Assembly (NCBI RefSeq): GCF_020215645.1
Contig: NZ_CP084058.1
Location: forward strand, 11,834,501-11,898,500
DNA length: 64,000 bases
From: Nonomuraea gerenzanensis
GTDB taxonomy: Bacteria > Actinomycetota > Actinomycetes > Streptosporangiales > Streptosporangiaceae
Direction of reading: 5' to 3'
How positions within the stretch are numbered: position 1 is the stretch's first letter; the number at the start of each line of letters is the position of its first letter. Made by a program: the position numbers and the translations under genes. This document shows positions 1 through 64,000 of the stretch, piece after piece. A model generated the notes under the pieces. It made no database searches and was not told the DNA's origin. It was given only the letters and a program-made list of their open reading frames with translations.

Positions 1-31
1 CGGAAAGCGTCGGCCGCGCTACCTCGGACAT
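1..31 (-). CDS. possible 5' end of a leftward gene cut by the window edge
   Basis: An ATG on the minus strand at 29-31 opens a frame that stays open to the window edge and would begin M-S-E-V-A-R-P-T. It lies three bases downstream of a 17 bp inverted repeat, which would suit a leaderless, operator-controlled gene. Only ten codons are visible, so the reading frame is a guess and no function can be given. Confidence 0.25.
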   Translation of the reverse strand, partial: MSEVARPTLS

Positions 32-34
32 ATC

Positions 35-51
35 AAGTGATCTAATCACTT
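35..51. promoter_or_regulatory. inverted repeat, possible operator
   Basis: AAGTGAT-CTA-ATCACTT is a perfect 7 bp inverted repeat with a 3 bp centre, A/T-rich in an otherwise very G+C-rich sequence. It lies directly in front of the putative leftward start at 31, as expected for an operator of a dimeric regulator. The regulator family is not identifiable. Confidence 0.45.
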
Positions 52-94
52 AATGGGCACGGCGTCTATGCATCTTTTCGGCGGTGGCCGTCGC

Positions 95-625
95 CTACTT
101 CTTGATCAGGTCCATCATCATGTCGATCTGGCCCTTGCGGGAGCTCTGCACCTGGGCCGCCCACTGCTGCACCGTCGGGTTCGCCCCGCCCGCCACCTCG
201 GCGGCGGCCATCTGCACGGCGTCGTCCTGGTGGGCGATGAGCAGGTTGCACAGGTCGTACTCGAAGTTCCTGGACTTCTGCAGCGACTGGATCTGCTTGA
301 GATCCGTCTCCGGCATCCCGCCGTGGTGGTCGTGCGCGCCGGTGGGCGGGGTGAGCGGCTGGTCCCAGGAGTGCAGCCAGCGCAGCATCATCTCGACCTC
401 GCTCTGCTGGGTGCTCTCGATGGCCGCGGTCAGCGTCTTGAGCTGGGGGTCGGTGGCTCTGGACGTGCCCACCTTCGCGATCTCGATGCCCTGGCGGTGA
501 TGTTGCACCATCATCTGGACGAACATCACGTCCTCGGCGTTGACCGGGGGGTCGTCGGTCGCCTGCTGGCCGCAGGCGGCGGCCGCCAGGAGGCTCAGGC
601 CCGCCAGGACACGTCTTCCGCGCAC
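95..625 (-). CDS. DUF305 lipoprotein
   Basis: The product (176 aa) is a predicted secreted lipoprotein. A short signal ends in a lipobox with Cys18 (LLAAAAC), and the rest is one DUF305 domain (ferritin-like helical fold). The domain shows the typical His/Met-rich helices, M-V-Q-H-H-R-Q-G near residue 40 and A-H-Q-D-D-A-V-Q-M in the second half, plus a His-rich linker (A-H-D-H-H-G-G). DUF305 proteins often accompany copper or other metal homeostasis genes; that role is inferred here. The GTG start at 623-625 has a strong GAGGAGGG ribosome site. An inverted repeat lies 17 bp upstream. No copper genes are next to it. Confidence 0.85.
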   Translation of the reverse strand: MRGRRVLAGLSLLAAAACGQQATDDPPVNAEDVMFVQMMVQHHRQGIEIAKVGTSRATDPQLKTLTAAIESTQQSEVEMMLRWLHSWDQPLTPPTGAHDHHGGMPETDLKQIQSLQKSRNFEYDLCNLLIAHQDDAVQMAAAEVAGGANPTVQQWAAQVQSSRKGQIDMMMDLIKK

Positions 626-641
626 CGGCCCTCCTCAACTG

Positions 642-658
642 TTAGGAAACCTTCCTAA
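642..658. promoter_or_regulatory. inverted repeat upstream of the DUF305 gene
   Basis: TTAGGAA-ACC-TTCCTAA is a perfect 7 bp inverted repeat with a 3 bp centre. It lies 17 bp upstream of the DUF305 start, in or next to the presumed promoter. It looks like a dimeric-repressor operator; I cannot name the protein that binds it. Confidence 0.5.
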
Positions 659-744
659 GAGTTGACCAAATCCACCGCAGGCGCAAGGGCCCGCGACCGG
701 TTCTCACCTTACGACGATTGACCCCCATGTCTCGATATGTCGCC

Positions 745-777
745 CCTTGACGTGAACCTAGGTCGAGGTTGCACCGT
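745..777 (+). promoter_or_regulatory. MerR-like promoter of the LLM oxidoreductase
   Basis: A -35 element TTGACG (747-752) is followed, after 19 bp, by CACCGT (772-777). The spacer holds the near-palindrome AACCTAGGTC. A long 19 bp spacer with an inverted repeat inside is the hallmark of MerR-family promoters. The ATG at 785 falls where transcription should start, so the mRNA may be leaderless. The -10 is poor, so this is tentative. Confidence 0.4.
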
Positions 778-784
778 TGATCGC

Positions 785-1705
785 ATGGACAGCTTCGAGA
801 TCGGCGTCATCCTGCCCGGGGTCGCCGTACAGCGCCGGGATGGTCTTACTCTCGCGGAGGCCGCCAGGCATGCCGAGCAGGCCGGGCTCGACGGGGTCTG
901 GCACGGTGATCACCTGGCCGTGGGTGGTCCCGTTCTGGACGCGCCGATCGCCCTGGCCACCGCTGCCGCGGTCACCAGCCGGATCCGGGTGGGGACCAGT
1001 GTGTTCATTCCTGCGCTGCGGGCGTTGGTGTGGGCGGCCAAGCAGGTGGCGACGTTGCAGTACGTGTCGGGGGAGCGGCTCGTGCTGGGGGTGGGGTCGG
1101 GTGGCGGGGCGGCGCAGTGGGCGGCGGCGGGGGTGCCGTTCGGGGAGCGGGGGCGGCGTACGGAGGTGGCGTTGGAGGTGTTGCCGCGGTTGCTGGCGGG
1201 GGAGCCGGTGTTGTTGCCCGAAGTCGACGCGGTGGACGCGAACAGGGCCGGCCAGCCCGTTCAGCTCGCCCCCGCCGTCGCGATGCCGCCGGTGTGGGTC
1301 GGCAACGCCTCGATGGCGGCGATCCGGCGAGCCGCCCGGCTGGGGGACGGCTGGTTCCCGTCCCTGATCTCGCCGGAGGAGGTCGCCCGCGGCCGGGCCG
1401 GGCTGCACGAGCTGGCGGCCGGACACGGGCGGCCCGCGCCCGTCATCACCATCGGCGGTGCCGCGCACGTGGGCGGCGGGCCGGCCGCCCAGGCCGAGAT
1501 CGCGGCCGGCATCAGCAGCGGCTACGGGCGCCCGCTGGCGGAGGTCGCCGGGATCCCGCTCACCGGGCAGCCCGCGGAGGTCGCCGAGCGGCTGGCCGAG
1601 TACCGCGCGGCCGGGGCGAGCCACGCGGTGATCGGGATCTCGGGCGGGGACTGGCGGGCGCAGGTGGAGCTGCTGGCTGAGGTCAAGGGGCTCCTGCTGC
1701 GGTAA
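785..1705 (+). CDS. LLM-class flavin-dependent oxidoreductase
   Basis: The protein (306 aa) is a luciferase-like monooxygenase, a TIM-barrel enzyme that normally uses reduced FMN or F420. It shows the family pattern: an N-terminal G-V-I-L-P-G-like strand, G-L-D-G-V-W-H-G-D-H-L near residue 40, S-G-E-R-L-V-L-G-V-G-S-G-G in the middle and a C-terminal G-A-S-H-A-V-I-G-I strand. I chose the ATG at 785 because homologues start at this strand and because an upstream GTG at 737 would add 16 unrelated residues across the promoter. Codons between about 1020 and 1215 are much richer in TTG and GTG than the rest. Substrate unknown. Confidence 0.85.
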   Translation: MDSFEIGVILPGVAVQRRDGLTLAEAARHAEQAGLDGVWHGDHLAVGGPVLDAPIALATAAAVTSRIRVGTSVFIPALRALVWAAKQVATLQYVSGERLVLGVGSGGGAAQWAAAGVPFGERGRRTEVALEVLPRLLAGEPVLLPEVDAVDANRAGQPVQLAPAVAMPPVWVGNASMAAIRRAARLGDGWFPSLISPEEVARGRAGLHELAAGHGRPAPVITIGGAAHVGGGPAAQAEIAAGISSGYGRPLAEVAGIPLTGQPAEVAERLAEYRAAGASHAVIGISGGDWRAQVELLAEVKGLLLR

Positions 1706-1750
1706 GAGCACCGCCCGCTCGATCACCAGCGCCTGGAAGGCCCCTCCTGC

Positions 1751-3343
1751 TCAGCGCAGCTGGGCCGCGCTCCAGCAATCCATCGCCCCCGCCTGACCAC
1801 ACCCGGCCAGCCGATCCAGCACCCCCGCCAGCTCCCCCGTCCTGGGATGATCCGGATCGTTGGACTCCTGGTGCGGATCCGCCACGGTGTCGTAGTACTC
1901 CGGCCGCGGATCCCCTTCGTACTCCACGTACAACTCCCCGGCCGTCCGCACCCCCACATAACTGGGCGGCCCTGGGTTAGCAGGCGCCCGCACCTCCTCA
2001 GCATCGGGATCCGGCTCGCCGGGCGCGTTCGGATCGGGCCTGACGTGCTCGATCAACGCCACCTCCCGCCAGTCCTTCACCTGGTGCCCATGGATGAGCC
2101 GCAGCAGGCTCCGCCCGTCACGCACCTCACCCCGAACCCCCGCCATGTCGAGGAAGGTCGCGAACAGGTCCACGTTCTGCGCGATCGCCTCGACGGTGAA
2201 GTCACCGGGACGCCCCACCGTGGGCCGCTGGACCAGCAGCGGCACCCGGACATCATGATCGTAAGCAGTGCTCTTCCCCCGCAGCAGCCTGTGCTGCCCC
2301 AGGTGGAACCCGTTATCGCTGGTGAACACCACATACGTGGCCCGCCGCTCCTCGGGGCTCAGCGCCGCGAGCACCCGCTCCACCATGTCGTCCACCGACT
2401 GCACCATGCGGATCCGGTCGCGGAAATCCTTGCGCAACTCCTTGACCGCCTGCGCCCCGATCGGCTCCCGCCGTACCCAGGCGGGCTTGTCGGCGGTGTC
2501 CTCGTTGAACGCCGGCAGCTCCGCCACGTCAAGGGTGGTGCAGTCGGGCCCGCCGCAGTCACCGTGCGGGAACTCCCCCGCCGGGAACTGGTTCTTCGGC
2601 CGGTCCCGCCGTGCCGGCGGAAATCTCGGCTCCTTGTCCCCCGCCTCGGCGCCGATTCTCGAATGCGGCGAGAACGGCGAGACCTGCAGGAAGAACGGCT
2701 CCCCCGGCGCGTGCCGACGCGACCTGTCGATGAAGTCCACGGCCCGCTGCCCGAGCTCGTCCGTCAGATATTTCCCACCCGAGGGATCGAGCGGTTTCTC
2801 CTGCGCCGTCTCCTCCTTGATGTACCGGGTCAGCTGATACTTGAACTCGCTGTATCCGCCCCCGGCCGCCACGTGCCACTCGTCCCAGCCGACGGGCACG
2901 TGATAATCGGCCGACACGGGATATTCGTTGATGTACTTGCCCAGGTAACCCGTGCGATAGCCGGCCTGGTCCAGGGCCACCGCGTACGTCCGGCCCTCGT
3001 GTTTCTCGAAGGCCGCGTAACCGCCGCCGTCCGACCCCTTGTTCGTGGCCACTCCGGTGTTGTGCGGGAACTGGCCGGTGAACATGGAGGCCCTCGACGG
3101 GCAGCAGAGCGAGTTGGAGACGTAGTAGTCGCTGAACGTCGTGCCGTTCCTGGCCAGCCCGCTCACCGTGTCCATGTACGGGAGCAGGTCGGCCGACAGG
3201 TCATCGACGAGGAAGAAGATGATGTTCGGCCGCTTCGGCTTGCCGGCCGTCCCGGCCCCGGCCTGTGACGCCACCGAGGCCATGGCCAGGACGACGGCTA
3301 ACGCCACCGCCACGGCCCTGCGAAAGTTCCCGGCCACGGACAT
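1751..3343 (-). CDS. secreted sulfatase
   Basis: The protein (530 aa) is a type I sulfatase with a signal peptide (about residues 1-31). It hydrolyses sulfate esters, probably of an extracellular polysaccharide. Asp47-Asp48 in F-L-V-D-D are metal ligands. C-C-P-S-R at 80-84 is the formylglycine signature (C-x-P-S-R), with Cys80 as the residue to be converted. The motif S-D-N-G-F-H-L-G-Q-H lies near residue 340. The layout fits the N-acetylglucosamine-6-sulfatase/arylsulfatase branch. The ATG at 3341-3343 is chosen over a GTG two codons upstream because AAGGGG is better spaced. A formylglycine-generating enzyme is not in the window. Confidence 0.9.
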   Translation of the reverse strand: MSVAGNFRRAVAVALAVVLAMASVASQAGAGTAGKPKRPNIIFFLVDDLSADLLPYMDTVSGLARNGTTFSDYYVSNSLCCPSRASMFTGQFPHNTGVATNKGSDGGGYAAFEKHEGRTYAVALDQAGYRTGYLGKYINEYPVSADYHVPVGWDEWHVAAGGGYSEFKYQLTRYIKEETAQEKPLDPSGGKYLTDELGQRAVDFIDRSRRHAPGEPFFLQVSPFSPHSRIGAEAGDKEPRFPPARRDRPKNQFPAGEFPHGDCGGPDCTTLDVAELPAFNEDTADKPAWVRREPIGAQAVKELRKDFRDRIRMVQSVDDMVERVLAALSPEERRATYVVFTSDNGFHLGQHRLLRGKSTAYDHDVRVPLLVQRPTVGRPGDFTVEAIAQNVDLFATFLDMAGVRGEVRDGRSLLRLIHGHQVKDWREVALIEHVRPDPNAPGEPDPDAEEVRAPANPGPPSYVGVRTAGELYVEYEGDPRPEYYDTVADPHQESNDPDHPRTGELAGVLDRLAGCGQAGAMDCWSAAQLR

Positions 3344-3492
3344 GACCACCCCTTCTGACAGTGCTGCGAGATCGGAGTTGCGAGACGACGCTAATCCCCG
3401 CCCGCACGCCCCAGCAAGAACGGCACGTCACCCGAGTTGCGCCCGCCCACCGGCTCCAGCAGGATCTTCTCCTCCCGAGAAGAGGCAGCCGC

Positions 3493-3963
3493 GTGAACTT
3501 CACCGTTGCATACGAGCCCACCCCCGACGAAGTCGTCCGGGCGATGGAACGCGCCTTACGGCATCAACTCAGAGCCCTCTTCGTGCTCTTCCCAGCGTTC
3601 CTGGTGGTGTCCGGCATCGTCTTTCTCCTGCTCGACCTCTACAGCGTCGGCATCGGCATGCTGGTCGCGGCGGTCGTCGTCCCGTTCGTGGTGCCCTGGT
3701 CGCTGCGCCGGGCGGTGCGCAAGCAGGTGCCGCACATCTGCGTCCCCACCACGCTCCACGTGACCGACGAGGGATACGAGACACGCTCGGCGCAGCTCAC
3801 CATGGAGCTGCGCTGGTCGCTGTTCTCCCGCGTCATTCCGACCCCGGAGTTCTGGCTGTTCTTCATCAACAAACAGGCCAGCGGCTTCCTCCCCAGAAGC
3901 GCCTTCACCCCGGAACAACAAGCGCAGCTCGACGCCCGCCTGTCCGCCTTGACCAAGCCCTAG
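3493..3963 (+). CDS. YcxB-like membrane protein
   Basis: The product (156 aa) has two central membrane helices (about residues 28-48 and 52-70). They are followed by a soluble segment T-L-H-V-T-D-E-G-Y-E-T-R-S and a conserved-looking F-L-P-R-S-A-F-T stretch. This is the arrangement of the YcxB-like family, whose function is unknown. The GTG at 3493 follows a GAGAAGAGG ribosome site; the 44 upstream codons of the open frame do not look coding. Its stop overlaps the stop of the convergent methyltransferase in the palindrome CTAG. Confidence 0.75.
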   Translation: MNFTVAYEPTPDEVVRAMERALRHQLRALFVLFPAFLVVSGIVFLLLDLYSVGIGMLVAAVVVPFVVPWSLRRAVRKQVPHICVPTTLHVTDEGYETRSAQLTMELRWSLFSRVIPTPEFWLFFINKQASGFLPRSAFTPEQQAQLDARLSALTKP

Positions 3964-4586
3964 AGGGCGCGCCGCAACGTCAGCGACTGGAACCGGTCCT
4001 TGTTCTCGCCGACGGGGTGGAAGTCCACGATCTCGAAGAACTCACGCGCGAACTGCCGCAACCGCTCGTCGTCACGGAAGGAGAAGAACCGGGGAGGCTC
4101 ATGATGGTCCTCCTCGAACGTGCCTTCCCCCGTCAGGCCACCGCCGCCGTACACACCGAGAAAGAACAGCCCGCCGGGCCGCAGCACCGTGCGAATGGCG
4201 TCGAGCACCGCCGGGAGATCCCGGTCGGGCACATGCAGCAGGCAGTTGAACGCGTACACCGCGTCAAAGGACGCGGGCGCGAAATCGAGGCCCAGAAAAT
4301 CCATGACACGGGCGTCGAGGCCCTTCTCCCGGCAACGATTCACCATGGCGGGCGAAAGATCGACGGCGACGACCTCCAGGCCGTTCTCCTGGAAATAGAG
4401 GCTGTCCTGGCCGGTGCCGGCGCCGACCTCCAGCAGCCGCCCGCCCCCGTGCTCCCGCAACCGCTCCAGGAACGCCTCCCGCTCCGCCAGCTTCCACGAG
4501 CTCTTGCCGGCGGAGTCCCGCCGCTCCACGTCCCCGTCGTAGGCCGCGCGGAGAGGGCCGATCACCTCGTCGTAACGCGTACTCAT
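3960..4586 (-). CDS. class I SAM-dependent methyltransferase
   Basis: The protein (208 aa) has the SAM-binding glycine loop L-L-E-V-G-A-G-T-G-Q-D-S at about residue 50, V-V-A-V-D-L-S-P (motif II), F-D-A-V-Y-A-F-N-C-L-L-H-V-P (motif IV) and V-L-R-P-G-G-L-F-F-L-G-V. The substrate is unknown. The start at 4586 is the ATG beginning M-S-T-R-Y-D-E-V; the longer open frame upstream is antisense to the AraC gene. It is divergent from that regulator with 63 bp between starts. Confidence 0.85.
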   Translation of the reverse strand: MSTRYDEVIGPLRAAYDGDVERRDSAGKSSWKLAEREAFLERLREHGGGRLLEVGAGTGQDSLYFQENGLEVVAVDLSPAMVNRCREKGLDARVMDFLGLDFAPASFDAVYAFNCLLHVPDRDLPAVLDAIRTVLRPGGLFFLGVYGGGGLTGEGTFEEDHHEPPRFFSFRDDERLRQFAREFFEIVDFHPVGENKDRFQSLTLRRAL

Positions 4587-4649
4587 CCCGCCATCATGCC
4601 GAACCCGGCGGCCTGGCGGCGCAGCCGCGCATCGGTGATGCTGTGATGC

Positions 4650-5483
4650 GTGGAGTACGTGTCCCTGGTGCCGCGACCGCCGCTCGACGAGCTGATCGAC
4701 GACCTCTACTACCTGGCGGGCACCCCGCCGTACCCCATGCTGATGTTGCCGCCGATGCCGTCGGCGCTGCTCGTCCTCAACCTCGGGGCGCCGTTCCGCA
4801 TCCGTACCGGCGCCGAGACGAGCGGCTACGCCGACGGCTGCGTCATCACCACGCCCACCCGCGCCTTCGAGTTCGGCTACCCGCCGGGAACCCGCTCCGT
4901 CGGCGTGCACTTCAAGCCGTGGGGCCTGGCGCCGTTCGTGGGGATGCCCGCGGCCGAGCTGCGCGACCGGCCGGTGGCGGTGGAGCAGGTCTGGGGCCGC
5001 GCCGCCGCCGCCACGCTGCGCGACCGCCTGGCCATGGCGTCCGGACCGCACGAGATGCTCACGCTGCTGGAGGCCGAGCTGACCCGCCGGCTCAGCGAGA
5101 CCGCCGGCCTGGCGCTGGTCCGCCACACGAGCGGCGTGATCGCCGCGGCCAGGGGCACGGTGCCGATCCGCGACCTGAGCATGGCGGCCGGCGTCAGCAC
5201 CACCCACCTGGCCCAACGCTTCAGGGAGCTGATCGGCGTCACCCCGAAGCGGCTGGCCCGCACCTACCGCTTCGCCATCACCGTCCTGTCCATCGACCCC
5301 GCCGGCCCAGTCGACTGGACCGAGCTCGCCACTCGCGCCGGCTACTTCGACCAGGCCCACTTCGGCCACGAGTTCCGCACGTTCACCGGCCTCACACCGA
5401 CCCGCTACATCGACGTCCGCCGCCGGTTCCTGCGCGAACACCCCGGCCACGTGCTGGACGGCTGGCCGCTGCCGGCCGATTGA
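4650..5483 (+). CDS. AraC-family transcriptional regulator
   Basis: The protein (277 aa) has an N-terminal ligand-binding-like region resembling DUF6597. It includes F-G-Y-P-P-G-T-R-S-V-G-V-H-F-K-P-W-G near residue 85. The C-terminal AraC/XylS DNA-binding domain has two helix-turn-helix units, I-R-D-L-S-M-A-A-G-V-S-T-T-H-L and A-G-Y-F-D-Q-A-H-F-G-H-E-F. The GTG start at 4650 lies 63 bp from the divergent methyltransferase, a possible target. Effector unknown. Confidence 0.85.
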   Translation: MEYVSLVPRPPLDELIDDLYYLAGTPPYPMLMLPPMPSALLVLNLGAPFRIRTGAETSGYADGCVITTPTRAFEFGYPPGTRSVGVHFKPWGLAPFVGMPAAELRDRPVAVEQVWGRAAAATLRDRLAMASGPHEMLTLLEAELTRRLSETAGLALVRHTSGVIAAARGTVPIRDLSMAAGVSTTHLAQRFRELIGVTPKRLARTYRFAITVLSIDPAGPVDWTELATRAGYFDQAHFGHEFRTFTGLTPTRYIDVRRRFLREHPGHVLDGWPLPAD

Positions 5484-5548
5484 TTTCTTACAAGTGTCGC
5501 AGCCCTCGACCCGCTAACTTGGGGCACCCCTGAGCAGAGGAGAGCCCC

Positions 5549-6130
5549 GTGGGCAAGGTGGTCATGTACAGCTCGGTGTCGGTGGACGGCTTCATCGCCG
5601 ACGACGACGACCTGCCCGGACCGCTGTTCGACTGGTTGTCCAGCGGTGACGTCCCGTTGGACGAGAGCGGCGGGCTGAAGGTGTCGCAGCCGTCCTACGA
5701 CTACACCCGGCCGTACTGGAACCAGATCGGCGTCACGATCGTCGGCCGCCACGTCTTCGACCTGACGGACGGCTGGGACGGCAAGCCGCCGGGCGGCATC
5801 GATCACGTGGTCGTCGTGACGCACCGGCCGGCGCCCGACGGCTGGGACCCCGCGGCGCCGTTCCACTTCGTCGAAGGCATCGAGGCGGCCATGACCAAGG
5901 CGCAGGAGCTCGCCGGTGACCGCACGGTCGAGGTCGCCGCCGGCGACGTCGGCGGTCAGATGCTCGCCGCGGGCCTGGTCGACGAGGTGCGTATGGACGT
6001 CGTACCCGTCGTCTTCGGCTCCGGCAAGCGCTACTTCGGGTCGGTCCAGGCACAGCACCTGCTGGAGGACCCCGACGTGGTGATCCAGGGCAACCGGGTG
6101 CTCCACCTCCGCTACCGGGTACGCCGATGA
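5549..6130 (+). CDS. dihydrofolate reductase-family protein (RibD C-terminal type)
   Basis: The protein (193 aa) has the DHFR/RibD_C fold: V-V-M-Y-S-S-V-S-V-D-G-F-I-A at the N-terminus, T-I-V-G-R-H-V-F-D in the middle, A-A-G-D-V-G-G-Q-M-L for NADPH binding and V-D-E-V-R-M-D-V-V-P-V-V-F-G-S-G near the C-terminus. Stand-alone proteins of this kind are common in actinomycetes and are usually NAD(P)H-dependent reductases of unknown substrate. The GTG start follows an AGGAGAG ribosome site at 5537-5543. It is a single-gene unit. Confidence 0.85.
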   Translation: MGKVVMYSSVSVDGFIADDDDLPGPLFDWLSSGDVPLDESGGLKVSQPSYDYTRPYWNQIGVTIVGRHVFDLTDGWDGKPPGGIDHVVVVTHRPAPDGWDPAAPFHFVEGIEAAMTKAQELAGDRTVEVAAGDVGGQMLAAGLVDEVRMDVVPVVFGSGKRYFGSVQAQHLLEDPDVVIQGNRVLHLRYRVRR

Positions 6131-6152
6131 CCGTCGACCACTCCTGAGCCGA

Positions 6153-6836
6153 TCACCGGCCCTTGATCACGGCAGCGACGAGAGGCGAGTCCAGCATCGC
6201 CCTGCAGAACGTCAGGCCGGTGATCCTCTTCGCCAGCGCGAAGCAGCGCGGGAACATACCGTCGATCCCAGGCCCGTCCCAGTCGTGCTCCGGATCCAGC
6301 CCCACCTCCCGCATCTCCCGCACCAACCGGTCCGGATCGGATCCCGCCCGCGTCTGAGGGCACAACGGGTCGAACCAGGTGACCTCTTCACCATCCACCA
6401 CGTAGCAGAAGTAGTCGGTGGCATGGATGTTGCGGTGGACCACCACGAGCTCGCTCTCCCGCGAGAGGTCGCGCATCAGGTGGCGGTCCATGACGATCGA
6501 TCCTGCCCAGAGCTGGATGAGAACCGTCCAGCCATGGGTCTCGATCGCCCCCACGTAGGTGCTGCGCAGGTTGTCGGTGTCGATCCACCACATCGTGCGC
6601 TCTTGGAATCTCTCGAAGGTCACCTGCTCCAAGTCGGCGACTTCCACGCCGAGGCGGGTCAACGCCTCAACCGGAGTGAGGGATCGGGCGAAGGACACAC
6701 AGGAGATGTCGTAGAACGGGCCGAACTCACCGAGCCAGCGGAACTCTTCGCATGCGTCCGTCAGCGACTGCGAGCGCTGCAGACCATGTTCGTCAGGAAT
6801 CCTCACGCAGCGCACCCCGTCCTGCCGCCGCACCAA
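6153..6836 (-). CDS. DUF6461 protein
   Basis: About 227 aa. The sequence has the pattern I associate with DUF6461: F-R-W-L, then S-C-V-S-F-A-R-S-L-T-P-V-E-A-L-T-R-L-G at about residues 46-64, then a W-T-V-L-I-Q-L-W-A-G-like strand and the acidic C-terminal stretch G-E-E-V-T-W-F-D-P. Such proteins are widespread in actinomycetes, often near recombination-prone loci; their function is unknown. The start is uncertain: TTG at 6836 and GTG at 6833 are both possible. The first codons overlap the end of a frameshifted relic upstream. Confidence 0.65.
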   Translation of the reverse strand: MVRRQDGVRCVRIPDEHGLQRSQSLTDACEEFRWLGEFGPFYDISCVSFARSLTPVEALTRLGVEVADLEQVTFERFQERTMWWIDTDNLRSTYVGAIETHGWTVLIQLWAGSIVMDRHLMRDLSRESELVVVHRNIHATDYFCYVVDGEEVTWFDPLCPQTRAGSDPDRLVREMREVGLDPEHDWDGPGIDGMFPRCFALAKRITGLTFCRAMLDSPLVAAVIKGR

Positions 6837-7085
6837 GCGCAGCCATGGTATCCCCGACCGTTCGAGACGTGCTCTGCGGAGAACGTGACGTACTCAGCGA
6901 CCCCGATGGACACCCGAAACAGCTGCCGGCGATACTCCGCCACAGCGGAGTCGACCCCGCCCGCAGCTCTTGCTTCATCTCCACCGCGTCGCCCGCTACT
7001 GGGTGATATCCGAGCACGCACAGCCGCTCATGCAGATCCGCGATTCGATGGGCAGATCGTCCCCTGAGGCGGGCGCCCGGGTCGG
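6803..7085 (-). pseudogene. frameshifted gene remnant, family unknown
   Basis: Reading right to left, one frame gives a protein-like run around D-L-H-E-R-L-C-V-L-G-Y-H-P-V-A-G-D-A-V-E and then loses sense. The adjacent frame continues with A-V-A-E-Y-R-R-Q-L-F-R-V-S-I-G-V-A-E-Y and S-A-E-H-V-S-N-G-R-G-Y-H-G. The switch falls in a C/G run at about 6955-6962, so one base appears lost. No start codon is evident. The remnant ends inside the start of the DUF6461 gene. It could instead be a sequencing error in an intact small gene. Confidence 0.4.
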
Positions 7086-7150
7086 CGGTGGGGCCGGGCT
7101 CCCCGACAGATGGGTGCTTGTGTGATCGTGAACGCGATCAGAGCTTGCCT

Positions 7151-7786
7151 CTACAGTCCAGCTGAGTGCGTAGACAGCCAGTCTGCGTGGCGGTTCTTCA
7201 AGACGTCACGGTCGTGGGTGGTGGGGGCGATGACATCGGCTCCGCCGTCGTAGGGATGATGGAGCCACCGGAGATCCAATGGAGCGATGATCACGTCGAA
7301 GATCTCCCCGTCGGCCACACCCCGCAACAGCGGATCCAACGTCTGCCGGTCGAAGGAGGTCATGCTGACGTAGAGCCTCTGCGCGACCTCAAAGGGCGAG
7401 TCGTCGCCGGGCTCGATGGTCAGCCATGGGACGGCTCCCAGATGACGCGGATCGGGTGAGACCCTCCCCTCCTCATCCTCGAAGTAGGTAGCGATCACAT
7501 AGAGATCCTCCTGCGCCCCGAGTTGGTCGAGCACCCGGTGATGACGATCAAGGATGATCTCGTATTCGTCCTCGGTGTCGGCGTACCGCTTGGATTCGGG
7601 AAGACTGTGGAAGCGGACCCAGCGGTCGGCATGCCAGCCGCGGAGCTGGTAGGCGATCGGGCTTCTGTCCCACCGCGTTCGCCATGCGGTGGTGAGCGAC
7701 TCCACCTCCTCTTCCGTCACGAACGATCCCCTCTCGAGAGCGATGGCGGTGGCCCTATTCTCAGCCGCAGACGAACCATAGATCAT
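7151..7786 (-). CDS. hypothetical protein, possibly DUF3885-like
   Basis: A 211 aa soluble protein rich in acidic and aromatic residues. Noticeable stretches are W-R-T-R-W-D-R-S-P-I-A-Y-Q-L-R near residue 35, F-D-V-I-I-A-P-L-D-L-R-W-L-H-H-P-Y-D-G-G-A-D-V near 170 and H-A-D-W-L-S near the end. The W-L-H-H-P-Y-D-G-G segment recalls DUF3885-type proteins, from memory only. No signal peptide or membrane helix. It lies beside DUF6461 and a relic, so the neighbourhood looks like a small accessory patch. Confidence 0.55.
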   Translation of the reverse strand: MIYGSSAAENRATAIALERGSFVTEEEVESLTTAWRTRWDRSPIAYQLRGWHADRWVRFHSLPESKRYADTEDEYEIILDRHHRVLDQLGAQEDLYVIATYFEDEEGRVSPDPRHLGAVPWLTIEPGDDSPFEVAQRLYVSMTSFDRQTLDPLLRGVADGEIFDVIIAPLDLRWLHHPYDGGADVIAPTTHDRDVLKNRHADWLSTHSAGL

Positions 7787-7957
7787 CTAGCCTGAGTGCC
7801 GCCCACCTCCCGAGCCGGATCTGTCGCACGGATCCTGAGACCTGACACGGACGGCGCCTGTTCTGATCACACTCGGTGGGATGGCCGCTCTACCGTACGT
7901 GCCTCTGCAGCAGCGCCAGCCTTGACGGTGGAGAACCTGCATCTGTACGCCCATGCA

Positions 7958-7990
7958 AAAGGCCCTCCCGGATCATCCGGGAGGGCCTTT
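7958..7990 (-). terminator. intrinsic terminator of tRNA-Thr
   Basis: AAAGGCCCTCCCGG and CCGGGAGGGCCTTT form a 14 bp hairpin around a short loop. On the minus strand a T-run (TTTTGC) follows. It lies 8 bp past the 3' end of the tRNA gene. Confidence 0.9.
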
Positions 7991-7998
7991 GAACTGGG

Positions 7999-8072
7999 AG
8001 CCGCCTTGGGGATTCGAACCCCAGACCCCTTCATTACGAGTGAAGTGCTCTGGCCGACTGAGCTAAGGCGGC
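7999..8072 (-). tRNA. tRNA-Thr (CGT anticodon)
   Basis: The minus strand folds as a standard cloverleaf. The acceptor stem is GCCGCCT/AGGCGGC, the D-arm AGCTCAGTCGGCCAGAGC, the anticodon loop CTCGTAA (anticodon CGT at 8038-8036) and the T-arm GGGGTTCGAATCCCC. CCA is not encoded. A strong terminator follows. Confidence 0.95.
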
Positions 8073-8130
8073 GTGCGCTGTGCAGCTTGAAAGAGTCTAC
8101 AGGAGCCGGAGAGGTTCTCGCTCCCATCGA

Positions 8131-9813
8131 TCACCCGATGCCTGGACAGACCGCCCCATCCTCCGGCACCACCCCCGCCACCAGATACTCCTCCACCGCC
8201 TCATCCACGCACCTCGACCCGCTGGCGTAGGCGGTGTGACCATCGCCTTCGTACGTGAGCAACACCCCCGACTCCAGCCGCCCGGCCAGCCTGCGTGCCC
8301 AGGCGTAAGGCGTGGCCGGATCGCGGACGGTGCCGACGACCAGGATCGGCGCGGCACCCTTCGCGGTCAGCGGTCCGGCGGCGAGCGTCGGCGGATGCGG
8401 CCAGTAGGCACACGGCAGGGACGCCCACACCATCGACGCCCCGAACCGCGGCGCCCGCTCGCGCGCCACCGCCGCACTCCTCCCGTACGCTGCCGCCGTT
8501 CTCGGGTAGGCGCCGTCCACGCAGGTGACAGCCAGGTTGGCCGCGGTCTCACCGGAGTAGGTCCCGTCGTCACGCCGGCCGGTGAGCTGGTCGGCGTTGC
8601 GCAGCAGCAGCGCGCCATCGCCCTTGAACGCCCGGCGCAACGCCTCGGTCAGCTCCGGCCACAGGGCACGATCGTGCAGCGGCCCCAGCAACCCGAGGAC
8701 GGCCACCGCCTGCGTCACCTCCCGCCGGCCGTCGCCGCGCAGCGGCCGCTTGTCCGTACGCCGGAGCAGACCGCTCACCTCCTCCAGCGCCCCGTTCACC
8801 GTGCGGCTCCGGAACGGGCACCCCGCCATCGCCACGCACTCCCCCGCGTACGCGCGCAGCGCCCGCTCGAACCCCACCGCGTGCTCAACACTGAGCCGCA
8901 ACCGCGACGCGCCCGGATCCATCGCCCCGTCCAGCACCATGGCCCGCACCCGCCCCGGGTACAGCTCCGCGTACACCGCACCCAGCAGCGTGCCGTACGA
9001 CTTGCCGAGGTAGGTCAGCCTCCGCTCCCCCAGCGCCTGGCGCAGCAGGTCCAGGTCGCGTGCCGCGTCCGCCGTGCCGAGGTGCGGCAGCAGCCCTCCC
9101 GAGTGTCTGCGGCAGCCCTCCGCGAAACGCCTGGCCGCTCCCTCCAGCGCCGACCGCTCCCGCGCCGAGTCGGGGGTGCCGTCGCTCATGAGGTACGTGT
9201 CCAGCTCCGCGTCGCTCAAGCACTCGACGGGGGCCGACCTGCCCACACCACGCGGGTCGAAGCCGACGATGTCGAAGCGCTCGCGTACCTTCTCGCCCAG
9301 GACGACCCGAGCCGCCCTCACGTACTCCACGCCCGAGATCCCGGGCCCACCCGGGTTGACCACCAAGGACCCGATTCGTGGCCCGCCGCCGGCAGGAAGC
9401 CGGATCACGGCCAGCTCCACCTGCTTCCCGGGCTGCCCGGCCGCCATCGGCACCCGCAAGGTGGCGCACTCGAACCCGTCACCACAATCCGTCCAGGCCG
9501 GCCCACCGACCGGCGCTCCCGCCCCTCCACCTCCAGCCAGCGCCCCCTCCACACCGGTCTGCCCACCCACCGGCGCCCCCTCCACACCGGTCCGCCCACC
9601 CACCGGCGCCCCCTCCACACCGGTCCGCCCACCCACCGGCGCCCCCTCCACACCGGTCCGCCCACCCACCGGCGTCCCTGCCGCGCCGGTTCGCCCACCA
9701 CCGGCCAACGCCAGAGGCGGCTCCGAGCGCTGGCCGGCAGCGCCCGCCGGGCACGCCGCAGCCATCACCAGCACCCCGAACACAGCCGCCGCCCGCAGCC
9801 GCCTTCCCCGCAT
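8131..9813 (-). CDS. secreted alpha/beta hydrolase of the tripeptidyl-aminopeptidase (TAP) type
   Basis: The protein (about 560 aa) starts with a secretion signal ending in A-A-A-C, possibly a lipobox. A Gly/Val/Thr-rich linker of four exact 11-residue repeats follows (G-A-P-V-G-G-R-T-G-V-E). The body is a TAP-type serine peptidase: the oxyanion stretch N-P-G-G-P-G-I-S-G, nucleophile Ser in L-G-K-S-Y-G-T, acid in V-G-T-V-R-D-P-A-T-P and His in Y-E-G-D-G-H-T-A-Y. Such enzymes trim N-terminal tripeptides outside the cell. I chose the ATG at 9813, directly before the signal peptide. An in-frame start at 9867 would add 18 residues made by a local duplication. It follows the ricT-holB-tmk-topA block, an order I recall from other actinomycetes. 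Confidence 0.85.
   Translation of the reverse strand: MRGRRLRAAAVFGVLVMAAACPAGAAGQRSEPPLALAGGGRTGAAGTPVGGRTGVEGAPVGGRTGVEGAPVGGRTGVEGAPVGGQTGVEGALAGGGGAGAPVGGPAWTDCGDGFECATLRVPMAAGQPGKQVELAVIRLPAGGGPRIGSLVVNPGGPGISGVEYVRAARVVLGEKVRERFDIVGFDPRGVGRSAPVECLSDAELDTYLMSDGTPDSARERSALEGAARRFAEGCRRHSGGLLPHLGTADAARDLDLLRQALGERRLTYLGKSYGTLLGAVYAELYPGRVRAMVLDGAMDPGASRLRLSVEHAVGFERALRAYAGECVAMAGCPFRSRTVNGALEEVSGLLRRTDKRPLRGDGRREVTQAVAVLGLLGPLHDRALWPELTEALRRAFKGDGALLLRNADQLTGRRDDGTYSGETAANLAVTCVDGAYPRTAAAYGRSAAVARERAPRFGASMVWASLPCAYWPHPPTLAAGPLTAKGAAPILVVGTVRDPATPYAWARRLAGRLESGVLLTYEGDGHTAYASGSRCVDEAVEEYLVAGVVPEDGAVCPGIG
9541..9672. repeat. 33 bp tandem repeat in the linker of the TAP-type hydrolase
   Basis: Four 33 bp units, nearly identical and each encoding the same 11 residues, are followed by a degraded fifth. 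The unit keeps the reading frame, so copy number can change without breaking the protein. The repeat lies between the secretion signal and the catalytic domain. Confidence 0.9.
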
Positions 9814-9880
9814 CAGCCGAGCCACGCCCTCAGGGGACCCCTGCAGCTCCCGCATCAGCCGAGCCACGCCCTCAGCGGCC
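9813..9880. repeat. direct duplication at the hydrolase start
   Basis: The segment around the start codon (CATCAGCCGAGCCACGCCCT) occurs twice, at 9811-9830 and 9854-9873, with CTGCAG-containing flanks also partly repeated. It duplicates the start region and creates a second in-frame ATG 54 bp upstream. Confidence 0.8.
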
Positions 9881-9936
9881 CCTGCAGCCCCTGCGCCACG
9901 AACACGTCACACCGGCACCGCCGCGCCACCCCGGCG

Positions 9937-10782
9937 TCAGACCGCGTCTCCGTCCGTTTCACCCCCGTATGTGGTGTCGTACGCCTTCCGCGGCCCGCAC
10001 ACACTCGCCTTCGAGCACGAGCACCGCCGCCCTCCGTCGTTGAGCCGCACCACCACGGAGTCGGACGGCACGTTGTGCCCCACCACCGTCCCGGCCCCCT
10101 GCGGCGTCTCCACACTCGCCCCCACGCGCGGAGCCGAGGCGCGGAACTCCTGGTAAAGCGGGTGCTCGTACTTCAGGCAGCACATGAGCCGCCCGCACGC
10201 CCCCGCGATCCGCAGCGGGTTGACCGGCAGGTCCTGGTCCTTGGCCATGCGTACGGACACCGGCTCGAAATCCTTGAGGAACGTGGCGCAGCACAGGTCG
10301 CGCCCGCAGGGGCCGATGCCGCCCTGGAGCCGCGCCTCGTCCCTGGGGCCGATCTGCCGTAGCTCGACCCTGGCCCGGAGGTTGCGGGCCAGGTCGCGTA
10401 CCAGGGCGCGGAAGTCCACCCGGTGCGGTGCCGAGAAGTAGACCGTGTAGACGTTGTCCTGGTCGAGGTAGTCGATGCCGACGACCTTCATCGGCAGCGT
10501 GTGCCGTTTGATCAGGCGCTTGGAGACGCTGCGGGCCTCGGCTCTGCGGCGCTTGTTCGACTCGTCGCGGGTGAGGTGTTCCTCGCCCGCCATTCCCGCG
10601 CACACCGGCAATCCGTCGATGTCCTCGCTCGTGTACTGCGGCGCCCACACGCACTCCGCCACCTCCGGACCGGAGTCCGTCGGGACGAGCACCTTGTCAC
10701 CCACCTTGGGGCTGTGCTCGCCGGGGTCGAGGTAGTAGAGCCTCCCGTAGCGGGTGAAGCTCACGGCCATGATCATTCCCAT
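9937..10782 (-). CDS. ricT: PSP1-domain protein, RicT/YaaT-like
   Basis: The protein (281 aa) has the PSP1 domain of RicT (YaaT). It carries the cysteine signature G-G-I-G-P-C-G-R-D-L-C-C and G-A-C-G-R-L-M-C-C-L-K-Y-E, which in Bacillus helps ligate Fe-S clusters in the Ric complex that governs RNA processing. The domain begins Y-G-R-L-Y-Y-L-D-P-G and includes V-L-V-P-T-D-S-G-P-E. A C-terminal tail has three more Cys (R-C-S-C-S-K-A-S-V-C-G). The ATG at 10782 has AGGAGG upstream at slightly long spacing; ATGs at 10776 and 10770 are alternatives. Its job in actinomycetes is not established. Confidence 0.85.
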   Translation of the reverse strand: MGMIMAVSFTRYGRLYYLDPGEHSPKVGDKVLVPTDSGPEVAECVWAPQYTSEDIDGLPVCAGMAGEEHLTRDESNKRRRAEARSVSKRLIKRHTLPMKVVGIDYLDQDNVYTVYFSAPHRVDFRALVRDLARNLRARVELRQIGPRDEARLQGGIGPCGRDLCCATFLKDFEPVSVRMAKDQDLPVNPLRIAGACGRLMCCLKYEHPLYQEFRASAPRVGASVETPQGAGTVVGHNVPSDSVVVRLNDGGRRCSCSKASVCGPRKAYDTTYGGETDGDAV

Positions 10783-10901
10783 GGGCTCGAGCTCGCCTCC
10801 TGACGGCCTAGGGGGTACGTACGGCCTTCCTTGCCAGATTACGTGTGTCCGAACGCCCGAAGTCAGAGGGCGGGAACGTGGATGCCACACGGTCACCTGC
10901 C

Positions 10902-11969
10902 TCAGGGACATACCTCTTTTTCATTGAGTAGCAACCCGAAACCGTCATAAACCTTCGCCACCTCGGTCGCGCACCGGTTGTTGACGACCTGGGCCACGCC
11001 TGGCTGCCTCTGGAGCCGGCTGGTCAACTCGCCCGCCGCGGCATCGTCCTCCAGCTTGATCCTGAACGATCGCGGCATGTCCCCCACCCGGGTCGCCTCC
11101 ATGAGCGTCTTGTTGTCCTTGAACGCCTCCTTGAAGTTCTCGTACGCGGCCGCCTCGTCCTCGAAGACGACCTCCTCCACCCCCGGTGATTTCTGGATCA
11201 GCTCCTGGACCGCCTTCACCTGGGCGGGTGTCGCGGCTCGCCCTTCCTTGACCAGCTTGGTGTCGCCTTCCTTGTCGACGAGCTTCCCGCCGCATGCGGA
11301 GACGGCGCTTGCTGCCTTGCACAGGAAGACGCTGACGTCCCACTTCTGGCGCTCTTGCACCGCCGCCTGGGTGTAGGGGCTCGAAGCGTGATCGATGACA
11401 GTCAGCACCCCGGCCACCCCATGGAACGCCGCCATCACCTGCCGGCGGTCGGCCCCCTCCCGCAGCTTGAGCCGGTACGACGACGGCATGTCCGCGCTCT
11501 TGACCTCCTCCAGCACGGCCTGATTGTGGGCGAACCGCTCGCGGAAGTCGTCGTAGGCGACGGCCTGGCTCACCCACTGGCCGGCGGCGATCTGCTCGGT
11601 CTGCTCCAACAGCACCTGCTCGATCGCCTGGCGCTGCTCCGAGCTCACCGCCCCCTCGCAACGCGACTCCTTCGCCACGGTCGCCGTACACAGGAACACG
11701 GTCATGTCCGCGTCGTCCCGCCCGAACACCTCCGCGGCCGTCGCCGCCGTCACCCGATCCTGGTCGCCGGCTCCACCCGCGCCGCCGCCCACCAGCACGG
11801 CGGTCGCCGACCCCACGACCACCACGGCCGCCGCCGCTGTCAGCATCCGGAGATCCACCCGGAACCGCCTGCGCTCCGCCACCCGCAAGGGCCGCAGTGT
11901 GCTCGCGTCCACCGTCGCCCCCGCCTCGGCGAGAGCCTCCCGCAGTCTGTCTTCCACCGGGCTGCTCAT
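10902..11969 (-). CDS. membrane protein with two FtsX extracellular-domain-like modules, possible anti-sigma or stress sensor
   Basis: A 355 aa protein. Residues 1-40 form a cytoplasmic segment starting M-S-S-P-V-E-D-R-L-R-E-A-L. One membrane helix follows at about 43-66. Outside lie two homologous modules. Module 1 starts M-T-V-F-L-C-T-A and module 2 starts V-S-V-F-L-C-K-A. Both contain a second Cys, an A-x-x-x-F-(K/R)-E-x-F motif, a D-M-P-x-S-(Y/F)-R-(L/I)-K-L motif and a final G-V-x-x-V. These are the landmarks of the FtsX extracellular domain, which in FtsEX recruits peptidoglycan hydrolases. Here there are no permease helices. The start overlaps the stop of the upstream ECF sigma gene (ATGA), so the two are made together. 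An anti-sigma role is inferred from that coupling and topology; no canonical zinc anti-sigma motif is present. Confidence 0.75.
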   Translation of the reverse strand: MSSPVEDRLREALAEAGATVDASTLRPLRVAERRRFRVDLRMLTAAAAVVVVGSATAVLVGGGAGGAGDQDRVTAATAAEVFGRDDADMTVFLCTATVAKESRCEGAVSSEQRQAIEQVLLEQTEQIAAGQWVSQAVAYDDFRERFAHNQAVLEEVKSADMPSSYRLKLREGADRRQVMAAFHGVAGVLTVIDHASSPYTQAAVQERQKWDVSVFLCKAASAVSACGGKLVDKEGDTKLVKEGRAATPAQVKAVQELIQKSPGVEEVVFEDEAAAYENFKEAFKDNKTLMEATRVGDMPRSFRIKLEDDAAAGELTSRLQRQPGVAQVVNNRCATEVAKVYDGFGLLLNEKEVCP

Positions 11970-12493
11970 GAATCCTCCCCAAGCGCTCTGGCGAGGGCCG
12001 CCAGCCCTCGCGCGATCGTCGATCTGGCCGTGCTGGCGCTGATCCGCATCGTGTCGGCGATCTCCTGGTCGGCGAGATCGAAGTAGTAACGCAGGGTCAG
12101 CGCCTCGCGCTGCCTGCGCGGCAGCCCGCGCAGCGCGAGCAGGACCTCGCGCCGCTCCTCACCCATCAGCACGGCGCTCTCCGCCGACCAGACCGGCGGC
12201 TCGTACGGCACCGCCCGTTTGAACACCGTCGCCCGCCTGCGCAGCACCGACCGGCATCCGTTGAGCACCGCCGAGCGCACATACGTCAGCATCTTGTCGG
12301 CGTCGCGCAGCCTGGCCCGGCCAGCGTGCGTGCGCTCGAAGGCCTCCTGCACGACGTCTTCGGCGGTGGCCTGGTCGCCGACCATGAGGAGGGCCAGGCG
12401 CACCAGGCCGACGTGGTGCTCGGCGAAGATCGACGCCACGTCGACCCGTTGCCGTGCCAGGGCTTCTTGCTGGGTGAGTAGTTCGACTTCCAC
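11966..12493 (-). CDS. SigE-family ECF sigma factor
   Basis: The protein (175 aa) has region 2 (F-A-E-H-H-V-G-L-V-R-L-A-L-L-M-V-G-D, then A-E-D-V-V-Q-E-A-F-E) and region 4 (L-R-G-L-P-R-R-Q-R-E-A-L-T-L-R-Y-Y, then D-Q-E-I-A-D-T-M-R-I-S). It belongs to the actinobacterial SigE/SigM-like group that directs RNA polymerase to envelope or stress genes. It is first in a two-gene unit with the FtsX-like membrane protein, whose start overlaps its stop by 4 bp. Confidence 0.9.
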   Translation of the reverse strand: MEVELLTQQEALARQRVDVASIFAEHHVGLVRLALLMVGDQATAEDVVQEAFERTHAGRARLRDADKMLTYVRSAVLNGCRSVLRRRATVFKRAVPYEPPVWSAESAVLMGEERREVLLALRGLPRRQREALTLRYYFDLADQEIADTMRISASTARSTIARGLAALARALGEDS

Positions 12494-12982
12494 GTATCAG
12501 AGACGTTTCAGGGTCTCGTCTGCTGCTTCGGGCACTGGGCTATCTTCTGCCTTGCGCCGCATCCGTTCACGGCCATGTCCACAGGCTGTGGATAACCGCC
12601 GGGGGTGCCATCGGGCGCCCGGGCGCCTCGCGCGTCAGTGCGGGTGGGTGGCAGCTGATCGCGAGGCCTGACGCAGCGCCGGCACGCCCCTCGCACATGG
12701 TCCGGTGGCGGGCCGCACGCAGTCCGGAGGCGGGCCGGTGGCGGTACACACACGCACCGGAGGCGAGCCGCACGCGAGCAGGAGGCGGACCGGACGCGGA
12801 CCGCACAGGGCCAGAGACGCGGACCGCACAAGGCCAGAGACGCGAACCGCACAGGGCCGAACGCGAACCGCAGCACAAGGCCGGTCGAGAGCTAGAGGCG
12901 AACCGAAGGCGAGCGCGCCACATCAGGCGCCATCACGTCACAGCAAAACACGCCGCCCACCGAACCCAGCCCCCGAGACCAC
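12494..12982. other. gene-free, repeat-bearing stretch
   Basis: No convincing gene is seen. Open frames here are low-complexity (Arg/Ala/Pro) on both strands. Between about 12797 and 12865 a 23-24 bp unit (core GCGGACCGCACAAGGCCAGA) occurs about three times, decaying rightwards; looser copies of GGCGGGCC and GCACGC motifs lie before it. The promoter of the ECF sigma gene should be at the left end. Confidence 0.6.
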
Positions 12983-14158
12983 CTAAGCCCGCAACGCCAA
13001 CATCATCGCCTCAACAGCCATCTGCGGATTCACATTCGCCGCCAACCGCTCCCGACACACCATGATCGCATCAACCCGCCGCACCGTCTCCTCAGCCGTA
13101 GACGACTTGGCAACCTGATCCAGATCAAACCGCAGATCATCATTGGCCAGCTCCACCCCAGCCGCCCCGAACTGCATCGCCAACACATCCCGATAGAACG
13201 ACACAAGCTCCAGCAACGCCGCATCCAACGAATCCCGCTTGATCCGCGTGGCCCGAGACTTCTGCCGATCCTCCAGCTCCTTCAACGCCCCGGCCCCACC
13301 CCGCACCAACCCCCGGTTGAGCCCCTTCCCACTGGACCCCTCCCCGTACAGCTTGCGCAGCTCCGACGTCTCGTTCTCGTTGAGCGCGGCAGTGGCGGCG
13401 GCAGCCTCCTCCTCAGCGGTCTTCACCAGCCGCTCGGCGGCGGACACGCACTCGCCGACACCGGTCAGCGAGCGCGGGATGCTCAGCACCGCCTCGCGCC
13501 GCGCCCTGACGCCCTCGTCCAGCGCCAGCGCCCGCGCCCGGCCGATGTGCCCCTGGGCGGCCCGTGCCGCGAACCTGGCGGTCTCCCACGGCACGCTGTC
13601 ACGGGTGGCCAGCACGTGGGCGACGGCCTCGGTGCCTGGGGTGACGAGGTTGACGACACGGCAGCGCGACCTGATGGTGATCATCAGGTCGTCGGGCGCG
13701 GGCGCGCAGAGCAGCCACACCGTACGCGGCGGCGGCTCCTCGATGGCCTTGAGCAGGGCGTTCGCGGCCGACTCCGTGGCCCGATCGGCGTCCTCGAACA
13801 GGATGACCCGCCACCGCCCCTGCGTCGGCGCCCCGGCCGCCCGCAGGATCAGCTCGCGGGTCTGCTTGACGCTGTAGGACAGACCCTCGGGACGTACGGA
13901 CTCAAGGTCGGGATGGGAGCCGATGAGCGCCTGGTGGCACTGGTCGCAGTGGCCGCAGCCGCCGTCGGGGCACAGCAGCGCGGCGGCGAAGGCGCGCGCG
14001 GCCTCCTCCCTGCCGGAGCCCGGCGGGCCTGTGAACAACCAGGCGTGCGTCATGCCGGCGCCGCGCCCGCCCGCGACGACCTCGCCGGCGGCCGCCGCGG
14101 CTCGCGACAGCACGGCTGTCGCCTGGTCCTGCCCCACGAGGTCATCGAAAACCGTCAC
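12983..14158 (-). CDS. holB: DNA polymerase III subunit delta'
   Basis: The protein (391 aa) is a clamp-loader subunit. It has the AAA+ fold with a degenerate Walker A (G-P-P-G-S-G-R-E at 44-51; no Lys, as usual for delta'). The zinc module has four Cys (C63, C68, C71, C74). I-L-F-E-D-A-D-R, A-A-N-A-L-L-K-A-I-E-E-P-P-P and the I-R-S-R-C sensor follow. It lies 60 bp downstream of the MFS-tmk fusion on the same strand. Codons of the last 100 or so residues are strikingly rich in T-ending forms (GAT, GTT, AAT), unlike the first two thirds. Confidence 0.92.
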   Translation of the reverse strand: MTVFDDLVGQDQATAVLSRAAAAAGEVVAGGRGAGMTHAWLFTGPPGSGREEAARAFAAALLCPDGGCGHCDQCHQALIGSHPDLESVRPEGLSYSVKQTRELILRAAGAPTQGRWRVILFEDADRATESAANALLKAIEEPPPRTVWLLCAPAPDDLMITIRSRCRVVNLVTPGTEAVAHVLATRDSVPWETARFAARAAQGHIGRARALALDEGVRARREAVLSIPRSLTGVGECVSAAERLVKTAEEEAAAATAALNENETSELRKLYGEGSSGKGLNRGLVRGGAGALKELEDRQKSRATRIKRDSLDAALLELVSFYRDVLAMQFGAAGVELANDDLRFDLDQVAKSSTAEETVRRVDAIMVCRERLAANVNPQMAVEAMMLALRA

Positions 14159-14218
14159 GCCCGTAAGGCTAGTCGCGCTTCACCCTGCGAGGGACGCCAA
14201 AGCCGGGATCACGGGAGG

Positions 14219-16261
14219 CTAGTCGCGGATGGCGGGCATCGTGCCTGTGATGTCCTCCGACTCGCGCGGCACCGGGTCAGGCAGGATCTCCCTGATGCGG
14301 TCCTGGACCTGCCGGGTGATCACGTCCTGCGGCAGCGTGCCGTCCACCACGAGGTAGCGCTCGGGCGCCGCCGCCGCCAGCGCGCGGAACTCCTTGCGCA
14401 CCCGCTCGTGGAAGTCCATCGGCTCGGACTCGATCCGGTCGGCCGCTCCGCCCAGCCGGGTCAGCCCCACCTCGGGCGGCGTGTCGATGAGCACGGTCAG
14501 GTGCGGGACGAGCCCGCCCGTCGCCCAGGCGTTGATCTTGGAGACGTCTCCGGCGTCGAGGGCCCGCCCGGCGCCCTGATAGGCCAGCGACGAGTCGACG
14601 TAACGATCGGTGATCACGATCGAGCCCCGGTAGAGGGCCGGCCTGATCACCTTCTCCACGTGCTCGGCCCGGTCGGCGGCGTACAGCAGCGCCTCCGAGC
14701 GCGCCGACAGCCCCCGCTCGGCCGCGTCGAGCAGGATCGCGCGCAGGCGCATGCCGACCTTGGTGGAGCCCGGCTCGCGGGTCTGCACCACGTCGTAGCC
14801 CTGGTCGCGCATCCAGATGGCGATCATCCTGGACTGGGTGGTCTTGCCCGAGCCCTCGCCGCCCTCGAAGGCCACGAACAATCCCGGCACGTGCTCGGCC
14901 GCCTGGGCGGGGAACCGCTCGCCGCGCACCGCCGCGATCAGGTCGGCCGCCAAGGAGATGCCCTTCCTGTCGTCCATGTGCCGCAGCGCCAGCACCCCGA
15001 CGCCCACCGCGAGCGCCCCGCCGATCACCAGCACCAGGTTGGTGCCGTCGAAACGGTAGCTGAACTCGCCCAGCCCCAGCACGTGCACCCCGAAGATCGC
15101 GGCCAGCGGGTTGGCCAGCGAGACCACGAGCAGCAGCGTCACCCGGGCGGTCGACTGCAGGAAGGAGAAGGTGCGGCCGCGCAGGGCGTCCTCGACCTCC
15201 AGGCCGATCAGCGTGTAGCCGATGATCCAGGCGATGCCCGCGCACGCCCCGAGCACCACGGTCAGCATGACCACGATGACCAGGTTGTGCACCAGCGCGA
15301 TCGCGATCAGCACCAGCCCCGCCACGGTGATCGCCAGCCCGAACAGCCGCCGCCGCGACAGCTCGCGCAGCAGCCTCAGGCCGAAGAACATGCCCAGCGC
15401 CATGCCGACGAAGACCGCGCCGAACACCACGCCGTAGGCCGCGTCGCCGCCGCCGAGCGCCTCGACGTAGACCCGGGCCACGCCCACCACGGCCCCGCCC
15501 GCGGCGAACGCGCCGAGCATGCCGATGACCAGGCCGCGCACCATGCGGTTGCCGCCCACGAACCGCCAGCCCTCGACGATCTGCTTGAGCACGGAGGGCG
15601 TGGAGATGGCGCCGTCACGCTTGGGGATGTCGCGCAGGGTGAAGATCAGGAAGGCCGACACGAGGTACGCGCAGGCGTTCACGACCAGGGCCAGCCCCGT
15701 CGCGTCGCGCCCCAGCGGGAACGGCACGATGCCGGCGACCAGGTCGCCCGCCACCGACAGCGCGGCGAAGAGCATGGCCGCGATGGGCGCGGTGCCGTAC
15801 GTGACCAGCAGGTTGAGCTGGTTGGCCGACTCGAGCTGCGCCTTGGGCACCAGGTTGGGGACCGTGGCCTCCTTGGCCGGCACCCAGAACAGGTTCACGC
15901 ATTCGACCAGGACGGTCGCGATGATGACCCACTGGTAGCTGTCCACGAAGGGGATCGACAGCACCACGGCGAACCTGGCCAGGTCGGCGCAGAACATCGT
16001 CAGCCGCCGGTCGAACCGGTCGGCGAACACCCCCGCCAGCGGCCCCAGCAGCACGGCGGGCAGCATCTTGGCGAGGAAGACCCCGCCGACGGCCAGCGAC
16101 TGCACGCGGTAGTCACCCTGCGTGAGGTTGCCCGCGAGGGCGGTCAGCGCCAGCAGGTTGAGCCAGTCGCCCAGGCTGCACACCGACATCGCCGTCCACA
16201 ACCGACGGAACGGCGCATTGGCCAGCACATGAGTCGGGCGGCCGCGGCCAAGGGCAGTCAT
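14219..16261 (-). CDS. tmk: fusion of an MFS transporter and dTMP kinase
   Basis: A 680 aa protein. Residues 1 to about 435 are a major-facilitator-like membrane domain with 10-12 helices, beginning F-R-R-L-W-T-A-M-S-V-C-S-L-G-D-W-L-N. Residues 460-680 are thymidylate kinase: the P-loop E-G-G-E-G-S-G-K-T-T-Q (466-476), V-Q-T-R-E-P-G-S-T and I-T-D-R-Y-V-D-S-S-L-A-Y-Q-G. The kinase makes dTDP, essential for DNA synthesis. As I recall, the same fusion is seen in Streptomyces and relatives, so it is a lineage trait and not an assembly error. The frame is continuous, with no start signal before the kinase part. The ATG at 16261 has no clear ribosome site and may be leaderless; an ATG 24 codons later is an alternative. 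Confidence 0.9.
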   Translation of the reverse strand: MTALGRGRPTHVLANAPFRRLWTAMSVCSLGDWLNLLALTALAGNLTQGDYRVQSLAVGGVFLAKMLPAVLLGPLAGVFADRFDRRLTMFCADLARFAVVLSIPFVDSYQWVIIATVLVECVNLFWVPAKEATVPNLVPKAQLESANQLNLLVTYGTAPIAAMLFAALSVAGDLVAGIVPFPLGRDATGLALVVNACAYLVSAFLIFTLRDIPKRDGAISTPSVLKQIVEGWRFVGGNRMVRGLVIGMLGAFAAGGAVVGVARVYVEALGGGDAAYGVVFGAVFVGMALGMFFGLRLLRELSRRRLFGLAITVAGLVLIAIALVHNLVIVVMLTVVLGACAGIAWIIGYTLIGLEVEDALRGRTFSFLQSTARVTLLLVVSLANPLAAIFGVHVLGLGEFSYRFDGTNLVLVIGGALAVGVGVLALRHMDDRKGISLAADLIAAVRGERFPAQAAEHVPGLFVAFEGGEGSGKTTQSRMIAIWMRDQGYDVVQTREPGSTKVGMRLRAILLDAAERGLSARSEALLYAADRAEHVEKVIRPALYRGSIVITDRYVDSSLAYQGAGRALDAGDVSKINAWATGGLVPHLTVLIDTPPEVGLTRLGGAADRIESEPMDFHERVRKEFRALAAAAPERYLVVDGTLPQDVITRQVQDRIREILPDPVPRESEDITGTMPAIRD

Positions 16262-16403
16262 GATTTCAGCGTATCCAGGTGTTGACCAGAAGTGGGGCAG
16301 ACAAGAGACGAGCCGGATATTCCCGGCTGCTCGTGGCCGAGGGTATTACGCGAACGGCCCCGGGCGCAGGTTACACACCTCGAATAGGCCCCCAAAAACA
16401 TCA

Positions 16404-16961
16404 TCAATTCATAACTCCGGACTCTTGCCGCGCCTCTTCCACCAATGGTCGCCACGCGCCCCTGATCTCGTCGGGCAGCACCAGCTCGTCCCACAGGTCG
16501 ATGAGCAGCACCCCGTCGACGTGACCGAGCACCTCCTGCGGCCCTCCCGCGCACAACAACGCGGTGTAGGCCGAGCGCCGCTCGTCGCGGTCGGACAGGT
16601 CGTAGACCCGCTCGCCGAGCCGCACGACGCCCAGCGCCGCCGCCACCGGCAGCCGCCGCAACCTGCTCGGCACGTGGTACACGCGCCCGTCGCCGCACTC
16701 GTGCGCCGCGCACTCGACCTTGGCCTCCAGCACCAGCTCGAACCCGGCCGCGTCGAGGATGCGCCCCGCCGTCTCCAGCGTCGGCGACTTCCTGCCGTGC
16801 TCGTAGGCCGACAGCGTGGTGCGCGACGTGCCGCTCACGCTGGCCAGCGCCTTCTGATTGAGGCTCGCGGCGTGCCTCGCCTGCCTGAACAGCAGCCCGC
16901 CGCGCCTGGCCCAGAAGGCGACCTCCTGACCCAGCATCCGTTCCACAGGCGACGAGACCAC
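16404..16961 (-). CDS. XRE-family helix-turn-helix regulator
   Basis: About 185 aa. An XRE/Cro helix-turn-helix covers about residues 25-75 (R-Q-A-R-H-A-A-S-L-N-Q-K-A-L-A and T-L-S-A-Y-E-H-G-R-K-S-P). The C-terminal region has V-Y-H-V-P-S-R-L-R-R-L-P and an L-L-I-D-L-W-D-E-L-V-L-P segment, and has no family I recognise. The GTG at 16961 is preferred because GGAGG lies 6 bp upstream. A perfect 8 bp inverted repeat lies 15 bp upstream, so autoregulation is likely. No toxin-like partner is next to it. Confidence 0.75.
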   Translation of the reverse strand: MVSSPVERMLGQEVAFWARRGGLLFRQARHAASLNQKALASVSGTSRTTLSAYEHGRKSPTLETAGRILDAAGFELVLEAKVECAAHECGDGRVYHVPSRLRRLPVAAALGVVRLGERVYDLSDRDERRSAYTALLCAGGPQEVLGHVDGVLLIDLWDELVLPDEIRGAWRPLVEEARQESGVMN

Positions 16962-16976
16962 GTACCACCTCCGCAA

Positions 16977-16994
16977 AGTATCCGGACGGATACT
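16977..16994. promoter_or_regulatory. operator of the XRE regulator
   Basis: AGTATCCG-GA-CGGATACT is a perfect 18 bp inverted repeat just before the XRE start. It is spaced as expected for a Cro-like dimer that represses its own gene. Confidence 0.7.
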
Positions 16995-17036
16995 CTACGC
17001 CATCATGGCGCCCCGTGACCACCGGATTACCTCTAG

Positions 17037-18359
17037 TCAAGCACGCAATTCCAGCAAGGTGATCTCGGGCGGCGCCCCCACGCGCACCGGAGGCCCCCAG
17101 AAGCCCGCGCCCCTGGTCACGTACACCTGCGTGCCGTCCACCGTGGCCAGCCCCGACACCACCGGCTGCTGCAGCCCCACCACCAGGTTGAACGGCGCGA
17201 TCTGCCCGCCGTGCGTGTGCCCGGAAAGCTGCAGGTCGACGCCGTGCCCGGCGGCCTGGGCCACCTGGATCGGCTGGTGCGCGAGCAGCACCGTGGAGCG
17301 GCTGGTGTCGCGCCCGCCGAGCGCCTTGGCGAAGTCGGGCCCGTCGCCGCCGGCGGCGCCGCCGACGTCGTTCACGCCCGCCAGATCCAGCACGGCTCCC
17401 TGGTGAGCGATCTCCACCCGTTCGTTGCGCAGCGAGCGTACGCCGAGCTCCTTGAGCTCCTCGATCCACTCGCCCGGGCCCGCGGCGGTGAAGTACTCGT
17501 GGTTGCCGGTCACGAAATAGGCCCCGTAGCGGGACTCCAGGCTCCGCAACGGCCGCGCCAGCGCACCGAGCTGGGCCACCGTCCCGTCCACGAGGTCGCC
17601 CACGATCGCCACCACGTCGGCCTCCAGCCCGTTGATCATCCGGACGATCCGCTCGGTGTGGCCGATCCCCGTGAGCGGGCCCAGGTGGATGTCGCTCACC
17701 ACGGCGAACCGCAGGCCGCTCAGCCGCGGGTCCAGCTTCGGCAGCGTGACCTTGACCCGTTCGATCACCGGGTCACCGAGCGCGCTCGACATGCCGTACC
17801 CGACCGTGCCCAGCGCGCCGACCCCCGCGACGGCGGCGGTGGCCCGCCCGAGGAAGAGCCGCCTGCTCAGGGCCGGCGGCTCACCGCCCGCCACCACCGC
17901 GATCGGCTCAGCCGCCGTATCCGCCACCACCGCGACAGGCGCCGCGACCGCCGCCACCGGCTCGGCCGGCTCGGCCGGCTCGGCCGGCTCGGCCGGCTCG
18001 GCCACCGTACCCGCCGCGACGGGCGCAGGCGGCGCGACCGGCTCGGACGCCCGCTCGCGCCGCTCCACCCTGCGCAGGAGGTACGCGGCCACCCCGCGCG
18101 GCACCTCCAGCACCACAAGGATCACGACCAGGTAGAACATCACCGCCAGCCAGATGTACCCCGGCCAGGCCACCCAGCTCTCCAGCCCCATCCTCGTGCC
18201 CACGAACGTCGTCACGAGCACCGCGAGCAGCGCGACCAGACTCCAGGTCAGCACCTTGCGCACCCGCCCAGGACGGGTCGCCTGGCGCACCAGCCGATGC
18301 CACAGGTACCAGTGCGCCAGCAACACCAGAGCCACGAAGATCAGGACGAACACACCCAC
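17037..18359 (-). CDS. membrane-anchored metallophosphoesterase
   Basis: The protein (440 aa) has three or four N-terminal membrane helices (to about residue 95), an A-E-P-rich low-complexity linker (about 110-170), a second hydrophobic segment with an R-R-L-F-L-G Tat-like start, and a catalytic domain. The calcineurin-type motifs are S-D-I-H-L-G, G-D-L-V-D, G-N-H-E, L-A-H-Q and G-H-T-H-G-G-Q. It resembles YkuE/YaeI-type metallophosphoesterases; the substrate is unknown. A nine-base tandem repeat encodes the linker. It is downstream of topA, with 66 bp between the stop of topA and this start. Confidence 0.88.
   Translation of the reverse strand: MGVFVLIFVALVLLAHWYLWHRLVRQATRPGRVRKVLTWSLVALLAVLVTTFVGTRMGLESWVAWPGYIWLAVMFYLVVILVVLEVPRGVAAYLLRRVERRERASEPVAPPAPVAAGTVAEPAEPAEPAEPAEPVAAVAAPVAVVADTAAEPIAVVAGGEPPALSRRLFLGRATAAVAGVGALGTVGYGMSSALGDPVIERVKVTLPKLDPRLSGLRFAVVSDIHLGPLTGIGHTERIVRMINGLEADVVAIVGDLVDGTVAQLGALARPLRSLESRYGAYFVTGNHEYFTAAGPGEWIEELKELGVRSLRNERVEIAHQGAVLDLAGVNDVGGAAGGDGPDFAKALGGRDTSRSTVLLAHQPIQVAQAAGHGVDLQLSGHTHGGQIAPFNLVVGLQQPVVSGLATVDGTQVYVTRGAGFWGPPVRVGAPPEITLLELRA
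17959..18003. repeat. 9 bp tandem repeat in the metallophosphoesterase linker
   Basis: Five copies of GGCTCGGCC keep the frame and encode repeats of A-E-P. Slippage would change the linker length in steps of three residues. Confidence 0.9.
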
Positions 18360-18367
18360 GATGCTAC

Positions 18368-18384
18368 TTCCGGAAATTCCGGAA
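18368..18384. promoter_or_regulatory. paired palindromes before the metallophosphoesterase
   Basis: TTCCGGAA-A-TTCCGGAA: two copies of the same perfect 8 bp palindrome, one base apart, 8 bp upstream of the metallophosphoesterase ATG. This is a plausible operator for two dimers or a tandem-site repressor. The protein is unknown. Confidence 0.5.
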
Positions 18385-18425
18385 ACAGCGCCCCACGTCC
18401 CTGTTCAGCGCGTGACCACGGCCAC

Positions 18426-21131
18426 TCAGGACTTCGTCGCAGGTTTCTTCGCCGGAGCCTTCTTGGCAGGCGCCTTCCTCGTGGTGCTCTTCGTCGTCGT
18501 CTTCTTGGGCGCCGGCGCCCGCTCACGCCGCTCGGCCAGCAGCTCCGCCGCCCGCTCGATCGTGATGTCCTCGACCGTGTCACCCTTGCGCAGCGACGCG
18601 TTCGTCTCGCCGTCGGTCACGTAAGGCCCGAAACGCCCCTCCTTGACCACGACCGGCTTCTTGGAGTTGGGGTCGTCGCCCAGCTCGCGCAGCGGCGCGG
18701 CAGCCGCCGCCCGGCCCCGCCCGCGCTGCTTGGGCTGCGCGAACAGCTCCTTGGCCTGCTCGATCGTGACCGTCAGCAGCGCCTCCTCCGAGGCCAGCGA
18801 GCGGGAGTCGGTGCCCTTCTTCAGGTACGGGCCGAACTTCCCGTTGTGCGCGACGACCTCCTGGCCCTCCAGCTCACCCACGACCCGCGGGATCGACAGC
18901 AGCTTGAGTGCGTCGTCCAGCGTGATCGTGTCCAGCGACATCGACTTGAACAGCGAGCTGGTGCGCGGCTTGGGCGCGTCGGCCTTCTTCGTCCGCCGCT
19001 TCGGGGCGTCCTCGTCGGCGGCCGGCTCAGGCAGGACCTCCGTCACGTACGGCCCGTAGCGCCCGTCCTTGGCCACGATCATGTGCCCCGTCACCGGGTC
19101 CTGACCGAGCTGCCGGTCACCGGTCGGCCGCGAGAACAGCTCCTCGGCCTTCTCCGCCGTCAGCTCGTCGGGCGTCATGTCCTCGGGCACGTTGACGCGC
19201 GCGCCGTCCCTGTCGAGGTACGGCCCGTACCGACCGACCCGCAGCACGATGTCGGTGCCCTTGACCGGGAACGAGCTGATCTCCTTGGCGTCGATGTCAC
19301 CCAGGTCGGTGACCATCTCCTTGAGACCCTCGTCGCCGTCGGCGCCGTAGTAGAAGCGCTGCAGCTCCGGCACCCGCTCCGCCCGGTCGTTGGCGATGTC
19401 GTCGAGCACCTTCTCCATCTCGGCCGTGAAGTCGTAGTCGACCAGGTTCCCGAAATGCTGCTCCAGCAGGTTGACCACGGCGAACGCCAGGAACGACGGC
19501 ACCAGCGCCGTGCCCTTCTTGAACACGTAACCGCGGTCGAGGATGGTGCCGATGATCGAGGCGTACGTCGAGGGCCGGCCGATCTCCCGGTCCTCCAGCT
19601 CCTTGACCAGCGACGCCTCGGTGTAGCGCGCCGGCGGCTTGGTCGAGTGGCCGGCCACGTCGAGCCGCGTCACGCTCAGCGCGTCGCCCTCCGCCAGGTT
19701 CGGCAGCCGCTTCTCGGAGTCGTCGCGGTCGGTCGAGGGGTCGTCGGCCCCCTCCACGTACGCCTTCAGGAAGCCGTAGAACGTGATCGTGCGACCGGAC
19801 GCGCTGAACTCGACGTTCTCGCCGGCCGACGACCTGCCGCCCACCTTCACCGTGATCGACTCGCCGACCGCGTCCTTCATCTGGGACGACACGGTGCGCT
19901 GCCAGATCAGCTCGTACAGCCGGAACATGTCGCCCGACAGCCCGGTCTCGCCCGGCGTGCGGAACTCCTCGCCCGACGGCCTGATCGCCTCGTGCGCCTC
20001 CTGCGCACTCTTGACCTTGCTGGCGTAGACGCGCGGCTTGTCGGGCACGTACGAGGCGCCGTACAGCTTGATCGCCTGCGACCGCGCGGCCGCCACCGCC
20101 GTCTCCGACAGCGTGATGCTGTCGGTACGCATGTAGGTGATGAACCCGTTCTCATACAGCCGCTGCGCGACCTGCATCGTGTACTTGGCGGAGAAGCCCA
20201 GCTTCCGGCTGGCCTCCTGCTGCAATGTGGTCGTCCGGAACGGCGCGTACGGCTTACGCGTGTACGGCTTGCGCTCGACCGACTTGACCGCGAACGAGAC
20301 CCCCTGGAGCCGCCCTGCCAGCTCGCCCGCGGCGGCCTCCGTCAGGTGCAGCACGTCGGCGCCGCTCTTGAGCTGCCCGGTGCTGGCGAAGTCGCGCCCC
20401 TGCGCCACCCGCTTGCCGTCGACCCCGGTCAGCGTGGCGGTGAAGTCGCGCGGGCGCTCCTCCGGCTTGTTCGTGTCGAACAGCGCCTGCAGGTCCCAGT
20501 AGTGGGCGGGGGTGAACGCGATGCGCTCCCGCTCGCGCTCCACCACCAGCCGCGTCGCCACCGACTGCACCCGGCCGGCCGACAGCTTCGGCTTGACCTT
20601 CTTCCACAGGACGGGGCTGACCTCGTAGCCGTAGAGCCGGTCGAGGATGCGCCGCGTCTCCTGGGCGTCCACCAGGCGGAGGTTGAGGTCGCGCGGGTTG
20701 GCCACGGCGTCTCGGATCGCCTGCGGGGTGATCTCGTGGAACACCATGCGGTGCACGGGCACCTTGGGCTTGAGCACCTCGCGCAGGTGCCAGGCGATGG
20801 CCTCGCCCTCGCGGTCCTCGTCGGTGGCGAGGTAGAGCTCGTCGGCGTCCTTGAGCAGCTGCCGCAGCTTGGCGACCTGCGAGCGTTTGTCGTGGTTGAC
20901 GACGTACAGCGGCTCGAACCCGTGCTCGACGTTCACCCCGAGGCGGGCCCATGGCGCGCCCTTGAACTTCTCGGGGATGTCGTCGGCCCGCTCCGGCAGG
21001 TCGCGGATGTGACCGATGCTCGATTCGACGATGTAGCCGCGCCCGAGGTACCCGGCGATGGTCTTCGCCTTGGCCGGCGACTCGACGATCACCAGGCGTG
21101 TTCCGCCGGCGCTGCCGTTCTTGGCTGGCAC
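18426..21131 (-). CDS. topA: DNA topoisomerase I
   Basis: The protein (901 aa) relaxes negative supercoils. From the GTG at 21131 the Toprim domain starts at about residue 12 (V-I-V-E-S-P-A-K-A-K-T) with the acidic triad region A-T-D-E-D-R-E-G-E (102-110). The catalytic tyrosine is Tyr333 in I-T-Y-M-R-T-D-S. Several C-terminal repeats of the G-R-Y-G-P-Y/G-R-F-G-P-Y type bind single-stranded DNA. A Lys/Ala-rich tail (A-P-A-K-K-A-P-A-K-K-P) closes it, as in actinobacterial TopA. The start is placed at this GTG because AGGTAGGAAG precedes it and the 49 upstream codons do not look coding. It heads the topA-metallophosphoesterase pair. Confidence 0.95.
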   Translation of the reverse strand: MPAKNGSAGGTRLVIVESPAKAKTIAGYLGRGYIVESSIGHIRDLPERADDIPEKFKGAPWARLGVNVEHGFEPLYVVNHDKRSQVAKLRQLLKDADELYLATDEDREGEAIAWHLREVLKPKVPVHRMVFHEITPQAIRDAVANPRDLNLRLVDAQETRRILDRLYGYEVSPVLWKKVKPKLSAGRVQSVATRLVVERERERIAFTPAHYWDLQALFDTNKPEERPRDFTATLTGVDGKRVAQGRDFASTGQLKSGADVLHLTEAAAGELAGRLQGVSFAVKSVERKPYTRKPYAPFRTTTLQQEASRKLGFSAKYTMQVAQRLYENGFITYMRTDSITLSETAVAAARSQAIKLYGASYVPDKPRVYASKVKSAQEAHEAIRPSGEEFRTPGETGLSGDMFRLYELIWQRTVSSQMKDAVGESITVKVGGRSSAGENVEFSASGRTITFYGFLKAYVEGADDPSTDRDDSEKRLPNLAEGDALSVTRLDVAGHSTKPPARYTEASLVKELEDREIGRPSTYASIIGTILDRGYVFKKGTALVPSFLAFAVVNLLEQHFGNLVDYDFTAEMEKVLDDIANDRAERVPELQRFYYGADGDEGLKEMVTDLGDIDAKEISSFPVKGTDIVLRVGRYGPYLDRDGARVNVPEDMTPDELTAEKAEELFSRPTGDRQLGQDPVTGHMIVAKDGRYGPYVTEVLPEPAADEDAPKRRTKKADAPKPRTSSLFKSMSLDTITLDDALKLLSIPRVVGELEGQEVVAHNGKFGPYLKKGTDSRSLASEEALLTVTIEQAKELFAQPKQRGRGRAAAAAPLRELGDDPNSKKPVVVKEGRFGPYVTDGETNASLRKGDTVEDITIERAAELLAERRERAPAPKKTTTKSTTRKAPAKKAPAKKPATKS

Positions 21132-21320
21132 GCTGCTTCCTACCTCGCTGTTCGCTTGCAAATCCCCCTGCCGGGAGTCGGCACAGACTGAAAGGTAACC
21201 CGACTCGCGGAAATTTCCTTCCCCCGGGCTACCCACTCGCTTCCGGGTCCACCCACAAGCACGCAGAATAAGGCCCATCGAGCGGCATGGCGCCCTGACT
21301 CACCCTGGAGACTAATCGTT

Positions 21321-21506
21321 GTGCTCGACTACTCCTACATGGATATCTTCATTCCACGCGATCTCACTCGCGAAGCAGCACGTCAACTGCTCACCGAACA
21401 CGCAGAGTACGGGAAGTGGGAGCTCGCGCGCGTCCGCGTGCACCCCGACGGCAGCCGCCACGTACGCCTGCGGCGTAAGATCATGCGAGTACGCAGCACC
21501 CTATGA
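21321..21506 (+). CDS. DUF5703 small protein
   Basis: The 61 aa product matches the DUF5703 pattern: Y-M-D-I-F-I-P-R-D-L-T-R-E-A-A, then H-A-E-Y-G-K-W-E-L near residue 32 and R-H-V-R-L-R-R-K-I-M-R at the C-terminus. The family is small, actinobacterial and of unknown function. The GTG start at 21321 is chosen because homologues begin at this point. It is divergent from topA with about 190 bp between. Confidence 0.8.
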   Translation: MLDYSYMDIFIPRDLTREAARQLLTEHAEYGKWELARVRVHPDGSRHVRLRRKIMRVRSTL

Positions 21507-21624
21507 ACCCCGGACATGGCTTTGCCCGCCCCGGGCCGCGCCCCCGGAACGGGCAAAGCGTCTACGGCGGGCTACTCACGGACGGTGAGCAGCAACCGGA
21601 TCGTGTTACGTATGCGCTGATTCC

Positions 21625-23709
21625 TTACTTACGGCCGAACCGGAACCGGCGGGCCGTCGCGAACATCGTCGCCGAGGCGGCGAGCATCGAGCCGAGCAGA
21701 AGCGCGAGCACCGAGCCGGTGTTCATGCCGGTCACGCCGGCGGGCTGCGCGGCGCTCATCAGGCCGACGTCCGGCACGGGCAGGCTGCGGGTGGCCGAGG
21801 ACACCGCGCCGCCGGCCGGGGTGGAGGCGACCAGGTCGGTGGCCGGGGCCAGCGGGGAGGCCGAGCGCGAGGTGGCGCGGCCCTTGCCGTCGCTCGGGGC
21901 GGACATCGCCGTCCGCTTCGGCTGCTCGGGGCTCACGGGCAGGCCGGGCAGCTCGGGGAGCTGCGGCAGGCCGAACGTCCTGGAGGCGTCCTCGACGGCG
22001 GGCAGCTGCCCGGTGACGTTCCCCACCCCTTCGAGCTGCTTGGTGACCTCGGCGACGTTGCCGTAGCCCTCCGCCTGCTTGGCGACGGTGCTCACGCCCG
22101 GCACCCGCTTGGCCAGCTCGGCCGCGCTGCCGAGCTGCTGCACCTGCTGGGTGACCTCGCCGACCTTGCCGCCGACCTCCTGGGCGCCGCCCAGCACCGG
22201 CAGGCTGGGCGTGATGGGCAGCAGCCCGCCCTTGGCCGCCGCGACCTTGCTGTTGGCGCGGGCGAAGCGCTCGAACCCGTCAGGGCGCTCGAACCCGGGC
22301 GTGCCGACGTGCGAGCCGCCGAGGCATCCGGCGGCGGCGTCACCCAGGACGGCCGCCGCGTTGCCGCAGATGTTGACCGGCGCGGCGATCGGCGCGACCG
22401 CCTGGTTGCCGCTCAGCACGCCACCGGCGCCCGAGGTACGGTTGCCGCCCCCGCCGATGCCGTGGTGCGCCCAGACGCCCGCCCCGCCCCTGCAACGGGC
22501 GTGGGAGAGGCCGAGCACCGCCGCCGCGTTGCCGCAGACGTTGATCGGCGCCGCGATCGGCGCGACCGCCTGGTTGCCGCTCAGCACGCCACCGGCGCCC
22601 GAGGTGCGGTTGCCGCCCGCGTTCCTGCCGGACTTGCGGACGGTCGCGCCGCCCTTGCATCCGGCGAACGCGTGACCGAGCACGGCCGCGGCGTTCCCGC
22701 AGACGTCGATGGGGGCGCTGATGGGCGCGACCGCCTGGTTGCCGCTGAGCACGCCGCCCGTACCGGAGGTGCGGTTGCCGCCGGAGCCCGAGTGCTCCAC
22801 CTTCGAGCCGCCCTTGCACCCGGCGGACGCGTTCCCCGCGGCGTTCCCGCAGACGTCGATCGGCAGGCTGACCGGGGCGACCACCTGGTTGCCGCTGCCG
22901 GCCCCGAAGCGCCCGTCGGTGTCGTTGCCCGTCGATCCGGCGGCCTGGTGGCGGGCGAAGTAGCGCTGGCCGGGGCCACCGTTGTTGGTGACGGTCGAGC
23001 CGCCGCGGCAGCCGGAGAAGGCCCGCCCGACCACCGCGACCGAGTTGCCGCAGATGTTGATCGGCGCCGAGATGGGCGCGACGACCTGGTTCCCGCCGAG
23101 CACACTGCCGTTGCCGGACGTACGGTTGCCGCCCACGCCCTGCCCGGTGTTGTGCACGGCCGAGCCGCCGACACACCCGGCCGTCGCGTCACCGAAGATC
23201 GCCAGTGCGTTGCCGCAGGCGTTGATCGGCGCGGAGATGGGCGCGGAGATCTGGTTGCCGCCGAGCACGCTGCCGTTGCCGGAGGTCTGGTTGCCGCCCG
23301 CGCCGCCCCTGCCCTGGGTACGGACGGTGGCCCCGCCCTTGCAGCCCGCGTCGGACTTGCCGATCAGCGAGACCGCGTTGCCGCAGGCGTTGACCGGGAC
23401 GCTGATCGGCGCGTTCACCTGGTTGCCGCCGCCGACGGAGCCGTTGCCCGAGGTGTCGTTGGGGATGCCGGGACGGCCCTGGTTGATGACCTCGGCGCCG
23501 CCCTGGGAGGTGGCCTCCGACTTGCCGATGGCGGCGGCGGAGTTGCCGCTGATGTCGATCGGCACGGAGATCGGCAGGTCGACCTGGTTGCCGCCGGCGA
23601 CGGACCCGTTGCCGGAGGTGTCGGCCAGCGCGGTGCCGCCGGCCCCGAACGACATGACGGCCACGGCCAGCAGGGCCGCGGGGCTCGTTGCCTTTGCCCA
23701 CGTACGCAT
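21625..23709 (-). CDS. long chaplin-like surface protein with eight repeats
   Basis: A 694 aa protein. A signal peptide (1-29, ending G-G-T-A-L-A) is followed by eight chaplin-type modules of about 50 residues. Each has the core G-N-Q-x-x-x-P-I-S-x-P-I-(N/D)-x-C-G-N-(A/S). Seven modules have two Cys (C-G-N and a second Cys before G-G), and the first has none. A Val/Gln/Leu-rich stalk covers about 480-600. The C-terminus has a hydrophobic helix and the basic tail R-R-F-R-F-G-R-K. Chaplins are amphipathic proteins that coat aerial hyphae and spores. Long chaplins are usually sortase-anchored through LAxTG; I see only P-A-G-V-T-G-M-N-T-G before the helix, so anchoring is uncertain. A GGAGC ribosome site precedes the ATG. 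DNA of neighbouring modules is nearly identical, for example 22381-22450 against 22551-22620. Confidence 0.85.
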   Translation of the reverse strand: MRTWAKATSPAALLAVAVMSFGAGGTALADTSGNGSVAGGNQVDLPISVPIDISGNSAAAIGKSEATSQGGAEVINQGRPGIPNDTSGNGSVGGGNQVNAPISVPVNACGNAVSLIGKSDAGCKGGATVRTQGRGGAGGNQTSGNGSVLGGNQISAPISAPINACGNALAIFGDATAGCVGGSAVHNTGQGVGGNRTSGNGSVLGGNQVVAPISAPINICGNSVAVVGRAFSGCRGGSTVTNNGGPGQRYFARHQAAGSTGNDTDGRFGAGSGNQVVAPVSLPIDVCGNAAGNASAGCKGGSKVEHSGSGGNRTSGTGGVLSGNQAVAPISAPIDVCGNAAAVLGHAFAGCKGGATVRKSGRNAGGNRTSGAGGVLSGNQAVAPIAAPINVCGNAAAVLGLSHARCRGGAGVWAHHGIGGGGNRTSGAGGVLSGNQAVAPIAAPVNICGNAAAVLGDAAAGCLGGSHVGTPGFERPDGFERFARANSKVAAAKGGLLPITPSLPVLGGAQEVGGKVGEVTQQVQQLGSAAELAKRVPGVSTVAKQAEGYGNVAEVTKQLEGVGNVTGQLPAVEDASRTFGLPQLPELPGLPVSPEQPKRTAMSAPSDGKGRATSRSASPLAPATDLVASTPAGGAVSSATRSLPVPDVGLMSAAQPAGVTGMNTGSVLALLLGSMLAASATMFATARRFRFGRK

Positions 23710-24026
23710 GATGAATGCTCCTAGTGGTTCTTGGGGGGATTACCTGAACGGGTCCGCGGGCAGCCCGAAGGCACGCGTCGAGCACGTGCACAGCGGGTAT
23801 CGGGATGCGCGAACCGGTGGAACGAGGACTGACGTGTGTCACCCGCGGGCGGAGGGATCGATGCCGCACTCCGCCGCTCTACCGTTGACGATCGGACCAC
23901 CGGAGGCTCGGGCCCCGGGCCGGCTGCTCTGGTGTGCGCAGGCCCGCTGAGGCGTCGCCCTGATGGGCGCCCTGAGCCGTCGTCGCCCCGGCCGGCTCGC
24001 ATCGAGCCGAGGTCCAGGTGCGGGGA
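23710..24026. other. intergenic region upstream of the chaplin gene
   Basis: About 317 bp with no supportable gene. It must hold the chaplin promoter near its left end and the 3' untranslated region of the next gene at its right end. I see no strong palindrome or terminator. Confidence 0.5.
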
Positions 24027-24725
24027 TCAGTCAGGTGAGAAGGAAGGGTCGTCCGCCGCTGTGCGGACGACGGGGGGAAGCAGGCGCGCCACGGGGACGC
24101 GCCCGGCCTGGAGCCGCGGGTCGTAAGCAGACCGCACGGCATCCCCTGTCGCAGGCCCGAAGGGACCGCTGCCGCCGCCGTTGGGCACCAGACCATCGGT
24201 GTCCAGGATCTTCCCGGCGGAGGAAGGTGCGGGCAGGCCAGGGTCCCGCTGACTGTTGAGGCCGTCGACCGTGCGACCGGCCATGGCCTCGGCGTTGTCC
24301 GACGCCGAGACGGGGGCGGTGAGCCCGTGCTGCGCGGTGCCGCCCGAGCTCCCTGCCGCACCTGTCACGGCGGTGGCATCCGCCGTGCCGGTGTCGGTGG
24401 ACCCGGTCGTGCCTGTCGCCGCGGTGGTATCCGCCGGGTTGGTGCCCGTGCTCCTCCCGGCCGCACCTGTCGCCGCGGTGGCATCCGCGGCCGCCGGAGC
24501 GGCGGCGAGCGTACCGAACACAACAGCAAGCAGCCACCCGGCGGCCACCAGGGCGCCAATCGCGACTGCCCGCACGACGACCCGCCGGGCACCGGCCGCG
24601 AACCGCGCCATCCGGTCACCCAGCCCGGTGGTCGGGCCCTGAGCCGGGACAGCCTGGACAGTCACGCGCGGGCGGCGCGCAGCACGGGCCTTCGCCCTCA
24701 GCCGCTGCACCGCCACGCGCGTCAC
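24027..24725 (-). CDS. hypothetical membrane or secreted low-complexity protein
   Basis: A 232 aa protein. The first 45 residues are basic. A hydrophobic helix follows at about 50-75 (V-A-I-G-A-L-V-A-A-G-W-L-L). Then comes a Thr/Ala/Gly-rich segment with loose A-T-A-A-T-G-A-A-G repeats and a C-terminal part with G-L-N-S-Q-R-D-P-G-L-P-A-P. No family recognised. The GTG start at 24725 has GGGAGGG upstream. It lies upstream of the chaplin gene on the same strand, so a shared developmental role is possible; that is only inference. Confidence 0.6.
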   Translation of the reverse strand: MTRVAVQRLRAKARAARRPRVTVQAVPAQGPTTGLGDRMARFAAGARRVVVRAVAIGALVAAGWLLAVVFGTLAAAPAAADATAATGAAGRSTGTNPADTTAATGTTGSTDTGTADATAVTGAAGSSGGTAQHGLTAPVSASDNAEAMAGRTVDGLNSQRDPGLPAPSSAGKILDTDGLVPNGGGSGPFGPATGDAVRSAYDPRLQAGRVPVARLLPPVVRTAADDPSFSPD

Positions 24726-25063
24726 TTGCCCTCCCGAGCTCCAGAACCGGCCTCACGTCGTGAGGCCGGTCCGTGGACTCACCCCTCAACGATCCGTAAC
24801 CGTAGCAGCACCCAAAGTTGTCGCAAGGCCTTTTCCCCTGAGTCCCAGAAATTCACCAACTCCCCGGGCCGCGAACCCTCCCCAACCCCCACAACCCGTC
24901 CCCCTCGTCCCCACGCCGGCCCCATCAGGAGCCCCAGACGGGGTATCGGGGGGTGGTGAGAGGTCTCTCTGGCGGGGTACGGATTCTTGGTATGACGCAC
25001 TCCTCAGAGTTTGCTAACCTTACGGAGCCGACGCGAGATGACGGTCTCGCGTGCAGGCACCAA
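24726..25063. other. intergenic region between the low-complexity protein and tRNA-Leu
   Basis: About 338 bp. It holds a strong hairpin at 24746-24770 and, at the right end, the promoter of tRNA-Leu (GCTAACCTT near 25011-25020 is a candidate -10 region). A minus-strand frame here has a coding-looking end but no credible start. Confidence 0.5.
24746..24770. promoter_or_regulatory. strong 11 bp hairpin
   Basis: ACCGGCCTCAC-GTC-GTGAGGCCGGT is a perfect 11 bp inverted repeat with a 3 bp loop, 21 bp upstream of the low-complexity gene start. There is no T-run, so it could be a leader hairpin, an operator or an actinobacterial terminator lacking a tail. Confidence 0.5.
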
Positions 25064-25152
25064 GTCCGGGTGGCGGAATAGGCAGACGCGCTAGCTTGAG
25101 GTGCTAGTGCCCAGTGATGGGCATGGGGGTTCAAGTCCCCCCTCGGACACCA
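25064..25152 (+). tRNA. tRNA-Leu (GAG anticodon)
   Basis: A class II tRNA with a long variable arm (TGCCCAGTGATGGGCA). The acceptor stem is GTCCGGG/CTCGGAC, the anticodon loop CTTGAGGT (GAG at 25098-25100), the T-arm GGGGGTTCAAGTCCCCC, and an encoded CCA closes it at 25150-25152. Confidence 0.95.
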
Positions 25153-25154
25153 TG

Positions 25155-25186
25155 AAGGCGCCAGGTCTCTGACCTGGCGCCTTTGC
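25155..25186 (+). terminator. intrinsic terminator of tRNA-Leu
   Basis: AAGGCGCCAGGTC-TCT-GACCTGGCGCCTT followed by TGCTTTC: a 13 bp hairpin with a 3 bp loop, directly after the tRNA. Confidence 0.9.
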
Positions 25187-25270
25187 TTTCTCTCGGCCAT
25201 GAGCCGTTCATCCGGGGCTGTCGGCTTGGGGCCATGGGCTCAACATGCAAGTCGCAGAGGAAGATGACGC

Positions 25271-25348
25271 ATCTGGTACGCCATCGACGACACCGAAACG
25301 ACCATCTGGCTCACCAAGGTCGCAACCGGTCACCTCAGGACGTCCGAG
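25271..25348 (+). pseudogene. fragment of a small toxin-like gene
   Basis: One frame reads I-W-Y-A-I-D-D-T-E-T-T-I-W-L-T-K-V-A-T-G-H, ending T-S-E, and is preceded by an in-frame TGA. The W-Y-A-I-D-D...I-W-L...T-G-H pattern resembles the C-terminal strands of RelE/ParE-like toxins; this is from memory and weak. The frame stays open afterwards but turns into low-complexity Arg-rich sequence. Confidence 0.3.
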
Positions 25349-25593
25349 CGACGAAACCGCCAGGCACCGCGGAGAGGGCGGCGTCGGGAGAGACGGGATG
25401 ACGGCAAGCCGGTCGTGCGCCCATGGTCGTGTGCAGTCGTTCCAGTGTCGCGACAATCGAGCCCTGTCTCGCGCGAGAATCTCCCGGTAGGCCCACCTAC
25501 GAGGAAGAGGGCCCTACTTGCGGTGAGGAGGATTCCGCCGGCGAGCACGGCTGCCAGGGCCGGACGGCCGAGGTGCAGGTAGTGATTTTTCAT
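25330..25593 (-). CDS. small membrane-protein start, possibly truncated gene
   Basis: From the ATG at 25593 the frame gives M-K-N-H-Y-L-H-L-G-R-P-A-L-A-A-V-L and the helix L-A-G-G-I-L-L-T-A-S-R-A-L-F-L-V-G-G. About 50 Arg/Ser/Thr-rich residues without protein-like character follow. The beginning looks real and the end does not, so it is probably the 5' end of a deleted gene. A 12 bp palindrome lies 7 bp upstream. Confidence 0.35.
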   Translation of the reverse strand: MKNHYLHLGRPALAAVLAGGILLTASRALFLVGGPTGRFSRETGLDCRDTGTTAHDHGRTTGLPSSRLSRRRPLRGAWRFRRSDVLR

Positions 25594-25600
25594 GATCGAA

Positions 25601-25612
25601 GACCGTACGGTC
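25601..25612. promoter_or_regulatory. palindrome, possible repressor operator
   Basis: GACCGTACGGTC, a perfect 12 bp palindrome in front of the truncated membrane-protein start. Such sites are common for TetR-type repressors, but none is adjacent. Confidence 0.4.
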
Positions 25613-25787
25613 CTTGATCGGGGTGGTCGAGCGGTTCCTGAAGGCTGGCGCATCCGCCACCGGCGACCTTACGCACCGCAGTGAAGGAGTGGCTCGCTGC
25701 GCGGACGCGAGCAAGGTCGCGGCGCGGAGATGAGCGACTCGCGACGCGGCGCGGAGGCGAGCAAACTCGCGACGCGACGTGGGCGGC

Positions 25788-26747
25788 TCACGGCACGCAC
25801 GCGGCCGAGCTCGTCGCCCGGATGAACCGGTCGACGACCGCGGCGAGCTCCACCCCCGCATCCTCCTGCAGAAAGTGACCAGCACCGGCGATGGTGGGAT
25901 GGACCAGGCCACGAGCACCGGGGATGCGCCCGCTGAGCGCGCTGTGGTCCCCGCGGGTGACGTGGTCCTGATCGCTGAACGCACACAGAAACGGCAGCTC
26001 CAACCTTTCCAGCACCTCCCAGGCCGCCCGCAGCACCGGCGTGTACGCATCCTCCGGAGAAATCGGGATGAGCAGGGGAAACTGCCGCACCCCCGTCACA
26101 TACGACTCGTCCGGATAGGGCGCGTCGTAAGCAGCCAGCACCTCGGGGCCCGACTCGGTGACAGTCATCGCCTGCACGATGGCCGACGGCAGGAACGGAT
26201 AGGTGCGCTGGCTCGACTGCAGCCAGGAAGCCATCATCGGCCAGCCGGCCCCGAGGTCCTCATCCCCGGTGCTCAGTCCGGTGTTGCTGGCAACCACGCG
26301 CCGGAACCGTTCCGGATGGGCGGCCAGCAAGGGGAGGCCGAGCGCCCCGCCCCAGTCGTGGCAGACCAGGGTCACCTCCCGCAGGCCCAGCCGGTCCAGC
26401 ACGGCCTCCCGCAACCAGCCCAGATGCCGGTCGTAGGTGTACACGTGCCGGTCCACGAGCTTGTCCGACTTGCCGAACCCGATCAGGTCGATGGCCACGC
26501 AGCGGTGCCCGGCCTGGACGAGCGGCGGGATGACGTGCCGGTACAGGTAGCTCCACGACGGGTTGCCGTGCAGCAGCAGGACGGTCTCGCCCGAGGGGTG
26601 CTCGGGCGACTCGTCCAGGTAGTGCATCCGCAGCCGGCCGCCGTCCACGGTGAGGTAGTGCGGTTCGAAGGGGTAGTCAGGGAGGTCGGCGAAGCGCGAC
26701 TCCGGGGTGCGCAGGATGCGCAGGTCCTGGGGGTCTGTCGTGGTCAT
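25788..26747 (-). CDS. haloalkane dehalogenase-like alpha/beta hydrolase
   Basis: The protein (319 aa) has H-G-N-P-S-W-S-Y (60-67) forming the oxyanion/halide pocket. The nucleophile elbow is V-C-H-D-W-G-G, with Asp131 in place of Ser and Trp132 next to it, the mark of haloalkane dehalogenases. A-F-S-D-Q-D and A-G-H-F-L-Q-E-D supply acid and His. The N-terminus R-T-P-E-S-R-F-A-D-L-P-D-Y-P-F is typical of this group. It would cleave carbon-halogen bonds hydrolytically, although many members have unknown natural substrates. It is followed on the same strand, 37 bp away, by another hydrolase-phosphatase pair. Confidence 0.88.
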   Translation of the reverse strand: MTTTDPQDLRILRTPESRFADLPDYPFEPHYLTVDGGRLRMHYLDESPEHPSGETVLLLHGNPSWSYLYRHVIPPLVQAGHRCVAIDLIGFGKSDKLVDRHVYTYDRHLGWLREAVLDRLGLREVTLVCHDWGGALGLPLLAAHPERFRRVVASNTGLSTGDEDLGAGWPMMASWLQSSQRTYPFLPSAIVQAMTVTESGPEVLAAYDAPYPDESYVTGVRQFPLLIPISPEDAYTPVLRAAWEVLERLELPFLCAFSDQDHVTRGDHSALSGRIPGARGLVHPTIAGAGHFLQEDAGVELAAVVDRFIRATSSAACVP

Positions 26748-26784
26748 GCCTCATGAGAGGGAGCACGGCAGCCAAGTGTGACGT

Positions 26785-27543
26785 TCAGGCGGACGGGCTC
26801 GTCCCGGACGTCTCGCGCAGGAACGAGACGATGAGGTCGGTGACCTCGGCCGGTCGTTCCATGCTCGGCAGATGACCGGCCCAGGGCAGCTCGACGTGGC
26901 GGGCGGCGGGCAGGAAGGTGGCGGTGTCGCGGAAGTCGGGCAGGTCGTGGGCGCCTGACACGGCCAGGCACGGCATCGTGATGCCCGCCGGGTCGACCTC
27001 GGGCTTGACCGGTCCTGCCACGCCCTCGGCCAGTTGCAGCTCGTAGGCCCGCAGCTGCATCTCGCGTACCAGTCGCTTGGCGTCTTCGCCCGCGTCGGGG
27101 CCGAGCGAGGTCTCGACCATGAGCTGCGCGGCCGCGGCGAGGTCGCCCGCCTCGACGAGCGCGTCCTCGCGATCCCCCAGCGCGCGCCGCTCGGGGGTGG
27201 GCTCGCGGCCGGGCAGGGCGGCGGCGAGCAGGATCAGTGCCGCCACCCGGTCGGGATGGGCGGCTGCGGTCTCCACGGCCACCTTCCCGCCGTAGGAGGA
27301 GCCGATCAGGGTCACCTGGTCGAGGCCAAGGCTGTCCAGCAGGTCCAGCAGGTCGCCCGAGTTGCTGTACGGCTGCGCCGGCAGCGGGCTCTGGCCGAAG
27401 CCGCGCAGGTCGCAGCGGATCACCTGGAAGCCCGCATCGGCCAGGGGCTGCCACTGGGGATCCCACATCCGCCGGTCGCACACTCCGGCGTGGAGCAGCA
27501 ACACCGCAGGTCCGTGGCCGTTGATGTCATAGGGGAGAGTCAT
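26785..27543 (-). CDS. alpha/beta hydrolase
   Basis: The protein (252 aa) has L-L-L-H-A-G-V-C-D near residue 16, the nucleophile elbow I-G-S-S-Y-G-G (Ser in G-S-S-Y-G), an Asp in S-G-A-H-D-L-P and the catalytic His in W-A-G-H-L-P-S-M-E-R-P. It is related to lactonases and 3-oxoadipate enol-lactonase-like enzymes; the substrate is unknown. The ATG at 27543 overlaps the stop of the SpoIIE-type phosphatase by 4 bp, so the two are translationally coupled. The longer open frame upstream belongs to the antisense of that gene. Confidence 0.85.
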   Translation of the reverse strand: MTLPYDINGHGPAVLLLHAGVCDRRMWDPQWQPLADAGFQVIRCDLRGFGQSPLPAQPYSNSGDLLDLLDSLGLDQVTLIGSSYGGKVAVETAAAHPDRVAALILLAAALPGREPTPERRALGDREDALVEAGDLAAAAQLMVETSLGPDAGEDAKRLVREMQLRAYELQLAEGVAGPVKPEVDPAGITMPCLAVSGAHDLPDFRDTATFLPAARHVELPWAGHLPSMERPAEVTDLIVSFLRETSGTSPSA

Positions 27544-28916
27544 CCGGCAGACATTACCGGGGCGCAGGGGCCGATGCGCAGGGCGAGCAGGGCCACGTCG
27601 TCGGTGAAGTGGTCGCCGCGGTGGCGCAGGAGCTGGTCGCACATCTCCTCCAGGGGGAGGTGGCGCAGGTCCGAGGCTCGGTGGGCCAGGCTGTCGAGGC
27701 CGTCGTCGAGGCTGTGCGCGGGGTCTTCGACGAGCCCGTCGGTGTAGAGGAGCAGGGTGGAGCCGACGGGGATGAGCTGGGCGTGGTCCGGGCGGGACAG
27801 GTCGGTGGTGACGCCCAGCGGGTGGCCGCCGTCGGCGCGCAGGTAGTGGGCGGGGCCGTCGGCGGGGACCAGGAGCGGGGGCGGGTGGCCGGCGCTGCTC
27901 CAGCACAGCCGCCTGCCGGAGCCGGGGCACGGCTCCAGGCGGCCCAGCAGGACGGTGGCCATCGGGCCGCCGTGCAGGCCGTGCAGCACCTCGTCCAGCC
28001 GGCGCAGGATGTACGAGGGCGGCTCGCACTGCTCGTAGGTGATCACCCGCAGCATGGTGCTGATCCGGCTCATGATGGTGGCCGACTTCAGGTCGTGCCC
28101 CATCACGTCGCCGACCATGAGGCAGGGGACGCCGTCGGGCAGGATGATCACGTCGTACCAGTCTCCGCCGATCTTGGGCAGGGAGCTGGAGGGGCGGTAG
28201 CGGGCGCAGGCGTGCAGGCCGGATGGGTCGGGCATGTCCGGCAGGTCCGGGAGCAGGCTGCGCTGGAAGTCCTCGGTGCTGCGGCGGAGGCGGTCGTAGA
28301 GGCGGGCGTTCTCGATGGCGACGCCGGCCGCGCTGGCCAGGGCCGCGATGATGCGTTCGTCGTCGCCGGTGAACGGGCCGCCGGTGCGCTTGTCGGCGAA
28401 GTACATGTTGCCGTAGACGGTGCCGCGCACCAGGACGGGCGTGCCCAGCAGCGTCCGCATCACCGGGTGCCCGGCGGGGAACTCGCGGAAGGCCGGGTGG
28501 GCCTGCAGGTCGTCCACGCGCATGGGGCGGGGGTGGGCCACCAGCTCGCCGAGCAGGCCGTGGGTGGTCGGCATGCGGCCGATGGCGTCATACACCTCCT
28601 GCGAGACTCCGCATGTGAACAGGTCGGCGAACTGGCCGTCCTCGTCCAGCACGCCGAGGGCGCCGTAGCGGGCGTCCACCAGGTCGGCCGAGACCTCCAC
28701 GATGGTGCGCAGCGCCGCGTTCAGCTCCAGCTCCGAGCTGATCGCCAGCACGGCCTCCAGCAGGTGCTTCATCCGGTCGTGCAGGTCGCGGATCTGGCCG
28801 AGGCTCTCCTGCAGCCGCTGCAGGTCCTCGGCGCCCAGCCGCCCCAGGAATCCGTCGAACGCGCCCTCTTGCGGCTCCCCTCCCACGTCAACCCCCGATG
28901 CTCTCGCCTGCCTCAT
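27540..28916 (-). CDS. GAF-domain PP2C/SpoIIE-type serine phosphatase
   Basis: The protein (458 aa) begins with a coiled-coil region (L-G-A-E-D-L-Q-R-L-Q-E-S-L-G-Q-I), then a GAF domain at about 60-210 (A-A-L-R-T-I-V-E-V-S-A-D-L-V-D-A-R-Y-G-A). A PPM/SpoIIE domain follows (G-G-D-W-Y-D-V-I-I-L-P-D-G near 250, V-G-D-V-M-G-H-D near 273 and L-L-L-Y-T-D-G-L-V-E near 400). These Asp/Gly motifs bind the metals. Such proteins reset anti-sigma-antagonist (STAS) systems in response to a ligand on the GAF domain. An RsbW-like kinase at 41.4-41.9 kb could be in the same network, but the link is only inferred. Confidence 0.9.
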   Translation of the reverse strand: MRQARASGVDVGGEPQEGAFDGFLGRLGAEDLQRLQESLGQIRDLHDRMKHLLEAVLAISSELELNAALRTIVEVSADLVDARYGALGVLDEDGQFADLFTCGVSQEVYDAIGRMPTTHGLLGELVAHPRPMRVDDLQAHPAFREFPAGHPVMRTLLGTPVLVRGTVYGNMYFADKRTGGPFTGDDERIIAALASAAGVAIENARLYDRLRRSTEDFQRSLLPDLPDMPDPSGLHACARYRPSSSLPKIGGDWYDVIILPDGVPCLMVGDVMGHDLKSATIMSRISTMLRVITYEQCEPPSYILRRLDEVLHGLHGGPMATVLLGRLEPCPGSGRRLCWSSAGHPPPLLVPADGPAHYLRADGGHPLGVTTDLSRPDHAQLIPVGSTLLLYTDGLVEDPAHSLDDGLDSLAHRASDLRHLPLEEMCDQLLRHRGDHFTDDVALLALRIGPCAPVMSAG

Positions 28917-29029
28917 GCCCCCCGGTCATCCGCATGACACCTGGCCGGACGGCAGGCTCTGGACAACACGCGCGTGACGTGATCTGACGGAAGTACAGCG
29001 CCGACGATCACAAACGGGAGCACTGGAAC

Positions 29030-30199
29030 ATGAGTGACACGCCGCGACTGCACAGAGCCGGCACGACCCTGCTGGATCGGGCTCGCGACCTGCGTACGCT
29101 GATCGAACGCGAGGCGGGCCGGGCCGAGACGGAGGGGAAACTGACCGCGCCCGTCGTGGACGCCCTGCACGAGGCGGGCGTCTACGGCTGCTGGGTGCCG
29201 GAGCCGCTCGGGGGCGCCGAGCTGTCCCCCCGGGAGCTGCTCGGCCTCTTCGAGGAGCTGACGTACGCCGACGCCTCGACGGGCTGGGTCGTCATGGCCA
29301 CCACCCTGGAGAACGGCACGGCGGGCGCCTACCTGGGTGAGGACGCCGTGGAACGCCTCTTCAAGGGCCCCCGCATGCCGCTGATCGCGGGCCAGGGCAC
29401 CCGGCCGGGCCTCGCCGTACGGCAGGAGGGCGGGTTCCGCCTGAGCGGGCGGTGGAGCTTCGCCTCGGGGATGTATCACGCGCAGTACGCCCACAGCGCC
29501 GCCGCCGTCGAGGGCACCGACGAGGTACGGATCTTCATCACCCCGATGGAGGACGTCACGATGCTCGGCAACTGGGACGTCCTGGGCCTGCGTGCCACGG
29601 GCAGCGTCGACTACACCATCGACGGGGCGTTCGTGCCGGAGTCGCAGTCCCACGACTTCCGCACGACCGAGCCGCTGCGCGGCGGCGCGATCTACCGCCT
29701 CGGGCTGCTCGACCAGGCGCTGATCTGCCACTCGGGCTGGGCGCTCGGCATCGGGCGGCGGCTGCTGGACGAGCTGGCCGGGTACGCGGCCGCGCGCAGC
29801 GGGCGGCCCGGCCAGCTCGCCGGCAGCGACGCCTTCCACGCCGGCTTCGCCCGCGCCGAGGCGAGCTTCCGCGCGGCTGCGGCGCTGATCAGGCAGACCT
29901 GGGACGGCGTGGAGCGCACGCTGGACGAGGGCGGGCGGCTCAGCACCAGGCAGGAGACGATGGTGCGGCTCGCGCTCAACCACATCACCTCGACGGTGAC
30001 CGAGGTGGCCGGGTTCGTCTACGCCTCGGGTGGCACCACGGCGCTGCGCGACGGGCTGATCCAGCGGCTGTTCAGGGACGCGCAGGCGGGTGCCGCACAC
30101 GTCCTGTGCGGGCCGCAGGCGCTGCGGGAGTGCGGGCGGGAGCTGGCGGGGCTCGCCCAGGGCCAGTCGTGGGCGGTGCTCGAGCTCTTAGACATTTAG
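29030..30199 (+). CDS. acyl-CoA dehydrogenase-family flavoprotein
   Basis: A 389 aa protein of the acyl-CoA dehydrogenase fold, in the branch of flavin-dependent monooxygenases such as HsaA and DszC. Seen here: A-P-V-V-D-A-L-H-E-A-G-V-Y-G-C-W-V-P-E-P-L-G-G (38-60), G-F-R-L-S-G-R-W-S-F-A-S-G-M (about 138-151), L-R-A-T-G-S-V-D-Y near 190 and a helical C-terminal domain. The catalytic Glu of true dehydrogenases is not obvious, so a reduced-FMN-using oxygenase is more likely. It precedes the ArsR/DUF2071 operon, whose operator overlaps its stop. Confidence 0.82.
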   Translation: MSDTPRLHRAGTTLLDRARDLRTLIEREAGRAETEGKLTAPVVDALHEAGVYGCWVPEPLGGAELSPRELLGLFEELTYADASTGWVVMATTLENGTAGAYLGEDAVERLFKGPRMPLIAGQGTRPGLAVRQEGGFRLSGRWSFASGMYHAQYAHSAAAVEGTDEVRIFITPMEDVTMLGNWDVLGLRATGSVDYTIDGAFVPESQSHDFRTTEPLRGGAIYRLGLLDQALICHSGWALGIGRRLLDELAGYAAARSGRPGQLAGSDAFHAGFARAEASFRAAAALIRQTWDGVERTLDEGGRLSTRQETMVRLALNHITSTVTEVAGFVYASGGTTALRDGLIQRLFRDAQAGAAHVLCGPQALRECGRELAGLAQGQSWAVLELLDI

Positions 30200-30213
30200 C
30201 TAATGTGCTAAAT
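30194..30213. promoter_or_regulatory. operator of the ArsR-type regulator
   Basis: ATTTAGC-TAATGT-GCTAAAT: perfect 7 bp arms with a 6 bp centre. It overlaps the TAG stop of the upstream dehydrogenase-like gene and lies 8 bp before the ArsR ATG. A/T-rich palindromes like this are typical ArsR-family sites. Confidence 0.65.
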
Positions 30214-30221
30214 ATAGAGCC

Positions 30222-30554
30222 ATGACCGGATCTCACGACGAGACGGGGGTCTTCCGGGCGCTCGCCGACCCCACCAGGCGCCAGATCCTGGAGGACCTGC
30301 GGGGCGGCGAGCTGGCCGCGGGGGAGATCGCCGGGCGCTTCTCGATCAGCGGGCCGTCCATCTCGCGGCACCTCGGCGTGCTCAAGGGAGCCGAGCTGGT
30401 CACCGAGCGGCGTGACGGCAACCGCATCCTCTACTCACTGGTCGAAGAGCGGCTGGCGAGCTGTGTCGGGCGGTTCCTCAGCGCCGTGTGCCCGGAGCAG
30501 ATCGTGCTGCGCCACACCAGGTGGCGCCGTCCGCAGGAGAGTGAGGACTCATGA
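30222..30554 (+). CDS. ArsR-family transcriptional regulator
   Basis: A 110 aa winged-helix repressor: F-R-A-L-A-D-P-T-R-R-Q-I-L-E-D-L (9-24), A-G-E-I-A-G-R-F-S-I-S-G-P-S-I-S-R-H-L-G-V-L and a wing with R-R-D-G-N-R-I-L-Y-S-L. No metal-binding Cys pair (C-V-C) is seen, so it is likely a non-metal member. Its own operator lies just upstream. It is coupled by a 4 bp overlap (ATGA) to the DUF2071 gene. Confidence 0.9.
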   Translation: MTGSHDETGVFRALADPTRRQILEDLRGGELAAGEIAGRFSISGPSISRHLGVLKGAELVTERRDGNRILYSLVEERLASCVGRFLSAVCPEQIVLRHTRWRRPQESEDS

Positions 30555-31276
30555 GACAACCCCGCCTGTCCAGTGTCGTCGAGCGCCGCCTGCTGGTGAA
30601 CTACCGGGTCGATCCCGAGGCGGCGGCGCGGCAGCTGCCCGCGCCGCTGCGGCCCCAGCTCGTCAACGGCTACGCCGTGGCCGGCATCTGCCTGCTGCGG
30701 CTGGGCGGCATGCGGCCGGCGTGGGCGCCGCGCGGGGTGGGGCTGCGCAGTGAGAACGCCGCACACCGGTTCGCCGTCGAGTGGGACGGGCCGCGCGGGG
30801 TGGAGACCGGCGTCTACATCCCGCGCCGCGACACCGCCTCGCTGGTCAACGCCTGGGCCGGGGGCCGGGTGTTCCCCGGCGAGCACGGCCGGGCCGACTT
30901 CTCGGTACGCGAGACGCCGCACGAGCTGCACGTCGCCTACGCCACCCGCGACGGCGGCACCCGGGTCAGCGTCGAGGTGGAGGTGACGGCGGAGCTGCGC
31001 GGCAGCGAGCTGTTCGAGGACCTGGAGCGGGCTTCGGCGTTCTTCCGCGGGGGCGCCAAGGGATACTCGGCGACCGCGTCGGGGGTGCGGCTCGACGGCA
31101 TGGAGCTGCGTACCGAGCGGTGGGCCGTGGACGCCTGCCGGATCCGCTCGGCCGGTTCCTCGTTCTTCGAGGATCCCGGCCGCTTCCCCGGCGGCAGCGC
31201 GGTGCTCGACTGCGCGCTGGTGATGCGCGGGGTGCCGGCGGTGTGGCAGCCGCTGCCCGCCATGGCGGCGTCCTGA
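30551..31276 (+). CDS. DUF2071 protein
   Basis: 241 aa. The N-terminus has the DUF2071 pattern: E-R-R-L-L-V-N-Y-R-V-D-P-E-A-A-A-R-Q-L-P near residues 11-30, L-V-N-G-Y-A-V-A-G-I-C, G-V-Y-I-P-R-R-D-T and a V-F-P-G-E-H-G segment. The family belongs to the acetoacetate decarboxylase-like fold and is functionally uncharacterised. It lies in an operon with an ArsR repressor and a hydrolase. Confidence 0.82.
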   Translation: MRQPRLSSVVERRLLVNYRVDPEAAARQLPAPLRPQLVNGYAVAGICLLRLGGMRPAWAPRGVGLRSENAAHRFAVEWDGPRGVETGVYIPRRDTASLVNAWAGGRVFPGEHGRADFSVRETPHELHVAYATRDGGTRVSVEVEVTAELRGSELFEDLERASAFFRGGAKGYSATASGVRLDGMELRTERWAVDACRIRSAGSSFFEDPGRFPGGSAVLDCALVMRGVPAVWQPLPAMAAS

Positions 31277-31345
31277 GCGATGAGTTCCGGCGGCGGGCCG
31301 GGTCTGAACCTGCGACAGACGTACTCGGAGAGACGAGGTTCCGAC

Positions 31346-32128
31346 ATGACCGCCACCCACATCCTGCGGCGACCGGACGCGCGGCTGCGTTACGAGGTGC
31401 GCGGCTCGGGGCCGCTGCTGGTGGTGACCGGCGCACCGATGGCCGCGGCGGACTTCGCGCCGCTGGCCGAGGCGCTGGCCGCCGAGTTCACGGTCGTCAC
31501 GCACGATCCCCGCGGCATCTCCGGCAGCGTGCTGGACGACCCCGAGCAGGACTCCACGCCCGAGCTGCGGGCCGACGACCTGGCGGCCATCCTCGACGAC
31601 CTCGGGGCCGAGTCGGCCGACGTGTTCGGCAGCAGCGGCGGCGCGGTGACGGGGCTGGCGCTGGTCGCCCGGCATCCCGCGCGGGTGCGTACGCTCGTGG
31701 CGCACGAGCCGCCCTGCGTGGAGCTGCTGCCGGACGCCGCCGAGCAGCGGGCCGCGGTGGACGACATGATCGAGACCTTCCATCGCGACGGGCTCTGGGC
31801 GGCGTTCGCGAAGTTCATGGGCAACGCCGGGTTCGAGCAGGACGAGGCCGCGGGGCCGCCGCCGTCGGAGCAGATGGTGGCCGACAGCTCCCGCTTCTTC
31901 GCGCACGAGCTGCGGGGCACCACCCGATACGTGCCCGAGGTCGAGGCGTTGCGGGCCGGCCGGGTGGTCGTGGGGGTCGGGGCCGAGTCGGGGCAGCTCG
32001 TGACCTATCGGACGTCGGTGGCGCTGGCCGAGCTGCTCGGGGTGACGCCGGTGGAGTTCCCCGGGGAGCACGGGGGGTTCATGGGGCATCCGGAGGAGTT
32101 CGCGCAGGTGCTGCGCAAGGTGTTGTAG
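31346..32128 (+). CDS. alpha/beta hydrolase
   Basis: The protein (260 aa) has V-V-T-G-A-P-M near residue 30, V-T-H-D-P-R-G-I-S-G near 56, the nucleophile elbow V-F-G-S-S-G-G-A (Ser in G-S-S-G-G) and a His near the C-terminus in P-G-E-H-G-G-F-M-G. It resembles a common actinomycete hydrolase group of unknown substrate. I start at the ATG at 31346 because AGAGACGAGG precedes it; the 22 codons upstream of it do not look coding. It follows the DUF2071 gene by 69 bp. The last codons are duplicated 51 bp downstream. Confidence 0.82.
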   Translation: MTATHILRRPDARLRYEVRGSGPLLVVTGAPMAAADFAPLAEALAAEFTVVTHDPRGISGSVLDDPEQDSTPELRADDLAAILDDLGAESADVFGSSGGAVTGLALVARHPARVRTLVAHEPPCVELLPDAAEQRAAVDDMIETFHRDGLWAAFAKFMGNAGFEQDEAAGPPPSEQMVADSSRFFAHELRGTTRYVPEVEALRAGRVVVGVGAESGQLVTYRTSVALAELLGVTPVEFPGEHGGFMGHPEEFAQVLRKVL

Positions 32129-32190
32129 GCGGTCGTTCGGCTGCGCGAGGCGGTCATTCGATCGCGCGAGGTGCTGTAGGCGGTCATTCG
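32113..32190. repeat. 27 bp direct repeat of the hydrolase 3' end
   Basis: GCGCAAGGTGTTGTAGGCGG and its seven following bases (32113-32139) recur as 32164-32190 with three mismatches. A shorter third copy, GGCGGTCATTCG, lies between. The duplicated unit contains the stop codon. Confidence 0.75.
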
Positions 32191-32209
32191 CCGGGCAGAC
32201 CGCGATCCG

Positions 32210-32231
32210 GTGACTCCCAAGTGACTTCCAA
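32210..32231 (+). promoter_or_regulatory. 11 bp tandem direct repeats before the exporter operon
   Basis: GTGACTCCCAA at 32210-32220 is followed immediately by GTGACTTCCAA at 32221-32231. Direct repeats one helical turn apart are typical sites for OmpR- or SARP-like winged-helix activators. TAGGTT (32243-32248) could be the -10, with the ATG at 32256 close behind. Confidence 0.5.
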
Positions 32232-32255
32232 GCCACCGCTCCTAGGTTGGCGGCC

Positions 32256-32429
32256 ATGAAGCTGATCTACCGGGAGCAGGCGCTGCGCGAGCGGGCCAGG
32301 GGGCGTGCGCCCGTACGGATGCCGCTGGTGATCAGCGGGCCGTCGTTCCTCGTCCTGTGGATCGCGGTGGCGATCGTCGTGACGGCCGGGATCGGCGTGA
32401 CCGCGCTGGCGCTGGGGACGGTGCGATGA
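32256..32429 (+). CDS. one-helix small protein coupled to the C39 exporter
   Basis: A 57 aa product. It has a basic N-terminal stretch (M-K-L-I-Y-R-E-Q-A-L-R-E-R-A-R-G-R) and one membrane helix at about 30-52 (F-L-V-L-W-I-A-V-A-I-V-V-T-A-G). The N-terminus resembles the cytoplasmic start of HlyD-type adaptors (F-R-x-x-A-L), but the periplasmic part is absent. Its stop overlaps the ATG of the exporter (ATGA), so it is co-translated. It could be a degenerate adaptor, a regulatory subunit or a small export factor. No double-glycine leader is evident. Confidence 0.65.
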   Translation: MKLIYREQALRERARGRAPVRMPLVISGPSFLVLWIAVAIVVTAGIGVTALALGTVR

Positions 32430-34564
32430 GGCGGCGCGTCCCCGTCGTGCTGCAGAACACCGACACCGAGTGCGGCGCGGCCTGCCTGACCATGGTGCTG
32501 GCCTGCCACGGCCACCGCACCACGCTGCACCAGGTCGCCGACCGGCTGGGGGTCGGCAGGGACGGGCTGAGCGCCAGGGCGCTCGTGGACGGCGCGCGCG
32601 AGCACGGCCTCCAGGCGCGGGCCTTCTCGCTGGCGCCGGAGGATCTGGCGCGGGTGCCGCTGCCGGCGGTGGCGCACTGGGAGTTCGGCCACTTCCTGGT
32701 GGTGGAGCGCTGGTCGCCCGACCGGGTGGACGTGGTGGACCCCGGGCAGGGGCGGCGGAGGCTGACGCCGGAGGAGTTCGGGGCGGGGTTCACCGGCGTG
32801 CTACTGGTGTTCCAGCCGGGCGAGGGGTTCCGGCGGGGGTCGTCGTCGATGGCGGGGGCCTGGCGGCGGGAGTTCGCGCGCACGCTGCTGCGGCGGCGCA
32901 GGGGGCTGCTGGCGCAGATCGTGGCCGCCTCGCTGCTGCTGCAACTGCTCGGGCTGGCGCTGCCGCTCTTCTCCGAGCTGCTGGTCGACACCATCGTCCC
33001 GGCGCGGGCCGAGCAGGTGCTGCCGCTGCTCGGGTTGTCGATCGCGCTGGCGGGGGCGGCGCAGTTCGTGATCGGGTACTTGCGGGCGGCGCTGCTGGTC
33101 GCGGTGCGGGCCAGAGCCGACAGGGAGCTCACCGAGAGCGTGGTGGGGCATCTGGTGGCTCTGCCGTACCGGTACTTCACCCAGCGCGCCAAGGGCGACC
33201 TGGTGACGCGGGCGGCCGGGGTGTCCACGCTGGGTGACATCCTGACGGGGCAGGTCGTCGCGGCGCTGCTGGACGGGCCGCTGGCCGTGGGCTACCTGGT
33301 GCTCGTCCATCTCTGGGATCCGGTGTTCGGGCTGGCGCTGACCGGCGTGGCCGTGGCGCAGTCGGTGTTGCTGCTGGCCACCACGGGCCGGATCGCCACG
33401 CTCACCCACCAGGAGCTGGCGGCGCTGTCGGCGGCGCAGAACAGCCTGATCCAGACGATCACCGGCATCGAGACGCTGAAGGCGTCGGGGGCCGAGCGGC
33501 AGGCCGTGGACCAGTGGTCGGCGCACTTCGCCAGGCAGCTCAACGCCGACGTGCGGGCCGGGCTGACCAGGGGCCTGCTGGAGGCGGCGCTGTCGGCGAT
33601 CAGGGTGACGGCGCCGCTCGGCCTGCTGTGGCTGGGCGCCTGGCGGGTGCTGGACGGCCAGCTCACGCTCGGCACGCTGATCGCGTTGAACGCGGTCGCG
33701 CTCGGCGCGCTGACCCCGCTGGGCTCGCTCATGACGGGGCTGCAGAGCCTGCAGCAGGCCGGGGCGCACTTCGACCGGCTCTCGGACATCCTGGCCGCCG
33801 AGCCCGAGCCGAGCGACGGCATCGAGGTGCTGCGGCTGCGCGGCGCGGTGGAGCTGCGCGCGGTGAGCTTCCGCCACGGCCCCCGCGCCCCCTGGACGGT
33901 ACGGGACGTCTCCGTCTCCGTCTGCCCCGGCCAGAAGGTCGCGCTGGTGGGCGCGTCGGGGTCGGGCAAGAGCACGCTGGCCAGGCTGCTGCTCGCGTTG
34001 CACGACCCGGTCGAGGGTGAGATCAGGTACGACGGCGTGCCAGCCGCCGAGCTGAACCTGCGCACGTTGCGCCGCCAGTTCGGCGTGGTCACCCAGGAGC
34101 CGTCGCTGTTCAACGGCTCGATCAGGGAGAACATCGCGCTGAACGATCCCGCCGCCACCATGGATCGGGTGGTCGCGGCGGCCCGGCTGGCGGCGCTGCA
34201 CGAGGAGATCGCGGCCATGCCCATGGGGTACGAGACCGTGCTGACCGACGGCGGCGGCCTGTCGGGCGGCCAGCGGCAGCGCCTGGCCCTGGCCCGCGCC
34301 GTGCTGTCACGCCCGAAGATCCTGCTGCTCGACGAGGCCACCAGCAACCTCGACAGCGCCACCGAGGCCGTCATCGAGGCCAACCTCGGCACGCTCGCGC
34401 AGACCAGGATCGTGATCGCGCACCGGCTGAGCACGGTCAGGGACGCCGACCTGATCCTGGTGATCGACGGCGGCCGGGTCGTGCAGCGCGGCACCCACGA
34501 CGAGCTGATCGCGGCAGGCGGCAGGTACGCCGAGCTGGTCGCCGCACAGACGGTGCTGACTTGA
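32426..34564 (+). CDS. peptidase-C39 ABC exporter
   Basis: The protein (712 aa) is a bacteriocin/peptide exporter with three parts. The N-terminal C39 peptidase has catalytic Cys16 (T-E-C-G-A-A), His89 (E-F-G-H-F-L-V-V) and Asp105 (V-V-D-P); it cuts double-glycine leaders. A membrane domain of six helices covers about 150-425. The ATPase has Walker A G-A-S-G-S-G-K-S-T, Q-E-P-S-L-F-N, the signature L-S-G-G-Q-R-Q-R, Walker B I-L-L-L-D-E-A-T-S and a final H-R-L-S-T-V. All catalytic residues are kept, so it should work. No precursor peptide or modifying enzyme is visible within several kb. The ATG at 32426 overlaps the preceding mini-gene. Confidence 0.92.
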   Translation: MRRRVPVVLQNTDTECGAACLTMVLACHGHRTTLHQVADRLGVGRDGLSARALVDGAREHGLQARAFSLAPEDLARVPLPAVAHWEFGHFLVVERWSPDRVDVVDPGQGRRRLTPEEFGAGFTGVLLVFQPGEGFRRGSSSMAGAWRREFARTLLRRRRGLLAQIVAASLLLQLLGLALPLFSELLVDTIVPARAEQVLPLLGLSIALAGAAQFVIGYLRAALLVAVRARADRELTESVVGHLVALPYRYFTQRAKGDLVTRAAGVSTLGDILTGQVVAALLDGPLAVGYLVLVHLWDPVFGLALTGVAVAQSVLLLATTGRIATLTHQELAALSAAQNSLIQTITGIETLKASGAERQAVDQWSAHFARQLNADVRAGLTRGLLEAALSAIRVTAPLGLLWLGAWRVLDGQLTLGTLIALNAVALGALTPLGSLMTGLQSLQQAGAHFDRLSDILAAEPEPSDGIEVLRLRGAVELRAVSFRHGPRAPWTVRDVSVSVCPGQKVALVGASGSGKSTLARLLLALHDPVEGEIRYDGVPAAELNLRTLRRQFGVVTQEPSLFNGSIRENIALNDPAATMDRVVAAARLAALHEEIAAMPMGYETVLTDGGGLSGGQRQRLALARAVLSRPKILLLDEATSNLDSATEAVIEANLGTLAQTRIVIAHRLSTVRDADLILVIDGGRVVQRGTHDELIAAGGRYAELVAAQTVLT

Positions 34565-34628
34565 TCTTCGTCTAGGAGAACACTGACGGCAAAGGCTCTC
34601 GGGGGACCCATTCCGTCAGGGGCACACG

Positions 34629-34865
34629 ATGAAGAACATTCACCCCAAGGTCGAAGAGGCGCTCGACACCCTCCACCTCACCCCCGTCGCCAGGAGGCGG
34701 CTGCTCACCGGAGCCGGCCTGGCCAGCGCCTCGGCCGCGGCCACCGCGCTGCTGAGCGCCTGCTCGTCCGGGCAGAACCAGCCGGCGGCCACCGGCGGGG
34801 CGGGCACGGCCGGGGACTTCCCGGCCACGCCGAAGTGGAAGTTCGTCCTGGTCTGTCCATCGTGA
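34629..34865 (+). pseudogene. 5' remnant of a sugar ABC transporter substrate-binding lipoprotein
   Basis: The first 74 codons read as a twin-arginine lipoprotein start: A-R-R-R-L-L-T-G-A-G-L near residue 23 and the lipobox L-L-S-A-C at about 40. A Gly/Ala-rich linker and K-W-K-F-V-L-V follow, the usual first strand of sugar-binding proteins. The frame then breaks at a junction near 34850 and stops at 34865. A ribosome site and ATG are intact, so a short lipoprotein might still be made. Confidence 0.75.
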
Positions 34866-35035
34866 TCATCGCGCACAACCACGCCCAGGTCCTGGAGGTG
34901 TGCGACCGGGTGAACCTGCTGCAGCACGGCACGATCACGTTCGACCGGCCCACGGCGCAGACCTCGCTCGCCGAGCTGACGGAGCTGGTGGTGGAGGAGT
35001 ATCGAAGAGCGCGGATCCGGGGCCGATCCCCGTGA
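34850..35035 (+). pseudogene. 3' remnant of a sugar ABC transporter ATPase
   Basis: The frame starting at 34853 reads L-S-I-V-I-I-A-H-N-H-A-Q-V-L-E-V-C-D-R-V, then L-L-Q-H-G-T-I-T-F-D and E-L-T-E-L-V-V-E-E-Y-R. This is the H-loop and C-terminal end of a ribose/xylose-type ABC ATPase. Walker A, Walker B and the signature are missing. It is joined out of frame to the binding-protein remnant, so binding-protein end, permease and most of the ATPase have been lost in one deletion. Confidence 0.8.
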
Positions 35036-35072
35036 CGCGGTAATCCTGGGGCGTTCGGAGGGACTACTGGGT

Positions 35073-35615
35073 GTGGACGATCCCGAAGAACGATTCACCG
35101 ACCTCTACGACCGGCACTACCGCAACGTGCTGGGCTACGCCCTGCTGCGGGCCGACCGGGACGTGGCCGAGGACGTGTCGAGCGAGACGTTCCTCGTGGC
35201 CTGGCGGCGGCTGGCCGACCTGCCGGAGCCGCCGCTGCCCTGGCTGCTCGGGGTGGCGCGCAACCTGCTGGCCAAGCAGCGCGACTCGCGCCACCGGCGG
35301 CAGGCCCTGGTCGATCGCATCGCCGCGCTGACCACCGCCCGCGACCACGAGGCGTGGGACGTGGCCGAGCACGTCGTCGACAGGGAGACCGCCCTGGCCG
35401 CGCTCTGCGCGCTGCCGGAGCAGGACGTGGAGGCGATGGTCTTCGCCACCTGGTACGGGCTGCCGCCCGAGCAGGCGGCCGGCGTCATGGGCTGCTCGGT
35501 GCGCACGTACAACGTCCGGTTGCACCGCGCCCGCAAGCGGCTGGCCCGCGCGCTGAGCCTCGGCGGCGGCCCGCGTCCGCGACTGCTCGACACACCCTTG
35601 GAGGACCCCCGATGA
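35073..35615 (+). CDS. ECF sigma factor
   Basis: The protein (180 aa) has region 2 (F-T-D-L-Y-D-R-H-Y-R-N-V-L-G-Y-A-L-L-R and A-E-D-V-S-S-E-T-F-L-V-A-W-R-R-L) and region 4 (L-C-A-L-P-E-Q-D-V-E-A-M-V-F-A-T-W-Y-G-L, then A-A-G-V-M-G-C-S-V-R-T-Y-N-V-R-L-H-R-A-R-K). The GTG at 35073 follows a GGAGGG site. Its stop overlaps the next start (ATGA). It is the actinobacterial ECF type whose partner is a CU044_5270-family membrane protein; that protein may act as the anti-sigma. Confidence 0.9.
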   Translation: MDDPEERFTDLYDRHYRNVLGYALLRADRDVAEDVSSETFLVAWRRLADLPEPPLPWLLGVARNLLAKQRDSRHRRQALVDRIAALTTARDHEAWDVAEHVVDRETALAALCALPEQDVEAMVFATWYGLPPEQAAGVMGCSVRTYNVRLHRARKRLARALSLGGGPRPRLLDTPLEDPR

Positions 35616-36820
35616 CTGACCGTACGTTCGCCAGGCTCAAGCCCGAAGGGCTGGACGAGCTCGCGGAGGACGGTTACCGGCGACGCCGCGCGGCCGACCT
35701 GGCCCGCGCCTTCGCCACCCCGCGCACCTTCGCCGCCCCGCGCGCCTTCGCCACCCCGCGCGCCCACCCCGGGTCCACGCACCCGCGCCTGCGCCGGCGG
35801 CGCCCGTTCGTCCTGGCGGCGGGCACCGTCGCGGCCGGGCTCGCGGCCGTCGCGGCCACCTTCACGGCCACCTTCGTGGTCACCGGTGACCCCGCGCCCC
35901 GCCAGGCCCCGCCGTCCGCCCGGCCGGTGCTGGATGCGCGCTCGTTCCTGCTGGCCGCCGCCACAACCGCGCGCCGCGAGCCCGCCGAATCGGGCCGCTA
36001 CTGGTACGTCAACGAGCGCGTGCTGCAGAAGGTGCACGTCGCGCCCGAGGAGTACGCGGCCGAGATCAAGAAGCTGGCCGCGACGTTCGAGCAGCGGGAA
36101 CGGGAGCTCAAGGGCGACCTGAGGCGGCTCGAAGCGGCACGCGAGGAGTTCGAGCAGCAGGTCGGCGAGCTGAAGAGGCGCGAGCTGCCGTACACGGCCT
36201 ACGCGGCCGACACCACCGAGAGCTGGCGGGCCATGCGTCCCGGCGAGGCCGGCCGCAGCGTGCGCGGGCAGGACGTGGCGGTCACGTTCGGCTCCCCGCA
36301 GGACGAGGCCGATTGGCGCGCGGCCGGCTCGCCCGCGCTGGTGGAGCGGGGGAAGCGGACGCACGAGGACAACACCCCCCGGGTGTTGTCCATCGACAAC
36401 CCCGGCCTGACCCTCCAGAACGTCTCCGCGCTGCCCACCGGCAAGGACGAGCTCAAGCGACGCCTGGACGAGCTGTGGCGGCGCAGCCCCAACACGGCGG
36501 GCGCCGACAAGGCCGGCTACCTGTGGCAGACAGGCGTGGACCTGATGACCGCGCCGATCAGGCCCGGCACCCGCTCCGCCCTCTACCAGGTGCTGGCCGA
36601 CCAGCCGGGCATCACCGCCCAGGGCGAGGTCACGGACGCGCTGGGGCGCGCGGGGGTCGCCCTGTCCTCGTCCACGGCCGACGGGGTCTCCTTCCGGCTC
36701 GTCATCGACCCGGAGACGGCCGAGTTGCTGGAGTACGACGTGGCGGATCAAGGGGTGACGCAGCTGCGGGTGGCGCTGGCCGGCATGGGCTTCACCGACG
36801 AGCTGGGCCAGCGGCCCTGA
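35612..36820 (+). CDS. CU044_5270-family membrane protein, possible anti-sigma partner
   Basis: A 402 aa protein. The cytoplasmic N-terminus (about 60 aa) carries a short repeat, F-A-T-P-R-T-F-A-A-P-R-A-F-A-T-P-R-A. One membrane helix follows at about 68-88. The large external domain has Y-W-Y-V-N-E-R-V-L-Q-K-V near residue 130, a long charged helix (E-Q-R-E-R-E-L-K-G-D-L-R-R-L-E-A-A-R-E) and a C-terminal beta-rich part. This is the CU044_5270 pattern. It is translationally coupled to the ECF sigma gene, so it probably controls it, but no experimental function is known to me. Confidence 0.8.
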   Translation: MTDRTFARLKPEGLDELAEDGYRRRRAADLARAFATPRTFAAPRAFATPRAHPGSTHPRLRRRRPFVLAAGTVAAGLAAVAATFTATFVVTGDPAPRQAPPSARPVLDARSFLLAAATTARREPAESGRYWYVNERVLQKVHVAPEEYAAEIKKLAATFEQRERELKGDLRRLEAAREEFEQQVGELKRRELPYTAYAADTTESWRAMRPGEAGRSVRGQDVAVTFGSPQDEADWRAAGSPALVERGKRTHEDNTPRVLSIDNPGLTLQNVSALPTGKDELKRRLDELWRRSPNTAGADKAGYLWQTGVDLMTAPIRPGTRSALYQVLADQPGITAQGEVTDALGRAGVALSSSTADGVSFRLVIDPETAELLEYDVADQGVTQLRVALAGMGFTDELGQRP

Positions 36821-36830
36821 CCTTCCGGGC

Positions 36831-39053
36831 TCAGCCGAATCGCACCGTGACCGTCACCGAGGCGCCCTCCTGATCGGCCGGCCGCTCGAACCTGAGCCCG
36901 CCGCCGGTCAGGAGCGCGGCGCCGTCCAGCAGCTCGGCCACCGGCCTGGCCCAGGTCAGCGTCAGCTCGTCCAGCTCGCAGCGGGGGTCGGCGACGGTCA
37001 CGGCCGCGGTGCCGCCGGGCCGCTCGCGCACCAGGACGGCGCACGGGGCGGACGCGGTGAGGCCGCCCACCGTCCCGGCGTTCCAGAAGCAGGCGGACAG
37101 AAGCCCCAGCCCCGGCACCTGCACGGCCTGCAGCCGCGCCGTGTTGGCCAGCACCCGCACCAGACCGTCGGCGGGCCTGGGCTCGCTCGCGTCCGGCAGC
37201 ACCAGGGCTCGGGCCTGGGTCTCCTCCCTCCCCGCACCCGGCAGCAGCAGGTAGGCGTAGGACGCCGCGCGCGGATCGACGCCGTGATCCAGCCACAGCG
37301 TCACGTAGTCACGACTCACCCCGCCACCGTCCCGCCGCTCCCGCGACGTACGCAGCTCCTGGCCGGGCACCACATAACCCCCGTGCCCTTCGAGATGCGC
37401 CCACCCGGCCCCCACCGTGAGCCGCGCGGCGGTCCTGCGGTTGTCCACGACGGTCTCGACAGCCACCCCGTCCTCCCCGGAGATCCCCGCACCCAGGCAC
37501 ACGATCGCGTCATCCAGGAAGAACCACGACTTGAACGCCTCCATCGTGCTCTCCAGCCCGCTCAGGTGCTGCCCCACCGCCGCGTACGTCCCGTCGCAGG
37601 CCCCGCCGACCCACCGCCACGGCGTGCGCGTGTCACCCCACCCCGCACCCGCCCCGTCGGGCAGCCGCAACGTGGACACGGTGGTGCCCGGCAGCCGGTA
37701 GGGGTCCACGGTCGGCCAGAAGGAGTCGGAGTACTGGTCGCCGTGCCCCTCGGCCCACCAGTAGAGCATCCCCGAGCCGGTGTGCCAGCCGCGCAGGTTC
37801 TCGCCGTTGCCGTGCTCGTAGTGGCCGACGCGGTGCGAGGCCATGCTGAGCGCCGCGCACCAGCCGGGCCGCCGGTGCACGGCCCTGGCGCTCATCGGCA
37901 GCAGCCGGTGCCCCACGGGCTCGGCCGCCGCGGCTACGGCGCCGTCCGCCATGACCGCCGCCAGGCGGGCGTGGAAGGCGGGCTCTGCGGCGTGCTCCAG
38001 CATCGGCCGGTACGTGCCGCGCACCGCCCACCCCTTGACCATGGCCTGCCAGCGCGCCCGCTGCTCCCCGGTGGCGCTCTCCCCGAGCAGCAGGACGGCG
38101 GCGGCGATCTCCCGCCCGCGCTCGTGGTCGCCGAACGGCCGCCTGCCGACGCTCCGCCCGCGTACCAGGTCCATGCAGGCCCCGTCGTGCACGAAAGGCG
38201 CGAACGAGCGCTCGACCGTCTCGAAGATCCGCCGGTCGGCCGGCTCCCACGGCGAGCCGCGCAGGACCGCGTACAGCGTGGCCAGCCCCGACAGCAGTGT
38301 CACCCCGTACGCGCCCTGGTAGGGCACCCACGAGTGCTGGATGAACGACCCGTCCCGGTAGAACCCGTCACCTTCCGAGACCGTCGCGAACACCGGCGAC
38401 AGCGCCGACACCGCCAGCGCCGCCCTGCCGTGGTCGTCGTCCAGCATGGCCCGCAGCAGCGTCACCACACACAGGTCCACCCGGTTCGCGGCGGTGCTGT
38501 TGCCGGAGTAGCGGTGCAGGCGGCTCGGCGGCACGTAGTGATCCACCGACTCGGCCAGCGCCTGGCTCCACGTGCCCGCCAGTACGCAGGCGTCCATCAG
38601 CGCCTTCGGCACGCCGATCTGCCAGTGCCACCAGTTGCCCGGGGCGTCGCCGCCCGCCGCGTACACGTGCCGCCGGTAGTGCTCCACCCCGGTGGCGACG
38701 GCCTCGGCGAGGCCCGCGTCCGCGAGGCCCAGCGCGTACGCCTGCGCCATCACCCGCAGCCGCCTCGGCGTGGCCACGAACGACGGGAACGCCTGGTCGG
38801 GCCAGAGCGAGTCGGGCCCGGTCGCCATCGAGGCGCGATACCGCGCGGCCGCCCGGCCCAGCGCCGCCAGCCGGGCCCGGTAGCGCTCGGAGTCGTGCCC
38901 CGGCCCCGCCGTCACCTCCCGCCAGCGGCGGCGCAGCAGGACGAACGTCTCGTCGGGCGTGTGCGCCGCCCGCGCCGGCGCCAACGCGCCCGCCGTTCCG
39001 GCCACGGCCACGCCGCCGAGCCGGAGGAATAATCGCCTGGTTGGCAGCGGCAC
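36831..39053 (-). CDS. family 8 polysaccharide lyase, Tat-exported
   Basis: A 740 aa protein. A Tat signal (T-R-R-L-F-L-R near residue 5, cleavage near 30) is followed by the alpha/alpha-toroid and beta-sandwich of PL8 lyases (hyaluronate, chondroitin or xanthan lyases). The aromatic patch is N140-W-W-H-W. Catalytic residues are Asn190, His240 and Tyr249; their spacing (50 and 9) equals that of Asn349, His399 and Tyr408 in the pneumococcal enzyme. N-G-E-N-L-R-G-W near 415 is the conserved Asn/Arg region. Glycosaminoglycan or xanthan would be cleaved by beta-elimination. A sulfatase lies in the window, but 33 kb away. Convergent with the CU044_5270 gene. Confidence 0.92.
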   Translation of the reverse strand: MPLPTRRLFLRLGGVAVAGTAGALAPARAAHTPDETFVLLRRRWREVTAGPGHDSERYRARLAALGRAAARYRASMATGPDSLWPDQAFPSFVATPRRLRVMAQAYALGLADAGLAEAVATGVEHYRRHVYAAGGDAPGNWWHWQIGVPKALMDACVLAGTWSQALAESVDHYVPPSRLHRYSGNSTAANRVDLCVVTLLRAMLDDDHGRAALAVSALSPVFATVSEGDGFYRDGSFIQHSWVPYQGAYGVTLLSGLATLYAVLRGSPWEPADRRIFETVERSFAPFVHDGACMDLVRGRSVGRRPFGDHERGREIAAAVLLLGESATGEQRARWQAMVKGWAVRGTYRPMLEHAAEPAFHARLAAVMADGAVAAAAEPVGHRLLPMSARAVHRRPGWCAALSMASHRVGHYEHGNGENLRGWHTGSGMLYWWAEGHGDQYSDSFWPTVDPYRLPGTTVSTLRLPDGAGAGWGDTRTPWRWVGGACDGTYAAVGQHLSGLESTMEAFKSWFFLDDAIVCLGAGISGEDGVAVETVVDNRRTAARLTVGAGWAHLEGHGGYVVPGQELRTSRERRDGGGVSRDYVTLWLDHGVDPRAASYAYLLLPGAGREETQARALVLPDASEPRPADGLVRVLANTARLQAVQVPGLGLLSACFWNAGTVGGLTASAPCAVLVRERPGGTAAVTVADPRCELDELTLTWARPVAELLDGAALLTGGGLRFERPADQEGASVTVTVRFG

Positions 39054-39109
39054 GCCCCGATTATCACGCGCCGGGCAACACGATCACCACGCCCGGCAAG
39101 CACCCACCC

Positions 39110-39149
39110 GCGCGGGGCGTGACACGAGCACCGGCCTCACGCCCCGCGC
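39110..39149 (-). terminator. long hairpin at the end of the hydrolase pseudogene
   Basis: GCGCGGGGCGTGA and TCACGCCCCGCGC form perfect 13 bp arms around a 14 bp loop. The right arm contains the pseudogene stop (39137-39139). No T-run follows, so it would be a tail-less actinobacterial terminator. Confidence 0.6.
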
Positions 39150-39891
39150 AGGGCGACGAACCAGTCGAGCACCTCGGGCAGCGACCGGCGGGCGGTCGTC
39201 GTGTGATCGACGTCACCCACGTCCTTCAACGCCGCCTTCACCCCGCTCACCCGCAGCTCCCGCAGGCAGTACCGCGAGTTGTCATAGGCCACGTCCTTGT
39301 CACCACGCCCCGCGTACAGCCGCACCGGCACCCCGGGACGCCACCCCGCGCACGTCACGTCCTTCACCTTCATCGCCCGCAGCAACGCCCCCGACGGTTT
39401 GGTGATCCGCTCCAGGTAGGCGGCGGTGACGAGATCGCGCGGCGAGCCCGGCAGCCCGGCCGCGATCTGCTCGAAGCTGTGGTCCCCCGTCGAACAGCTG
39501 CTCCACGGCCGGGTCACGGAACACCTCGGACGGCGAGCCGTAGAAGTGGTGCAACCGGTTCATCGAGACCGTCCCGTACGCCAGGTAGAAGGTCGCGCTG
39601 TGCGGATCGAGCCGGTCCTGGAGCAGCGCGGGCAGCTCGGCCGCGCGCACGTGGTACGGCCCGGAGATCGGCGCGACCCCCCGCAGCCGGTACGCCGGGT
39701 CCCCGCGCAGCGCCTTGCCCAGCGCCATGGCCGCGTGCCCGCCCTGCGAGAACCCGGTGACCAGCACGTCCCCGCTCAGCGACCGCCCCTGCCGCCCTGG
39801 CCAGCTTGCCGAGCAGCAGCGACTCGCGTTCGCGCGCCGTGCGTTGCAGCGTGCCCGCGGAGATCTCCGTGCCGCCGGACAGCAGGTGCAC
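39137..39891 (-). pseudogene. broken alpha/beta hydrolase (serine lipase/esterase type)
   Basis: Three frames together give one hydrolase. Frame A (39891 to about 39785) reads H-L-L-S-G-G-T-E-I-S-A-G-T-L-Q-R-T. Frame B gives V-L-V-T-G-F-S-Q-G-G-H-A-A, the nucleophile elbow, and Y-G-T-V-S-M-N-R-L-H-H-F-Y. Frame C (to 39137) gives D-H-S-F-E-Q-I-A-A-G-L-P-G and the acid and His in A-G-R-G-D-K-D-V and V-G-D-V-D-H-T-T-T. The B-C switch is one extra base in the C5 run at 39487-39491; the A-B switch is near 39785. The N-terminal part (signal and first strands) is absent, cut by the WGR gene. Either it has decayed or two sequencing errors plus a deletion occurred. Confidence 0.75.
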
Positions 39892-39927
39892 CCGGAACGT
39901 GTCGGGACCGCGCCGCGCGTGAGCCCG

Positions 39928-41352
39928 TCAGAGAAGGCGGCGGATCTCCCCGTACGCGCGGTAGAACCCGCCGCGTCCGGCCGAGCGCACCCCGTCCACC
40001 AGGTAACGGGCGCCCGGCTCGCGGATGTCCTTGGGGAACTGCACGTTCCACGACTCGTAGCCGGGGCTGATCACCCGCACCCGCAGCCGCTCGCCCTCCC
40101 TGACGCACTCCACCACCACGCCGTCGCCGGCCTCGCCCGCCGCCGCCGTAACGGTCTCCAGCACGACGGAGGGCTCGACCGCCTCCAGCGTCGCCGCCGC
40201 CTTGACGTCCACCGGCTGCGGCACGCTGCCGGTGCGGGCGGCGGCGATGGCGGCCTCTCCGGCGTCGATGCAGGCCAGTGTGCCGTCGGTGGTGACGATG
40301 TAGAGCCGCTCGTCCAGGTACTGCATGGAGAAGGCCGAGCCGCAGCCGGTGCCGAGCTTCCACAGCCGCTCGCCCGAGGCGTCGAAGCAGTAGACGGAGG
40401 AGTGGTTGTCACCGGCGAAGACGTGGCGGCCACCCGGCGAGGTGGCGCAGGAGTAGACGGCGCCGTCGCACTGGTAGACGGCCTCCACCCGGCCGTCGCC
40501 CTTGGCCAGGCGGTGCACGGTGCGGCGGGCGGTGCCCGCGTAGACCGCGTGCTCCTCCTGCCAGCCGAACAGCACCGCGTCGGCGACCTTGGTCTCCCAG
40601 ATCGGGGTGCCGTCGGAGACGTCGTAGCGGGCGACGCCGCGCGAGTGACCGAAGTAGACGGAGTCCGCGTCGCACCTGACCATCCAGGCCGAGTCGCCGC
40701 CGCCGTTGCGCGCCCACTGGAACTCGTCCTCGTAGTCGATCGCGGTGACCCGGCCCGCGCGGTCGGAGACGCCGAGCACGCCGTCGTGGATGTCGAGCCA
40801 GTAGATGTCCACGTCGGCCGCGATCTCGTAGGCGGACCTCGGGACCTTGCCGCTCAGGTCGTACACGCGGCCGTCGTCGCAGCCGGCGTAGATCCAGAAG
40901 TCGTCGGCCACGATGCACTTCACGCCGTCGGGCAGCCGGAAGCGGCCGGTCACGGTGCCGGAGTGGCTGAGGGTGTAGACGTCGCCGCGCTGGTTGCCGA
41001 CCCAGCAGCGCTCGCCGTCCACGAAGATGCCGAACGCCGAGGCCCCGCTGTCGAAGCGCCACAGCACCGGCGCCTGCTGGGCGGTCGAGCGGGTGCTGGT
41101 GATGGCCCTGCGGGTGATGGCCCGGCGCTGGCGCACGCCGCGCACGGCGGGCGCGTAGCCCTTGCGGGCCTTCTCGGCGAGCTTCTTGGCCGCCGCCGCT
41201 TGGGCCTTGGCCTCCGTGGGGAAGGCGGTGACCTTGGTCTGACCTGCCTCGCCGATCCGTCCGTACGTGATGGTGACCTGCGTGCCCGCCACGGCCACCT
41301 CGTAGAACTTGTGCGATCCGCCGCCGTCCTCAGACAGCTCCAAGTAGGTCAT
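39928..41352 (-). CDS. WGR-domain protein with a beta-propeller
   Basis: The protein (474 aa) starts with a WGR domain (1-75: F-Y-E-V-A-V-A-G-T-Q-V-T-I-T-Y-G-R-I-G), a nucleic-acid-binding fold known from PARPs and MolR. A Lys/Arg-rich linker follows. Then come six or so PQQ/WD-like beta-propeller blades with repeated A-x-x-x-D-G-x-V-Y and G-x-x-x-V-Y-A-x-D patterns (for example Y-A-G-C-D-D-G-R-V-Y-D-L-S-G-K). As I recall, such WGR-propeller proteins occur in actinomycetes; the role may be sensing or scaffolding. SD GGAGAAG precedes the start. Confidence 0.8.
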   Translation of the reverse strand: MTYLELSEDGGGSHKFYEVAVAGTQVTITYGRIGEAGQTKVTAFPTEAKAQAAAAKKLAEKARKGYAPAVRGVRQRRAITRRAITSTRSTAQQAPVLWRFDSGASAFGIFVDGERCWVGNQRGDVYTLSHSGTVTGRFRLPDGVKCIVADDFWIYAGCDDGRVYDLSGKVPRSAYEIAADVDIYWLDIHDGVLGVSDRAGRVTAIDYEDEFQWARNGGGDSAWMVRCDADSVYFGHSRGVARYDVSDGTPIWETKVADAVLFGWQEEHAVYAGTARRTVHRLAKGDGRVEAVYQCDGAVYSCATSPGGRHVFAGDNHSSVYCFDASGERLWKLGTGCGSAFSMQYLDERLYIVTTDGTLACIDAGEAAIAAARTGSVPQPVDVKAAATLEAVEPSVVLETVTAAAGEAGDGVVVECVREGERLRVRVISPGYESWNVQFPKDIREPGARYLVDGVRSAGRGGFYRAYGEIRRLL

Positions 41353-41421
41353 GTCCGCGCTTCTCCAGAAATCGGGCCGTGATCAATTGCTGGGGAGCGT
41401 AGAGGACAGCGGCGACAAAAG

Positions 41422-41889
41422 TCAGACGCCCGCCCTGATCGGCACCACGTTGCCGGTCGTGCGGGCGCGCGGCAGCGCGAACCAGGTGGCCTTGCCGACC
41501 AGGTCGGGCTGCGTGACGTAGCGCTGGGGGTGGCAACCGTAGAAACCCTCGGAGAGCCTGGCCACGATGCGCAGGCCGCGCCCGTGCTCGGCGCCGAGGT
41601 CGTGGGGCGCGGGGGCGGGCAGGATCGGGCTGCCGTCCACCACCACGAGCATGATGTCCCTCTCGTCCACATGAAGGACGAGTTCGTAGGGGTCGTCGCC
41701 GTACAGGAACGCATTGGTGATCAATTCGCTCACCATGAGAACGGCGTCGTCAACGAGATCGGAAGAAAGGGAGAGTTCTGACAATTCCGTGCGGATGAGG
41801 GCGCGAACCTGACCGACCGTCCGCGCGTCCGCGCGCAGCGGCCAAGCGTACTGCTTCCGGCTCGGGCGAGTCGATCGCAGCCTGGTCAT
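41422..41889 (-). CDS. RsbW-like ATP-binding protein (anti-sigma kinase type)
   Basis: The protein (155 aa) is a small GHKL ATPase: V-D-D-A-V-L-M-V-S-E-L-I-T-N-A-F-L-Y-G (N-box), L-V-V-V-D-G-S-P (G1-like), G-R-G-L-R-I-V-A-R-L-S (G2). It ends with V-G-K-A-T-W-F-A-L-P. Many actinomycetes have tens of these; they bind sigma-factor antagonists or act in phosphatase/kinase switches. The ATG at 41889 has AGGAAAGAG upstream; the longer open frame is not protein-like at its start. Confidence 0.85.
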   Translation of the reverse strand: MTRLRSTRPSRKQYAWPLRADARTVGQVRALIRTELSELSLSSDLVDDAVLMVSELITNAFLYGDDPYELVLHVDERDIMLVVVDGSPILPAPAPHDLGAEHGRGLRIVARLSEGFYGCHPQRYVTQPDLVGKATWFALPRARTTGNVVPIRAGV

Positions 41890-42078
41890 GGCGTCTCTTT
41901 CCTGTGCTGAGGGGCAGCGGATGCGCCTTTCGCTTAACAAGAGGACCTGCCTATGGTTTGACGTACAACGCTGTCGAAACGTGTACGCACGAGAAGGCCC
42001 TCCGGGTCGAATTTCCGATGAAATATCACTCATTCTTTTAGAGTGATGTCCGTAAATCGGGAAACTGCGCGACCCCGG

Positions 42079-42483
42079 TCAGGGATGGCCCAGGCCGGCG
42101 CCGATCTCCTCGATCAATTCGTCCACCCGCCTGGCCAGCTCCACGTCCAGCGACGTCACGGCGCCCACCGACACCGTCCGCACCAGCAGGACGAGCCCGT
42201 CGGGGCGGTCGTGCAGCTGCGGCTGCCTGCCGTAGGTGATCTTGAGCCGGTCGAGTGCGCCGCGCACCGCGTGCAGGTTCTCCCTGGGCAGCGAGACTGC
42301 GCGGCGCAGCCCCGACCGGTCGCCGCTCCATCGGGGCAGCGTGCGCAGCGCCGCGGCGAGCTCGGCGTCCGTCAGCGGCGTGCTGTGCCTCTTGGGGCCT
42401 GTGACGCCACCGCCGCCGCCGGGCCGCTCGAACAGACCCGTCATGCGGCCGATGGCGTGCAGCAGCCCCCGGTGTTCGCCCAT
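42079..42483 (-). CDS. pterin-4a-carbinolamine dehydratase-like protein, active site lost
   Basis: A 134 aa protein. Residues 35-130 fit the PCD fold: L-T-D-A-E-L-A-A-A-L-R-T-L-P-R-W-S-G-D near 37, R-R-A-V-S-L-P, then V-E-L-A-R-R-V-D-E-L-I-E-E-I at the C-terminus. The usual H-H-P signature of active enzymes is replaced by T-Y-G-R-Q-P-Q-L-H-D-R-P. It is therefore probably a non-catalytic relative with a binding or structural role. It lies downstream of the CoxL-type gene on the same strand. Confidence 0.7.
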   Translation of the reverse strand: MGEHRGLLHAIGRMTGLFERPGGGGGVTGPKRHSTPLTDAELAAALRTLPRWSGDRSGLRRAVSLPRENLHAVRGALDRLKITYGRQPQLHDRPDGLVLLVRTVSVGAVTSLDVELARRVDELIEEIGAGLGHP

Positions 42484-42505
42484 CGTCTCCCCCGATCCCC
42501 CTGGC

Positions 42506-44815
42506 TCAGCCTTCCCGTTCCCAGGCCGCCGGCCTCGACACCTGCAGCAGGGACCACACGGCGGCCGGGGTGAGGGGCACGTCGGTGATCCGGTCGGCGA
42601 TCTCCGGCAGGGCGGCGGCGACCGCGTTGGCGATCGCGGCGGGCGGGCCGATCGTGCCCGCCTCCCCGACGCCCTTCATCCCGCCCGGCGTGACCGGCGA
42701 GGGCGTCTGCAGCAGCACGACCTCGATGTCCGGCACCTCGCGCGTGGTCGGCGGCAGGTAGTCGACGATCGGCTGGCCGTCGTCGGTGTAGACGATCTCC
42801 TCGGTCAGCGCCTGGCCGATCCCCTGCGCCACGCCGCCCATGATCTGGCCCTCGACCACGGCCGGGTTGACCAGCACGCCGGCGTCGTTGACCACCCAGT
42901 AGCCCTCCAGCTCCACCGCGCCCGTCTCCGGATCGACGGCCACGGCCGCCGCGTGCGCCCCGTAGGCGTAGGTGTAGCCGGGCGGGTCGTAGCTGTCGCG
43001 CTCCTCCAGGCCGGGCGCGACGCCCTCGGGCAGGTCCCAGCCGCGCCACGCCGCCGTCGCCAGCTCGCGCAGCGGCACCGCCGCCTGCGGGTCGCCCTTC
43101 ACCCGCACCGCGCCGCCGGCCACCTCCAGGTCGCCGGGCGCCGCCTCCAGCCGGTGCGCGGCCAGGGCCAGCAGCTTGTCACGCAGCTTGCCGGCGGCCC
43201 GCGTGAGCGCGCCGCCGCCGACCACCAGCGAGCGGCTCGCGATCGACCCGATCGACGAGTACGGCGTCACCGCCGTGTCCCCCAGCACCACCCGCACCCG
43301 CTCGATCGGCACCCCGATCCCGTCGGCCGCGAGCTGCGCCAGCGCCGTCTCGATGCCCTGCCCGATCGCGACCACCCCCGCCGAGACCACCACGGACCCG
43401 TCCTGCTCCATCCGCAGGGCCACCGTCTCGTAGCCGCCCGACTCCGCCCCCATGGCCTTGAGGTCCATCGAGGGGCCCAGCCCGGTGGTCTCGACGTGGC
43501 AGGAGTAGCCCACGCCGCGCCTGCGGCCGTCGTCCGCGCGGCCGACCGGCCGCACCATGTCCAGCACCGTGCGCAGGGCGCGCGGGTAGTCGCCCGAGTC
43601 GTAGGTCTGGCCGACCGCCGTCGTGCACGGCAGCTCCTCCGGCCGCAGCATGTTGCGCAGCCGCAGCTCGATCCGGTCGAGGCCGAGCCGGCGCGCCGCC
43701 TCGTCGATCAGCCGTTCCCTGGTCAGGGTGGCCTCGGGCTGGCCGAAGCCGCGGTAGGAGCCGAACGGCGCCGTCGTGGTGACCACGCCGCGCACCCGCA
43801 CGCCGAACTTGCCGAACCGGTACGGCCCCGGCAGCAGCGTGGCCGTGACCGCGAACGTGGAGGCCCCGGTGTTGGCCGGGTGCGCGCCGAGATCGCCGAC
43901 CACGTCCACGTACATGGCCAGGAACCGCCCGTCACCGTCCAGCGCCAGCCGCGCCCGGTGCACGGCCTGCCGCGCCGGCAGCGTCGCGAACAGCCGGTCG
44001 CCCGGCGCCTCCATCCAGCGCACCGGACGGCCCGCGCGCATCGCGGCCAGGCAGGCGAGCGCCTCGTCGGGGTAGACGTGCTCCTTGGCGCCGAACCCGC
44101 CGCCCGTGTCGCGGCTGATCACGCGGACCCGGTCGTGCGGCAGCCCGAAGGTGTCCGCGAGGTGCTCGCGCACGTGGTGCGGCGCCTGCGAGGAGGTGTG
44201 CACGGTCAGCTCGCCGTCGGCGTAGGAGGCCAGCACGCCGCGCGGCTCCAGCGGGTACGGCGAGACCCTGCCCATCCTGAACACCATCTCCACCACGTGC
44301 TCGGCCCCCTCGACGGCGGCCAGGCAGTCCTCGTCCCCCATCCCGAAGTCGGTGATCACATTGCTGCCCAGCTCCGGGTAGAGCGGCTGGGCGGCCATGG
44401 CCCGCTCGGCGCCGACGGTCGCGGGCAGCTCGTCGAGGTCCAGGTCGAGCAGGTCGGCGGCGTCCCTGGCGGCCTCCGGCGTACGGGCGACGACCAGGGC
44501 GAGCGGCTGGCCCGCGTACCGGATGGTGTCGTCCAGCACCGGGTAGGAGGTGAGGCGCTGGCCCGGCAGCACGTTCACACAGGGCAGGCTGAGCCCGGCC
44601 GCGTCGGCGGGGGTGATGACGTCCACCACCCCTTCGACGGCCCAGACGGCCTTGGCGTCACAGCCGAGCAGCCGGCCGTGGGCGATGGGGCTGCGGACGA
44701 CGTGGGCGTGCAGCGTGCCCGGCAGGCGCACGTTGCTCACGTACCTGCCCTTGCCGGTCAGCAGTCTGGCGTCTTCCCTGCGTGGCGTCCGTGCGCCGAC
44801 ATAAGGATCTCCCAT
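42506..44815 (-). CDS. CoxL-type molybdopterin-binding oxidoreductase subunit
   Basis: A 769 aa xanthine-dehydrogenase-family large subunit. The N-terminal ALD_Xan_dh_C2-like domain starts R-R-E-D-A-R-L-L-T-G-K-G-R-Y. Further on are D-T-G-G-G-F-G-A-K (about 201-209), S-Y-R-G-F-G-Q-P-E-A in the Mo-pocket loop and G-E-A-G-T-I-G-P-P-A-A-I-A-N-A near the C-terminus, with the active-site Glu in G-E-A. The loop is S-Y-R-G-F-G and not C-S-F-R, so it is a form II type and not a true CO dehydrogenase. No small (FeS) or medium (FAD) subunit gene is adjacent. Confidence 0.85.
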   Translation of the reverse strand: MGDPYVGARTPRREDARLLTGKGRYVSNVRLPGTLHAHVVRSPIAHGRLLGCDAKAVWAVEGVVDVITPADAAGLSLPCVNVLPGQRLTSYPVLDDTIRYAGQPLALVVARTPEAARDAADLLDLDLDELPATVGAERAMAAQPLYPELGSNVITDFGMGDEDCLAAVEGAEHVVEMVFRMGRVSPYPLEPRGVLASYADGELTVHTSSQAPHHVREHLADTFGLPHDRVRVISRDTGGGFGAKEHVYPDEALACLAAMRAGRPVRWMEAPGDRLFATLPARQAVHRARLALDGDGRFLAMYVDVVGDLGAHPANTGASTFAVTATLLPGPYRFGKFGVRVRGVVTTTAPFGSYRGFGQPEATLTRERLIDEAARRLGLDRIELRLRNMLRPEELPCTTAVGQTYDSGDYPRALRTVLDMVRPVGRADDGRRRGVGYSCHVETTGLGPSMDLKAMGAESGGYETVALRMEQDGSVVVSAGVVAIGQGIETALAQLAADGIGVPIERVRVVLGDTAVTPYSSIGSIASRSLVVGGGALTRAAGKLRDKLLALAAHRLEAAPGDLEVAGGAVRVKGDPQAAVPLRELATAAWRGWDLPEGVAPGLEERDSYDPPGYTYAYGAHAAAVAVDPETGAVELEGYWVVNDAGVLVNPAVVEGQIMGGVAQGIGQALTEEIVYTDDGQPIVDYLPPTTREVPDIEVVLLQTPSPVTPGGMKGVGEAGTIGPPAAIANAVAAALPEIADRITDVPLTPAAVWSLLQVSRPAAWEREG

Positions 44816-44890
44816 GGCCCTGATTGTGAGCTTCGTATGCCGGGCGGTCTATACGATCCGGCGAGAAGGAGCACGTCAGCGGGGGTACAG

Positions 44891-45364
44891 ATGCAAACGT
44901 TCCTGCCATATCCCGACTTCGCGGCGACAGCGGCGGTCCTCGACCCGCTGCGCCTGGGCAAGCAGCGCGTCGAGACCCTCCAGGTCCTGCGCGCCCTCAC
45001 CGTCCCGAACTACGGCTGGCGGCACCACCCGGTCGTCAAGATGTGGACCGGGTACGAGGAGGCGCTCGTGCGGTACGGGCTGGAGATGTGCCGCCACTGG
45101 TGCTCCCTGGGGCGGGCCGACACCTGCGCCGGCACGATGACGGCCGAGCTGACCCAGCTCCGCGGCACGCCCGACATCCGGGTGCAGAACGAGCTGGCGG
45201 CGGCCGGCGAGCTGCCGCCGTGGCTCGGCGACGAGCGCCTGCACCTCAGCCACCGCTCGGCCCTGCTGCGCAAGGACCCGGGCTTCTACCGGCCCGTCTT
45301 CGGGGACGAGGAGCCGGACGACCTCGACTACGTCTGGCCCAGGTCCGACCGCCTGCCCGCCTGA
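44891..45364 (+). CDS. MSMEG_6728-family protein (pyrimidine dimer glycosylase-like)
   Basis: A 157 aa protein with the pattern M-Q-T-F-L-P-Y-P-D-F near the N-terminus, L-D-P-L-R-L-G-K-Q-R-V-E-T-L-Q-V-L-R-A-L (18-37), G-W-R-H-H-P-V-V-K-M-W (about 43-53) and H-L-S-H-R-S-A-L-L-R-K-D-P. This is the MSMEG_6728 family, which I recall as related to pyrimidine dimer DNA glycosylase. The R-L-x-x-Q and H-H-P residues resemble that group. Function here not proven. The ATG at 44891 has a weak ribosome site. Confidence 0.82.
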   Translation: MQTFLPYPDFAATAAVLDPLRLGKQRVETLQVLRALTVPNYGWRHHPVVKMWTGYEEALVRYGLEMCRHWCSLGRADTCAGTMTAELTQLRGTPDIRVQNELAAAGELPPWLGDERLHLSHRSALLRKDPGFYRPVFGDEEPDDLDYVWPRSDRLPA

Positions 45365-45372
45365 GAGCCGGG

Positions 45373-46833
45373 TCAGACGACCTCGAACGCGGCCATCATG
45401 GCCATGTCCTCGTGCTCCAGGTTGTGACAGTGCAGCACGTACCGTCCCCGGTAGTCGGTGAACCGGGTGACGATCTCGACGGTCTGGGCGTCGCGCAGCT
45501 CCACGGTGTCCTTCCACTCCGGCGCCCCCTGCCGCCGCTCGCCGTTGACCGACAGCACCTGGAACTGGTCGAGATGCAGATGCACCGGATGCGCCACGTC
45601 GCTGGTCAGCCGCCAGACCTCGATGTCGCCCAGTTTCGGCCTGGCCTCCATGCGGGCGGCGTCGAACGGCCGGCCGTTGATCAGCCACCCCGTGCCCCCG
45701 TGCATGCTCCCGCTGCTGAACGCGAAGTCCCGCGTCACCGTCGCCCTGGCGGGATCGAGCGGCTCCACGGTGGACAGCCGCGCCGGCACCGCGGAGTCGT
45801 CCGCCTCGTCCCGGTCGACCGCGAAGCGCATCACCCGCGCCTGCGCCCCCTCCCCCGCCAGGTTCCGCAGCTCCACGTGCTGCCCCACCCGGTACGCCGA
45901 GAAGTCCACGACCACGTCGGCCCGCTCCCCCGGCGCCAGCCTGATCTGCCGCACCGTCCTCGGCGCGGCCAGCAGCCCCCCGTCGCTGCCGATCTGCACC
46001 ATCGCACCCCCGGTGGACAGCTCGTACGCCCGCGCGTTCGAGGCGTTGCACAGCCGCAGCCGGTACCGCGCCCTGGCCACCCGCAGCTCCGGCCACGGCG
46101 CCCCGTTGACCAGGATCACGTCGCCGAGCACCCCGCCCATGTACGCCTCCCGCACCCCCGGCCGCCCCTCCAGCGCCGGGTACAGCAGGGTGCCGTCGGC
46201 CGCGAAGGACCGGTCGCAGATCAGCAGCGGCAGGTCCCGCTCCCCCGACGGCAGCGGCAGCGCCTCCTCCTCCGCGTCCCCGACCAGGAACATCCCGGCC
46301 AGCCCGCGCCAGACCTGCGGCCCGGTGTAGTCCATGCGATGGTCGTGGTACCAGAGCGTGGCGGCCCGCTGCTCCAGCGGGAACACGTACTCGCGCGTCG
46401 CGCCGGGCGCCACCAGGTCCGTCGGGAAGCCGTCCGACTCCGGCGGGGTGTGCCCGCCGTGCAGGTGCAGGACGGTCGGCTCGCCGAGCTGGTTGATCAG
46501 CTTGACGGCCGTGCGCCGCCCGCTGCGCGCCCTGATCGTGGGGCCGGGGAACGTGCCGCCGTACCCCCAGACGGGGGTGCGCAGGCCGGGCAGCAGCTCG
46601 GCCTGCGCTGCCCGCTCGGTCAGCTCGTAGTAGTCCACCTCGCCCGTGCTGCGGACCGGCCTGGCCACCTCGGGGATCGGCAGCGGCACCGCGTACGGCT
46701 GGGGCAGCGGTGCCGCGCTGGCCAGGAGCTGCGGCTGCGGGGTGCCGGCGAGCAGCGAGCACCCCTGGGCCCCGGCGGCGGCGACCGCCCCGAGCCCGAG
46801 CAGCCGCAGCACCTCGCGCCGGGTCGGGCTCAT
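45373..46833 (-). CDS. multicopper oxidase, Tat-exported
   Basis: A 486 aa protein. A Tat signal starts R-R-E-V-L-R-L-L-G and includes A-Q-G-C-S. Three cupredoxin domains carry four copper motifs: H-L-H-G-G-H (T2/T3), W-Y-H-D-H-R-M (T3), H-P-V-H-L-H-L-D-Q-F (T1/T2/T3) and H-C-H-N-L-E-H-E-D-M-A-M-M (Cys-His T1). It resembles bilirubin-oxidase/CotA-like or CueO-like enzymes. It is coupled by a 4 bp overlap to the upstream four-helix membrane protein. Confidence 0.92.
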   Translation of the reverse strand: MSPTRREVLRLLGLGAVAAAGAQGCSLLAGTPQPQLLASAAPLPQPYAVPLPIPEVARPVRSTGEVDYYELTERAAQAELLPGLRTPVWGYGGTFPGPTIRARSGRRTAVKLINQLGEPTVLHLHGGHTPPESDGFPTDLVAPGATREYVFPLEQRAATLWYHDHRMDYTGPQVWRGLAGMFLVGDAEEEALPLPSGERDLPLLICDRSFAADGTLLYPALEGRPGVREAYMGGVLGDVILVNGAPWPELRVARARYRLRLCNASNARAYELSTGGAMVQIGSDGGLLAAPRTVRQIRLAPGERADVVVDFSAYRVGQHVELRNLAGEGAQARVMRFAVDRDEADDSAVPARLSTVEPLDPARATVTRDFAFSSGSMHGGTGWLINGRPFDAARMEARPKLGDIEVWRLTSDVAHPVHLHLDQFQVLSVNGERRQGAPEWKDTVELRDAQTVEIVTRFTDYRGRYVLHCHNLEHEDMAMMAAFEVV

Positions 46834-47228
46834 GCCCGTCCCGGCCGGGCCATGACGCGCAGGAGCTGGACCACCCCGCCGCCGAACAGCAACACCCCGA
46901 GCGGCAGGTGAACGGTCTTCACGTGCGCGACGCCGAGCACCGCCGCCACGACGGTGAACACCAGCAGCCCCGCGGCCGGCCCGATGAACCTGGCGGGCCC
47001 GCCGCCCGGCCGCCAGACCAGGATCGCGGCGACGAGGTGGAGCAGCCCGATGACGAGCAGGGCCATGGCCGAGGCCGCGTGCAGCGCCCGCCCGCCCGGC
47101 GAGGACAGCAGCATGCCCGCCGTGATCGCCTGGAACAGCAGCGCGACCACGTGCAGGACGGCCACGGCCTTGAGCGTCTGGATGGGCCAGGCCGCCGGGC
47201 GGGCGGCCGTGGTGGGGGTAGCGGTCAT
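46830..47228 (-). CDS. small four-helix membrane protein coupled to the multicopper oxidase
   Basis: A 132 aa protein with four predicted membrane helices (about 20-40, 52-70, 80-98, 104-122). His residues are spaced within the membrane (V-L-H-V, A-L-H-A, L-L-H-L, V-A-H-V, V-H-L-P-L-G), as in small b-type cytochromes; haem binding is possible but not shown. No family recognised. SD AGGAG precedes the start. Translational coupling to the multicopper oxidase suggests they act together, for example in electron supply or copper handling. Confidence 0.65.
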   Translation of the reverse strand: MTATPTTAARPAAWPIQTLKAVAVLHVVALLFQAITAGMLLSSPGGRALHAASAMALLVIGLLHLVAAILVWRPGGGPARFIGPAAGLLVFTVVAAVLGVAHVKTVHLPLGVLLFGGGVVQLLRVMARPGRA

Positions 47229-47422
47229 GATCGGCTCCTGGGACGGGTTCTCTCCATGGCCGCCATCGTGGTCCGCGGCCCGGCCCCCGGTCGTCGTGCG
47301 GCGGTCGAATCCTGCCGCTACGACAGGGGACGCAGCATCGGCACCTCTACTACGCCGGGAGTAGTAGCGGCGTCCGCCTCAGCGCCGACGACCGCCGCCG
47401 GACCAGGCTCTAATGTGCAGGA

Positions 47423-48574
47423 ATGAGCTTCGTGCCCGGTTGGCGCTCCTTCGCCCTGGACGGCGTCCTCGCCGCCGTGGTGGCCGCCCTGCTCTCGCTC
47501 ACCGTGCTGGCGACCCCCGCCGCAGGCGTCCTGGACCTGGTCGCGGTGCTCATCGCCGCGGCCTCGCTGGTGCTCTGGCGCCGGGCGCCCCTGGTGTCGC
47601 TGCCGATCAGCACGGCCTGCATGCTCGTCTACGCGGTGCACGCCCAGCCGGGGCCGCCCGCAGCCTTCCCCGTGCTGGTGTCGGTGTACGGCGCGGCCAG
47701 GGCCGGGCATCGCCTGCTCCCGGCGCTGGCCGGGCTGGTGTTCCTGGGCTCGAGCCTGGCGGCCGGGTTGAGCGGCGCGACCGGCGCGGACCAGGAGCAG
47801 CAGGTCTTCCAGGGCACGACGCTGCTGCTCGGCTGGTTCCTGGCCGCCGGGGTGGCGGGGACGGTGAGCATGCACCGGCAGGCGTACCTGGAGCAGGCCG
47901 AGCAGCGGGCCGCCGAGGCCGAGCGCACCCGCGAGGAGGTCGCCCGCCGCCGGGCCGGCGAGGAGCGGCTACGCATCGCCCGGGAGCTGCACGACTCGCT
48001 CACCCACAGCATCTCGGTGATCAAGGTGCAGGCGGGGGTGGCGGTGCACCTGGCGCGCAAGCGCGGCGAGGAGGTGCCCGCCTCGCTGCTGGCCATCCAG
48101 GAGGCGAGCGGCGATGCCATGCGCGAGCTGCGCACCACGCTGGAGCTGCTGCGCGACACCGGCGACGAGGGCGGCGCGGCCGGTCCCAGCGGCCTGGACA
48201 GGCTCGGCGACCTGGTGGAGCGGGCCCGCTCGACCGGGCTGCCCGCCACGGTGACCGTCTCCGGCACGCGCAGGGAGCTGCCTGCCGAGGTGGACAGGGC
48301 CGCGTACCGGATCGTGCAGGAGGCGCTGACCAACGTCTCCAGGCACGCGGGCGCGGCTGCCGCGACCGTGCGCATCGACTACGGCGGGCAGGAGCTGGTC
48401 GTGCAGGTGGACGACGACGGCGCGGCCACCAGGGCCGCCCCGCCCGTGCCCGGCGTGGGCCTGCTCGGCATGCGCGAGCGCGTCACCGCGCTCGGCGGCC
48501 GGTTGCTGGCCGAGCCCCGCGCCGAGGGCGGCTTCACCGTACGCGCCGAGCTTCCCCTTGGAGGACCCTCATGA
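47423..48574 (+). CDS. sensor histidine kinase (NarL-type two-component system)
   Basis: A 383 aa protein. Four or five membrane helices cover residues 10-150. A coiled segment follows, then the HisKA_3 domain with His190 in A-R-E-L-H-D-S-L-T-H-S-I-S and the HATPase domain (V-Q-E-A-L-T-N-V-S-R-H-A-G, V-D-D-D-G, G-V-G-L-L-G-M-R-E-R). It has no large extracellular sensor, so the signal is probably in the membrane. Its stop overlaps the ATG of the response regulator. Confidence 0.92.
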   Translation: MSFVPGWRSFALDGVLAAVVAALLSLTVLATPAAGVLDLVAVLIAAASLVLWRRAPLVSLPISTACMLVYAVHAQPGPPAAFPVLVSVYGAARAGHRLLPALAGLVFLGSSLAAGLSGATGADQEQQVFQGTTLLLGWFLAAGVAGTVSMHRQAYLEQAEQRAAEAERTREEVARRRAGEERLRIARELHDSLTHSISVIKVQAGVAVHLARKRGEEVPASLLAIQEASGDAMRELRTTLELLRDTGDEGGAAGPSGLDRLGDLVERARSTGLPATVTVSGTRRELPAEVDRAAYRIVQEALTNVSRHAGAAAATVRIDYGGQELVVQVDDDGAATRAAPPVPGVGLLGMRERVTALGGRLLAEPRAEGGFTVRAELPLGGPS

Positions 48575-49233
48575 TCCGCGTCCTGCTGGTGGACGACCAG
48601 GCACTCATCCGCGGCGGCTTCCGCGCCCTGCTGGAGGCCGAGGACGACATCGAGGTGGTGGCGGAGGCGGCGAACGGGGAGCAGGCCGTCGCCCTCGCCC
48701 TGGCGCACCTGCCCGACGTGGCCCTGGTCGACGTCCAGATGCCCGTGATGGACGGCATCGAGGCGACCCGCCGCATCGCCGCCGACGACCGGCTGAGCGG
48801 CGTGCACGTGGTGATCCTGACCAACTACGGCCTCGACGAGTACGTCTTCAACGCGCTCAGGGCGGGCGCCGGCGGCTTCCTGGTCAAGGACACCGAGCCC
48901 GCGGACCTGCTGCAGGGCGTCAGGGTGGCGGCCAGGGGCGACGCGCTGCTGTCACCCGCGATCACCCGCCGCCTGATCGGCGAGTACGTGGCCCGCCGCC
49001 CCGAGCCCGAGCCCGAGGGCCTGGACGTGCTCACCAACCGCGAGCGCGAGGTGACCGCCCTGGTGGCCCGCGGCCTGTCCAACGACGAGATCGCCGCGCA
49101 CATGGTGATCAGCCCGATGACGGCCAAGACGCACGTCAGCAGGGCGATGACCAAGCTGCGGGCCCGCGACCGCGCCCAGCTCGTGGTCTTCGCCTACGAG
49201 TCGGGCCTCGTCGTGCCACGGGCGGGCCGTTGA
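48571..49233 (+). CDS. LuxR/NarL-family response regulator
   Basis: A 220 aa protein. The receiver has acidic D8-D9, phospho-Asp54 (V-A-L-V-D-V-Q-M-P) and K-D-T near 108. The LuxR helix-turn-helix is L-T-N-R-E-R-E-V-T-A-L-V-A-R-G-L-S-N-D-E, with V-S-R-A-M-T-K-L. It is coupled to the sensor kinase by a 4 bp overlap (ATGA), so the two form one module. The target genes may include the divergent oxidase pair upstream; that is an inference. Confidence 0.92.
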   Translation: MIRVLLVDDQALIRGGFRALLEAEDDIEVVAEAANGEQAVALALAHLPDVALVDVQMPVMDGIEATRRIAADDRLSGVHVVILTNYGLDEYVFNALRAGAGGFLVKDTEPADLLQGVRVAARGDALLSPAITRRLIGEYVARRPEPEPEGLDVLTNREREVTALVARGLSNDEIAAHMVISPMTAKTHVSRAMTKLRARDRAQLVVFAYESGLVVPRAGR

Positions 49234-49278
49234 CCGTGCTGGAACGGGCGCGTGGTGAAATGGCCTCGGGAGGGGTAC

Positions 49279-49878
49279 ATGAGCATCATTTCGCGCGGTT
49301 TCCGCGGGAGACGCAGAGACGACGGCGGCCGGGTGCCGCCGGGGCAGTACCTGGCCGACGACTTCCCTGTGCTGTCGGCGGGCCCGACGCCGCGGGTCCC
49401 GCTCGACCGGTGGGAGTTCGCCATCGACACCGAGGCGGAGCAGACGCACCGGTGGTCGTGGGAGGAGTTCATGGCGCTGCCCGCCGAGACTCCCACGGTC
49501 GACATCCACTGCGTCACCAAGTGGTCGAAGCTGGACACCACGTGGGAGGGCGTCTCGCTCGACGTGCTCTTCGAGGACGTGGAGACCGCCGCCGAGTACG
49601 CGCTCGTCTACTCCTACGGCGGTTACACCACGAACCTGCCGCTGGAGGACCTCCTGGACGGCAAGGCGTGGATCGTGCACCGCTTCGACGGCGAGGAGCT
49701 GGAGCCGCGCCACGGTGGCCCGGCCCGGCTGATCGTGCCGCACCTGTACTTCTGGAAGTCGGCCAAGTGGGTGCGCGGCATCAGGTTGCTGAACGAGGAC
49801 TGGCCGGGCTTCTGGGAGACCGCCGGCTACCACAACTACGGCGACCCGTGGCGCGAGCAGCGCTACGAGGGCGACTGA
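49279..49878 (+). CDS. sulfite oxidase-like molybdopterin oxidoreductase
   Basis: A 199 aa protein of the sulfite oxidase/MsrP fold. It has L-D-R-W-E-F-A-I-D, T-V-D-I-H-C-V-T-K-W-S-K-L-D (Cys in V-D-I-H-C-V is the Mo ligand), a W-E-G-V-S-L-D-V-L-F segment and R-L-I-V-P-H-L-Y-F-W-K-S-A-K-W-V-R-G. The protein is short and lacks a Tat signal, so it is probably cytoplasmic. It is first of three genes with the reductase and DUF6510. The ATG at 49279 is chosen because GGAGGGG precedes it; the open frame upstream begins with a short, uninformative stretch. Confidence 0.85.
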   Translation: MSIISRGFRGRRRDDGGRVPPGQYLADDFPVLSAGPTPRVPLDRWEFAIDTEAEQTHRWSWEEFMALPAETPTVDIHCVTKWSKLDTTWEGVSLDVLFEDVETAAEYALVYSYGGYTTNLPLEDLLDGKAWIVHRFDGEELEPRHGGPARLIVPHLYFWKSAKWVRGIRLLNEDWPGFWETAGYHNYGDPWREQRYEGD

Positions 49879-49879
49879 G

Positions 49880-50605
49880 GTGCGCCGCCTGGCGTGGCGG
49901 CCGGCCGAGCTGGTGCACGCCGCCGCCGAGACCGAGACCGCCCGCACGCTGCGCCTCCGGGTGCCCGACTGGCCAGGTCACCTCGCGGGCCAGCACGTGG
50001 ACGTGCGGCTGACGGCCGAGGACGGCTACACCGCGCAGCGCAGCTACTCGGTGGCGGGGCCCGCCGACGGTGACCTGATCGAGCTGACCGTGGAGACCGT
50101 GCAGGACGGCGAGGTGTCGCCGTACCTGACGGAGGAGATGCGGGTCGGCGACCAGGTCGAGATCCGCGGCCCGGTGGGCGGCTGGTTCGTGTGGCGGCCG
50201 GAGAGCCGGGCACCGGTGCTGCTGGTGGGCGGCGGGTCGGGGATCGTGCCGCTGATGGCCATGATCAGGACGCGCCGGCAGGCGGGCAGCCGCGTGCCGT
50301 TCCGCCTGCTGTACTCGGTGCGCGACCCCGGCCGCCGCTACTACGCCGAGGAGCTGCGCCGCCCCGAGCCCGGGCTGGACGTCTCCTACCTCTACACCAG
50401 GTCGGCGCCCGAGGGCCTGTCGCGGCCGGCGCGCCGCATCATGCTGGACGACCTGGCCGAGGGCGGCTGGCCGGCCTCGTTCGAGCCCGACTGCTACGTG
50501 TGCGGGCCGACCGGCTTCGTGGAGGCGGCTGCCGACCTGCTGCTCGCGCTGGGGCACGCGCCCGAGCGCATCCGAACCGAACGTTTCGGTCCCACCGGAG
50601 GCTGA
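49880..50605 (+). CDS. ferredoxin-NADP reductase-like FAD/NAD-binding protein
   Basis: A 241 aa protein. The FAD motif is R-S-Y-S-V-A near residue 55, NAD(P) binding is V-G-G-G-S-G-I-V-P-L-M near 115 and Y-V-C-G-P-T-G-F-V-E near 210 closes it. It has no [2Fe-2S] domain of its own. It begins 1 bp after the stop of the molybdo-oxidoreductase, so it is probably its electron partner. Confidence 0.88.
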   Translation: MRRLAWRPAELVHAAAETETARTLRLRVPDWPGHLAGQHVDVRLTAEDGYTAQRSYSVAGPADGDLIELTVETVQDGEVSPYLTEEMRVGDQVEIRGPVGGWFVWRPESRAPVLLVGGGSGIVPLMAMIRTRRQAGSRVPFRLLYSVRDPGRRYYAEELRRPEPGLDVSYLYTRSAPEGLSRPARRIMLDDLAEGGWPASFEPDCYVCGPTGFVEAAADLLLALGHAPERIRTERFGPTGG

Positions 50606-50606
50606 C

Positions 50607-50870
50607 ATGACCGAACACCTGGACGGCAACGCGCTGGCGGGCCCGCTGGGCGAGCTGTTCGCCGTGGACGTGACCGCCGCGACCGGCCGCTGCGCGAGCT
50701 GCGGCCTGGCCGGGCCGGTCGCCTCGCTGCGCGTGTACGGCCCGGACCCGGGCCTGGTGGCCCGCTGCCCCGGCTGCGAGGAGGTCGTGCTGCGCCTGGT
50801 GCGCGGCCCGGGCACGGCCTGGCTCGACCTGCGCGGCACGGTGTCCCTGCGGGTGAACCTGCCCGACTGA
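50607..50870 (+). CDS. DUF6510 zinc-ribbon-like protein
   Basis: An 87 aa protein with two C-x-x-C pairs (C-A-S-C-G near 29, C-P-G-C-E near 56), as in a zinc ribbon, and the N-terminal D-G-N-A-L-A-G-P-L-G-E-L-F that I associate with DUF6510. It is third of three tightly packed genes with the molybdo-oxidoreductase and reductase. Function unknown; a metal or redox accessory is possible. Confidence 0.82.
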   Translation: MTEHLDGNALAGPLGELFAVDVTAATGRCASCGLAGPVASLRVYGPDPGLVARCPGCEEVVLRLVRGPGTAWLDLRGTVSLRVNLPD

Positions 50871-50984
50871 GGACACGGCTGCCCGTCCGACTGAGTACAC
50901 TCAGGCTCGATCAACGGCCGAGATCTGTACGGCGAGGCTCTTGGCCCTGGGCGGCGGCCCGCGGCCCCGTCCTGTGGGAGTCAC

Positions 50985-52388
50985 GTGAGCAGCGGGCTTG
51001 CCGACGCGCCGCCCTCCGAGTCCGGCGCGCCGCCGCGGCGGCGACGCCGCTGGCTGCGCTGGGTGATCGCGGTCACGGTGACCGTCGTCCTCCTGGTCAC
51101 CGGCGTGGCCGTCGGCGTGTACGCGCGCCTGACCGGCAACATCGAGCACGAGGACGTCACCGCCGAGGACCTCGGCGCCACCCGGCCGCCCAAGGTGGCC
51201 GGCACCGCCATGAACGTCCTGATCGTCGGCTCCGACCAGCGCAACGGCAAGAACGCCAAGTACGGCAGGGTCGCGGGCGAGCGCACCGACACGATCATGC
51301 TGGCGCACGTGTCGTCCGAGCGCGACAACGCGATGGTGATCAGCTTCCCGCGCGACTCGGTCGTCCAGCTGCCCGCCTGCCGCGCCACCAAGGGCCTGCC
51401 CGGTCAGCAGGCGCACGTCGGGATGATCAACGAGTCGTTCAACTCGGGCGGCATCGCCTGCACCTGGAAGACGATCGAGTCGCTCACCGGCATCCACATC
51501 GACCACTTCGTGAAGGTGGACTTCACCGGCTTCAAGGGCATCGTGAACGCCATCGGCGGCGTCGAGGTGTGCCTGCCCGAGGCGATCGACGACAAGAAGG
51601 CCCTGCTGCACCTGCCCGCCGGCCGGCAGACGCTCAACGGCGAGCAGTCGCTCGGCTACGTGCGCGCCCGCTACAGCCTCGGCGACGGCTCCGACATCGG
51701 GCGCATCCAGCGGCAGCAGATGTTCATCGCCTCGATGGTGAAGAAGGTGATGAGCAGCGAGACGCTCACCGACCCGGCCAAGCTGCTCGGCACCCTCGAC
51801 GCCGCCACCCAGGCGATCACCACCGACCGGGGCCTGACCACCGGCGTCATGCGGGACCTGGCGGGCAGCCTTCAGGGCCTGGACATCAGCAAGATTCGCT
51901 TCATCACCACCCCGTGGCACTACTCGCTCACCCAGCCCGGCCGCGTGGAGTGGGTGCCCGACCAATCCAAGCGGCTGTTCCAGATCGTGGCCAGGGACCA
52001 GAGCGTCGACGGCGTCAAGGGCGGCCAGGCCAAGGTGGGCCGCTCGAAGATCCAGGTCGAGCTGCGCAACGGCACCTGGCGCGGCGGCCTGGCCACGGAG
52101 GTCGCGGCCTTCCTCGAACAGCGCGGCTACCACATCGCCAAGATCGGCGACGTGGCGACCAAGCCGCAGCCCAAGACGACGATCTTCTACGGCCCGAACG
52201 GCGAGACCCGGGTGCCCACGCTCGCCAACGACCTCAAGGGCTCCGCCACCCGCTCCGTGCCCGCCGCCAGGACCAACCGGCTGATCCTGGTGATCGGGGA
52301 CGACTGGAAGGGGCTCAAGCCGCTGCGTACGGACGACACGGAGGCGATGAAGGGCTTCGACGCCACCCACGACTCCTGCGCGGCCTGA
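50985..52388 (+). CDS. LytR-CpsA-Psr family cell-wall ligase
   Basis: A 467 aa protein. A basic cytoplasmic start (P-R-R-R-R-R-W-L-R-W) and one membrane helix (about 25-47) are followed by the LCP domain: N-V-L-I-V-G-S-D-Q-R (76-85), R-T-D-T-I-M-L-A-H-V, S-F-P-R-D-S-V-V and V-R-A-R-Y-S near 225. The C-terminal LytR_C domain covers about 350-430. LCP enzymes transfer glycopolymers such as arabinogalactan or teichoic acids onto peptidoglycan. The GTG at 50985 has GGGAG upstream. Confidence 0.92.
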   Translation: MSSGLADAPPSESGAPPRRRRRWLRWVIAVTVTVVLLVTGVAVGVYARLTGNIEHEDVTAEDLGATRPPKVAGTAMNVLIVGSDQRNGKNAKYGRVAGERTDTIMLAHVSSERDNAMVISFPRDSVVQLPACRATKGLPGQQAHVGMINESFNSGGIACTWKTIESLTGIHIDHFVKVDFTGFKGIVNAIGGVEVCLPEAIDDKKALLHLPAGRQTLNGEQSLGYVRARYSLGDGSDIGRIQRQQMFIASMVKKVMSSETLTDPAKLLGTLDAATQAITTDRGLTTGVMRDLAGSLQGLDISKIRFITTPWHYSLTQPGRVEWVPDQSKRLFQIVARDQSVDGVKGGQAKVGRSKIQVELRNGTWRGGLATEVAAFLEQRGYHIAKIGDVATKPQPKTTIFYGPNGETRVPTLANDLKGSATRSVPAARTNRLILVIGDDWKGLKPLRTDDTEAMKGFDATHDSCAA

Positions 52389-52412
52389 CCGGGGGCGACG
52401 CGGGCGGCCCGG

Positions 52413-52979
52413 TCAGAGCGCGTCCGACAGGCCGCCTCCGTCGATGGCGGTGAAGCCGGCGTCCTCGATGAGCGGCACCACGGCCTTCTTGGCCTCGTCG
52501 TCGTCGCCCCAGTAGGGCATGTCGGCCCGCGCGCCGCCGCGCTGCCCCGCGATGCCCAGCTCCAGCAGCTCGTTGGGGTACTTGGTGTTGAACGTGCGCA
52601 CCAGGCGCACGTCGGCGCCCAGCACGTGCTGCTGGTACTGGGGGCTGGTCAGCCCGCCGGGCACGGCCATCACGACCGCCGCGCCGTCACGCTCCCCGAT
52701 CGGGTTGCTCGGATCCACGACGATCTTGCCGGAGAGCGAGCCGTCTAGCTCCGCCACCACCGCCGGGAACTCCTCCCAGCCGACCGCCATGATCACCACC
52801 TCGCCGAACCGCGCCGCCTGGCCCGGCTCGCCGTCCTGCGCCTGGCCGTCGGCGGCCCGCGCGGCGGCGTTCGCGCGGGCGGGATCGGCGTCGCTGAAGA
52901 ACACGTCATGGCCCGCCACCGCGAGCAGTCGGCCGAGCGGCGAGCCCAGCCTTCCGGAACCCACGATTCCTACGCGCAT
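52413..52979 (-). CDS. F420/NADP oxidoreductase-family protein
   Basis: A 188 aa protein with the NADP-binding start G-I-V-G-S-G-R-L-G-S-P-L (4-15), V-I-M-A-V-G-W near 63, D-P-S-N-P-I-G near 90 and V-R-T-F-N-T-K-Y near 127. The family includes F420-dependent NADP reductases and related dinucleotide-binding proteins; the specific coenzyme cannot be told. No F420 genes are adjacent, but the LLM oxidoreductase at 785 might use F420. Confidence 0.82.
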   Translation of the reverse strand: MRVGIVGSGRLGSPLGRLLAVAGHDVFFSDADPARANAAARAADGQAQDGEPGQAARFGEVVIMAVGWEEFPAVVAELDGSLSGKIVVDPSNPIGERDGAAVVMAVPGGLTSPQYQQHVLGADVRLVRTFNTKYPNELLELGIAGQRGGARADMPYWGDDDEAKKAVVPLIEDAGFTAIDGGGLSDAL

Positions 52980-53058
52980 GTCTTGATCTCCTCGTCATCC
53001 GGGGATGTGCCCACAGCCGCCGACGACATGCGCGTGTTCGCGGACCTTTGCCAGTTGA

Positions 53059-53655
53059 TCAGGCGATGAGTGCCCCGAGGGTGGCGAGGGCCTCGACGAC
53101 CTGCCGCGCGTCGGGGGTGGCGTCGGGGTCGAGCAGCCACTGCAGCATCAGCCCGTCGGTGATGGCCACCACCACCGACACCAGCACCTCGGGATCCAGC
53201 GGCAGCTCCACCCCCAGCTCCCGGCTCACCCGGCGCAACATGTCGGCCCCGGCCACCCTGGTCCTGGCGTAGGCGTCGGCCAGCTTCTCCCGCAGCACGG
53301 GCGCGCGCAGCGCCGCCGGATACCCCTCCACGCACAGGACGAGCACGGGCCGCAGCTCGTCGAAGACGTCCACCAGCTCGGTCATGGCCCGCTGCAGCAT
53401 CTCGCGCGGGGAGCCGGGCGCGGCGCCGAACATGGCCCGCTCCACCCGCTCGGTCCACTGGTCGAAGACGGCCGCGATGGCCTCGTTGAGCAGCGCGTCC
53501 TTGCCGCCGAAGTGGTAGCCGATGGAGGCCAGGTTGGTGCCGGAGGCGGCCACGAGGTCGCGTGCGGTCGTGCGGGCGTAGCCCTTCTCCTGAAGGCAGC
53601 TCACCGCTCCGGCCAGCAACCGTTCGCGATATCCACCGGCGTCTGTTCGTGCCAC
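53059..53655 (-). CDS. TetR-family transcriptional regulator
   Basis: A 198 aa protein. The N-terminal helix-turn-helix is Y-A-R-T-T-A-R-D-L-V-A-A-S-G-T-N-L-A-S-I-G-Y-H-F-G-G-K-D-A-L (25-54). The C-terminal ligand-binding domain is helical. Divergent from the cytochrome P450 gene with 64 bp between them, so it probably controls the P450; repeats of GACGTA and an ACGTACGT palindrome at about 53669-53700 are candidate sites. Confidence 0.9.
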   Translation of the reverse strand: MARTDAGGYRERLLAGAVSCLQEKGYARTTARDLVAASGTNLASIGYHFGGKDALLNEAIAAVFDQWTERVERAMFGAAPGSPREMLQRAMTELVDVFDELRPVLVLCVEGYPAALRAPVLREKLADAYARTRVAGADMLRRVSRELGVELPLDPEVLVSVVVAITDGLMLQWLLDPDATPDARQVVEALATLGALIA

Positions 53656-53719
53656 GGGTCTATGCTACTGACGTATACGAGCGTCTATGACGTACGTACA
53701 TTTACTAGGAGATACCACA

Positions 53720-55003
53720 ATGATCCCTCCTGGCCCGAAAATGCCGGTGCTGGCGCAGACGGCCTGGTTCATGGCCGACGCGCCGGGCGCGTTCGAGAGC
53801 TACCACCGCCGGTACGGCCCGATCTTCACGGTCCGCAACTCCGGCTTCCCGCCCGAGGTCTTCGTGACCACCGCGGAGCTGGCCGAGCAGGTCTACCGCA
53901 CCGACCAGAGCGGTCACGGCAGGGCCGGCGAGGCCCGGCGGGTCTTCCTGCAGCACATGGTCGGCGCGCACTCGGTGCTCACCCTCGACGGCGAGGCGTG
54001 GTGGCACCACCGCAAGACACTGAACCCGACGCTGCGCGCCAGGCAGGTCGCCGGCTACGAGGACGACATCGCGGCGATCGCGGCCGAGAAGATCGCGACC
54101 TGGCCGCTGCACCGGCCGTTCGGGCTGCGTGACCATCTGCAGGAGATCACGCTGGAGATCATCATCCGGCTGATCTTCGGCATCACGGACGCCGGGCGTG
54201 TCCAGCGGCTGCACGCGCTGCTGCCCGAGCTGATCGAGGTGGGCGGCTCGATGTCGGTGGTGATGCTGCCGGAGCGGCTGCGCGGGCTCGCGGAGCGGGC
54301 GCCGATCGGGCGTTACCGGAGGTTCGTGCGATTGCGGGCCGAGGTGGACGCCATCCTGTTCGACGAGATCCGCCGCCGCCGCGCGGCGCCCGGCGGGAGC
54401 GACGTGCTCGGCCGGCTGCTGGAGACGGAGCTGGGCGACCAGGAGCTGCGCGACGAGCTGATCACCATGCTCTTCGCCGGCCACGAGACGACCGCGACCG
54501 GGCTGGCCTGGGCCTTCGAGCGGCTCCTGCGCATGCCCGAGGTCCTGGAGCGGCTGCCGGACGACGAGCCCTACCTCGACGCGGTGGTCAAGGAGGTGCT
54601 GCGCGTGCGGCCCGTCGTCTTCGAGGCGCCGAGGCTGCTCGACGCCCCGCTACGGCTGGGCGGGTACGAGATCCCGGCCGGATGGTACGCCGGGCCGTAC
54701 ATCCCGCTCGTGCACCGTGACCCCGCCGCCTTCCCCGCGCCCGGGGAGTTTCGTCCCGAGCGCTTCCTGGACGGGCACCAGGGCAAGGCCTGGATGCCGT
54801 TCGGCGGCGGGCGGCGCTTCTGCGTAGGAGCGCAACTGGCGCTCCTCGAGATGCGCGTCGTCATTCGCGAGGTGCTGCACCGCCTGGAGCTCACGGCGCC
54901 CGATCAGGCGCCGGAGGCCAGGCGGCTGAAGAACGTCACCCTCGCCCCCGCGAAGCTGACCCGCGTCATCGCCCGCGCTCGGACTCCTGCTCGGACGGCG
55001 TAG
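53720..55003 (+). CDS. cytochrome P450
   Basis: A 427 aa protein. It has the I-helix A-G-H-E-T-T-A-T-G, E-V-L-R (E-x-x-R), R-P-E-R-F-L and the haem-binding F-G-G-G-R-R-F-C-V-G-A. The haem Cys is in R-F-C-V-G. Substrate unknown. The ATG at 53720 is preceded by AGGAG (53707-53711); an upstream ATG at 53687 lacks one. The reverse strand of its 3' end carries the DUF3073 gene. A redox partner is not adjacent. Confidence 0.92.
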   Translation: MIPPGPKMPVLAQTAWFMADAPGAFESYHRRYGPIFTVRNSGFPPEVFVTTAELAEQVYRTDQSGHGRAGEARRVFLQHMVGAHSVLTLDGEAWWHHRKTLNPTLRARQVAGYEDDIAAIAAEKIATWPLHRPFGLRDHLQEITLEIIIRLIFGITDAGRVQRLHALLPELIEVGGSMSVVMLPERLRGLAERAPIGRYRRFVRLRAEVDAILFDEIRRRRAAPGGSDVLGRLLETELGDQELRDELITMLFAGHETTATGLAWAFERLLRMPEVLERLPDDEPYLDAVVKEVLRVRPVVFEAPRLLDAPLRLGGYEIPAGWYAGPYIPLVHRDPAAFPAPGEFRPERFLDGHQGKAWMPFGGGRRFCVGAQLALLEMRVVIREVLHRLELTAPDQAPEARRLKNVTLAPAKLTRVIARARTPARTA

Positions 55004-55136
55004 GAGGGTACATCTCCTCGCGTCGCTCGTCTGCGCCCAGCTCCTCGCGGAGCCGGTCGTAGTCGATGTTGTGGTTGGCGTACTTCAGCTGGCGAGCGAC
55101 CTTCGTCTGCTTCGCCTTGGCTCTTCCTCGGCCCAT
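54966..55136 (-). CDS. DUF3073 small protein
   Basis: A 56 aa protein found from M-G-R-G-R-A-K-A-K-Q-T-K-V-A-R (1-15), L-K-Y-A-N-H-N-I-D-Y-D-R-L (17-29) and an acidic tail. The DUF3073 family is small, basic at the N-terminus and widespread in actinobacteria; function unknown. It overlaps the 3' end of the P450 gene by 38 bp in antisense. Confidence 0.9.
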   Translation of the reverse strand: MGRGRAKAKQTKVARQLKYANHNIDYDRLREELGADERREEMYPPTPSEQESERGR

Positions 55137-55222
55137 GGCAACTCCCTAGTCCCCGCTGTCATGCTATCCGACAACCTAGCGACTTGAAGAATTATGCAAC
55201 TGCACTGGATTACTCTGACAAT

Positions 55223-55555
55223 ATGCACGTGGAGGTCTACCAGGCCAAGGCCGACTTCTTCCGAACCCTCGGCCACCCCGCTCGCATCCGAGTGTTGGAG
55301 CTACTCCAGGAAGGGCCACTGCCCGTAAGGGATCTACTGGCCCAGATCGACATCGAGGCTTCGAGCCTCTCACAGCAGCTCGCCGTCCTGCGCAGGGCGG
55401 GGATCGTCAGCGCGATCCGCGAGGGCAGCACCGTGGTCTACACCCTCGCCACGCCCGAGCTGGCGGATCTGCTGGGCGCCGCCCGGCGCATTCTCACCGA
55501 CATGCTGGCCGACCAAGGAGAGCTGCTCGCGGAGTTGCGGGCCGAGGTGACATAG
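55223..55555 (+). CDS. ArsR-family transcriptional regulator
   Basis: A 110 aa winged-helix protein: V-Y-Q-A-K-A-D-F-F-R-T-L-G-H-P-A-R-I-R-V-L-E-L-L at the N-terminus, D-I-E-A-S-S-L-S-Q-Q-L-A-V-L-R-R-A-G in the recognition helix and a wing with R-E-G-S-T-V-V-Y-T. The ATG at 55223 is used because homologues start M-H-V-x-x-Y-Q-A-K. No metal-site Cys pair is seen. It is a single-gene unit next to a convergent membrane gene. Confidence 0.88.
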   Translation: MHVEVYQAKADFFRTLGHPARIRVLELLQEGPLPVRDLLAQIDIEASSLSQQLAVLRRAGIVSAIREGSTVVYTLATPELADLLGAARRILTDMLADQGELLAELRAEVT

Positions 55556-55574
55556 ATCACGTACTTGATCAGCA

Positions 55575-56129
55575 CTATTTGATCAGGGCTCGCCGCGCCC
55601 GCTTCGGATACCAGGCGGCGAACAGGGCGGGAAGGGCGAACGAGAGCGCCTTGATGGCGATGACCAGCGCGGTCGCGTGCGGCGCCGCGGCCGGCACGAA
55701 CGCCAGGCAGAGCGCGGCGACGGTGAAGGCCGCCGCCCAGACGGTCGTGATGACCGCGTTGACGCGGTGGAACCACGGGCTCTCCCAGATGTCCCTGGGC
55801 GCCATCGTCCGCGCGATGCCGAGCGTGAACGGCCTGCGGATCACCAGCGAGCCCCACGCCGTGCCGGCCAGCCACAGGTTGACCAGCGCCGGCCCGTACG
55901 GGGTGAGCGGCGAGTGCGGCACCACCAGCGCGAACACGGTGAGACAGGCGAAGAAGACCGCGGCACTCGCCTCGATCACGATCTCGTCCCAGCCCTTGCC
56001 CGCCCTGCGGTCGAGGCCCACGAGCACGACGGCGATGACCAGGCCGGTGATGGCGCCCCAGCGCCACTCGTCGCCGGTGGCGACGAACGCGTAGACGATC
56101 CAGGGCAGGAAACCGAGCAGGCCGCGCAT
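55575..56129 (-). CDS. hypothetical membrane protein controlled with PadR
   Basis: A 184 aa protein with five or six predicted helices (M-R-G-L-L-G-F-L-P-W-I-V-Y-A at the start). Conserved-looking parts are G-D-E-W-R-W-G-A-I-T, P-L-T-P-Y-G-P-A-L-V-N-L-W-L-A-G-T and A-P-R-D-I-W-E-S-P-W-F-H-R. No family recognised. The ATG at 56129 has GGAGGT upstream. It is divergent from the PadR gene and is a likely target. Confidence 0.75.
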   Translation of the reverse strand: MRGLLGFLPWIVYAFVATGDEWRWGAITGLVIAVVLVGLDRRAGKGWDEIVIEASAAVFFACLTVFALVVPHSPLTPYGPALVNLWLAGTAWGSLVIRRPFTLGIARTMAPRDIWESPWFHRVNAVITTVWAAAFTVAALCLAFVPAAAPHATALVIAIKALSFALPALFAAWYPKRARRALIK

Positions 56130-56188
56130 GCGGGAGCACCTCCGATATTCCAATTATGACATGTCGAAACTAGAACCTCCTGTAGAGA

Positions 56189-56200
56189 TATGTCAACATA
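56189..56200. promoter_or_regulatory. PadR-type operator
   Basis: TATGTCAACATA is a near-perfect palindrome (TATGT...ACATA). It lies 5 bp before the PadR ATG and 59 bp from the divergent membrane gene. ATGT...ACAT is the half-site pattern reported for PadR proteins. GACATGTC (56158-56165) may be a second site. Confidence 0.6.
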
Positions 56201-56205
56201 GGAAC

Positions 56206-56718
56206 ATGAGCCTTCGACACGCCGTGCTGGGCCTGCTCTCCGAGGGGCCCGCGAGCGGATATGACCTGATGAAGACGTTCGACGTCTCGCTCGCCAACGT
56301 CTGGCCGGCCACCCAGAGCCAGCTCTACTCCGAGCTGGGCAAGCTGGCAGAAGCGGGGCTCGTGGACGTGGCCGCTGAGGGGCCGCGGGGCCGCAAGGAG
56401 TACGCGATCACCGAGGAGGGCCTGGCCGAGCTGCGGCGCTGGGTCACCGAGGTGGAGCCGACCAGGGTGGCGCGCAGCGACATGTTGCTGCGGGTGTTCT
56501 TCCTGGCCCAGGTCTCACCCGAGCAGGCCCGCGACTACCTGCGCAGGCAGGCCGACGAGGCGGTCAAGGAGCTGGAGCACCTGGAGAGCATCCGCGAGTT
56601 CGTCGAGAGCGGCACCGACAACCTCTCCGTCTACGGCCGCCTCGCCCTGGAGTACGGCCTGCGCCTGGCCAAGGGGCAGCAGGAGTGGGCCGAATGGGCG
56701 CAAGGACGCATCCACTAG
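56206..56718 (+). CDS. PadR-family transcriptional regulator
   Basis: A 170 aa protein. The N-terminal PadR winged helix is L-R-H-A-V-L-G-L-L-S-E-G-P-A-S-G-Y-D-L-M (3-22), then S-Q-L-Y-S-E-L-G-K-L-A-E-A-G-L-V. The C-terminal coiled part (Vir_act_alpha_C) is helical (L-R-R-Q-A-D-E-A-V-K-E-L-E-H-L). The ATG at 56206 is chosen because the family starts M-S-L-R-H-A-V-L. It is divergent from a membrane protein. Confidence 0.9.
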   Translation: MSLRHAVLGLLSEGPASGYDLMKTFDVSLANVWPATQSQLYSELGKLAEAGLVDVAAEGPRGRKEYAITEEGLAELRRWVTEVEPTRVARSDMLLRVFFLAQVSPEQARDYLRRQADEAVKELEHLESIREFVESGTDNLSVYGRLALEYGLRLAKGQQEWAEWAQGRIH

Positions 56719-56728
56719 GCTCTGGCCC

Positions 56729-57607
56729 ATGGTCTCCGAGCTGTTCGATCCCAAGGCGTGGCAGCCGGTCGAGGGATTCGACTTCACCGACATCACCTAC
56801 CACCGGGCGGTGGACCAGGGCACCGTACGCGTGGCCTTCAACCGCCCGGAGGTGCGCAACGCCTTCCGCCCGCAGACGGTGGACGAGCTCTACCGCGCGC
56901 TCGACCACGCCCGGCAGACCACCGACGTCGGCTGCGTGCTGCTCACCGGCAACGGCCCCTCGCCCAAGGACGGTGGCTGGGCCTTCTGCTCCGGCGGCGA
57001 CCAGCGCATCAGGGGCAAGGACGGCTACCAGTACGCCGACGGCACCCCCGCCACCGGCCGCCTGCACATCCTCGAGGTGCAGCGGCTCATCCGCTTCATG
57101 CCCAAGGTCGTCATCTGCGTGGTCCCTGGCTGGGCCGCGGGCGGCGGGCACAGCCTGCACGTCGTGGCCGACCTGACGATCGCCAGCGCCGAGCACGCCC
57201 GGTTCAAGCAGACGGACGCCGACGTGGCCAGCTTCGACGGCGGCTTCGGGTCGGCCTACCTGGCGCGGCAGGTCGGGCAGAAGTTCGCCCGCGAGATCTT
57301 CTTCCTCGGCGACACCTACAGCGCCGCCGACGCGCACCGGATGGGCATGGTCAACGCGGTGGTGCCGCACGAGGAGCTGGAGAGCACGGCGCTGGAGTGG
57401 GCCCGCAAGGTCAACGGCAAGTCGCCGACGGCGCAGCGGATGCTCAAGTTCGCCTTCAACGCCGTGGATGACGGGCTGGTGGGGCAGCAGGTGTTCGCGG
57501 GGGAGGCCACGCGGCTGGCTTACATGACGGAGGAGGCGGCCGAGGGGCGCGACTCGTTCCTGGAGAAGCGCGAGCCCGACTGGTCGCCGTTCCCCTGGCA
57601 CTACTGA
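56729..57607 (+). CDS. menB: 1,4-dihydroxy-2-naphthoyl-CoA synthase
   Basis: A 292 aa crotonase-fold enzyme for menaquinone synthesis; it closes the naphthoate ring from o-succinylbenzoyl-CoA. It has F-N-R-P-E-V-R-N-A-F (38-47), the long MenB insert G-R-L-H-I-L-E-V-Q-R-L-I-R, A-F-C-S-G-G-D-Q-R (CoA/bicarbonate loop) and Y-L-A-R-Q-V-G-Q-K-F-A-R-E-I-F-F-L-G. The C-terminus with K-R-E-P-D-W is typical. No other men gene is adjacent, so it is unlinked here. It begins 10 bp after the padR stop. Confidence 0.93.
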   Translation: MVSELFDPKAWQPVEGFDFTDITYHRAVDQGTVRVAFNRPEVRNAFRPQTVDELYRALDHARQTTDVGCVLLTGNGPSPKDGGWAFCSGGDQRIRGKDGYQYADGTPATGRLHILEVQRLIRFMPKVVICVVPGWAAGGGHSLHVVADLTIASAEHARFKQTDADVASFDGGFGSAYLARQVGQKFAREIFFLGDTYSAADAHRMGMVNAVVPHEELESTALEWARKVNGKSPTAQRMLKFAFNAVDDGLVGQQVFAGEATRLAYMTEEAAEGRDSFLEKREPDWSPFPWHY

Positions 57608-57619
57608 CCGCGCGGGCCG

Positions 57620-58462
57620 TTAGGCGCAGGCGCGGCCGATGGGCCCGGCGACGGTGAGGTGGCGCAGGTAGCGGTCGATGGCGTGCGGGGTGTCGCGGTT
57701 CTCGACCTCGACCTGGCTCAGCGGCGTCCCCCACCCCCGCTCCAGCGGATGCCCGATCGCCACGATGTCGTTCAGGTCGTACGTGGTCAGCCACCGCACC
57801 CCCGGATGCCGCGTCCCCCGGGCCAGCAGGTTGCGCTGGATGGTGGGCAGGCCGAGTGGCGACCCGGCCGTCACCCAGAGCAGCACCCGCCGCCGCACCG
57901 CGTCCTCCACGAGCAGGTCCCTGGCCACGACCGTCCCCAGGCTGTGGGAGACGAGCACGAGGTCGCCGGTTGGGGGCAGGTGGCGGCGCACCTCGTCGAG
58001 CACCGGTCTGCGGCCGTGGCTGAGGTAGACGGCCACGTCCTGCAGGAACATCTTGATGATCTCCTTGTCCACGCTGGTGTTCTTGGAGACCCAGGTGAGC
58101 AGGCGCCGGGCCAGCGTCCAGGACAGCAGGTCGGAGATGCCGAGCATCTCCTGCGGCACCCCCGTGCCGGCGGCCAGGTCGGCGACCAGGCGGCGCTCCA
58201 GCTCCCCGACGTCCTCGGGCAGGAACGGGTGGAACGGCACCTCCTCGGCCCCGTCGGCGGGCGTCGTCAGGACGTCGGACTGCTTGGCCGCCTGGGCGGT
58301 GACCCGGTGCAGGACGTTGCCGTAGTAGGGCAGCACGCACTGCGCGGTCAGCCTGGGGACGCGCAGCCCGGCGGCCAGGGCGGTGCACCACTCCCCCAGC
58401 AGCACCTTCGGGTCCTTGCCTTCCTGCCCCCGCCCATGGATGAACACGATCGTCGCCGCCAT
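57620..58462 (-). CDS. alpha/beta-fold hydrolase
   Basis: A 280 aa protein: I-V-F-I-H-G-R-G-Q-E-G near residue 5 and the nucleophile elbow V-L-V-S-H-S-L-G-T-V-V (Ser in S-H-S-L-G). A final His is likely in the C-terminal R-D-T-P-H-A-I. Substrate unknown; the arrangement resembles intracellular lipase/esterase-like proteins. The ATG at 58462 has GGGAGGC upstream. Convergent with menB (12 bp apart). Confidence 0.8.
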   Translation of the reverse strand: MAATIVFIHGRGQEGKDPKVLLGEWCTALAAGLRVPRLTAQCVLPYYGNVLHRVTAQAAKQSDVLTTPADGAEEVPFHPFLPEDVGELERRLVADLAAGTGVPQEMLGISDLLSWTLARRLLTWVSKNTSVDKEIIKMFLQDVAVYLSHGRRPVLDEVRRHLPPTGDLVLVSHSLGTVVARDLLVEDAVRRRVLLWVTAGSPLGLPTIQRNLLARGTRHPGVRWLTTYDLNDIVAIGHPLERGWGTPLSQVEVENRDTPHAIDRYLRHLTVAGPIGRACA

Positions 58463-58570
58463 GGCCGCCTCCCTGACTCGGGCCGCCAGCGTAGGCACGG
58501 CTCAGCGGCCGAGGCGTCAGGGTGTGCCTCAGGGGAAGCCCTAGACTGCCGCCCTTGGCAGACTGGGGTC

Positions 58571-59485
58571 ATGAGGATCAAGGTGCCGGAGGCGCTGACC
58601 GAGTCGCACATGAAGTTCGAGGCGGATGCCGGGCCCGGCTGGAACGCCGCGCTGCCCGCGCTGGCCGAACGTTACCTCAACGAGTGGGAGCTGCGGCTGG
58701 ACGGCGAGCCCAGCCACGGGATCGTCGCGCTGGTGCTGCCGGTGCTGCGTGCCGACGGCACCCCCGCCGCGCTCAAGCTGCAGCCCGTGACCAGCGAGAC
58801 CGTGGACGAGGCGCTGGCCCTGCGCACGTGGGCGGGCGACGGCTCGGTGCTGCTGCTCGACGACGATCCGGAGACGGGCAGCATGCTGCTCGAACGGCTG
58901 GACCCCGACCGGTCCCTGTCGGCCGTGCCGGACGTCATGGAGTCCCTGGACGTGCTGGCGGGCCTGCTGCGCCGGCTGTCCGCCCATCCCGCCCCCGCGG
59001 GCATGCGCCACCTCGGCGACCTGGCGCGGGGCATGCTGGAGCGGGTGGACGACGCCGTGGACCGGGTGCACGGCGAGCGTGACCGCTACTGGCTGCGCTG
59101 GTGCGCGGGGGCGGTCGCCGAGCTCGTCCCCGAGCCCGGCGACCGGCTGCTGCACTGGGACCTGCACTACGACAACGTGCTCGCGGGTGAGCGCGAGCCG
59201 TGGCTGGCCATCGACCCCAAGCCGCTGGCGGGCGATCCTGGGTTCGAGCTGCTGCCCGCGTTGTGGAACCGGTGGGACGAGGTGATCACGAGCGGCGACG
59301 TGCCGCGCGCGGTGCTGCGGCGCTTCGACTTCCTGGTGGACGCCCTCGGCCTGGACCCACGCCGCGCGGCCGGCTGGACGCTCGGCCGGGTCCTGCAGAA
59401 CTTCCTGTGGGACGTGGCCGACGGCGACCGGGTGCTGGCCGAGATCCTGGTGCGGGTCGCGGAGGCCGTCCGCGCTAGGTGGTGA
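58571..59485 (+). CDS. APH(6)/streptomycin 6-kinase-like phosphotransferase
   Basis: A 304 aa protein of the aminoglycoside/hydroxyurea kinase family: A-A-L-K-L near residue 66 (ATP Lys), the catalytic H-W-D-L-H-Y-D-N (195-202; Asp197) and A-I-D-P-K-P-L-A-G-D-P (Asp215). Streptomycin 6-phosphotransferases have this layout; many chromosomal relatives act on other substrates, so resistance is not certain. Its 3' end overlaps the 3' end of the convergent oxidoreductase by 11 bp. It starts 109 bp from the divergent hydrolase. Confidence 0.85.
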   Translation: MRIKVPEALTESHMKFEADAGPGWNAALPALAERYLNEWELRLDGEPSHGIVALVLPVLRADGTPAALKLQPVTSETVDEALALRTWAGDGSVLLLDDDPETGSMLLERLDPDRSLSAVPDVMESLDVLAGLLRRLSAHPAPAGMRHLGDLARGMLERVDDAVDRVHGERDRYWLRWCAGAVAELVPEPGDRLLHWDLHYDNVLAGEREPWLAIDPKPLAGDPGFELLPALWNRWDEVITSGDVPRAVLRRFDFLVDALGLDPRRAAGWTLGRVLQNFLWDVADGDRVLAEILVRVAEAVRARW

Positions 59486-60398
59486 GGACGACCTTGCCCT
59501 GGCCGTGGCCGGTCTCGATCTCCCGGTGCGCGTCCGCGGCCTCCTCCAGCGGGTACGTCCTGCGTACCGGGAAGGAGAAGGCGCCCTCGGCGTACAGGGC
59601 GGCGTAACGCCCGAGCCGCTCGGCCGAGCGCTCCCCCTGGACCAGCCGCACCCCCAGCTCGGCGGCCCGGCCGTGCTCGACCAGCGTGACGATGCGGGCG
59701 CGGTCGGGCACCAGCTCCAGGGAGACCTCCAGCGCGTGCCCGCCGGCGCCGTCCAGGGCCGCGTCCACGCCGCCCGGCGCGAGCGCGTGCACCCGGTCGG
59801 CCAGGCCCTCGCCGTACGCGACGGGGACGGCGCCCAGCTCGCGCAGGTAGTCGTGGTTCACCTCGCGGGCGGTGCCGATCACGGTGGCCCCGCGCCTGCG
59901 CGCGATCTGCACGGCCGCCGTGCCCACCGAGCCGGCGGCGCCGTGCACGAGCAGCGTCTCACCCTCCGCCACGCCGATGCCGTCGATGGCCAGCTCCGCC
60001 GTCTGCACGCCCGAGGTGAGCCCGCCGGCCACCTCCCACGGCACCCCCGCCGGCTTGGCGGTCACATCGGTCGCGGGCACCACGATGTACTCGGCGTAGG
60101 CGAACAACCGGGAGAACCCGAGCACCTCGGCCCCCACCGCGATCCCGGTCACGCCCTCGCCCACCTGGTCCACCACACCCGCGAACTCGTTGCCGGGGAT
60201 GCGCGGGTAGGGCACCGCGTCCAGGTAGGGCGGCAGCCACCCGGCCCGCACGGCCGTGTCGAACGGTTGCACCCCGGCCGCCCGCACCCGCACCCGTACC
60301 TGGCCCGGGCCCGCCTGGGGCGCCGGCACCTCCATCACCTTCAGCACTTCGGGGCCGCCGGGCTCGGCGAAGGCCGCCGCTCTCATCAGTTCGCTCAT
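59475..60398 (-). CDS. NADPH:quinone oxidoreductase-like MDR enzyme
   Basis: A 307 aa medium-chain dehydrogenase/reductase without catalytic zinc: G-P-G-Q-V-R-V-R-V-R-A-A-G-V-Q-P-F-D (27-44), I-P-G-N-E-F-A-G-V-V, the NADP loop L-V-H-G-A-A-G-S-V-G-T-A-A-V-Q-I-A-R near 150 and the C-terminal G-K-V-V-L. It probably reduces quinones or alkenals. The promoter at 60405-60435 is of MerR/SoxR type, which fits a redox-responsive enzyme. The transcript is probably leaderless, since the -10 ends 6 bp before the ATG. Confidence 0.88.
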   Translation of the reverse strand: MSELMRAAAFAEPGGPEVLKVMEVPAPQAGPGQVRVRVRAAGVQPFDTAVRAGWLPPYLDAVPYPRIPGNEFAGVVDQVGEGVTGIAVGAEVLGFSRLFAYAEYIVVPATDVTAKPAGVPWEVAGGLTSGVQTAELAIDGIGVAEGETLLVHGAAGSVGTAAVQIARRRGATVIGTAREVNHDYLRELGAVPVAYGEGLADRVHALAPGGVDAALDGAGGHALEVSLELVPDRARIVTLVEHGRAAELGVRLVQGERSAERLGRYAALYAEGAFSFPVRRTYPLEEAADAHREIETGHGQGKVVLTT

Positions 60399-60404
60399 GC
60401 GGCC

Positions 60405-60435
60405 AGCCTGCTACCTCAACCAGACTTGAGGTCAA
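60405..60435 (-). promoter_or_regulatory. MerR/SoxR-type promoter of the quinone oxidoreductase
   Basis: On the minus strand TTGACC (60435-60430) and CAGGCT (60410-60405) are 19 bp apart. The inverted repeat CCTCAA-GTCTGG-TTGAGG lies between them (60431-60414). The SoxR operator is CCTCAA...TTGAGG, so this is a strong match. The ATG at 60398 is 6 bp from the -10, implying a leaderless mRNA. Confidence 0.8.
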
Positions 60436-60529
60436 GTCACCAACCGTTTCGGGAACTTTCTCCTTTAGTCGCGCTTTATCTGTATATAGTCCGACAGGAC
60501 ACACAGGGGGATAGGTAGTACGAGGCGGG

Positions 60530-61081
60530 ATGACCGACTTCTTACACATCGCACTGAGCTTTCCGACTGTCATTTTCACTTTCCTGCTCGTGGTGGTCGC
60601 CGGTTATTGGCTGACCGTCATCACCGGCCTCTTCGAGGCGGATGACGACGCCACGTGGCTGGGCCTCGGGGGAGTCCCAGCGGGGATCACGCTGTCGCTG
60701 CTCATCGCGCTGGCCTGGCTGCTCTGCCTCATCGGCAGTGTGCTGGCGCCCACCGGCGCGCTCATCGCCGTGCCCATCGCCGCTGCGGCCCTGGCCTGGC
60801 TGGCCGTGCGCGGCCTGCTGACGCCGCTGCGCAGGCTGTTCCCCGAGGGGGACACGCGCTCGCGCGGCGACTTCGTCGGCCAGATGTGCGTGATACGCAC
60901 CGGCACGGCCACTCCGGACTTCGGCCAGGCCGAGGTCACCGCCGCCGACGGCTCGTCCGCGGTCGTGCAGGTCCGCACGACCGGCCAGGACCGCCTCGTC
61001 CGCGGCGACGACGCCCTCATCTTCGAATACGACAAAGACGGCGAATTCTTCTGGGTCATGCCGTACGAAAGTGAGCACTGA
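60530..61081 (+). CDS. YqiJ/NfeD-like membrane protein
   Basis: A 183 aa protein. Three helices cover about residues 10-32, 46-66 and 72-92. An OB-fold-like domain follows at about 110-180 (R-S-R-G-D-F-V-G-Q-M-C-V-I-R-T-G and F-G-Q-A-E-V-T-A). NfeD/YqiJ proteins pair with flotillins. Its stop overlaps the flotillin start by one base (TGATG), so they form one operon. Confidence 0.82.
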   Translation: MTDFLHIALSFPTVIFTFLLVVVAGYWLTVITGLFEADDDATWLGLGGVPAGITLSLLIALAWLLCLIGSVLAPTGALIAVPIAAAALAWLAVRGLLTPLRRLFPEGDTRSRGDFVGQMCVIRTGTATPDFGQAEVTAADGSSAVVQVRTTGQDRLVRGDDALIFEYDKDGEFFWVMPYESEH

Positions 61082-63174
61082 TGGACGTCATCTCCACAGG
61101 TTTCGGGATTTTCCTGGCCGTCGTCCTGATCATCGTGATCGGCCTGCTGTTCGTCATCGGCCGCCTTTTCCGCAAGGTCGAGCAGGGCAAGGCGCTGATC
61201 GTCTCGAAGGTCAACAAGGTGGACGTGACGTTCACCGGCGCCGTGGTGCTGCCCGTGGTACACAAGGCCGAGATCATGGACATCTCGGTCAAGACCATCG
61301 AGATCGAACGAACCGGCCGCGAGGGGCTCATCTGCCGGGACAACATCAGGGCCGACATCAAGATCACGTTCTTCGTCCGCGTGAACAAGACCGCCGAGGA
61401 CGTCATCAAGGTCGCCCAGGCCATCGGCACCGCCCGCGCCAGCGACGAGACCACGCTGCAGGAGCTGTTCAACGCCAAGTTCTCCGAGGCGCTCAAGACC
61501 GCGGGCAAGCACCTCGACTTCGTGGACCTCTACACCAAGCGCGACGAGTTCCGTGACGAGATCGTCCGGCTGATCGGCACCGACCTGAACGGCTACAGCC
61601 TTGAGGACGCGGCCATCGACTACCTGGAGCAGACCTCGCTCGCGCAGCTCGACAAGAGCAACATCCTCGACGCGCAGGGCATCCGCAAGATCACCGAGCT
61701 GACGGCCATCGAGCACGTGCGCACGAACGAGTACCGGCGCAACGAGGAGAAGGAGATCACCCGCCAGAACGTGGACGCCCGCGAGGCGATCCTGGAGCTG
61801 GAGCGCCGCCAGGCCGACGCCGAGCTCAAGCAGCGCCGCGAGATCGAGACCGTCAAGGCGCGCGAGGAGGCCGAGATCGCCCGCGTGCAGGCCGAGGAGC
61901 GGCTGCGCGCCCAGGCCGCGCACATGAAGACCGACGAGCAGCTCGGCATCCAGAACGAGAACAGGGCCCGCGAGATCGCCGTCGCCGAGAAGAACCGCGA
62001 GCGCGTGATCGCCATCGAGACCGAGCGCATCGAGAAGGACCGGATGCTGGAGGTCATCGCCCGCGAGCGGGAGACCGAGCTGTCGCTCATCGCCAAGAAC
62101 AAGGAGGTCGAGACCGAGAAGCGGTCGATCGCCGAGGTCATCCGCGAGCGCATCGCGGTCGACAAGACCGTGGCCGAGCAGGAGGAGTCGATCAAGCGGC
62201 TGCGCGTGGTCGAGGAGGCCGAGCGCACCCGCCAGCAGGTGATCATCGCCGCCGAGGCCGAGGCCCAGGAGAACCTGGTCAAGGACATCAAGGCGGCCGA
62301 GGCCGCGGAGGCCGCCTCCAAGTTCAAGGCCCGCGAGGAGCTGGTGCTGGCCGAGGCGCGCCAGCAGGCCGCCGAGCTGGAGGCCAGGGCCAAGATGCGG
62401 CTGGCCGAGGGCATCCAGGCCGAGTCCGCAGCCTCCGGGCTGGCGCAGGTGCAGGTCAAGGAGCGCGACGCCGAGGCCATCGAGAAGGTGGGCCGCGCCG
62501 AGGCGCTGGTGCTGAAGGAGAAGCTGGCCGCCGAGGCCGACGGGGCCAGGGCCATGGCGCTGGTCGAGGGCGACCGGCTCAAGGCGCAGGCCGCGGGCGA
62601 GCAGGCGATGGCCCTGGCGGGCGCCGCCGCCGTGGGCGAGAAGCTCAAGGCCGAGGCCGAGGGCCTCACGCAGAAGGCCGCCGCGATGGCCGCGCTGGAC
62701 GAGGCCAGCAGGGCGCACGAGGAGTACCGCCTGCGCCTGGAGGCCGACAAGGAGATCAGGCTCAAGCACATCGACGTCAACCGGCAGGTCGCCGAGTCGC
62801 AGGCCAGCGTGCTGGCGGCCGGGCTGGCCAAGGCCAACATCGACATCGTCGGCGGCGACACGATGTTCTTCGACAAGGTGGTCGGCTCGATCACCGCGGG
62901 CAAGGTGGTGGACGGCTTCGTCGGCCACTCCCAGGTCGCCGGGGCGATCGTGTCGCCGTACGTCAACGGCACCGCAAGCCTGGCGGCCGACCTCGCGAGC
63001 GTGGTCGGCGGCGTGCGGACCGAGGACCTGAAGAACCTGACCGTGTCCGCCCTGCTCATGCGGCTCATCCAGGACGGCGGCCCGCAGACGACGGCGCTCG
63101 GTGAGCTGCTGGAGACGGCCCGCAGGCTCGGCGTGGCCGACTCGCCGGTGGCGGCCCTGGCCGGCGCCAAGTGA
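61081..63174 (+). CDS. flotillin-family (YqiK-like) SPFH protein
   Basis: A 697 aa protein. One N-terminal membrane helix (5-27) is followed by the SPFH/band 7 domain (about 40-190: G-K-A-L-I-V-S-K-V-N-K-V-D-V, T-G-R-E-G-L-I-C-R-D-N). A very long coiled coil of about 330 residues rich in A-E-A and E-R repeats comes next (A-E-R-T-R-Q-Q-V-I-I-A-A-E-A-E-A-Q), then a C-terminal YqiK-like domain with G-G-D-T-M-F-F-D-K-V. Flotillins organise membrane domains and oligomerise. It lies in an operon with YqiJ-like and DNA-repair-ATPase genes. Confidence 0.9.
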   Translation: MDVISTGFGIFLAVVLIIVIGLLFVIGRLFRKVEQGKALIVSKVNKVDVTFTGAVVLPVVHKAEIMDISVKTIEIERTGREGLICRDNIRADIKITFFVRVNKTAEDVIKVAQAIGTARASDETTLQELFNAKFSEALKTAGKHLDFVDLYTKRDEFRDEIVRLIGTDLNGYSLEDAAIDYLEQTSLAQLDKSNILDAQGIRKITELTAIEHVRTNEYRRNEEKEITRQNVDAREAILELERRQADAELKQRREIETVKAREEAEIARVQAEERLRAQAAHMKTDEQLGIQNENRAREIAVAEKNRERVIAIETERIEKDRMLEVIARERETELSLIAKNKEVETEKRSIAEVIRERIAVDKTVAEQEESIKRLRVVEEAERTRQQVIIAAEAEAQENLVKDIKAAEAAEAASKFKAREELVLAEARQQAAELEARAKMRLAEGIQAESAASGLAQVQVKERDAEAIEKVGRAEALVLKEKLAAEADGARAMALVEGDRLKAQAAGEQAMALAGAAAVGEKLKAEAEGLTQKAAAMAALDEASRAHEEYRLRLEADKEIRLKHIDVNRQVAESQASVLAAGLAKANIDIVGGDTMFFDKVVGSITAGKVVDGFVGHSQVAGAIVSPYVNGTASLAADLASVVGGVRTEDLKNLTVSALLMRLIQDGGPQTTALGELLETARRLGVADSPVAALAGAK

Positions 63175-63176
63175 GC

Positions 63177-64000
63177 GTGGTGACGCCCGAGCTGGAGGCG
63201 GGGACGTACGAAGTCCTGCGCAACCGCCTCCAGGCCCAGGCCAAGGCCCTGGAGGCGGCGGCCGGCACGCTCAACGACGAGCGGCTGAAGGTCTTCGGCG
63301 GGGCGGAGCTGCGCCTGCTGGGCACCGAGCGGATCAGGACGGAGAACAACTGCGTCCCCAGGGACATCGTCTCCGTGGGCGGCGTGATGCTCTTCGGCTA
63401 CAACGTCTTCATCGGGCTCAAGCCGGAGACGACGGTGGCGGACGTGTTCGCGGTGCACCGGTTCGCCAGGGACGGCGAGCACTTCCGCTTCGACGCCGAC
63501 AAGCTGGAGGCGCTGGACGACCCGGCGTTCAGGAAGGACTTCGCCGAGCTCTACCGCTACTACAAGGAGACCAGGCTCCAGCAGTTGCGGCGGGTCGAGG
63601 GCAAGCTGCTGGCCGTGTTCCAGACGGGCCCGGCGGACACGCGGGTGCTGCGCTGGACGGTCAGCAACAGTGGTGTCCCGAGATATCAGGACAATCGTGG
63701 GGAGCGGGACCACACGTTCCCCCCGTCCCACGACTTCGAGTGGACGCCCACCACCCGCGACGACCACGTACTCGGCCGCCACCCGCACATCTCCATCGGC
63801 GGCGAGGTGTTCGTCGAGACCGTCGGCGGCGACCTCACCATCAAGATCGAGGACAACACCGAGAGCGGGGCCGGCATCTACTCCGAGCCGGTCGCCGAGC
63901 CGTTGCAGAGCCTGGCGGACGCCGACGTCGAGTACGCCCGCGTGGGGCCGCTGATCCTCATGCGGATCAGGCCGTACAAGGAGACCGACCGGCGGCACCT
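63177..64000 (+). CDS. DNA repair ATPase-like protein, 3' end beyond the window
   Basis: At least 274 residues, open to the window edge. It starts V-V-T-P-E-L-E-A-G-T-Y-E-V-L-R-N-R-L near the flotillin stop. Also visible are L-N-D-E-R-L-K-V-F-G-G-A-E-L-R-L-L-G-T-E, R-T-E-N-N-C-V-P-R-D and G-G-V-M-L-F-G-Y-N-V-F-I-G-L. This is the N-terminal region of the large actinobacterial protein usually annotated DNA repair ATPase (often above 1,500 aa), as I recall. Its Walker motifs are not visible here. The GTG start, 2 bp after the flotillin stop, is the first in frame and is likely coupled. Confidence 0.7.
   Translation, partial: MVTPELEAGTYEVLRNRLQAQAKALEAAAGTLNDERLKVFGGAELRLLGTERIRTENNCVPRDIVSVGGVMLFGYNVFIGLKPETTVADVFAVHRFARDGEHFRFDADKLEALDDPAFRKDFAELYRYYKETRLQQLRRVEGKLLAVFQTGPADTRVLRWTVSNSGVPRYQDNRGERDHTFPPSHDFEWTPTTRDDHVLGRHPHISIGGEVFVETVGGDLTIKIEDNTESGAGIYSEPVAEPLQSLADADVEYARVGPLILMRIRPYKETDRRH

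Follow-up and report, generated by a model that had tools for sequence, protein, structure and literature searches.

An FtsX-type ectodomain as the outer part of a conserved, apparently undescribed ECF sigma factor partner in Nonomuraea and related genera

The window, i.e. the whole stretch of 64,000 nucleotides of the Nonomuraea gerenzanensis genome analysed here, carries on its reverse strand a set of genes made of topA, tmk (fused to an MFS part), holB, a sigma factor gene, the gene of a membrane protein, and ricT. The neighbours were identified by Pfam (ricT/PSP1, holB, the MFS-tmk fusion and topA), which bears out the position within a ricT-holB-tmk-topA block given in the first-pass annotation of this DNA. 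The two central genes (Table 1) overlap by 4 bp, at 11966-11969, as had been read from the open reading frames, and the start of the second lies inside the stop of the first. We call the membrane protein the sensor, after its proposed role.

Table 1. Features of the sigma factor and sensor locus, in window coordinates.
Feature	Position	Strand	Description
ECF sigma factor gene	11966..12493	(-)	175 aa, GTG start; sigma-70 regions 2 and 4
Sensor gene	10902..11969	(-)	355 aa, ATG start; tail, one helix and two FtsX_ECD modules
Cytoplasmic tail, residues 1-41	11847..11969	(-)	helix predicted at residues 4-15; proposed to bind the sigma factor
Single transmembrane helix, residues 42-60	11790..11846	(-)	hydropathy peak 2.3 (hydropathy only)
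FtsX_ECD module 1 (M1), residues ~87-195	11385..11711	(-)	own-genome PF18075 search, 43.2 bits
FtsX_ECD module 2 (M2), residues ~209-332	10974..11345	(-)	60/109 compared positions identical to host FtsX
Promoter-like block AGCAGCAG-N14-CGTCTC	12500..12527	(-)	6 nt ahead of the GTG start

The sigma factor exceeds the Pfam cut-offs of both Sigma70_r2 (PF04542) and r4_2 (PF08281), and by the general ECF criterion it belongs to this group (TIGR02937 in NCBIfam, 66.4 bits for a cut-off of 42.9). Its earlier description as SigE-type was right as to kind, since SigE-fam_strep (TIGR02983) is the best NCBIfam model, but the score of 131.1 bits lies below the curated cut-off of 141.55. Hydropathy gives the sensor the single hydrophobic helix that had been claimed for it, and the proposal of two tandem FtsX ectodomain-like modules passed the check by HMM: two stretches of the protein match PF18075 (105.9 bits in Pfam, E 1.7e-30, cut-off 23.5). 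The predicted fold (model mc9a468732649, with pLDDT of 93-98 per ten-residue block as far as residue 190) also supports the identity of the FtsX ectodomain (ECD), and the motifs quoted earlier, V-F-L-C (residues 91-94 and 214-217) and D-M-P-x-S-(Y/F)-R-(L/I)-K-L, are found in both modules of the translation. The sensor is not itself FtsX, because it obtains only 124.1 of the 250 bits of the curated cut-off of FtsX_actino (NF038346) and because a Pfam scan at E up to 1 finds no permease domain (PF02687) in it. The host's true ftsX is located at another site, in a prfB-ftsE-ftsX-smpB operon (genes named from translations), and no hydrolase gene that might encode a candidate ligand adjoins this operon.

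Among the best 7995 candidates scored, at least 86 proteins are homologues of the sensor. Those with names are nearly all from Nonomuraea, a genus placed in the Streptosporangiaceae, and the closest is from N. candida (73% protein identity). When a sensor with a single module was used as query, we found 64 homologues from Streptosporangium, Sphaerisporangium, Microbispora and Nonomuraea, the lowest-ranking of which are FtsX or sensors of a second type described below. With relatives in other species and genera, a restriction of the pair to the species of the window is ruled out. To the other extreme, a class-wide distribution of tailed ECD proteins was rejected within a sample of 394 genomes of the class: among the matches listed, those reaching the tail are restricted to the window's family, and those outside it do not begin before residue 75 (81-84 in nearly all cases) and fit FtsX.

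The first reading suggested a survey of sigma-FtsX-ECD pairs across actinomycetes. The 40 wider loci taken from genome-search matches contain 35 sigma-coupled ECD genes, by which we mean that the sigma open reading frame ends just ahead of, or inside, the upstream open frame of the ECD gene. In every one of the 35, from several genera, the start codon nearest the sigma stop is placed exactly 4 bp before the sigma end, and 32 occupy the holB-ricT position on one strand; the other three (L071, L074, L076) have neither holB nor ricT within the retrieved stretch. Such a number of homologues and a layout conserved across genera are far beyond chance. One of the 35, L053, is a decayed pair with a shortened sigma factor and a tail-less sensor, which keeps the promoter-like block and a secreted-looking paralogue. 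Locus L059, from another genus, has two sigma pairs in succession between holB and ricT, the additional one (3835-6065, forward strand) consisting of a SigE-type sigma factor and a partner whose tail looks similar (MKDITDRLRDATRAVGETI) and whose long ectodomain is unassigned. Two apparent natural fusions of sigma factor and sensor were discarded as evidence of coupling after inspection by eye: P0081 looks like a frame-shifted, decayed copy and P0121 like a deletion joining sigma region 2 to the sensor.

The extracellular part of FtsX normally grips enzymes that cut the cell wall. In a maximum-likelihood tree of 102 ECDs, built on 117 columns only, 19 of 20 FtsX domains separate from the sensor side (support 98/92). 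The remaining one (L140) groups with the sensors, though weakly supported (81/17). A domain from a protein without sigma factor (L066, on a long branch) groups with FtsX. M2 is closer to FtsX than M1: M2 is identical to the host FtsX at 26/40 lower-lobe positions and at 34/69 of the others, M1 at 15/40 and 17/68, with the limits of the lobe chosen by us from the alignment. The mean identity to FtsX in the lobe, divided by that in the rest, is 1.16 for FtsX domains themselves, 1.52 for M1, 1.55 for M2, 1.40 for single-module sensors, and 1.56 and 1.69 for secreted-looking forms; in the sensor ECDs, mean identity to FtsX beyond the lobe has gone down to 27-35%. By this comparison of sequences, the FtsX ligand lobe is selectively retained in M1, M2, single-module and secreted forms, and type-2 ECDs display no extra retention (1.17). 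Within classes the same ratio is 1.30 for M1, 1.27 for M2, 1.22 and 1.18 for secreted-looking forms and 1.05 for type 2; among single-module sensors the lobe is scarcely better conserved than the rest (1.07).

PMC10694151 reports that the lobe residues F61, F110, F113 and F122 of Mycobacterium tuberculosis FtsX bind RipC. F61 is retained in 12/16 M1, 16/16 M2 and 18/20 single-module domains, and an aromatic residue occupies position 110 in 14/16, 16/16 and 10/20, respectively. Positions 113 and 122 of this four-Phe site are mostly aliphatic (L) or M in the sensors, as they also are in FtsX of the host's family (20 domains). On its docking face, the sensor hence resembles the FtsX of its own family.

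The tail is the part of the sensor that has changed least. Columns conserved at 90% or more make up 17 of the 28 first residues, 12 of 109 in M1 and 21 of 124 in M2 (75 rows including the window's, P0082, P0083 and P0085 being left out). No anti-sigma domain of Pfam or NCBIfam matches it, and as a short helical tail it would presumably fit a class II anti-sigma domain. Classes I-III of these domains are used here as defined in PMC8103513. We built an HMM of the tail from 34 sensors (L053 left out) and ran it on candidate N-termini, 3440 in all, taken from five type-2 loci and from 30 sigma loci in the host's own genome. Besides the sensor, it matched L096 (2.2e-9) and L094 (9e-4), each match falling exactly on the start of a one-helix protein that partners a related SigE-family sigma factor; the partner of another close sigma factor (L083) gave no match. 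Neither the L096 nor the L094 partner has a Pfam match, and a PDB sequence search with two partner proteins lacking FtsX_ECD returned nothing or weak matches at chance level. The tail being common to partners with other ectodomains, it appears that a sigma-coupled tail bears different outer parts. At E <= 0.001 the SigE-family sigma model matches the host genome 118 times (some matches are pieces of one gene), and 15 matches exceed the curated cut-off. Of 30 host sigma loci inspected, about 15 are followed by a gene for a short-tailed protein with one helix.

The claim that the sensor has a dedicated sigma partner is supported. The correlation of distances across 31 loci is 0.72 between sigma and tail, but it is also 0.82 between sigma and holB and 0.72 between sigma and ricT. 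The partial correlation between sigma and tail is 0.24 given holB (9/1000 permutations as high) and 0.45 given ricT (0/1000), which lends weak support to coupling.

The promoter-like block is conserved in the 12 Nonomuraea loci compared, and the DNA that precedes it varies. A regular expression for it matched upstream of sigma in 22 of the 35 coupled loci (13 had no match), with a spacer of 14 in 21 of them, and only once elsewhere across the 40 loci. The exact pattern occurs 51 times in 53 Nonomuraea genomes and its reversed-pattern control 19 times; 33 of the 51 sites lie a short way ahead of an FtsX_ECD match that is of the sensor-locus type (coordinates compared by eye). The block may be an ECF promoter of an operon that is possibly self-activated and whose mRNA is probably leaderless. 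In the host genome the strict pattern AGCAGCAG-N14-CGTCTC occurs once, at its own operon, and established no regulon target. The looser GCAGCAG-N12..15-CGTCTC has 20 sites there, an excess over the 8 in the reversed-pattern control; only two of the 20 have the conserved 14-nt spacer, the operon's own site and L159, where the list of open reading frames offers no clear gene link. A scan allowing three mismatches was set aside and nothing was drawn from it: it gave 453 sites, its control 369, and the known exact site was absent from the rows listed.

FtsX ectodomains are also found in these loci without a sigma factor. The fetched loci include 13 such ECD genes, and the tail HMM detected no remnant of a tail in them (best E 0.38). 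Seven (L043, L044, L047, L048, L049, L051, L053) are tail-less, mostly signal-peptide-like double-ECD genes placed between holB and sigma, upstream of sigma in the same Nonomuraea cluster; the other copies are in L052, L057, L058, L066, L067 and L078. Most of the 11 proteins inspected by eye start with what looks like a signal peptide; of the other two, the one in L067 looks membrane-anchored by hydropathy. Nearly all their domains fall with the sensor modules in the tree, in two separate double-ECD groups. These proteins could be soluble partners or competitors of the sensor.

A second type of pairing (P0149-type, L109-L113) combines a different tail with one FtsX_ECD. The type-2 gene overlaps its sigma gene by 4 bp in all five loci, and this sigma factor is distant from the window's (~23 bits in phmmer; that of L113 was missed by phmmer and is 95% identical to that of L109). 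Given this distance, the FtsX ectodomain has been attached to a second sigma family, and the ECD tree leaves the place of the type-2 ECD open, so that its source may be FtsX or else the first sensor. The window itself contains, at 35073-36820 on the forward strand, a second ECF sigma gene overlapping a partner gene by 4 bp. This sigma factor is 59% identical to the type-2 one, and its partner has a CU044_5270-family ectodomain (113.2 bits, cut-off 100). BLASTP detected no significant match between this partner and the type-2 partner, and by eye their tails have a motif in common. Hence, one sigma family has different outer parts, FtsX_ECD in one case and a CU044_5270-family ectodomain in the other.

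We favour, with moderate confidence, the reading of the locus as a sigma/anti-sigma-like pair in which a ligand of the FtsX-type ectodomain, most simply a peptidoglycan hydrolase, controls the release of the sigma factor. An anti-sigma-like action of the sensor is likely, and hydrolase sensing is plausible. Support that goes beyond the first-pass annotation comes from the tail held in common with other SigE-family partners whose ectodomains differ, from the selective retention of the FtsX ligand lobe, and from the attachment of the ectodomain to a second, distant ECF family. Several results count against this reading: the tail has no recognised anti-sigma domain, the promoter scans yielded no regulon, the regular expression misses 13 of the 35 coupled loci, type-2 ECDs have no extra lobe retention and single-module sensors hardly favour the lobe among themselves, no hydrolase gene adjoins the host's ftsEX, positions 113 and 122 are mostly L or M (as in the family's FtsX), and the sigma-tail correlation given holB is small. 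We infer that at rest the tail would bind and inhibit the sigma factor, holding it at the membrane. Outside the cell, the FtsX-type lobes would bind an FtsX ligand, most simply the whole or the coiled-coil part of a peptidoglycan hydrolase. Either binding of the ligand or its loss, depending on the direction of the switch, would change or destroy the sensor and free the sigma factor, which might then transcribe its own operon from a private promoter, plus a regulon of further targets. In this sense the sensor would read hydrolase status, and the output might be an envelope-stress response, as the first-pass annotation suggested.

Ancestry may however be uninformative on the signal. The modules of an anti-sigma-like sensor might now bind something other than a hydrolase, for instance an antibiotic, a piece of the wall or one another. 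Sensor ECDs are indeed set apart from most FtsX (98/92), their identity to FtsX outside the lower lobe goes down to 27-35% and related tails bear other ectodomains. Yet, it is precisely the lobe by which FtsX holds its ligand that M1, M2, single-module and secreted forms have selectively kept, and we see this alternative as a serious but rather doubtful one. Less probable still, the membrane protein could be the effector, an anchored competitor of FtsX that captures hydrolases, with the sigma factor merely setting its expression. Secreted-looking double-ECD paralogues without tail or sigma suggest that the ectodomain is useful by itself, and RsiV both senses and inhibits lysozyme according to PMC5014341. 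But an effector would not need a tail, and the tail is the best-conserved part of the sensor and is common to other sigma partners, which makes this explanation unlikely. That the genes are ordinary neighbours, an ECF sigma factor beside a truncated copy of ftsX with no working link, is very improbable and largely refuted by conservation: the decay of L053 and some Nonomuraea genomes (such as G091, G119 and G183) lacking a full-length match among the matches listed fit such a view, but the exact 4-bp overlap in 35/35 loci of several genera, the conserved promoter-like block and the existence of a second sigma-ECD pairing do not.

The sensor pair has parallels. In RsgI/sigma I of Clostridium thermocellum, one anti-sigma tail bears exchangeable extracellular sensor modules, as proposed here; the sigma factor, tail and modules we take to differ from those of the sensor pair. 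Presumably, the ectodomain of RsiV, partner of sigma V in Bacillus, also differs from that of the sensor. The proposed logic is the same, i.e. an anti-sigma ectodomain that binds a hydrolase and frees an ECF sigma factor, RsiV being a lysozyme receptor in PMC5014341, whereas the ligand proposed for the sensor would be the cell's own hydrolase. The SigE-family (TIGR02983) sigma factors of the host and their one-helix partners are similar in organization: they are of the same family, with a 4-bp overlap, a short tail and one helix, and the tail is homologous to the sensor's in L096 and L094. The ectodomains of L096, L094 and L083 have no Pfam match, whereas the sensor has FtsX_ECD. Finally, the sensor ectodomain is like that of FtsX of FtsEX (M. 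tuberculosis ECD, PDB 4n8n and 8idb) in sequence and fold, including the V-F-L motif and the lower-lobe aromatics. Unlike FtsX, the sensor has no permease domain and no adjoining ftsE, and has a single helix, a sigma-coupled tail and two tandem modules.

One might tentatively go further and see FtsX_ECD, within the family of Nonomuraea and Streptosporangium, as a free-standing hydrolase-reading module: set on at least two ECF families to sense the cell's own wall hydrolases, doubled in Nonomuraea, and also released as secreted two-module proteins, encoded beside the sensor, that would compete in soluble form for its ligand, with division-type hydrolase activity thus feeding back on transcription. 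An ECF sigma partner with the FtsX ectodomain on its outside is a real, conserved and apparently undescribed use of this domain. In line with the novelty surmised at first, papers listed for FtsX with sigma or anti-sigma factors, for FtsX_ECD/PF18075 and for related names, in a literature set with few subscription papers, contained no account of such a pair, nor did the FtsX passages of PMC7775120, PMC6344877, PMC3073932, PMC7985256 and PMC7690785 (reference list).

A sigma-linked protein with the hydrolase-docking domain of FtsEX would make hydrolase sensing directly testable, and the conserved promoter-like block could serve as its reporter. It is an open question by what means bacteria perceive how active their wall hydrolases are. 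These observations also concern annotation. Relatives of the sensor are mostly annotated as 'permease-like cell division protein FtsX' though they have no permease part, and many database entries of this name are not FtsX; the single-module relative P0087, for example, reaches 70 of 250 bits on the FtsX_actino model.
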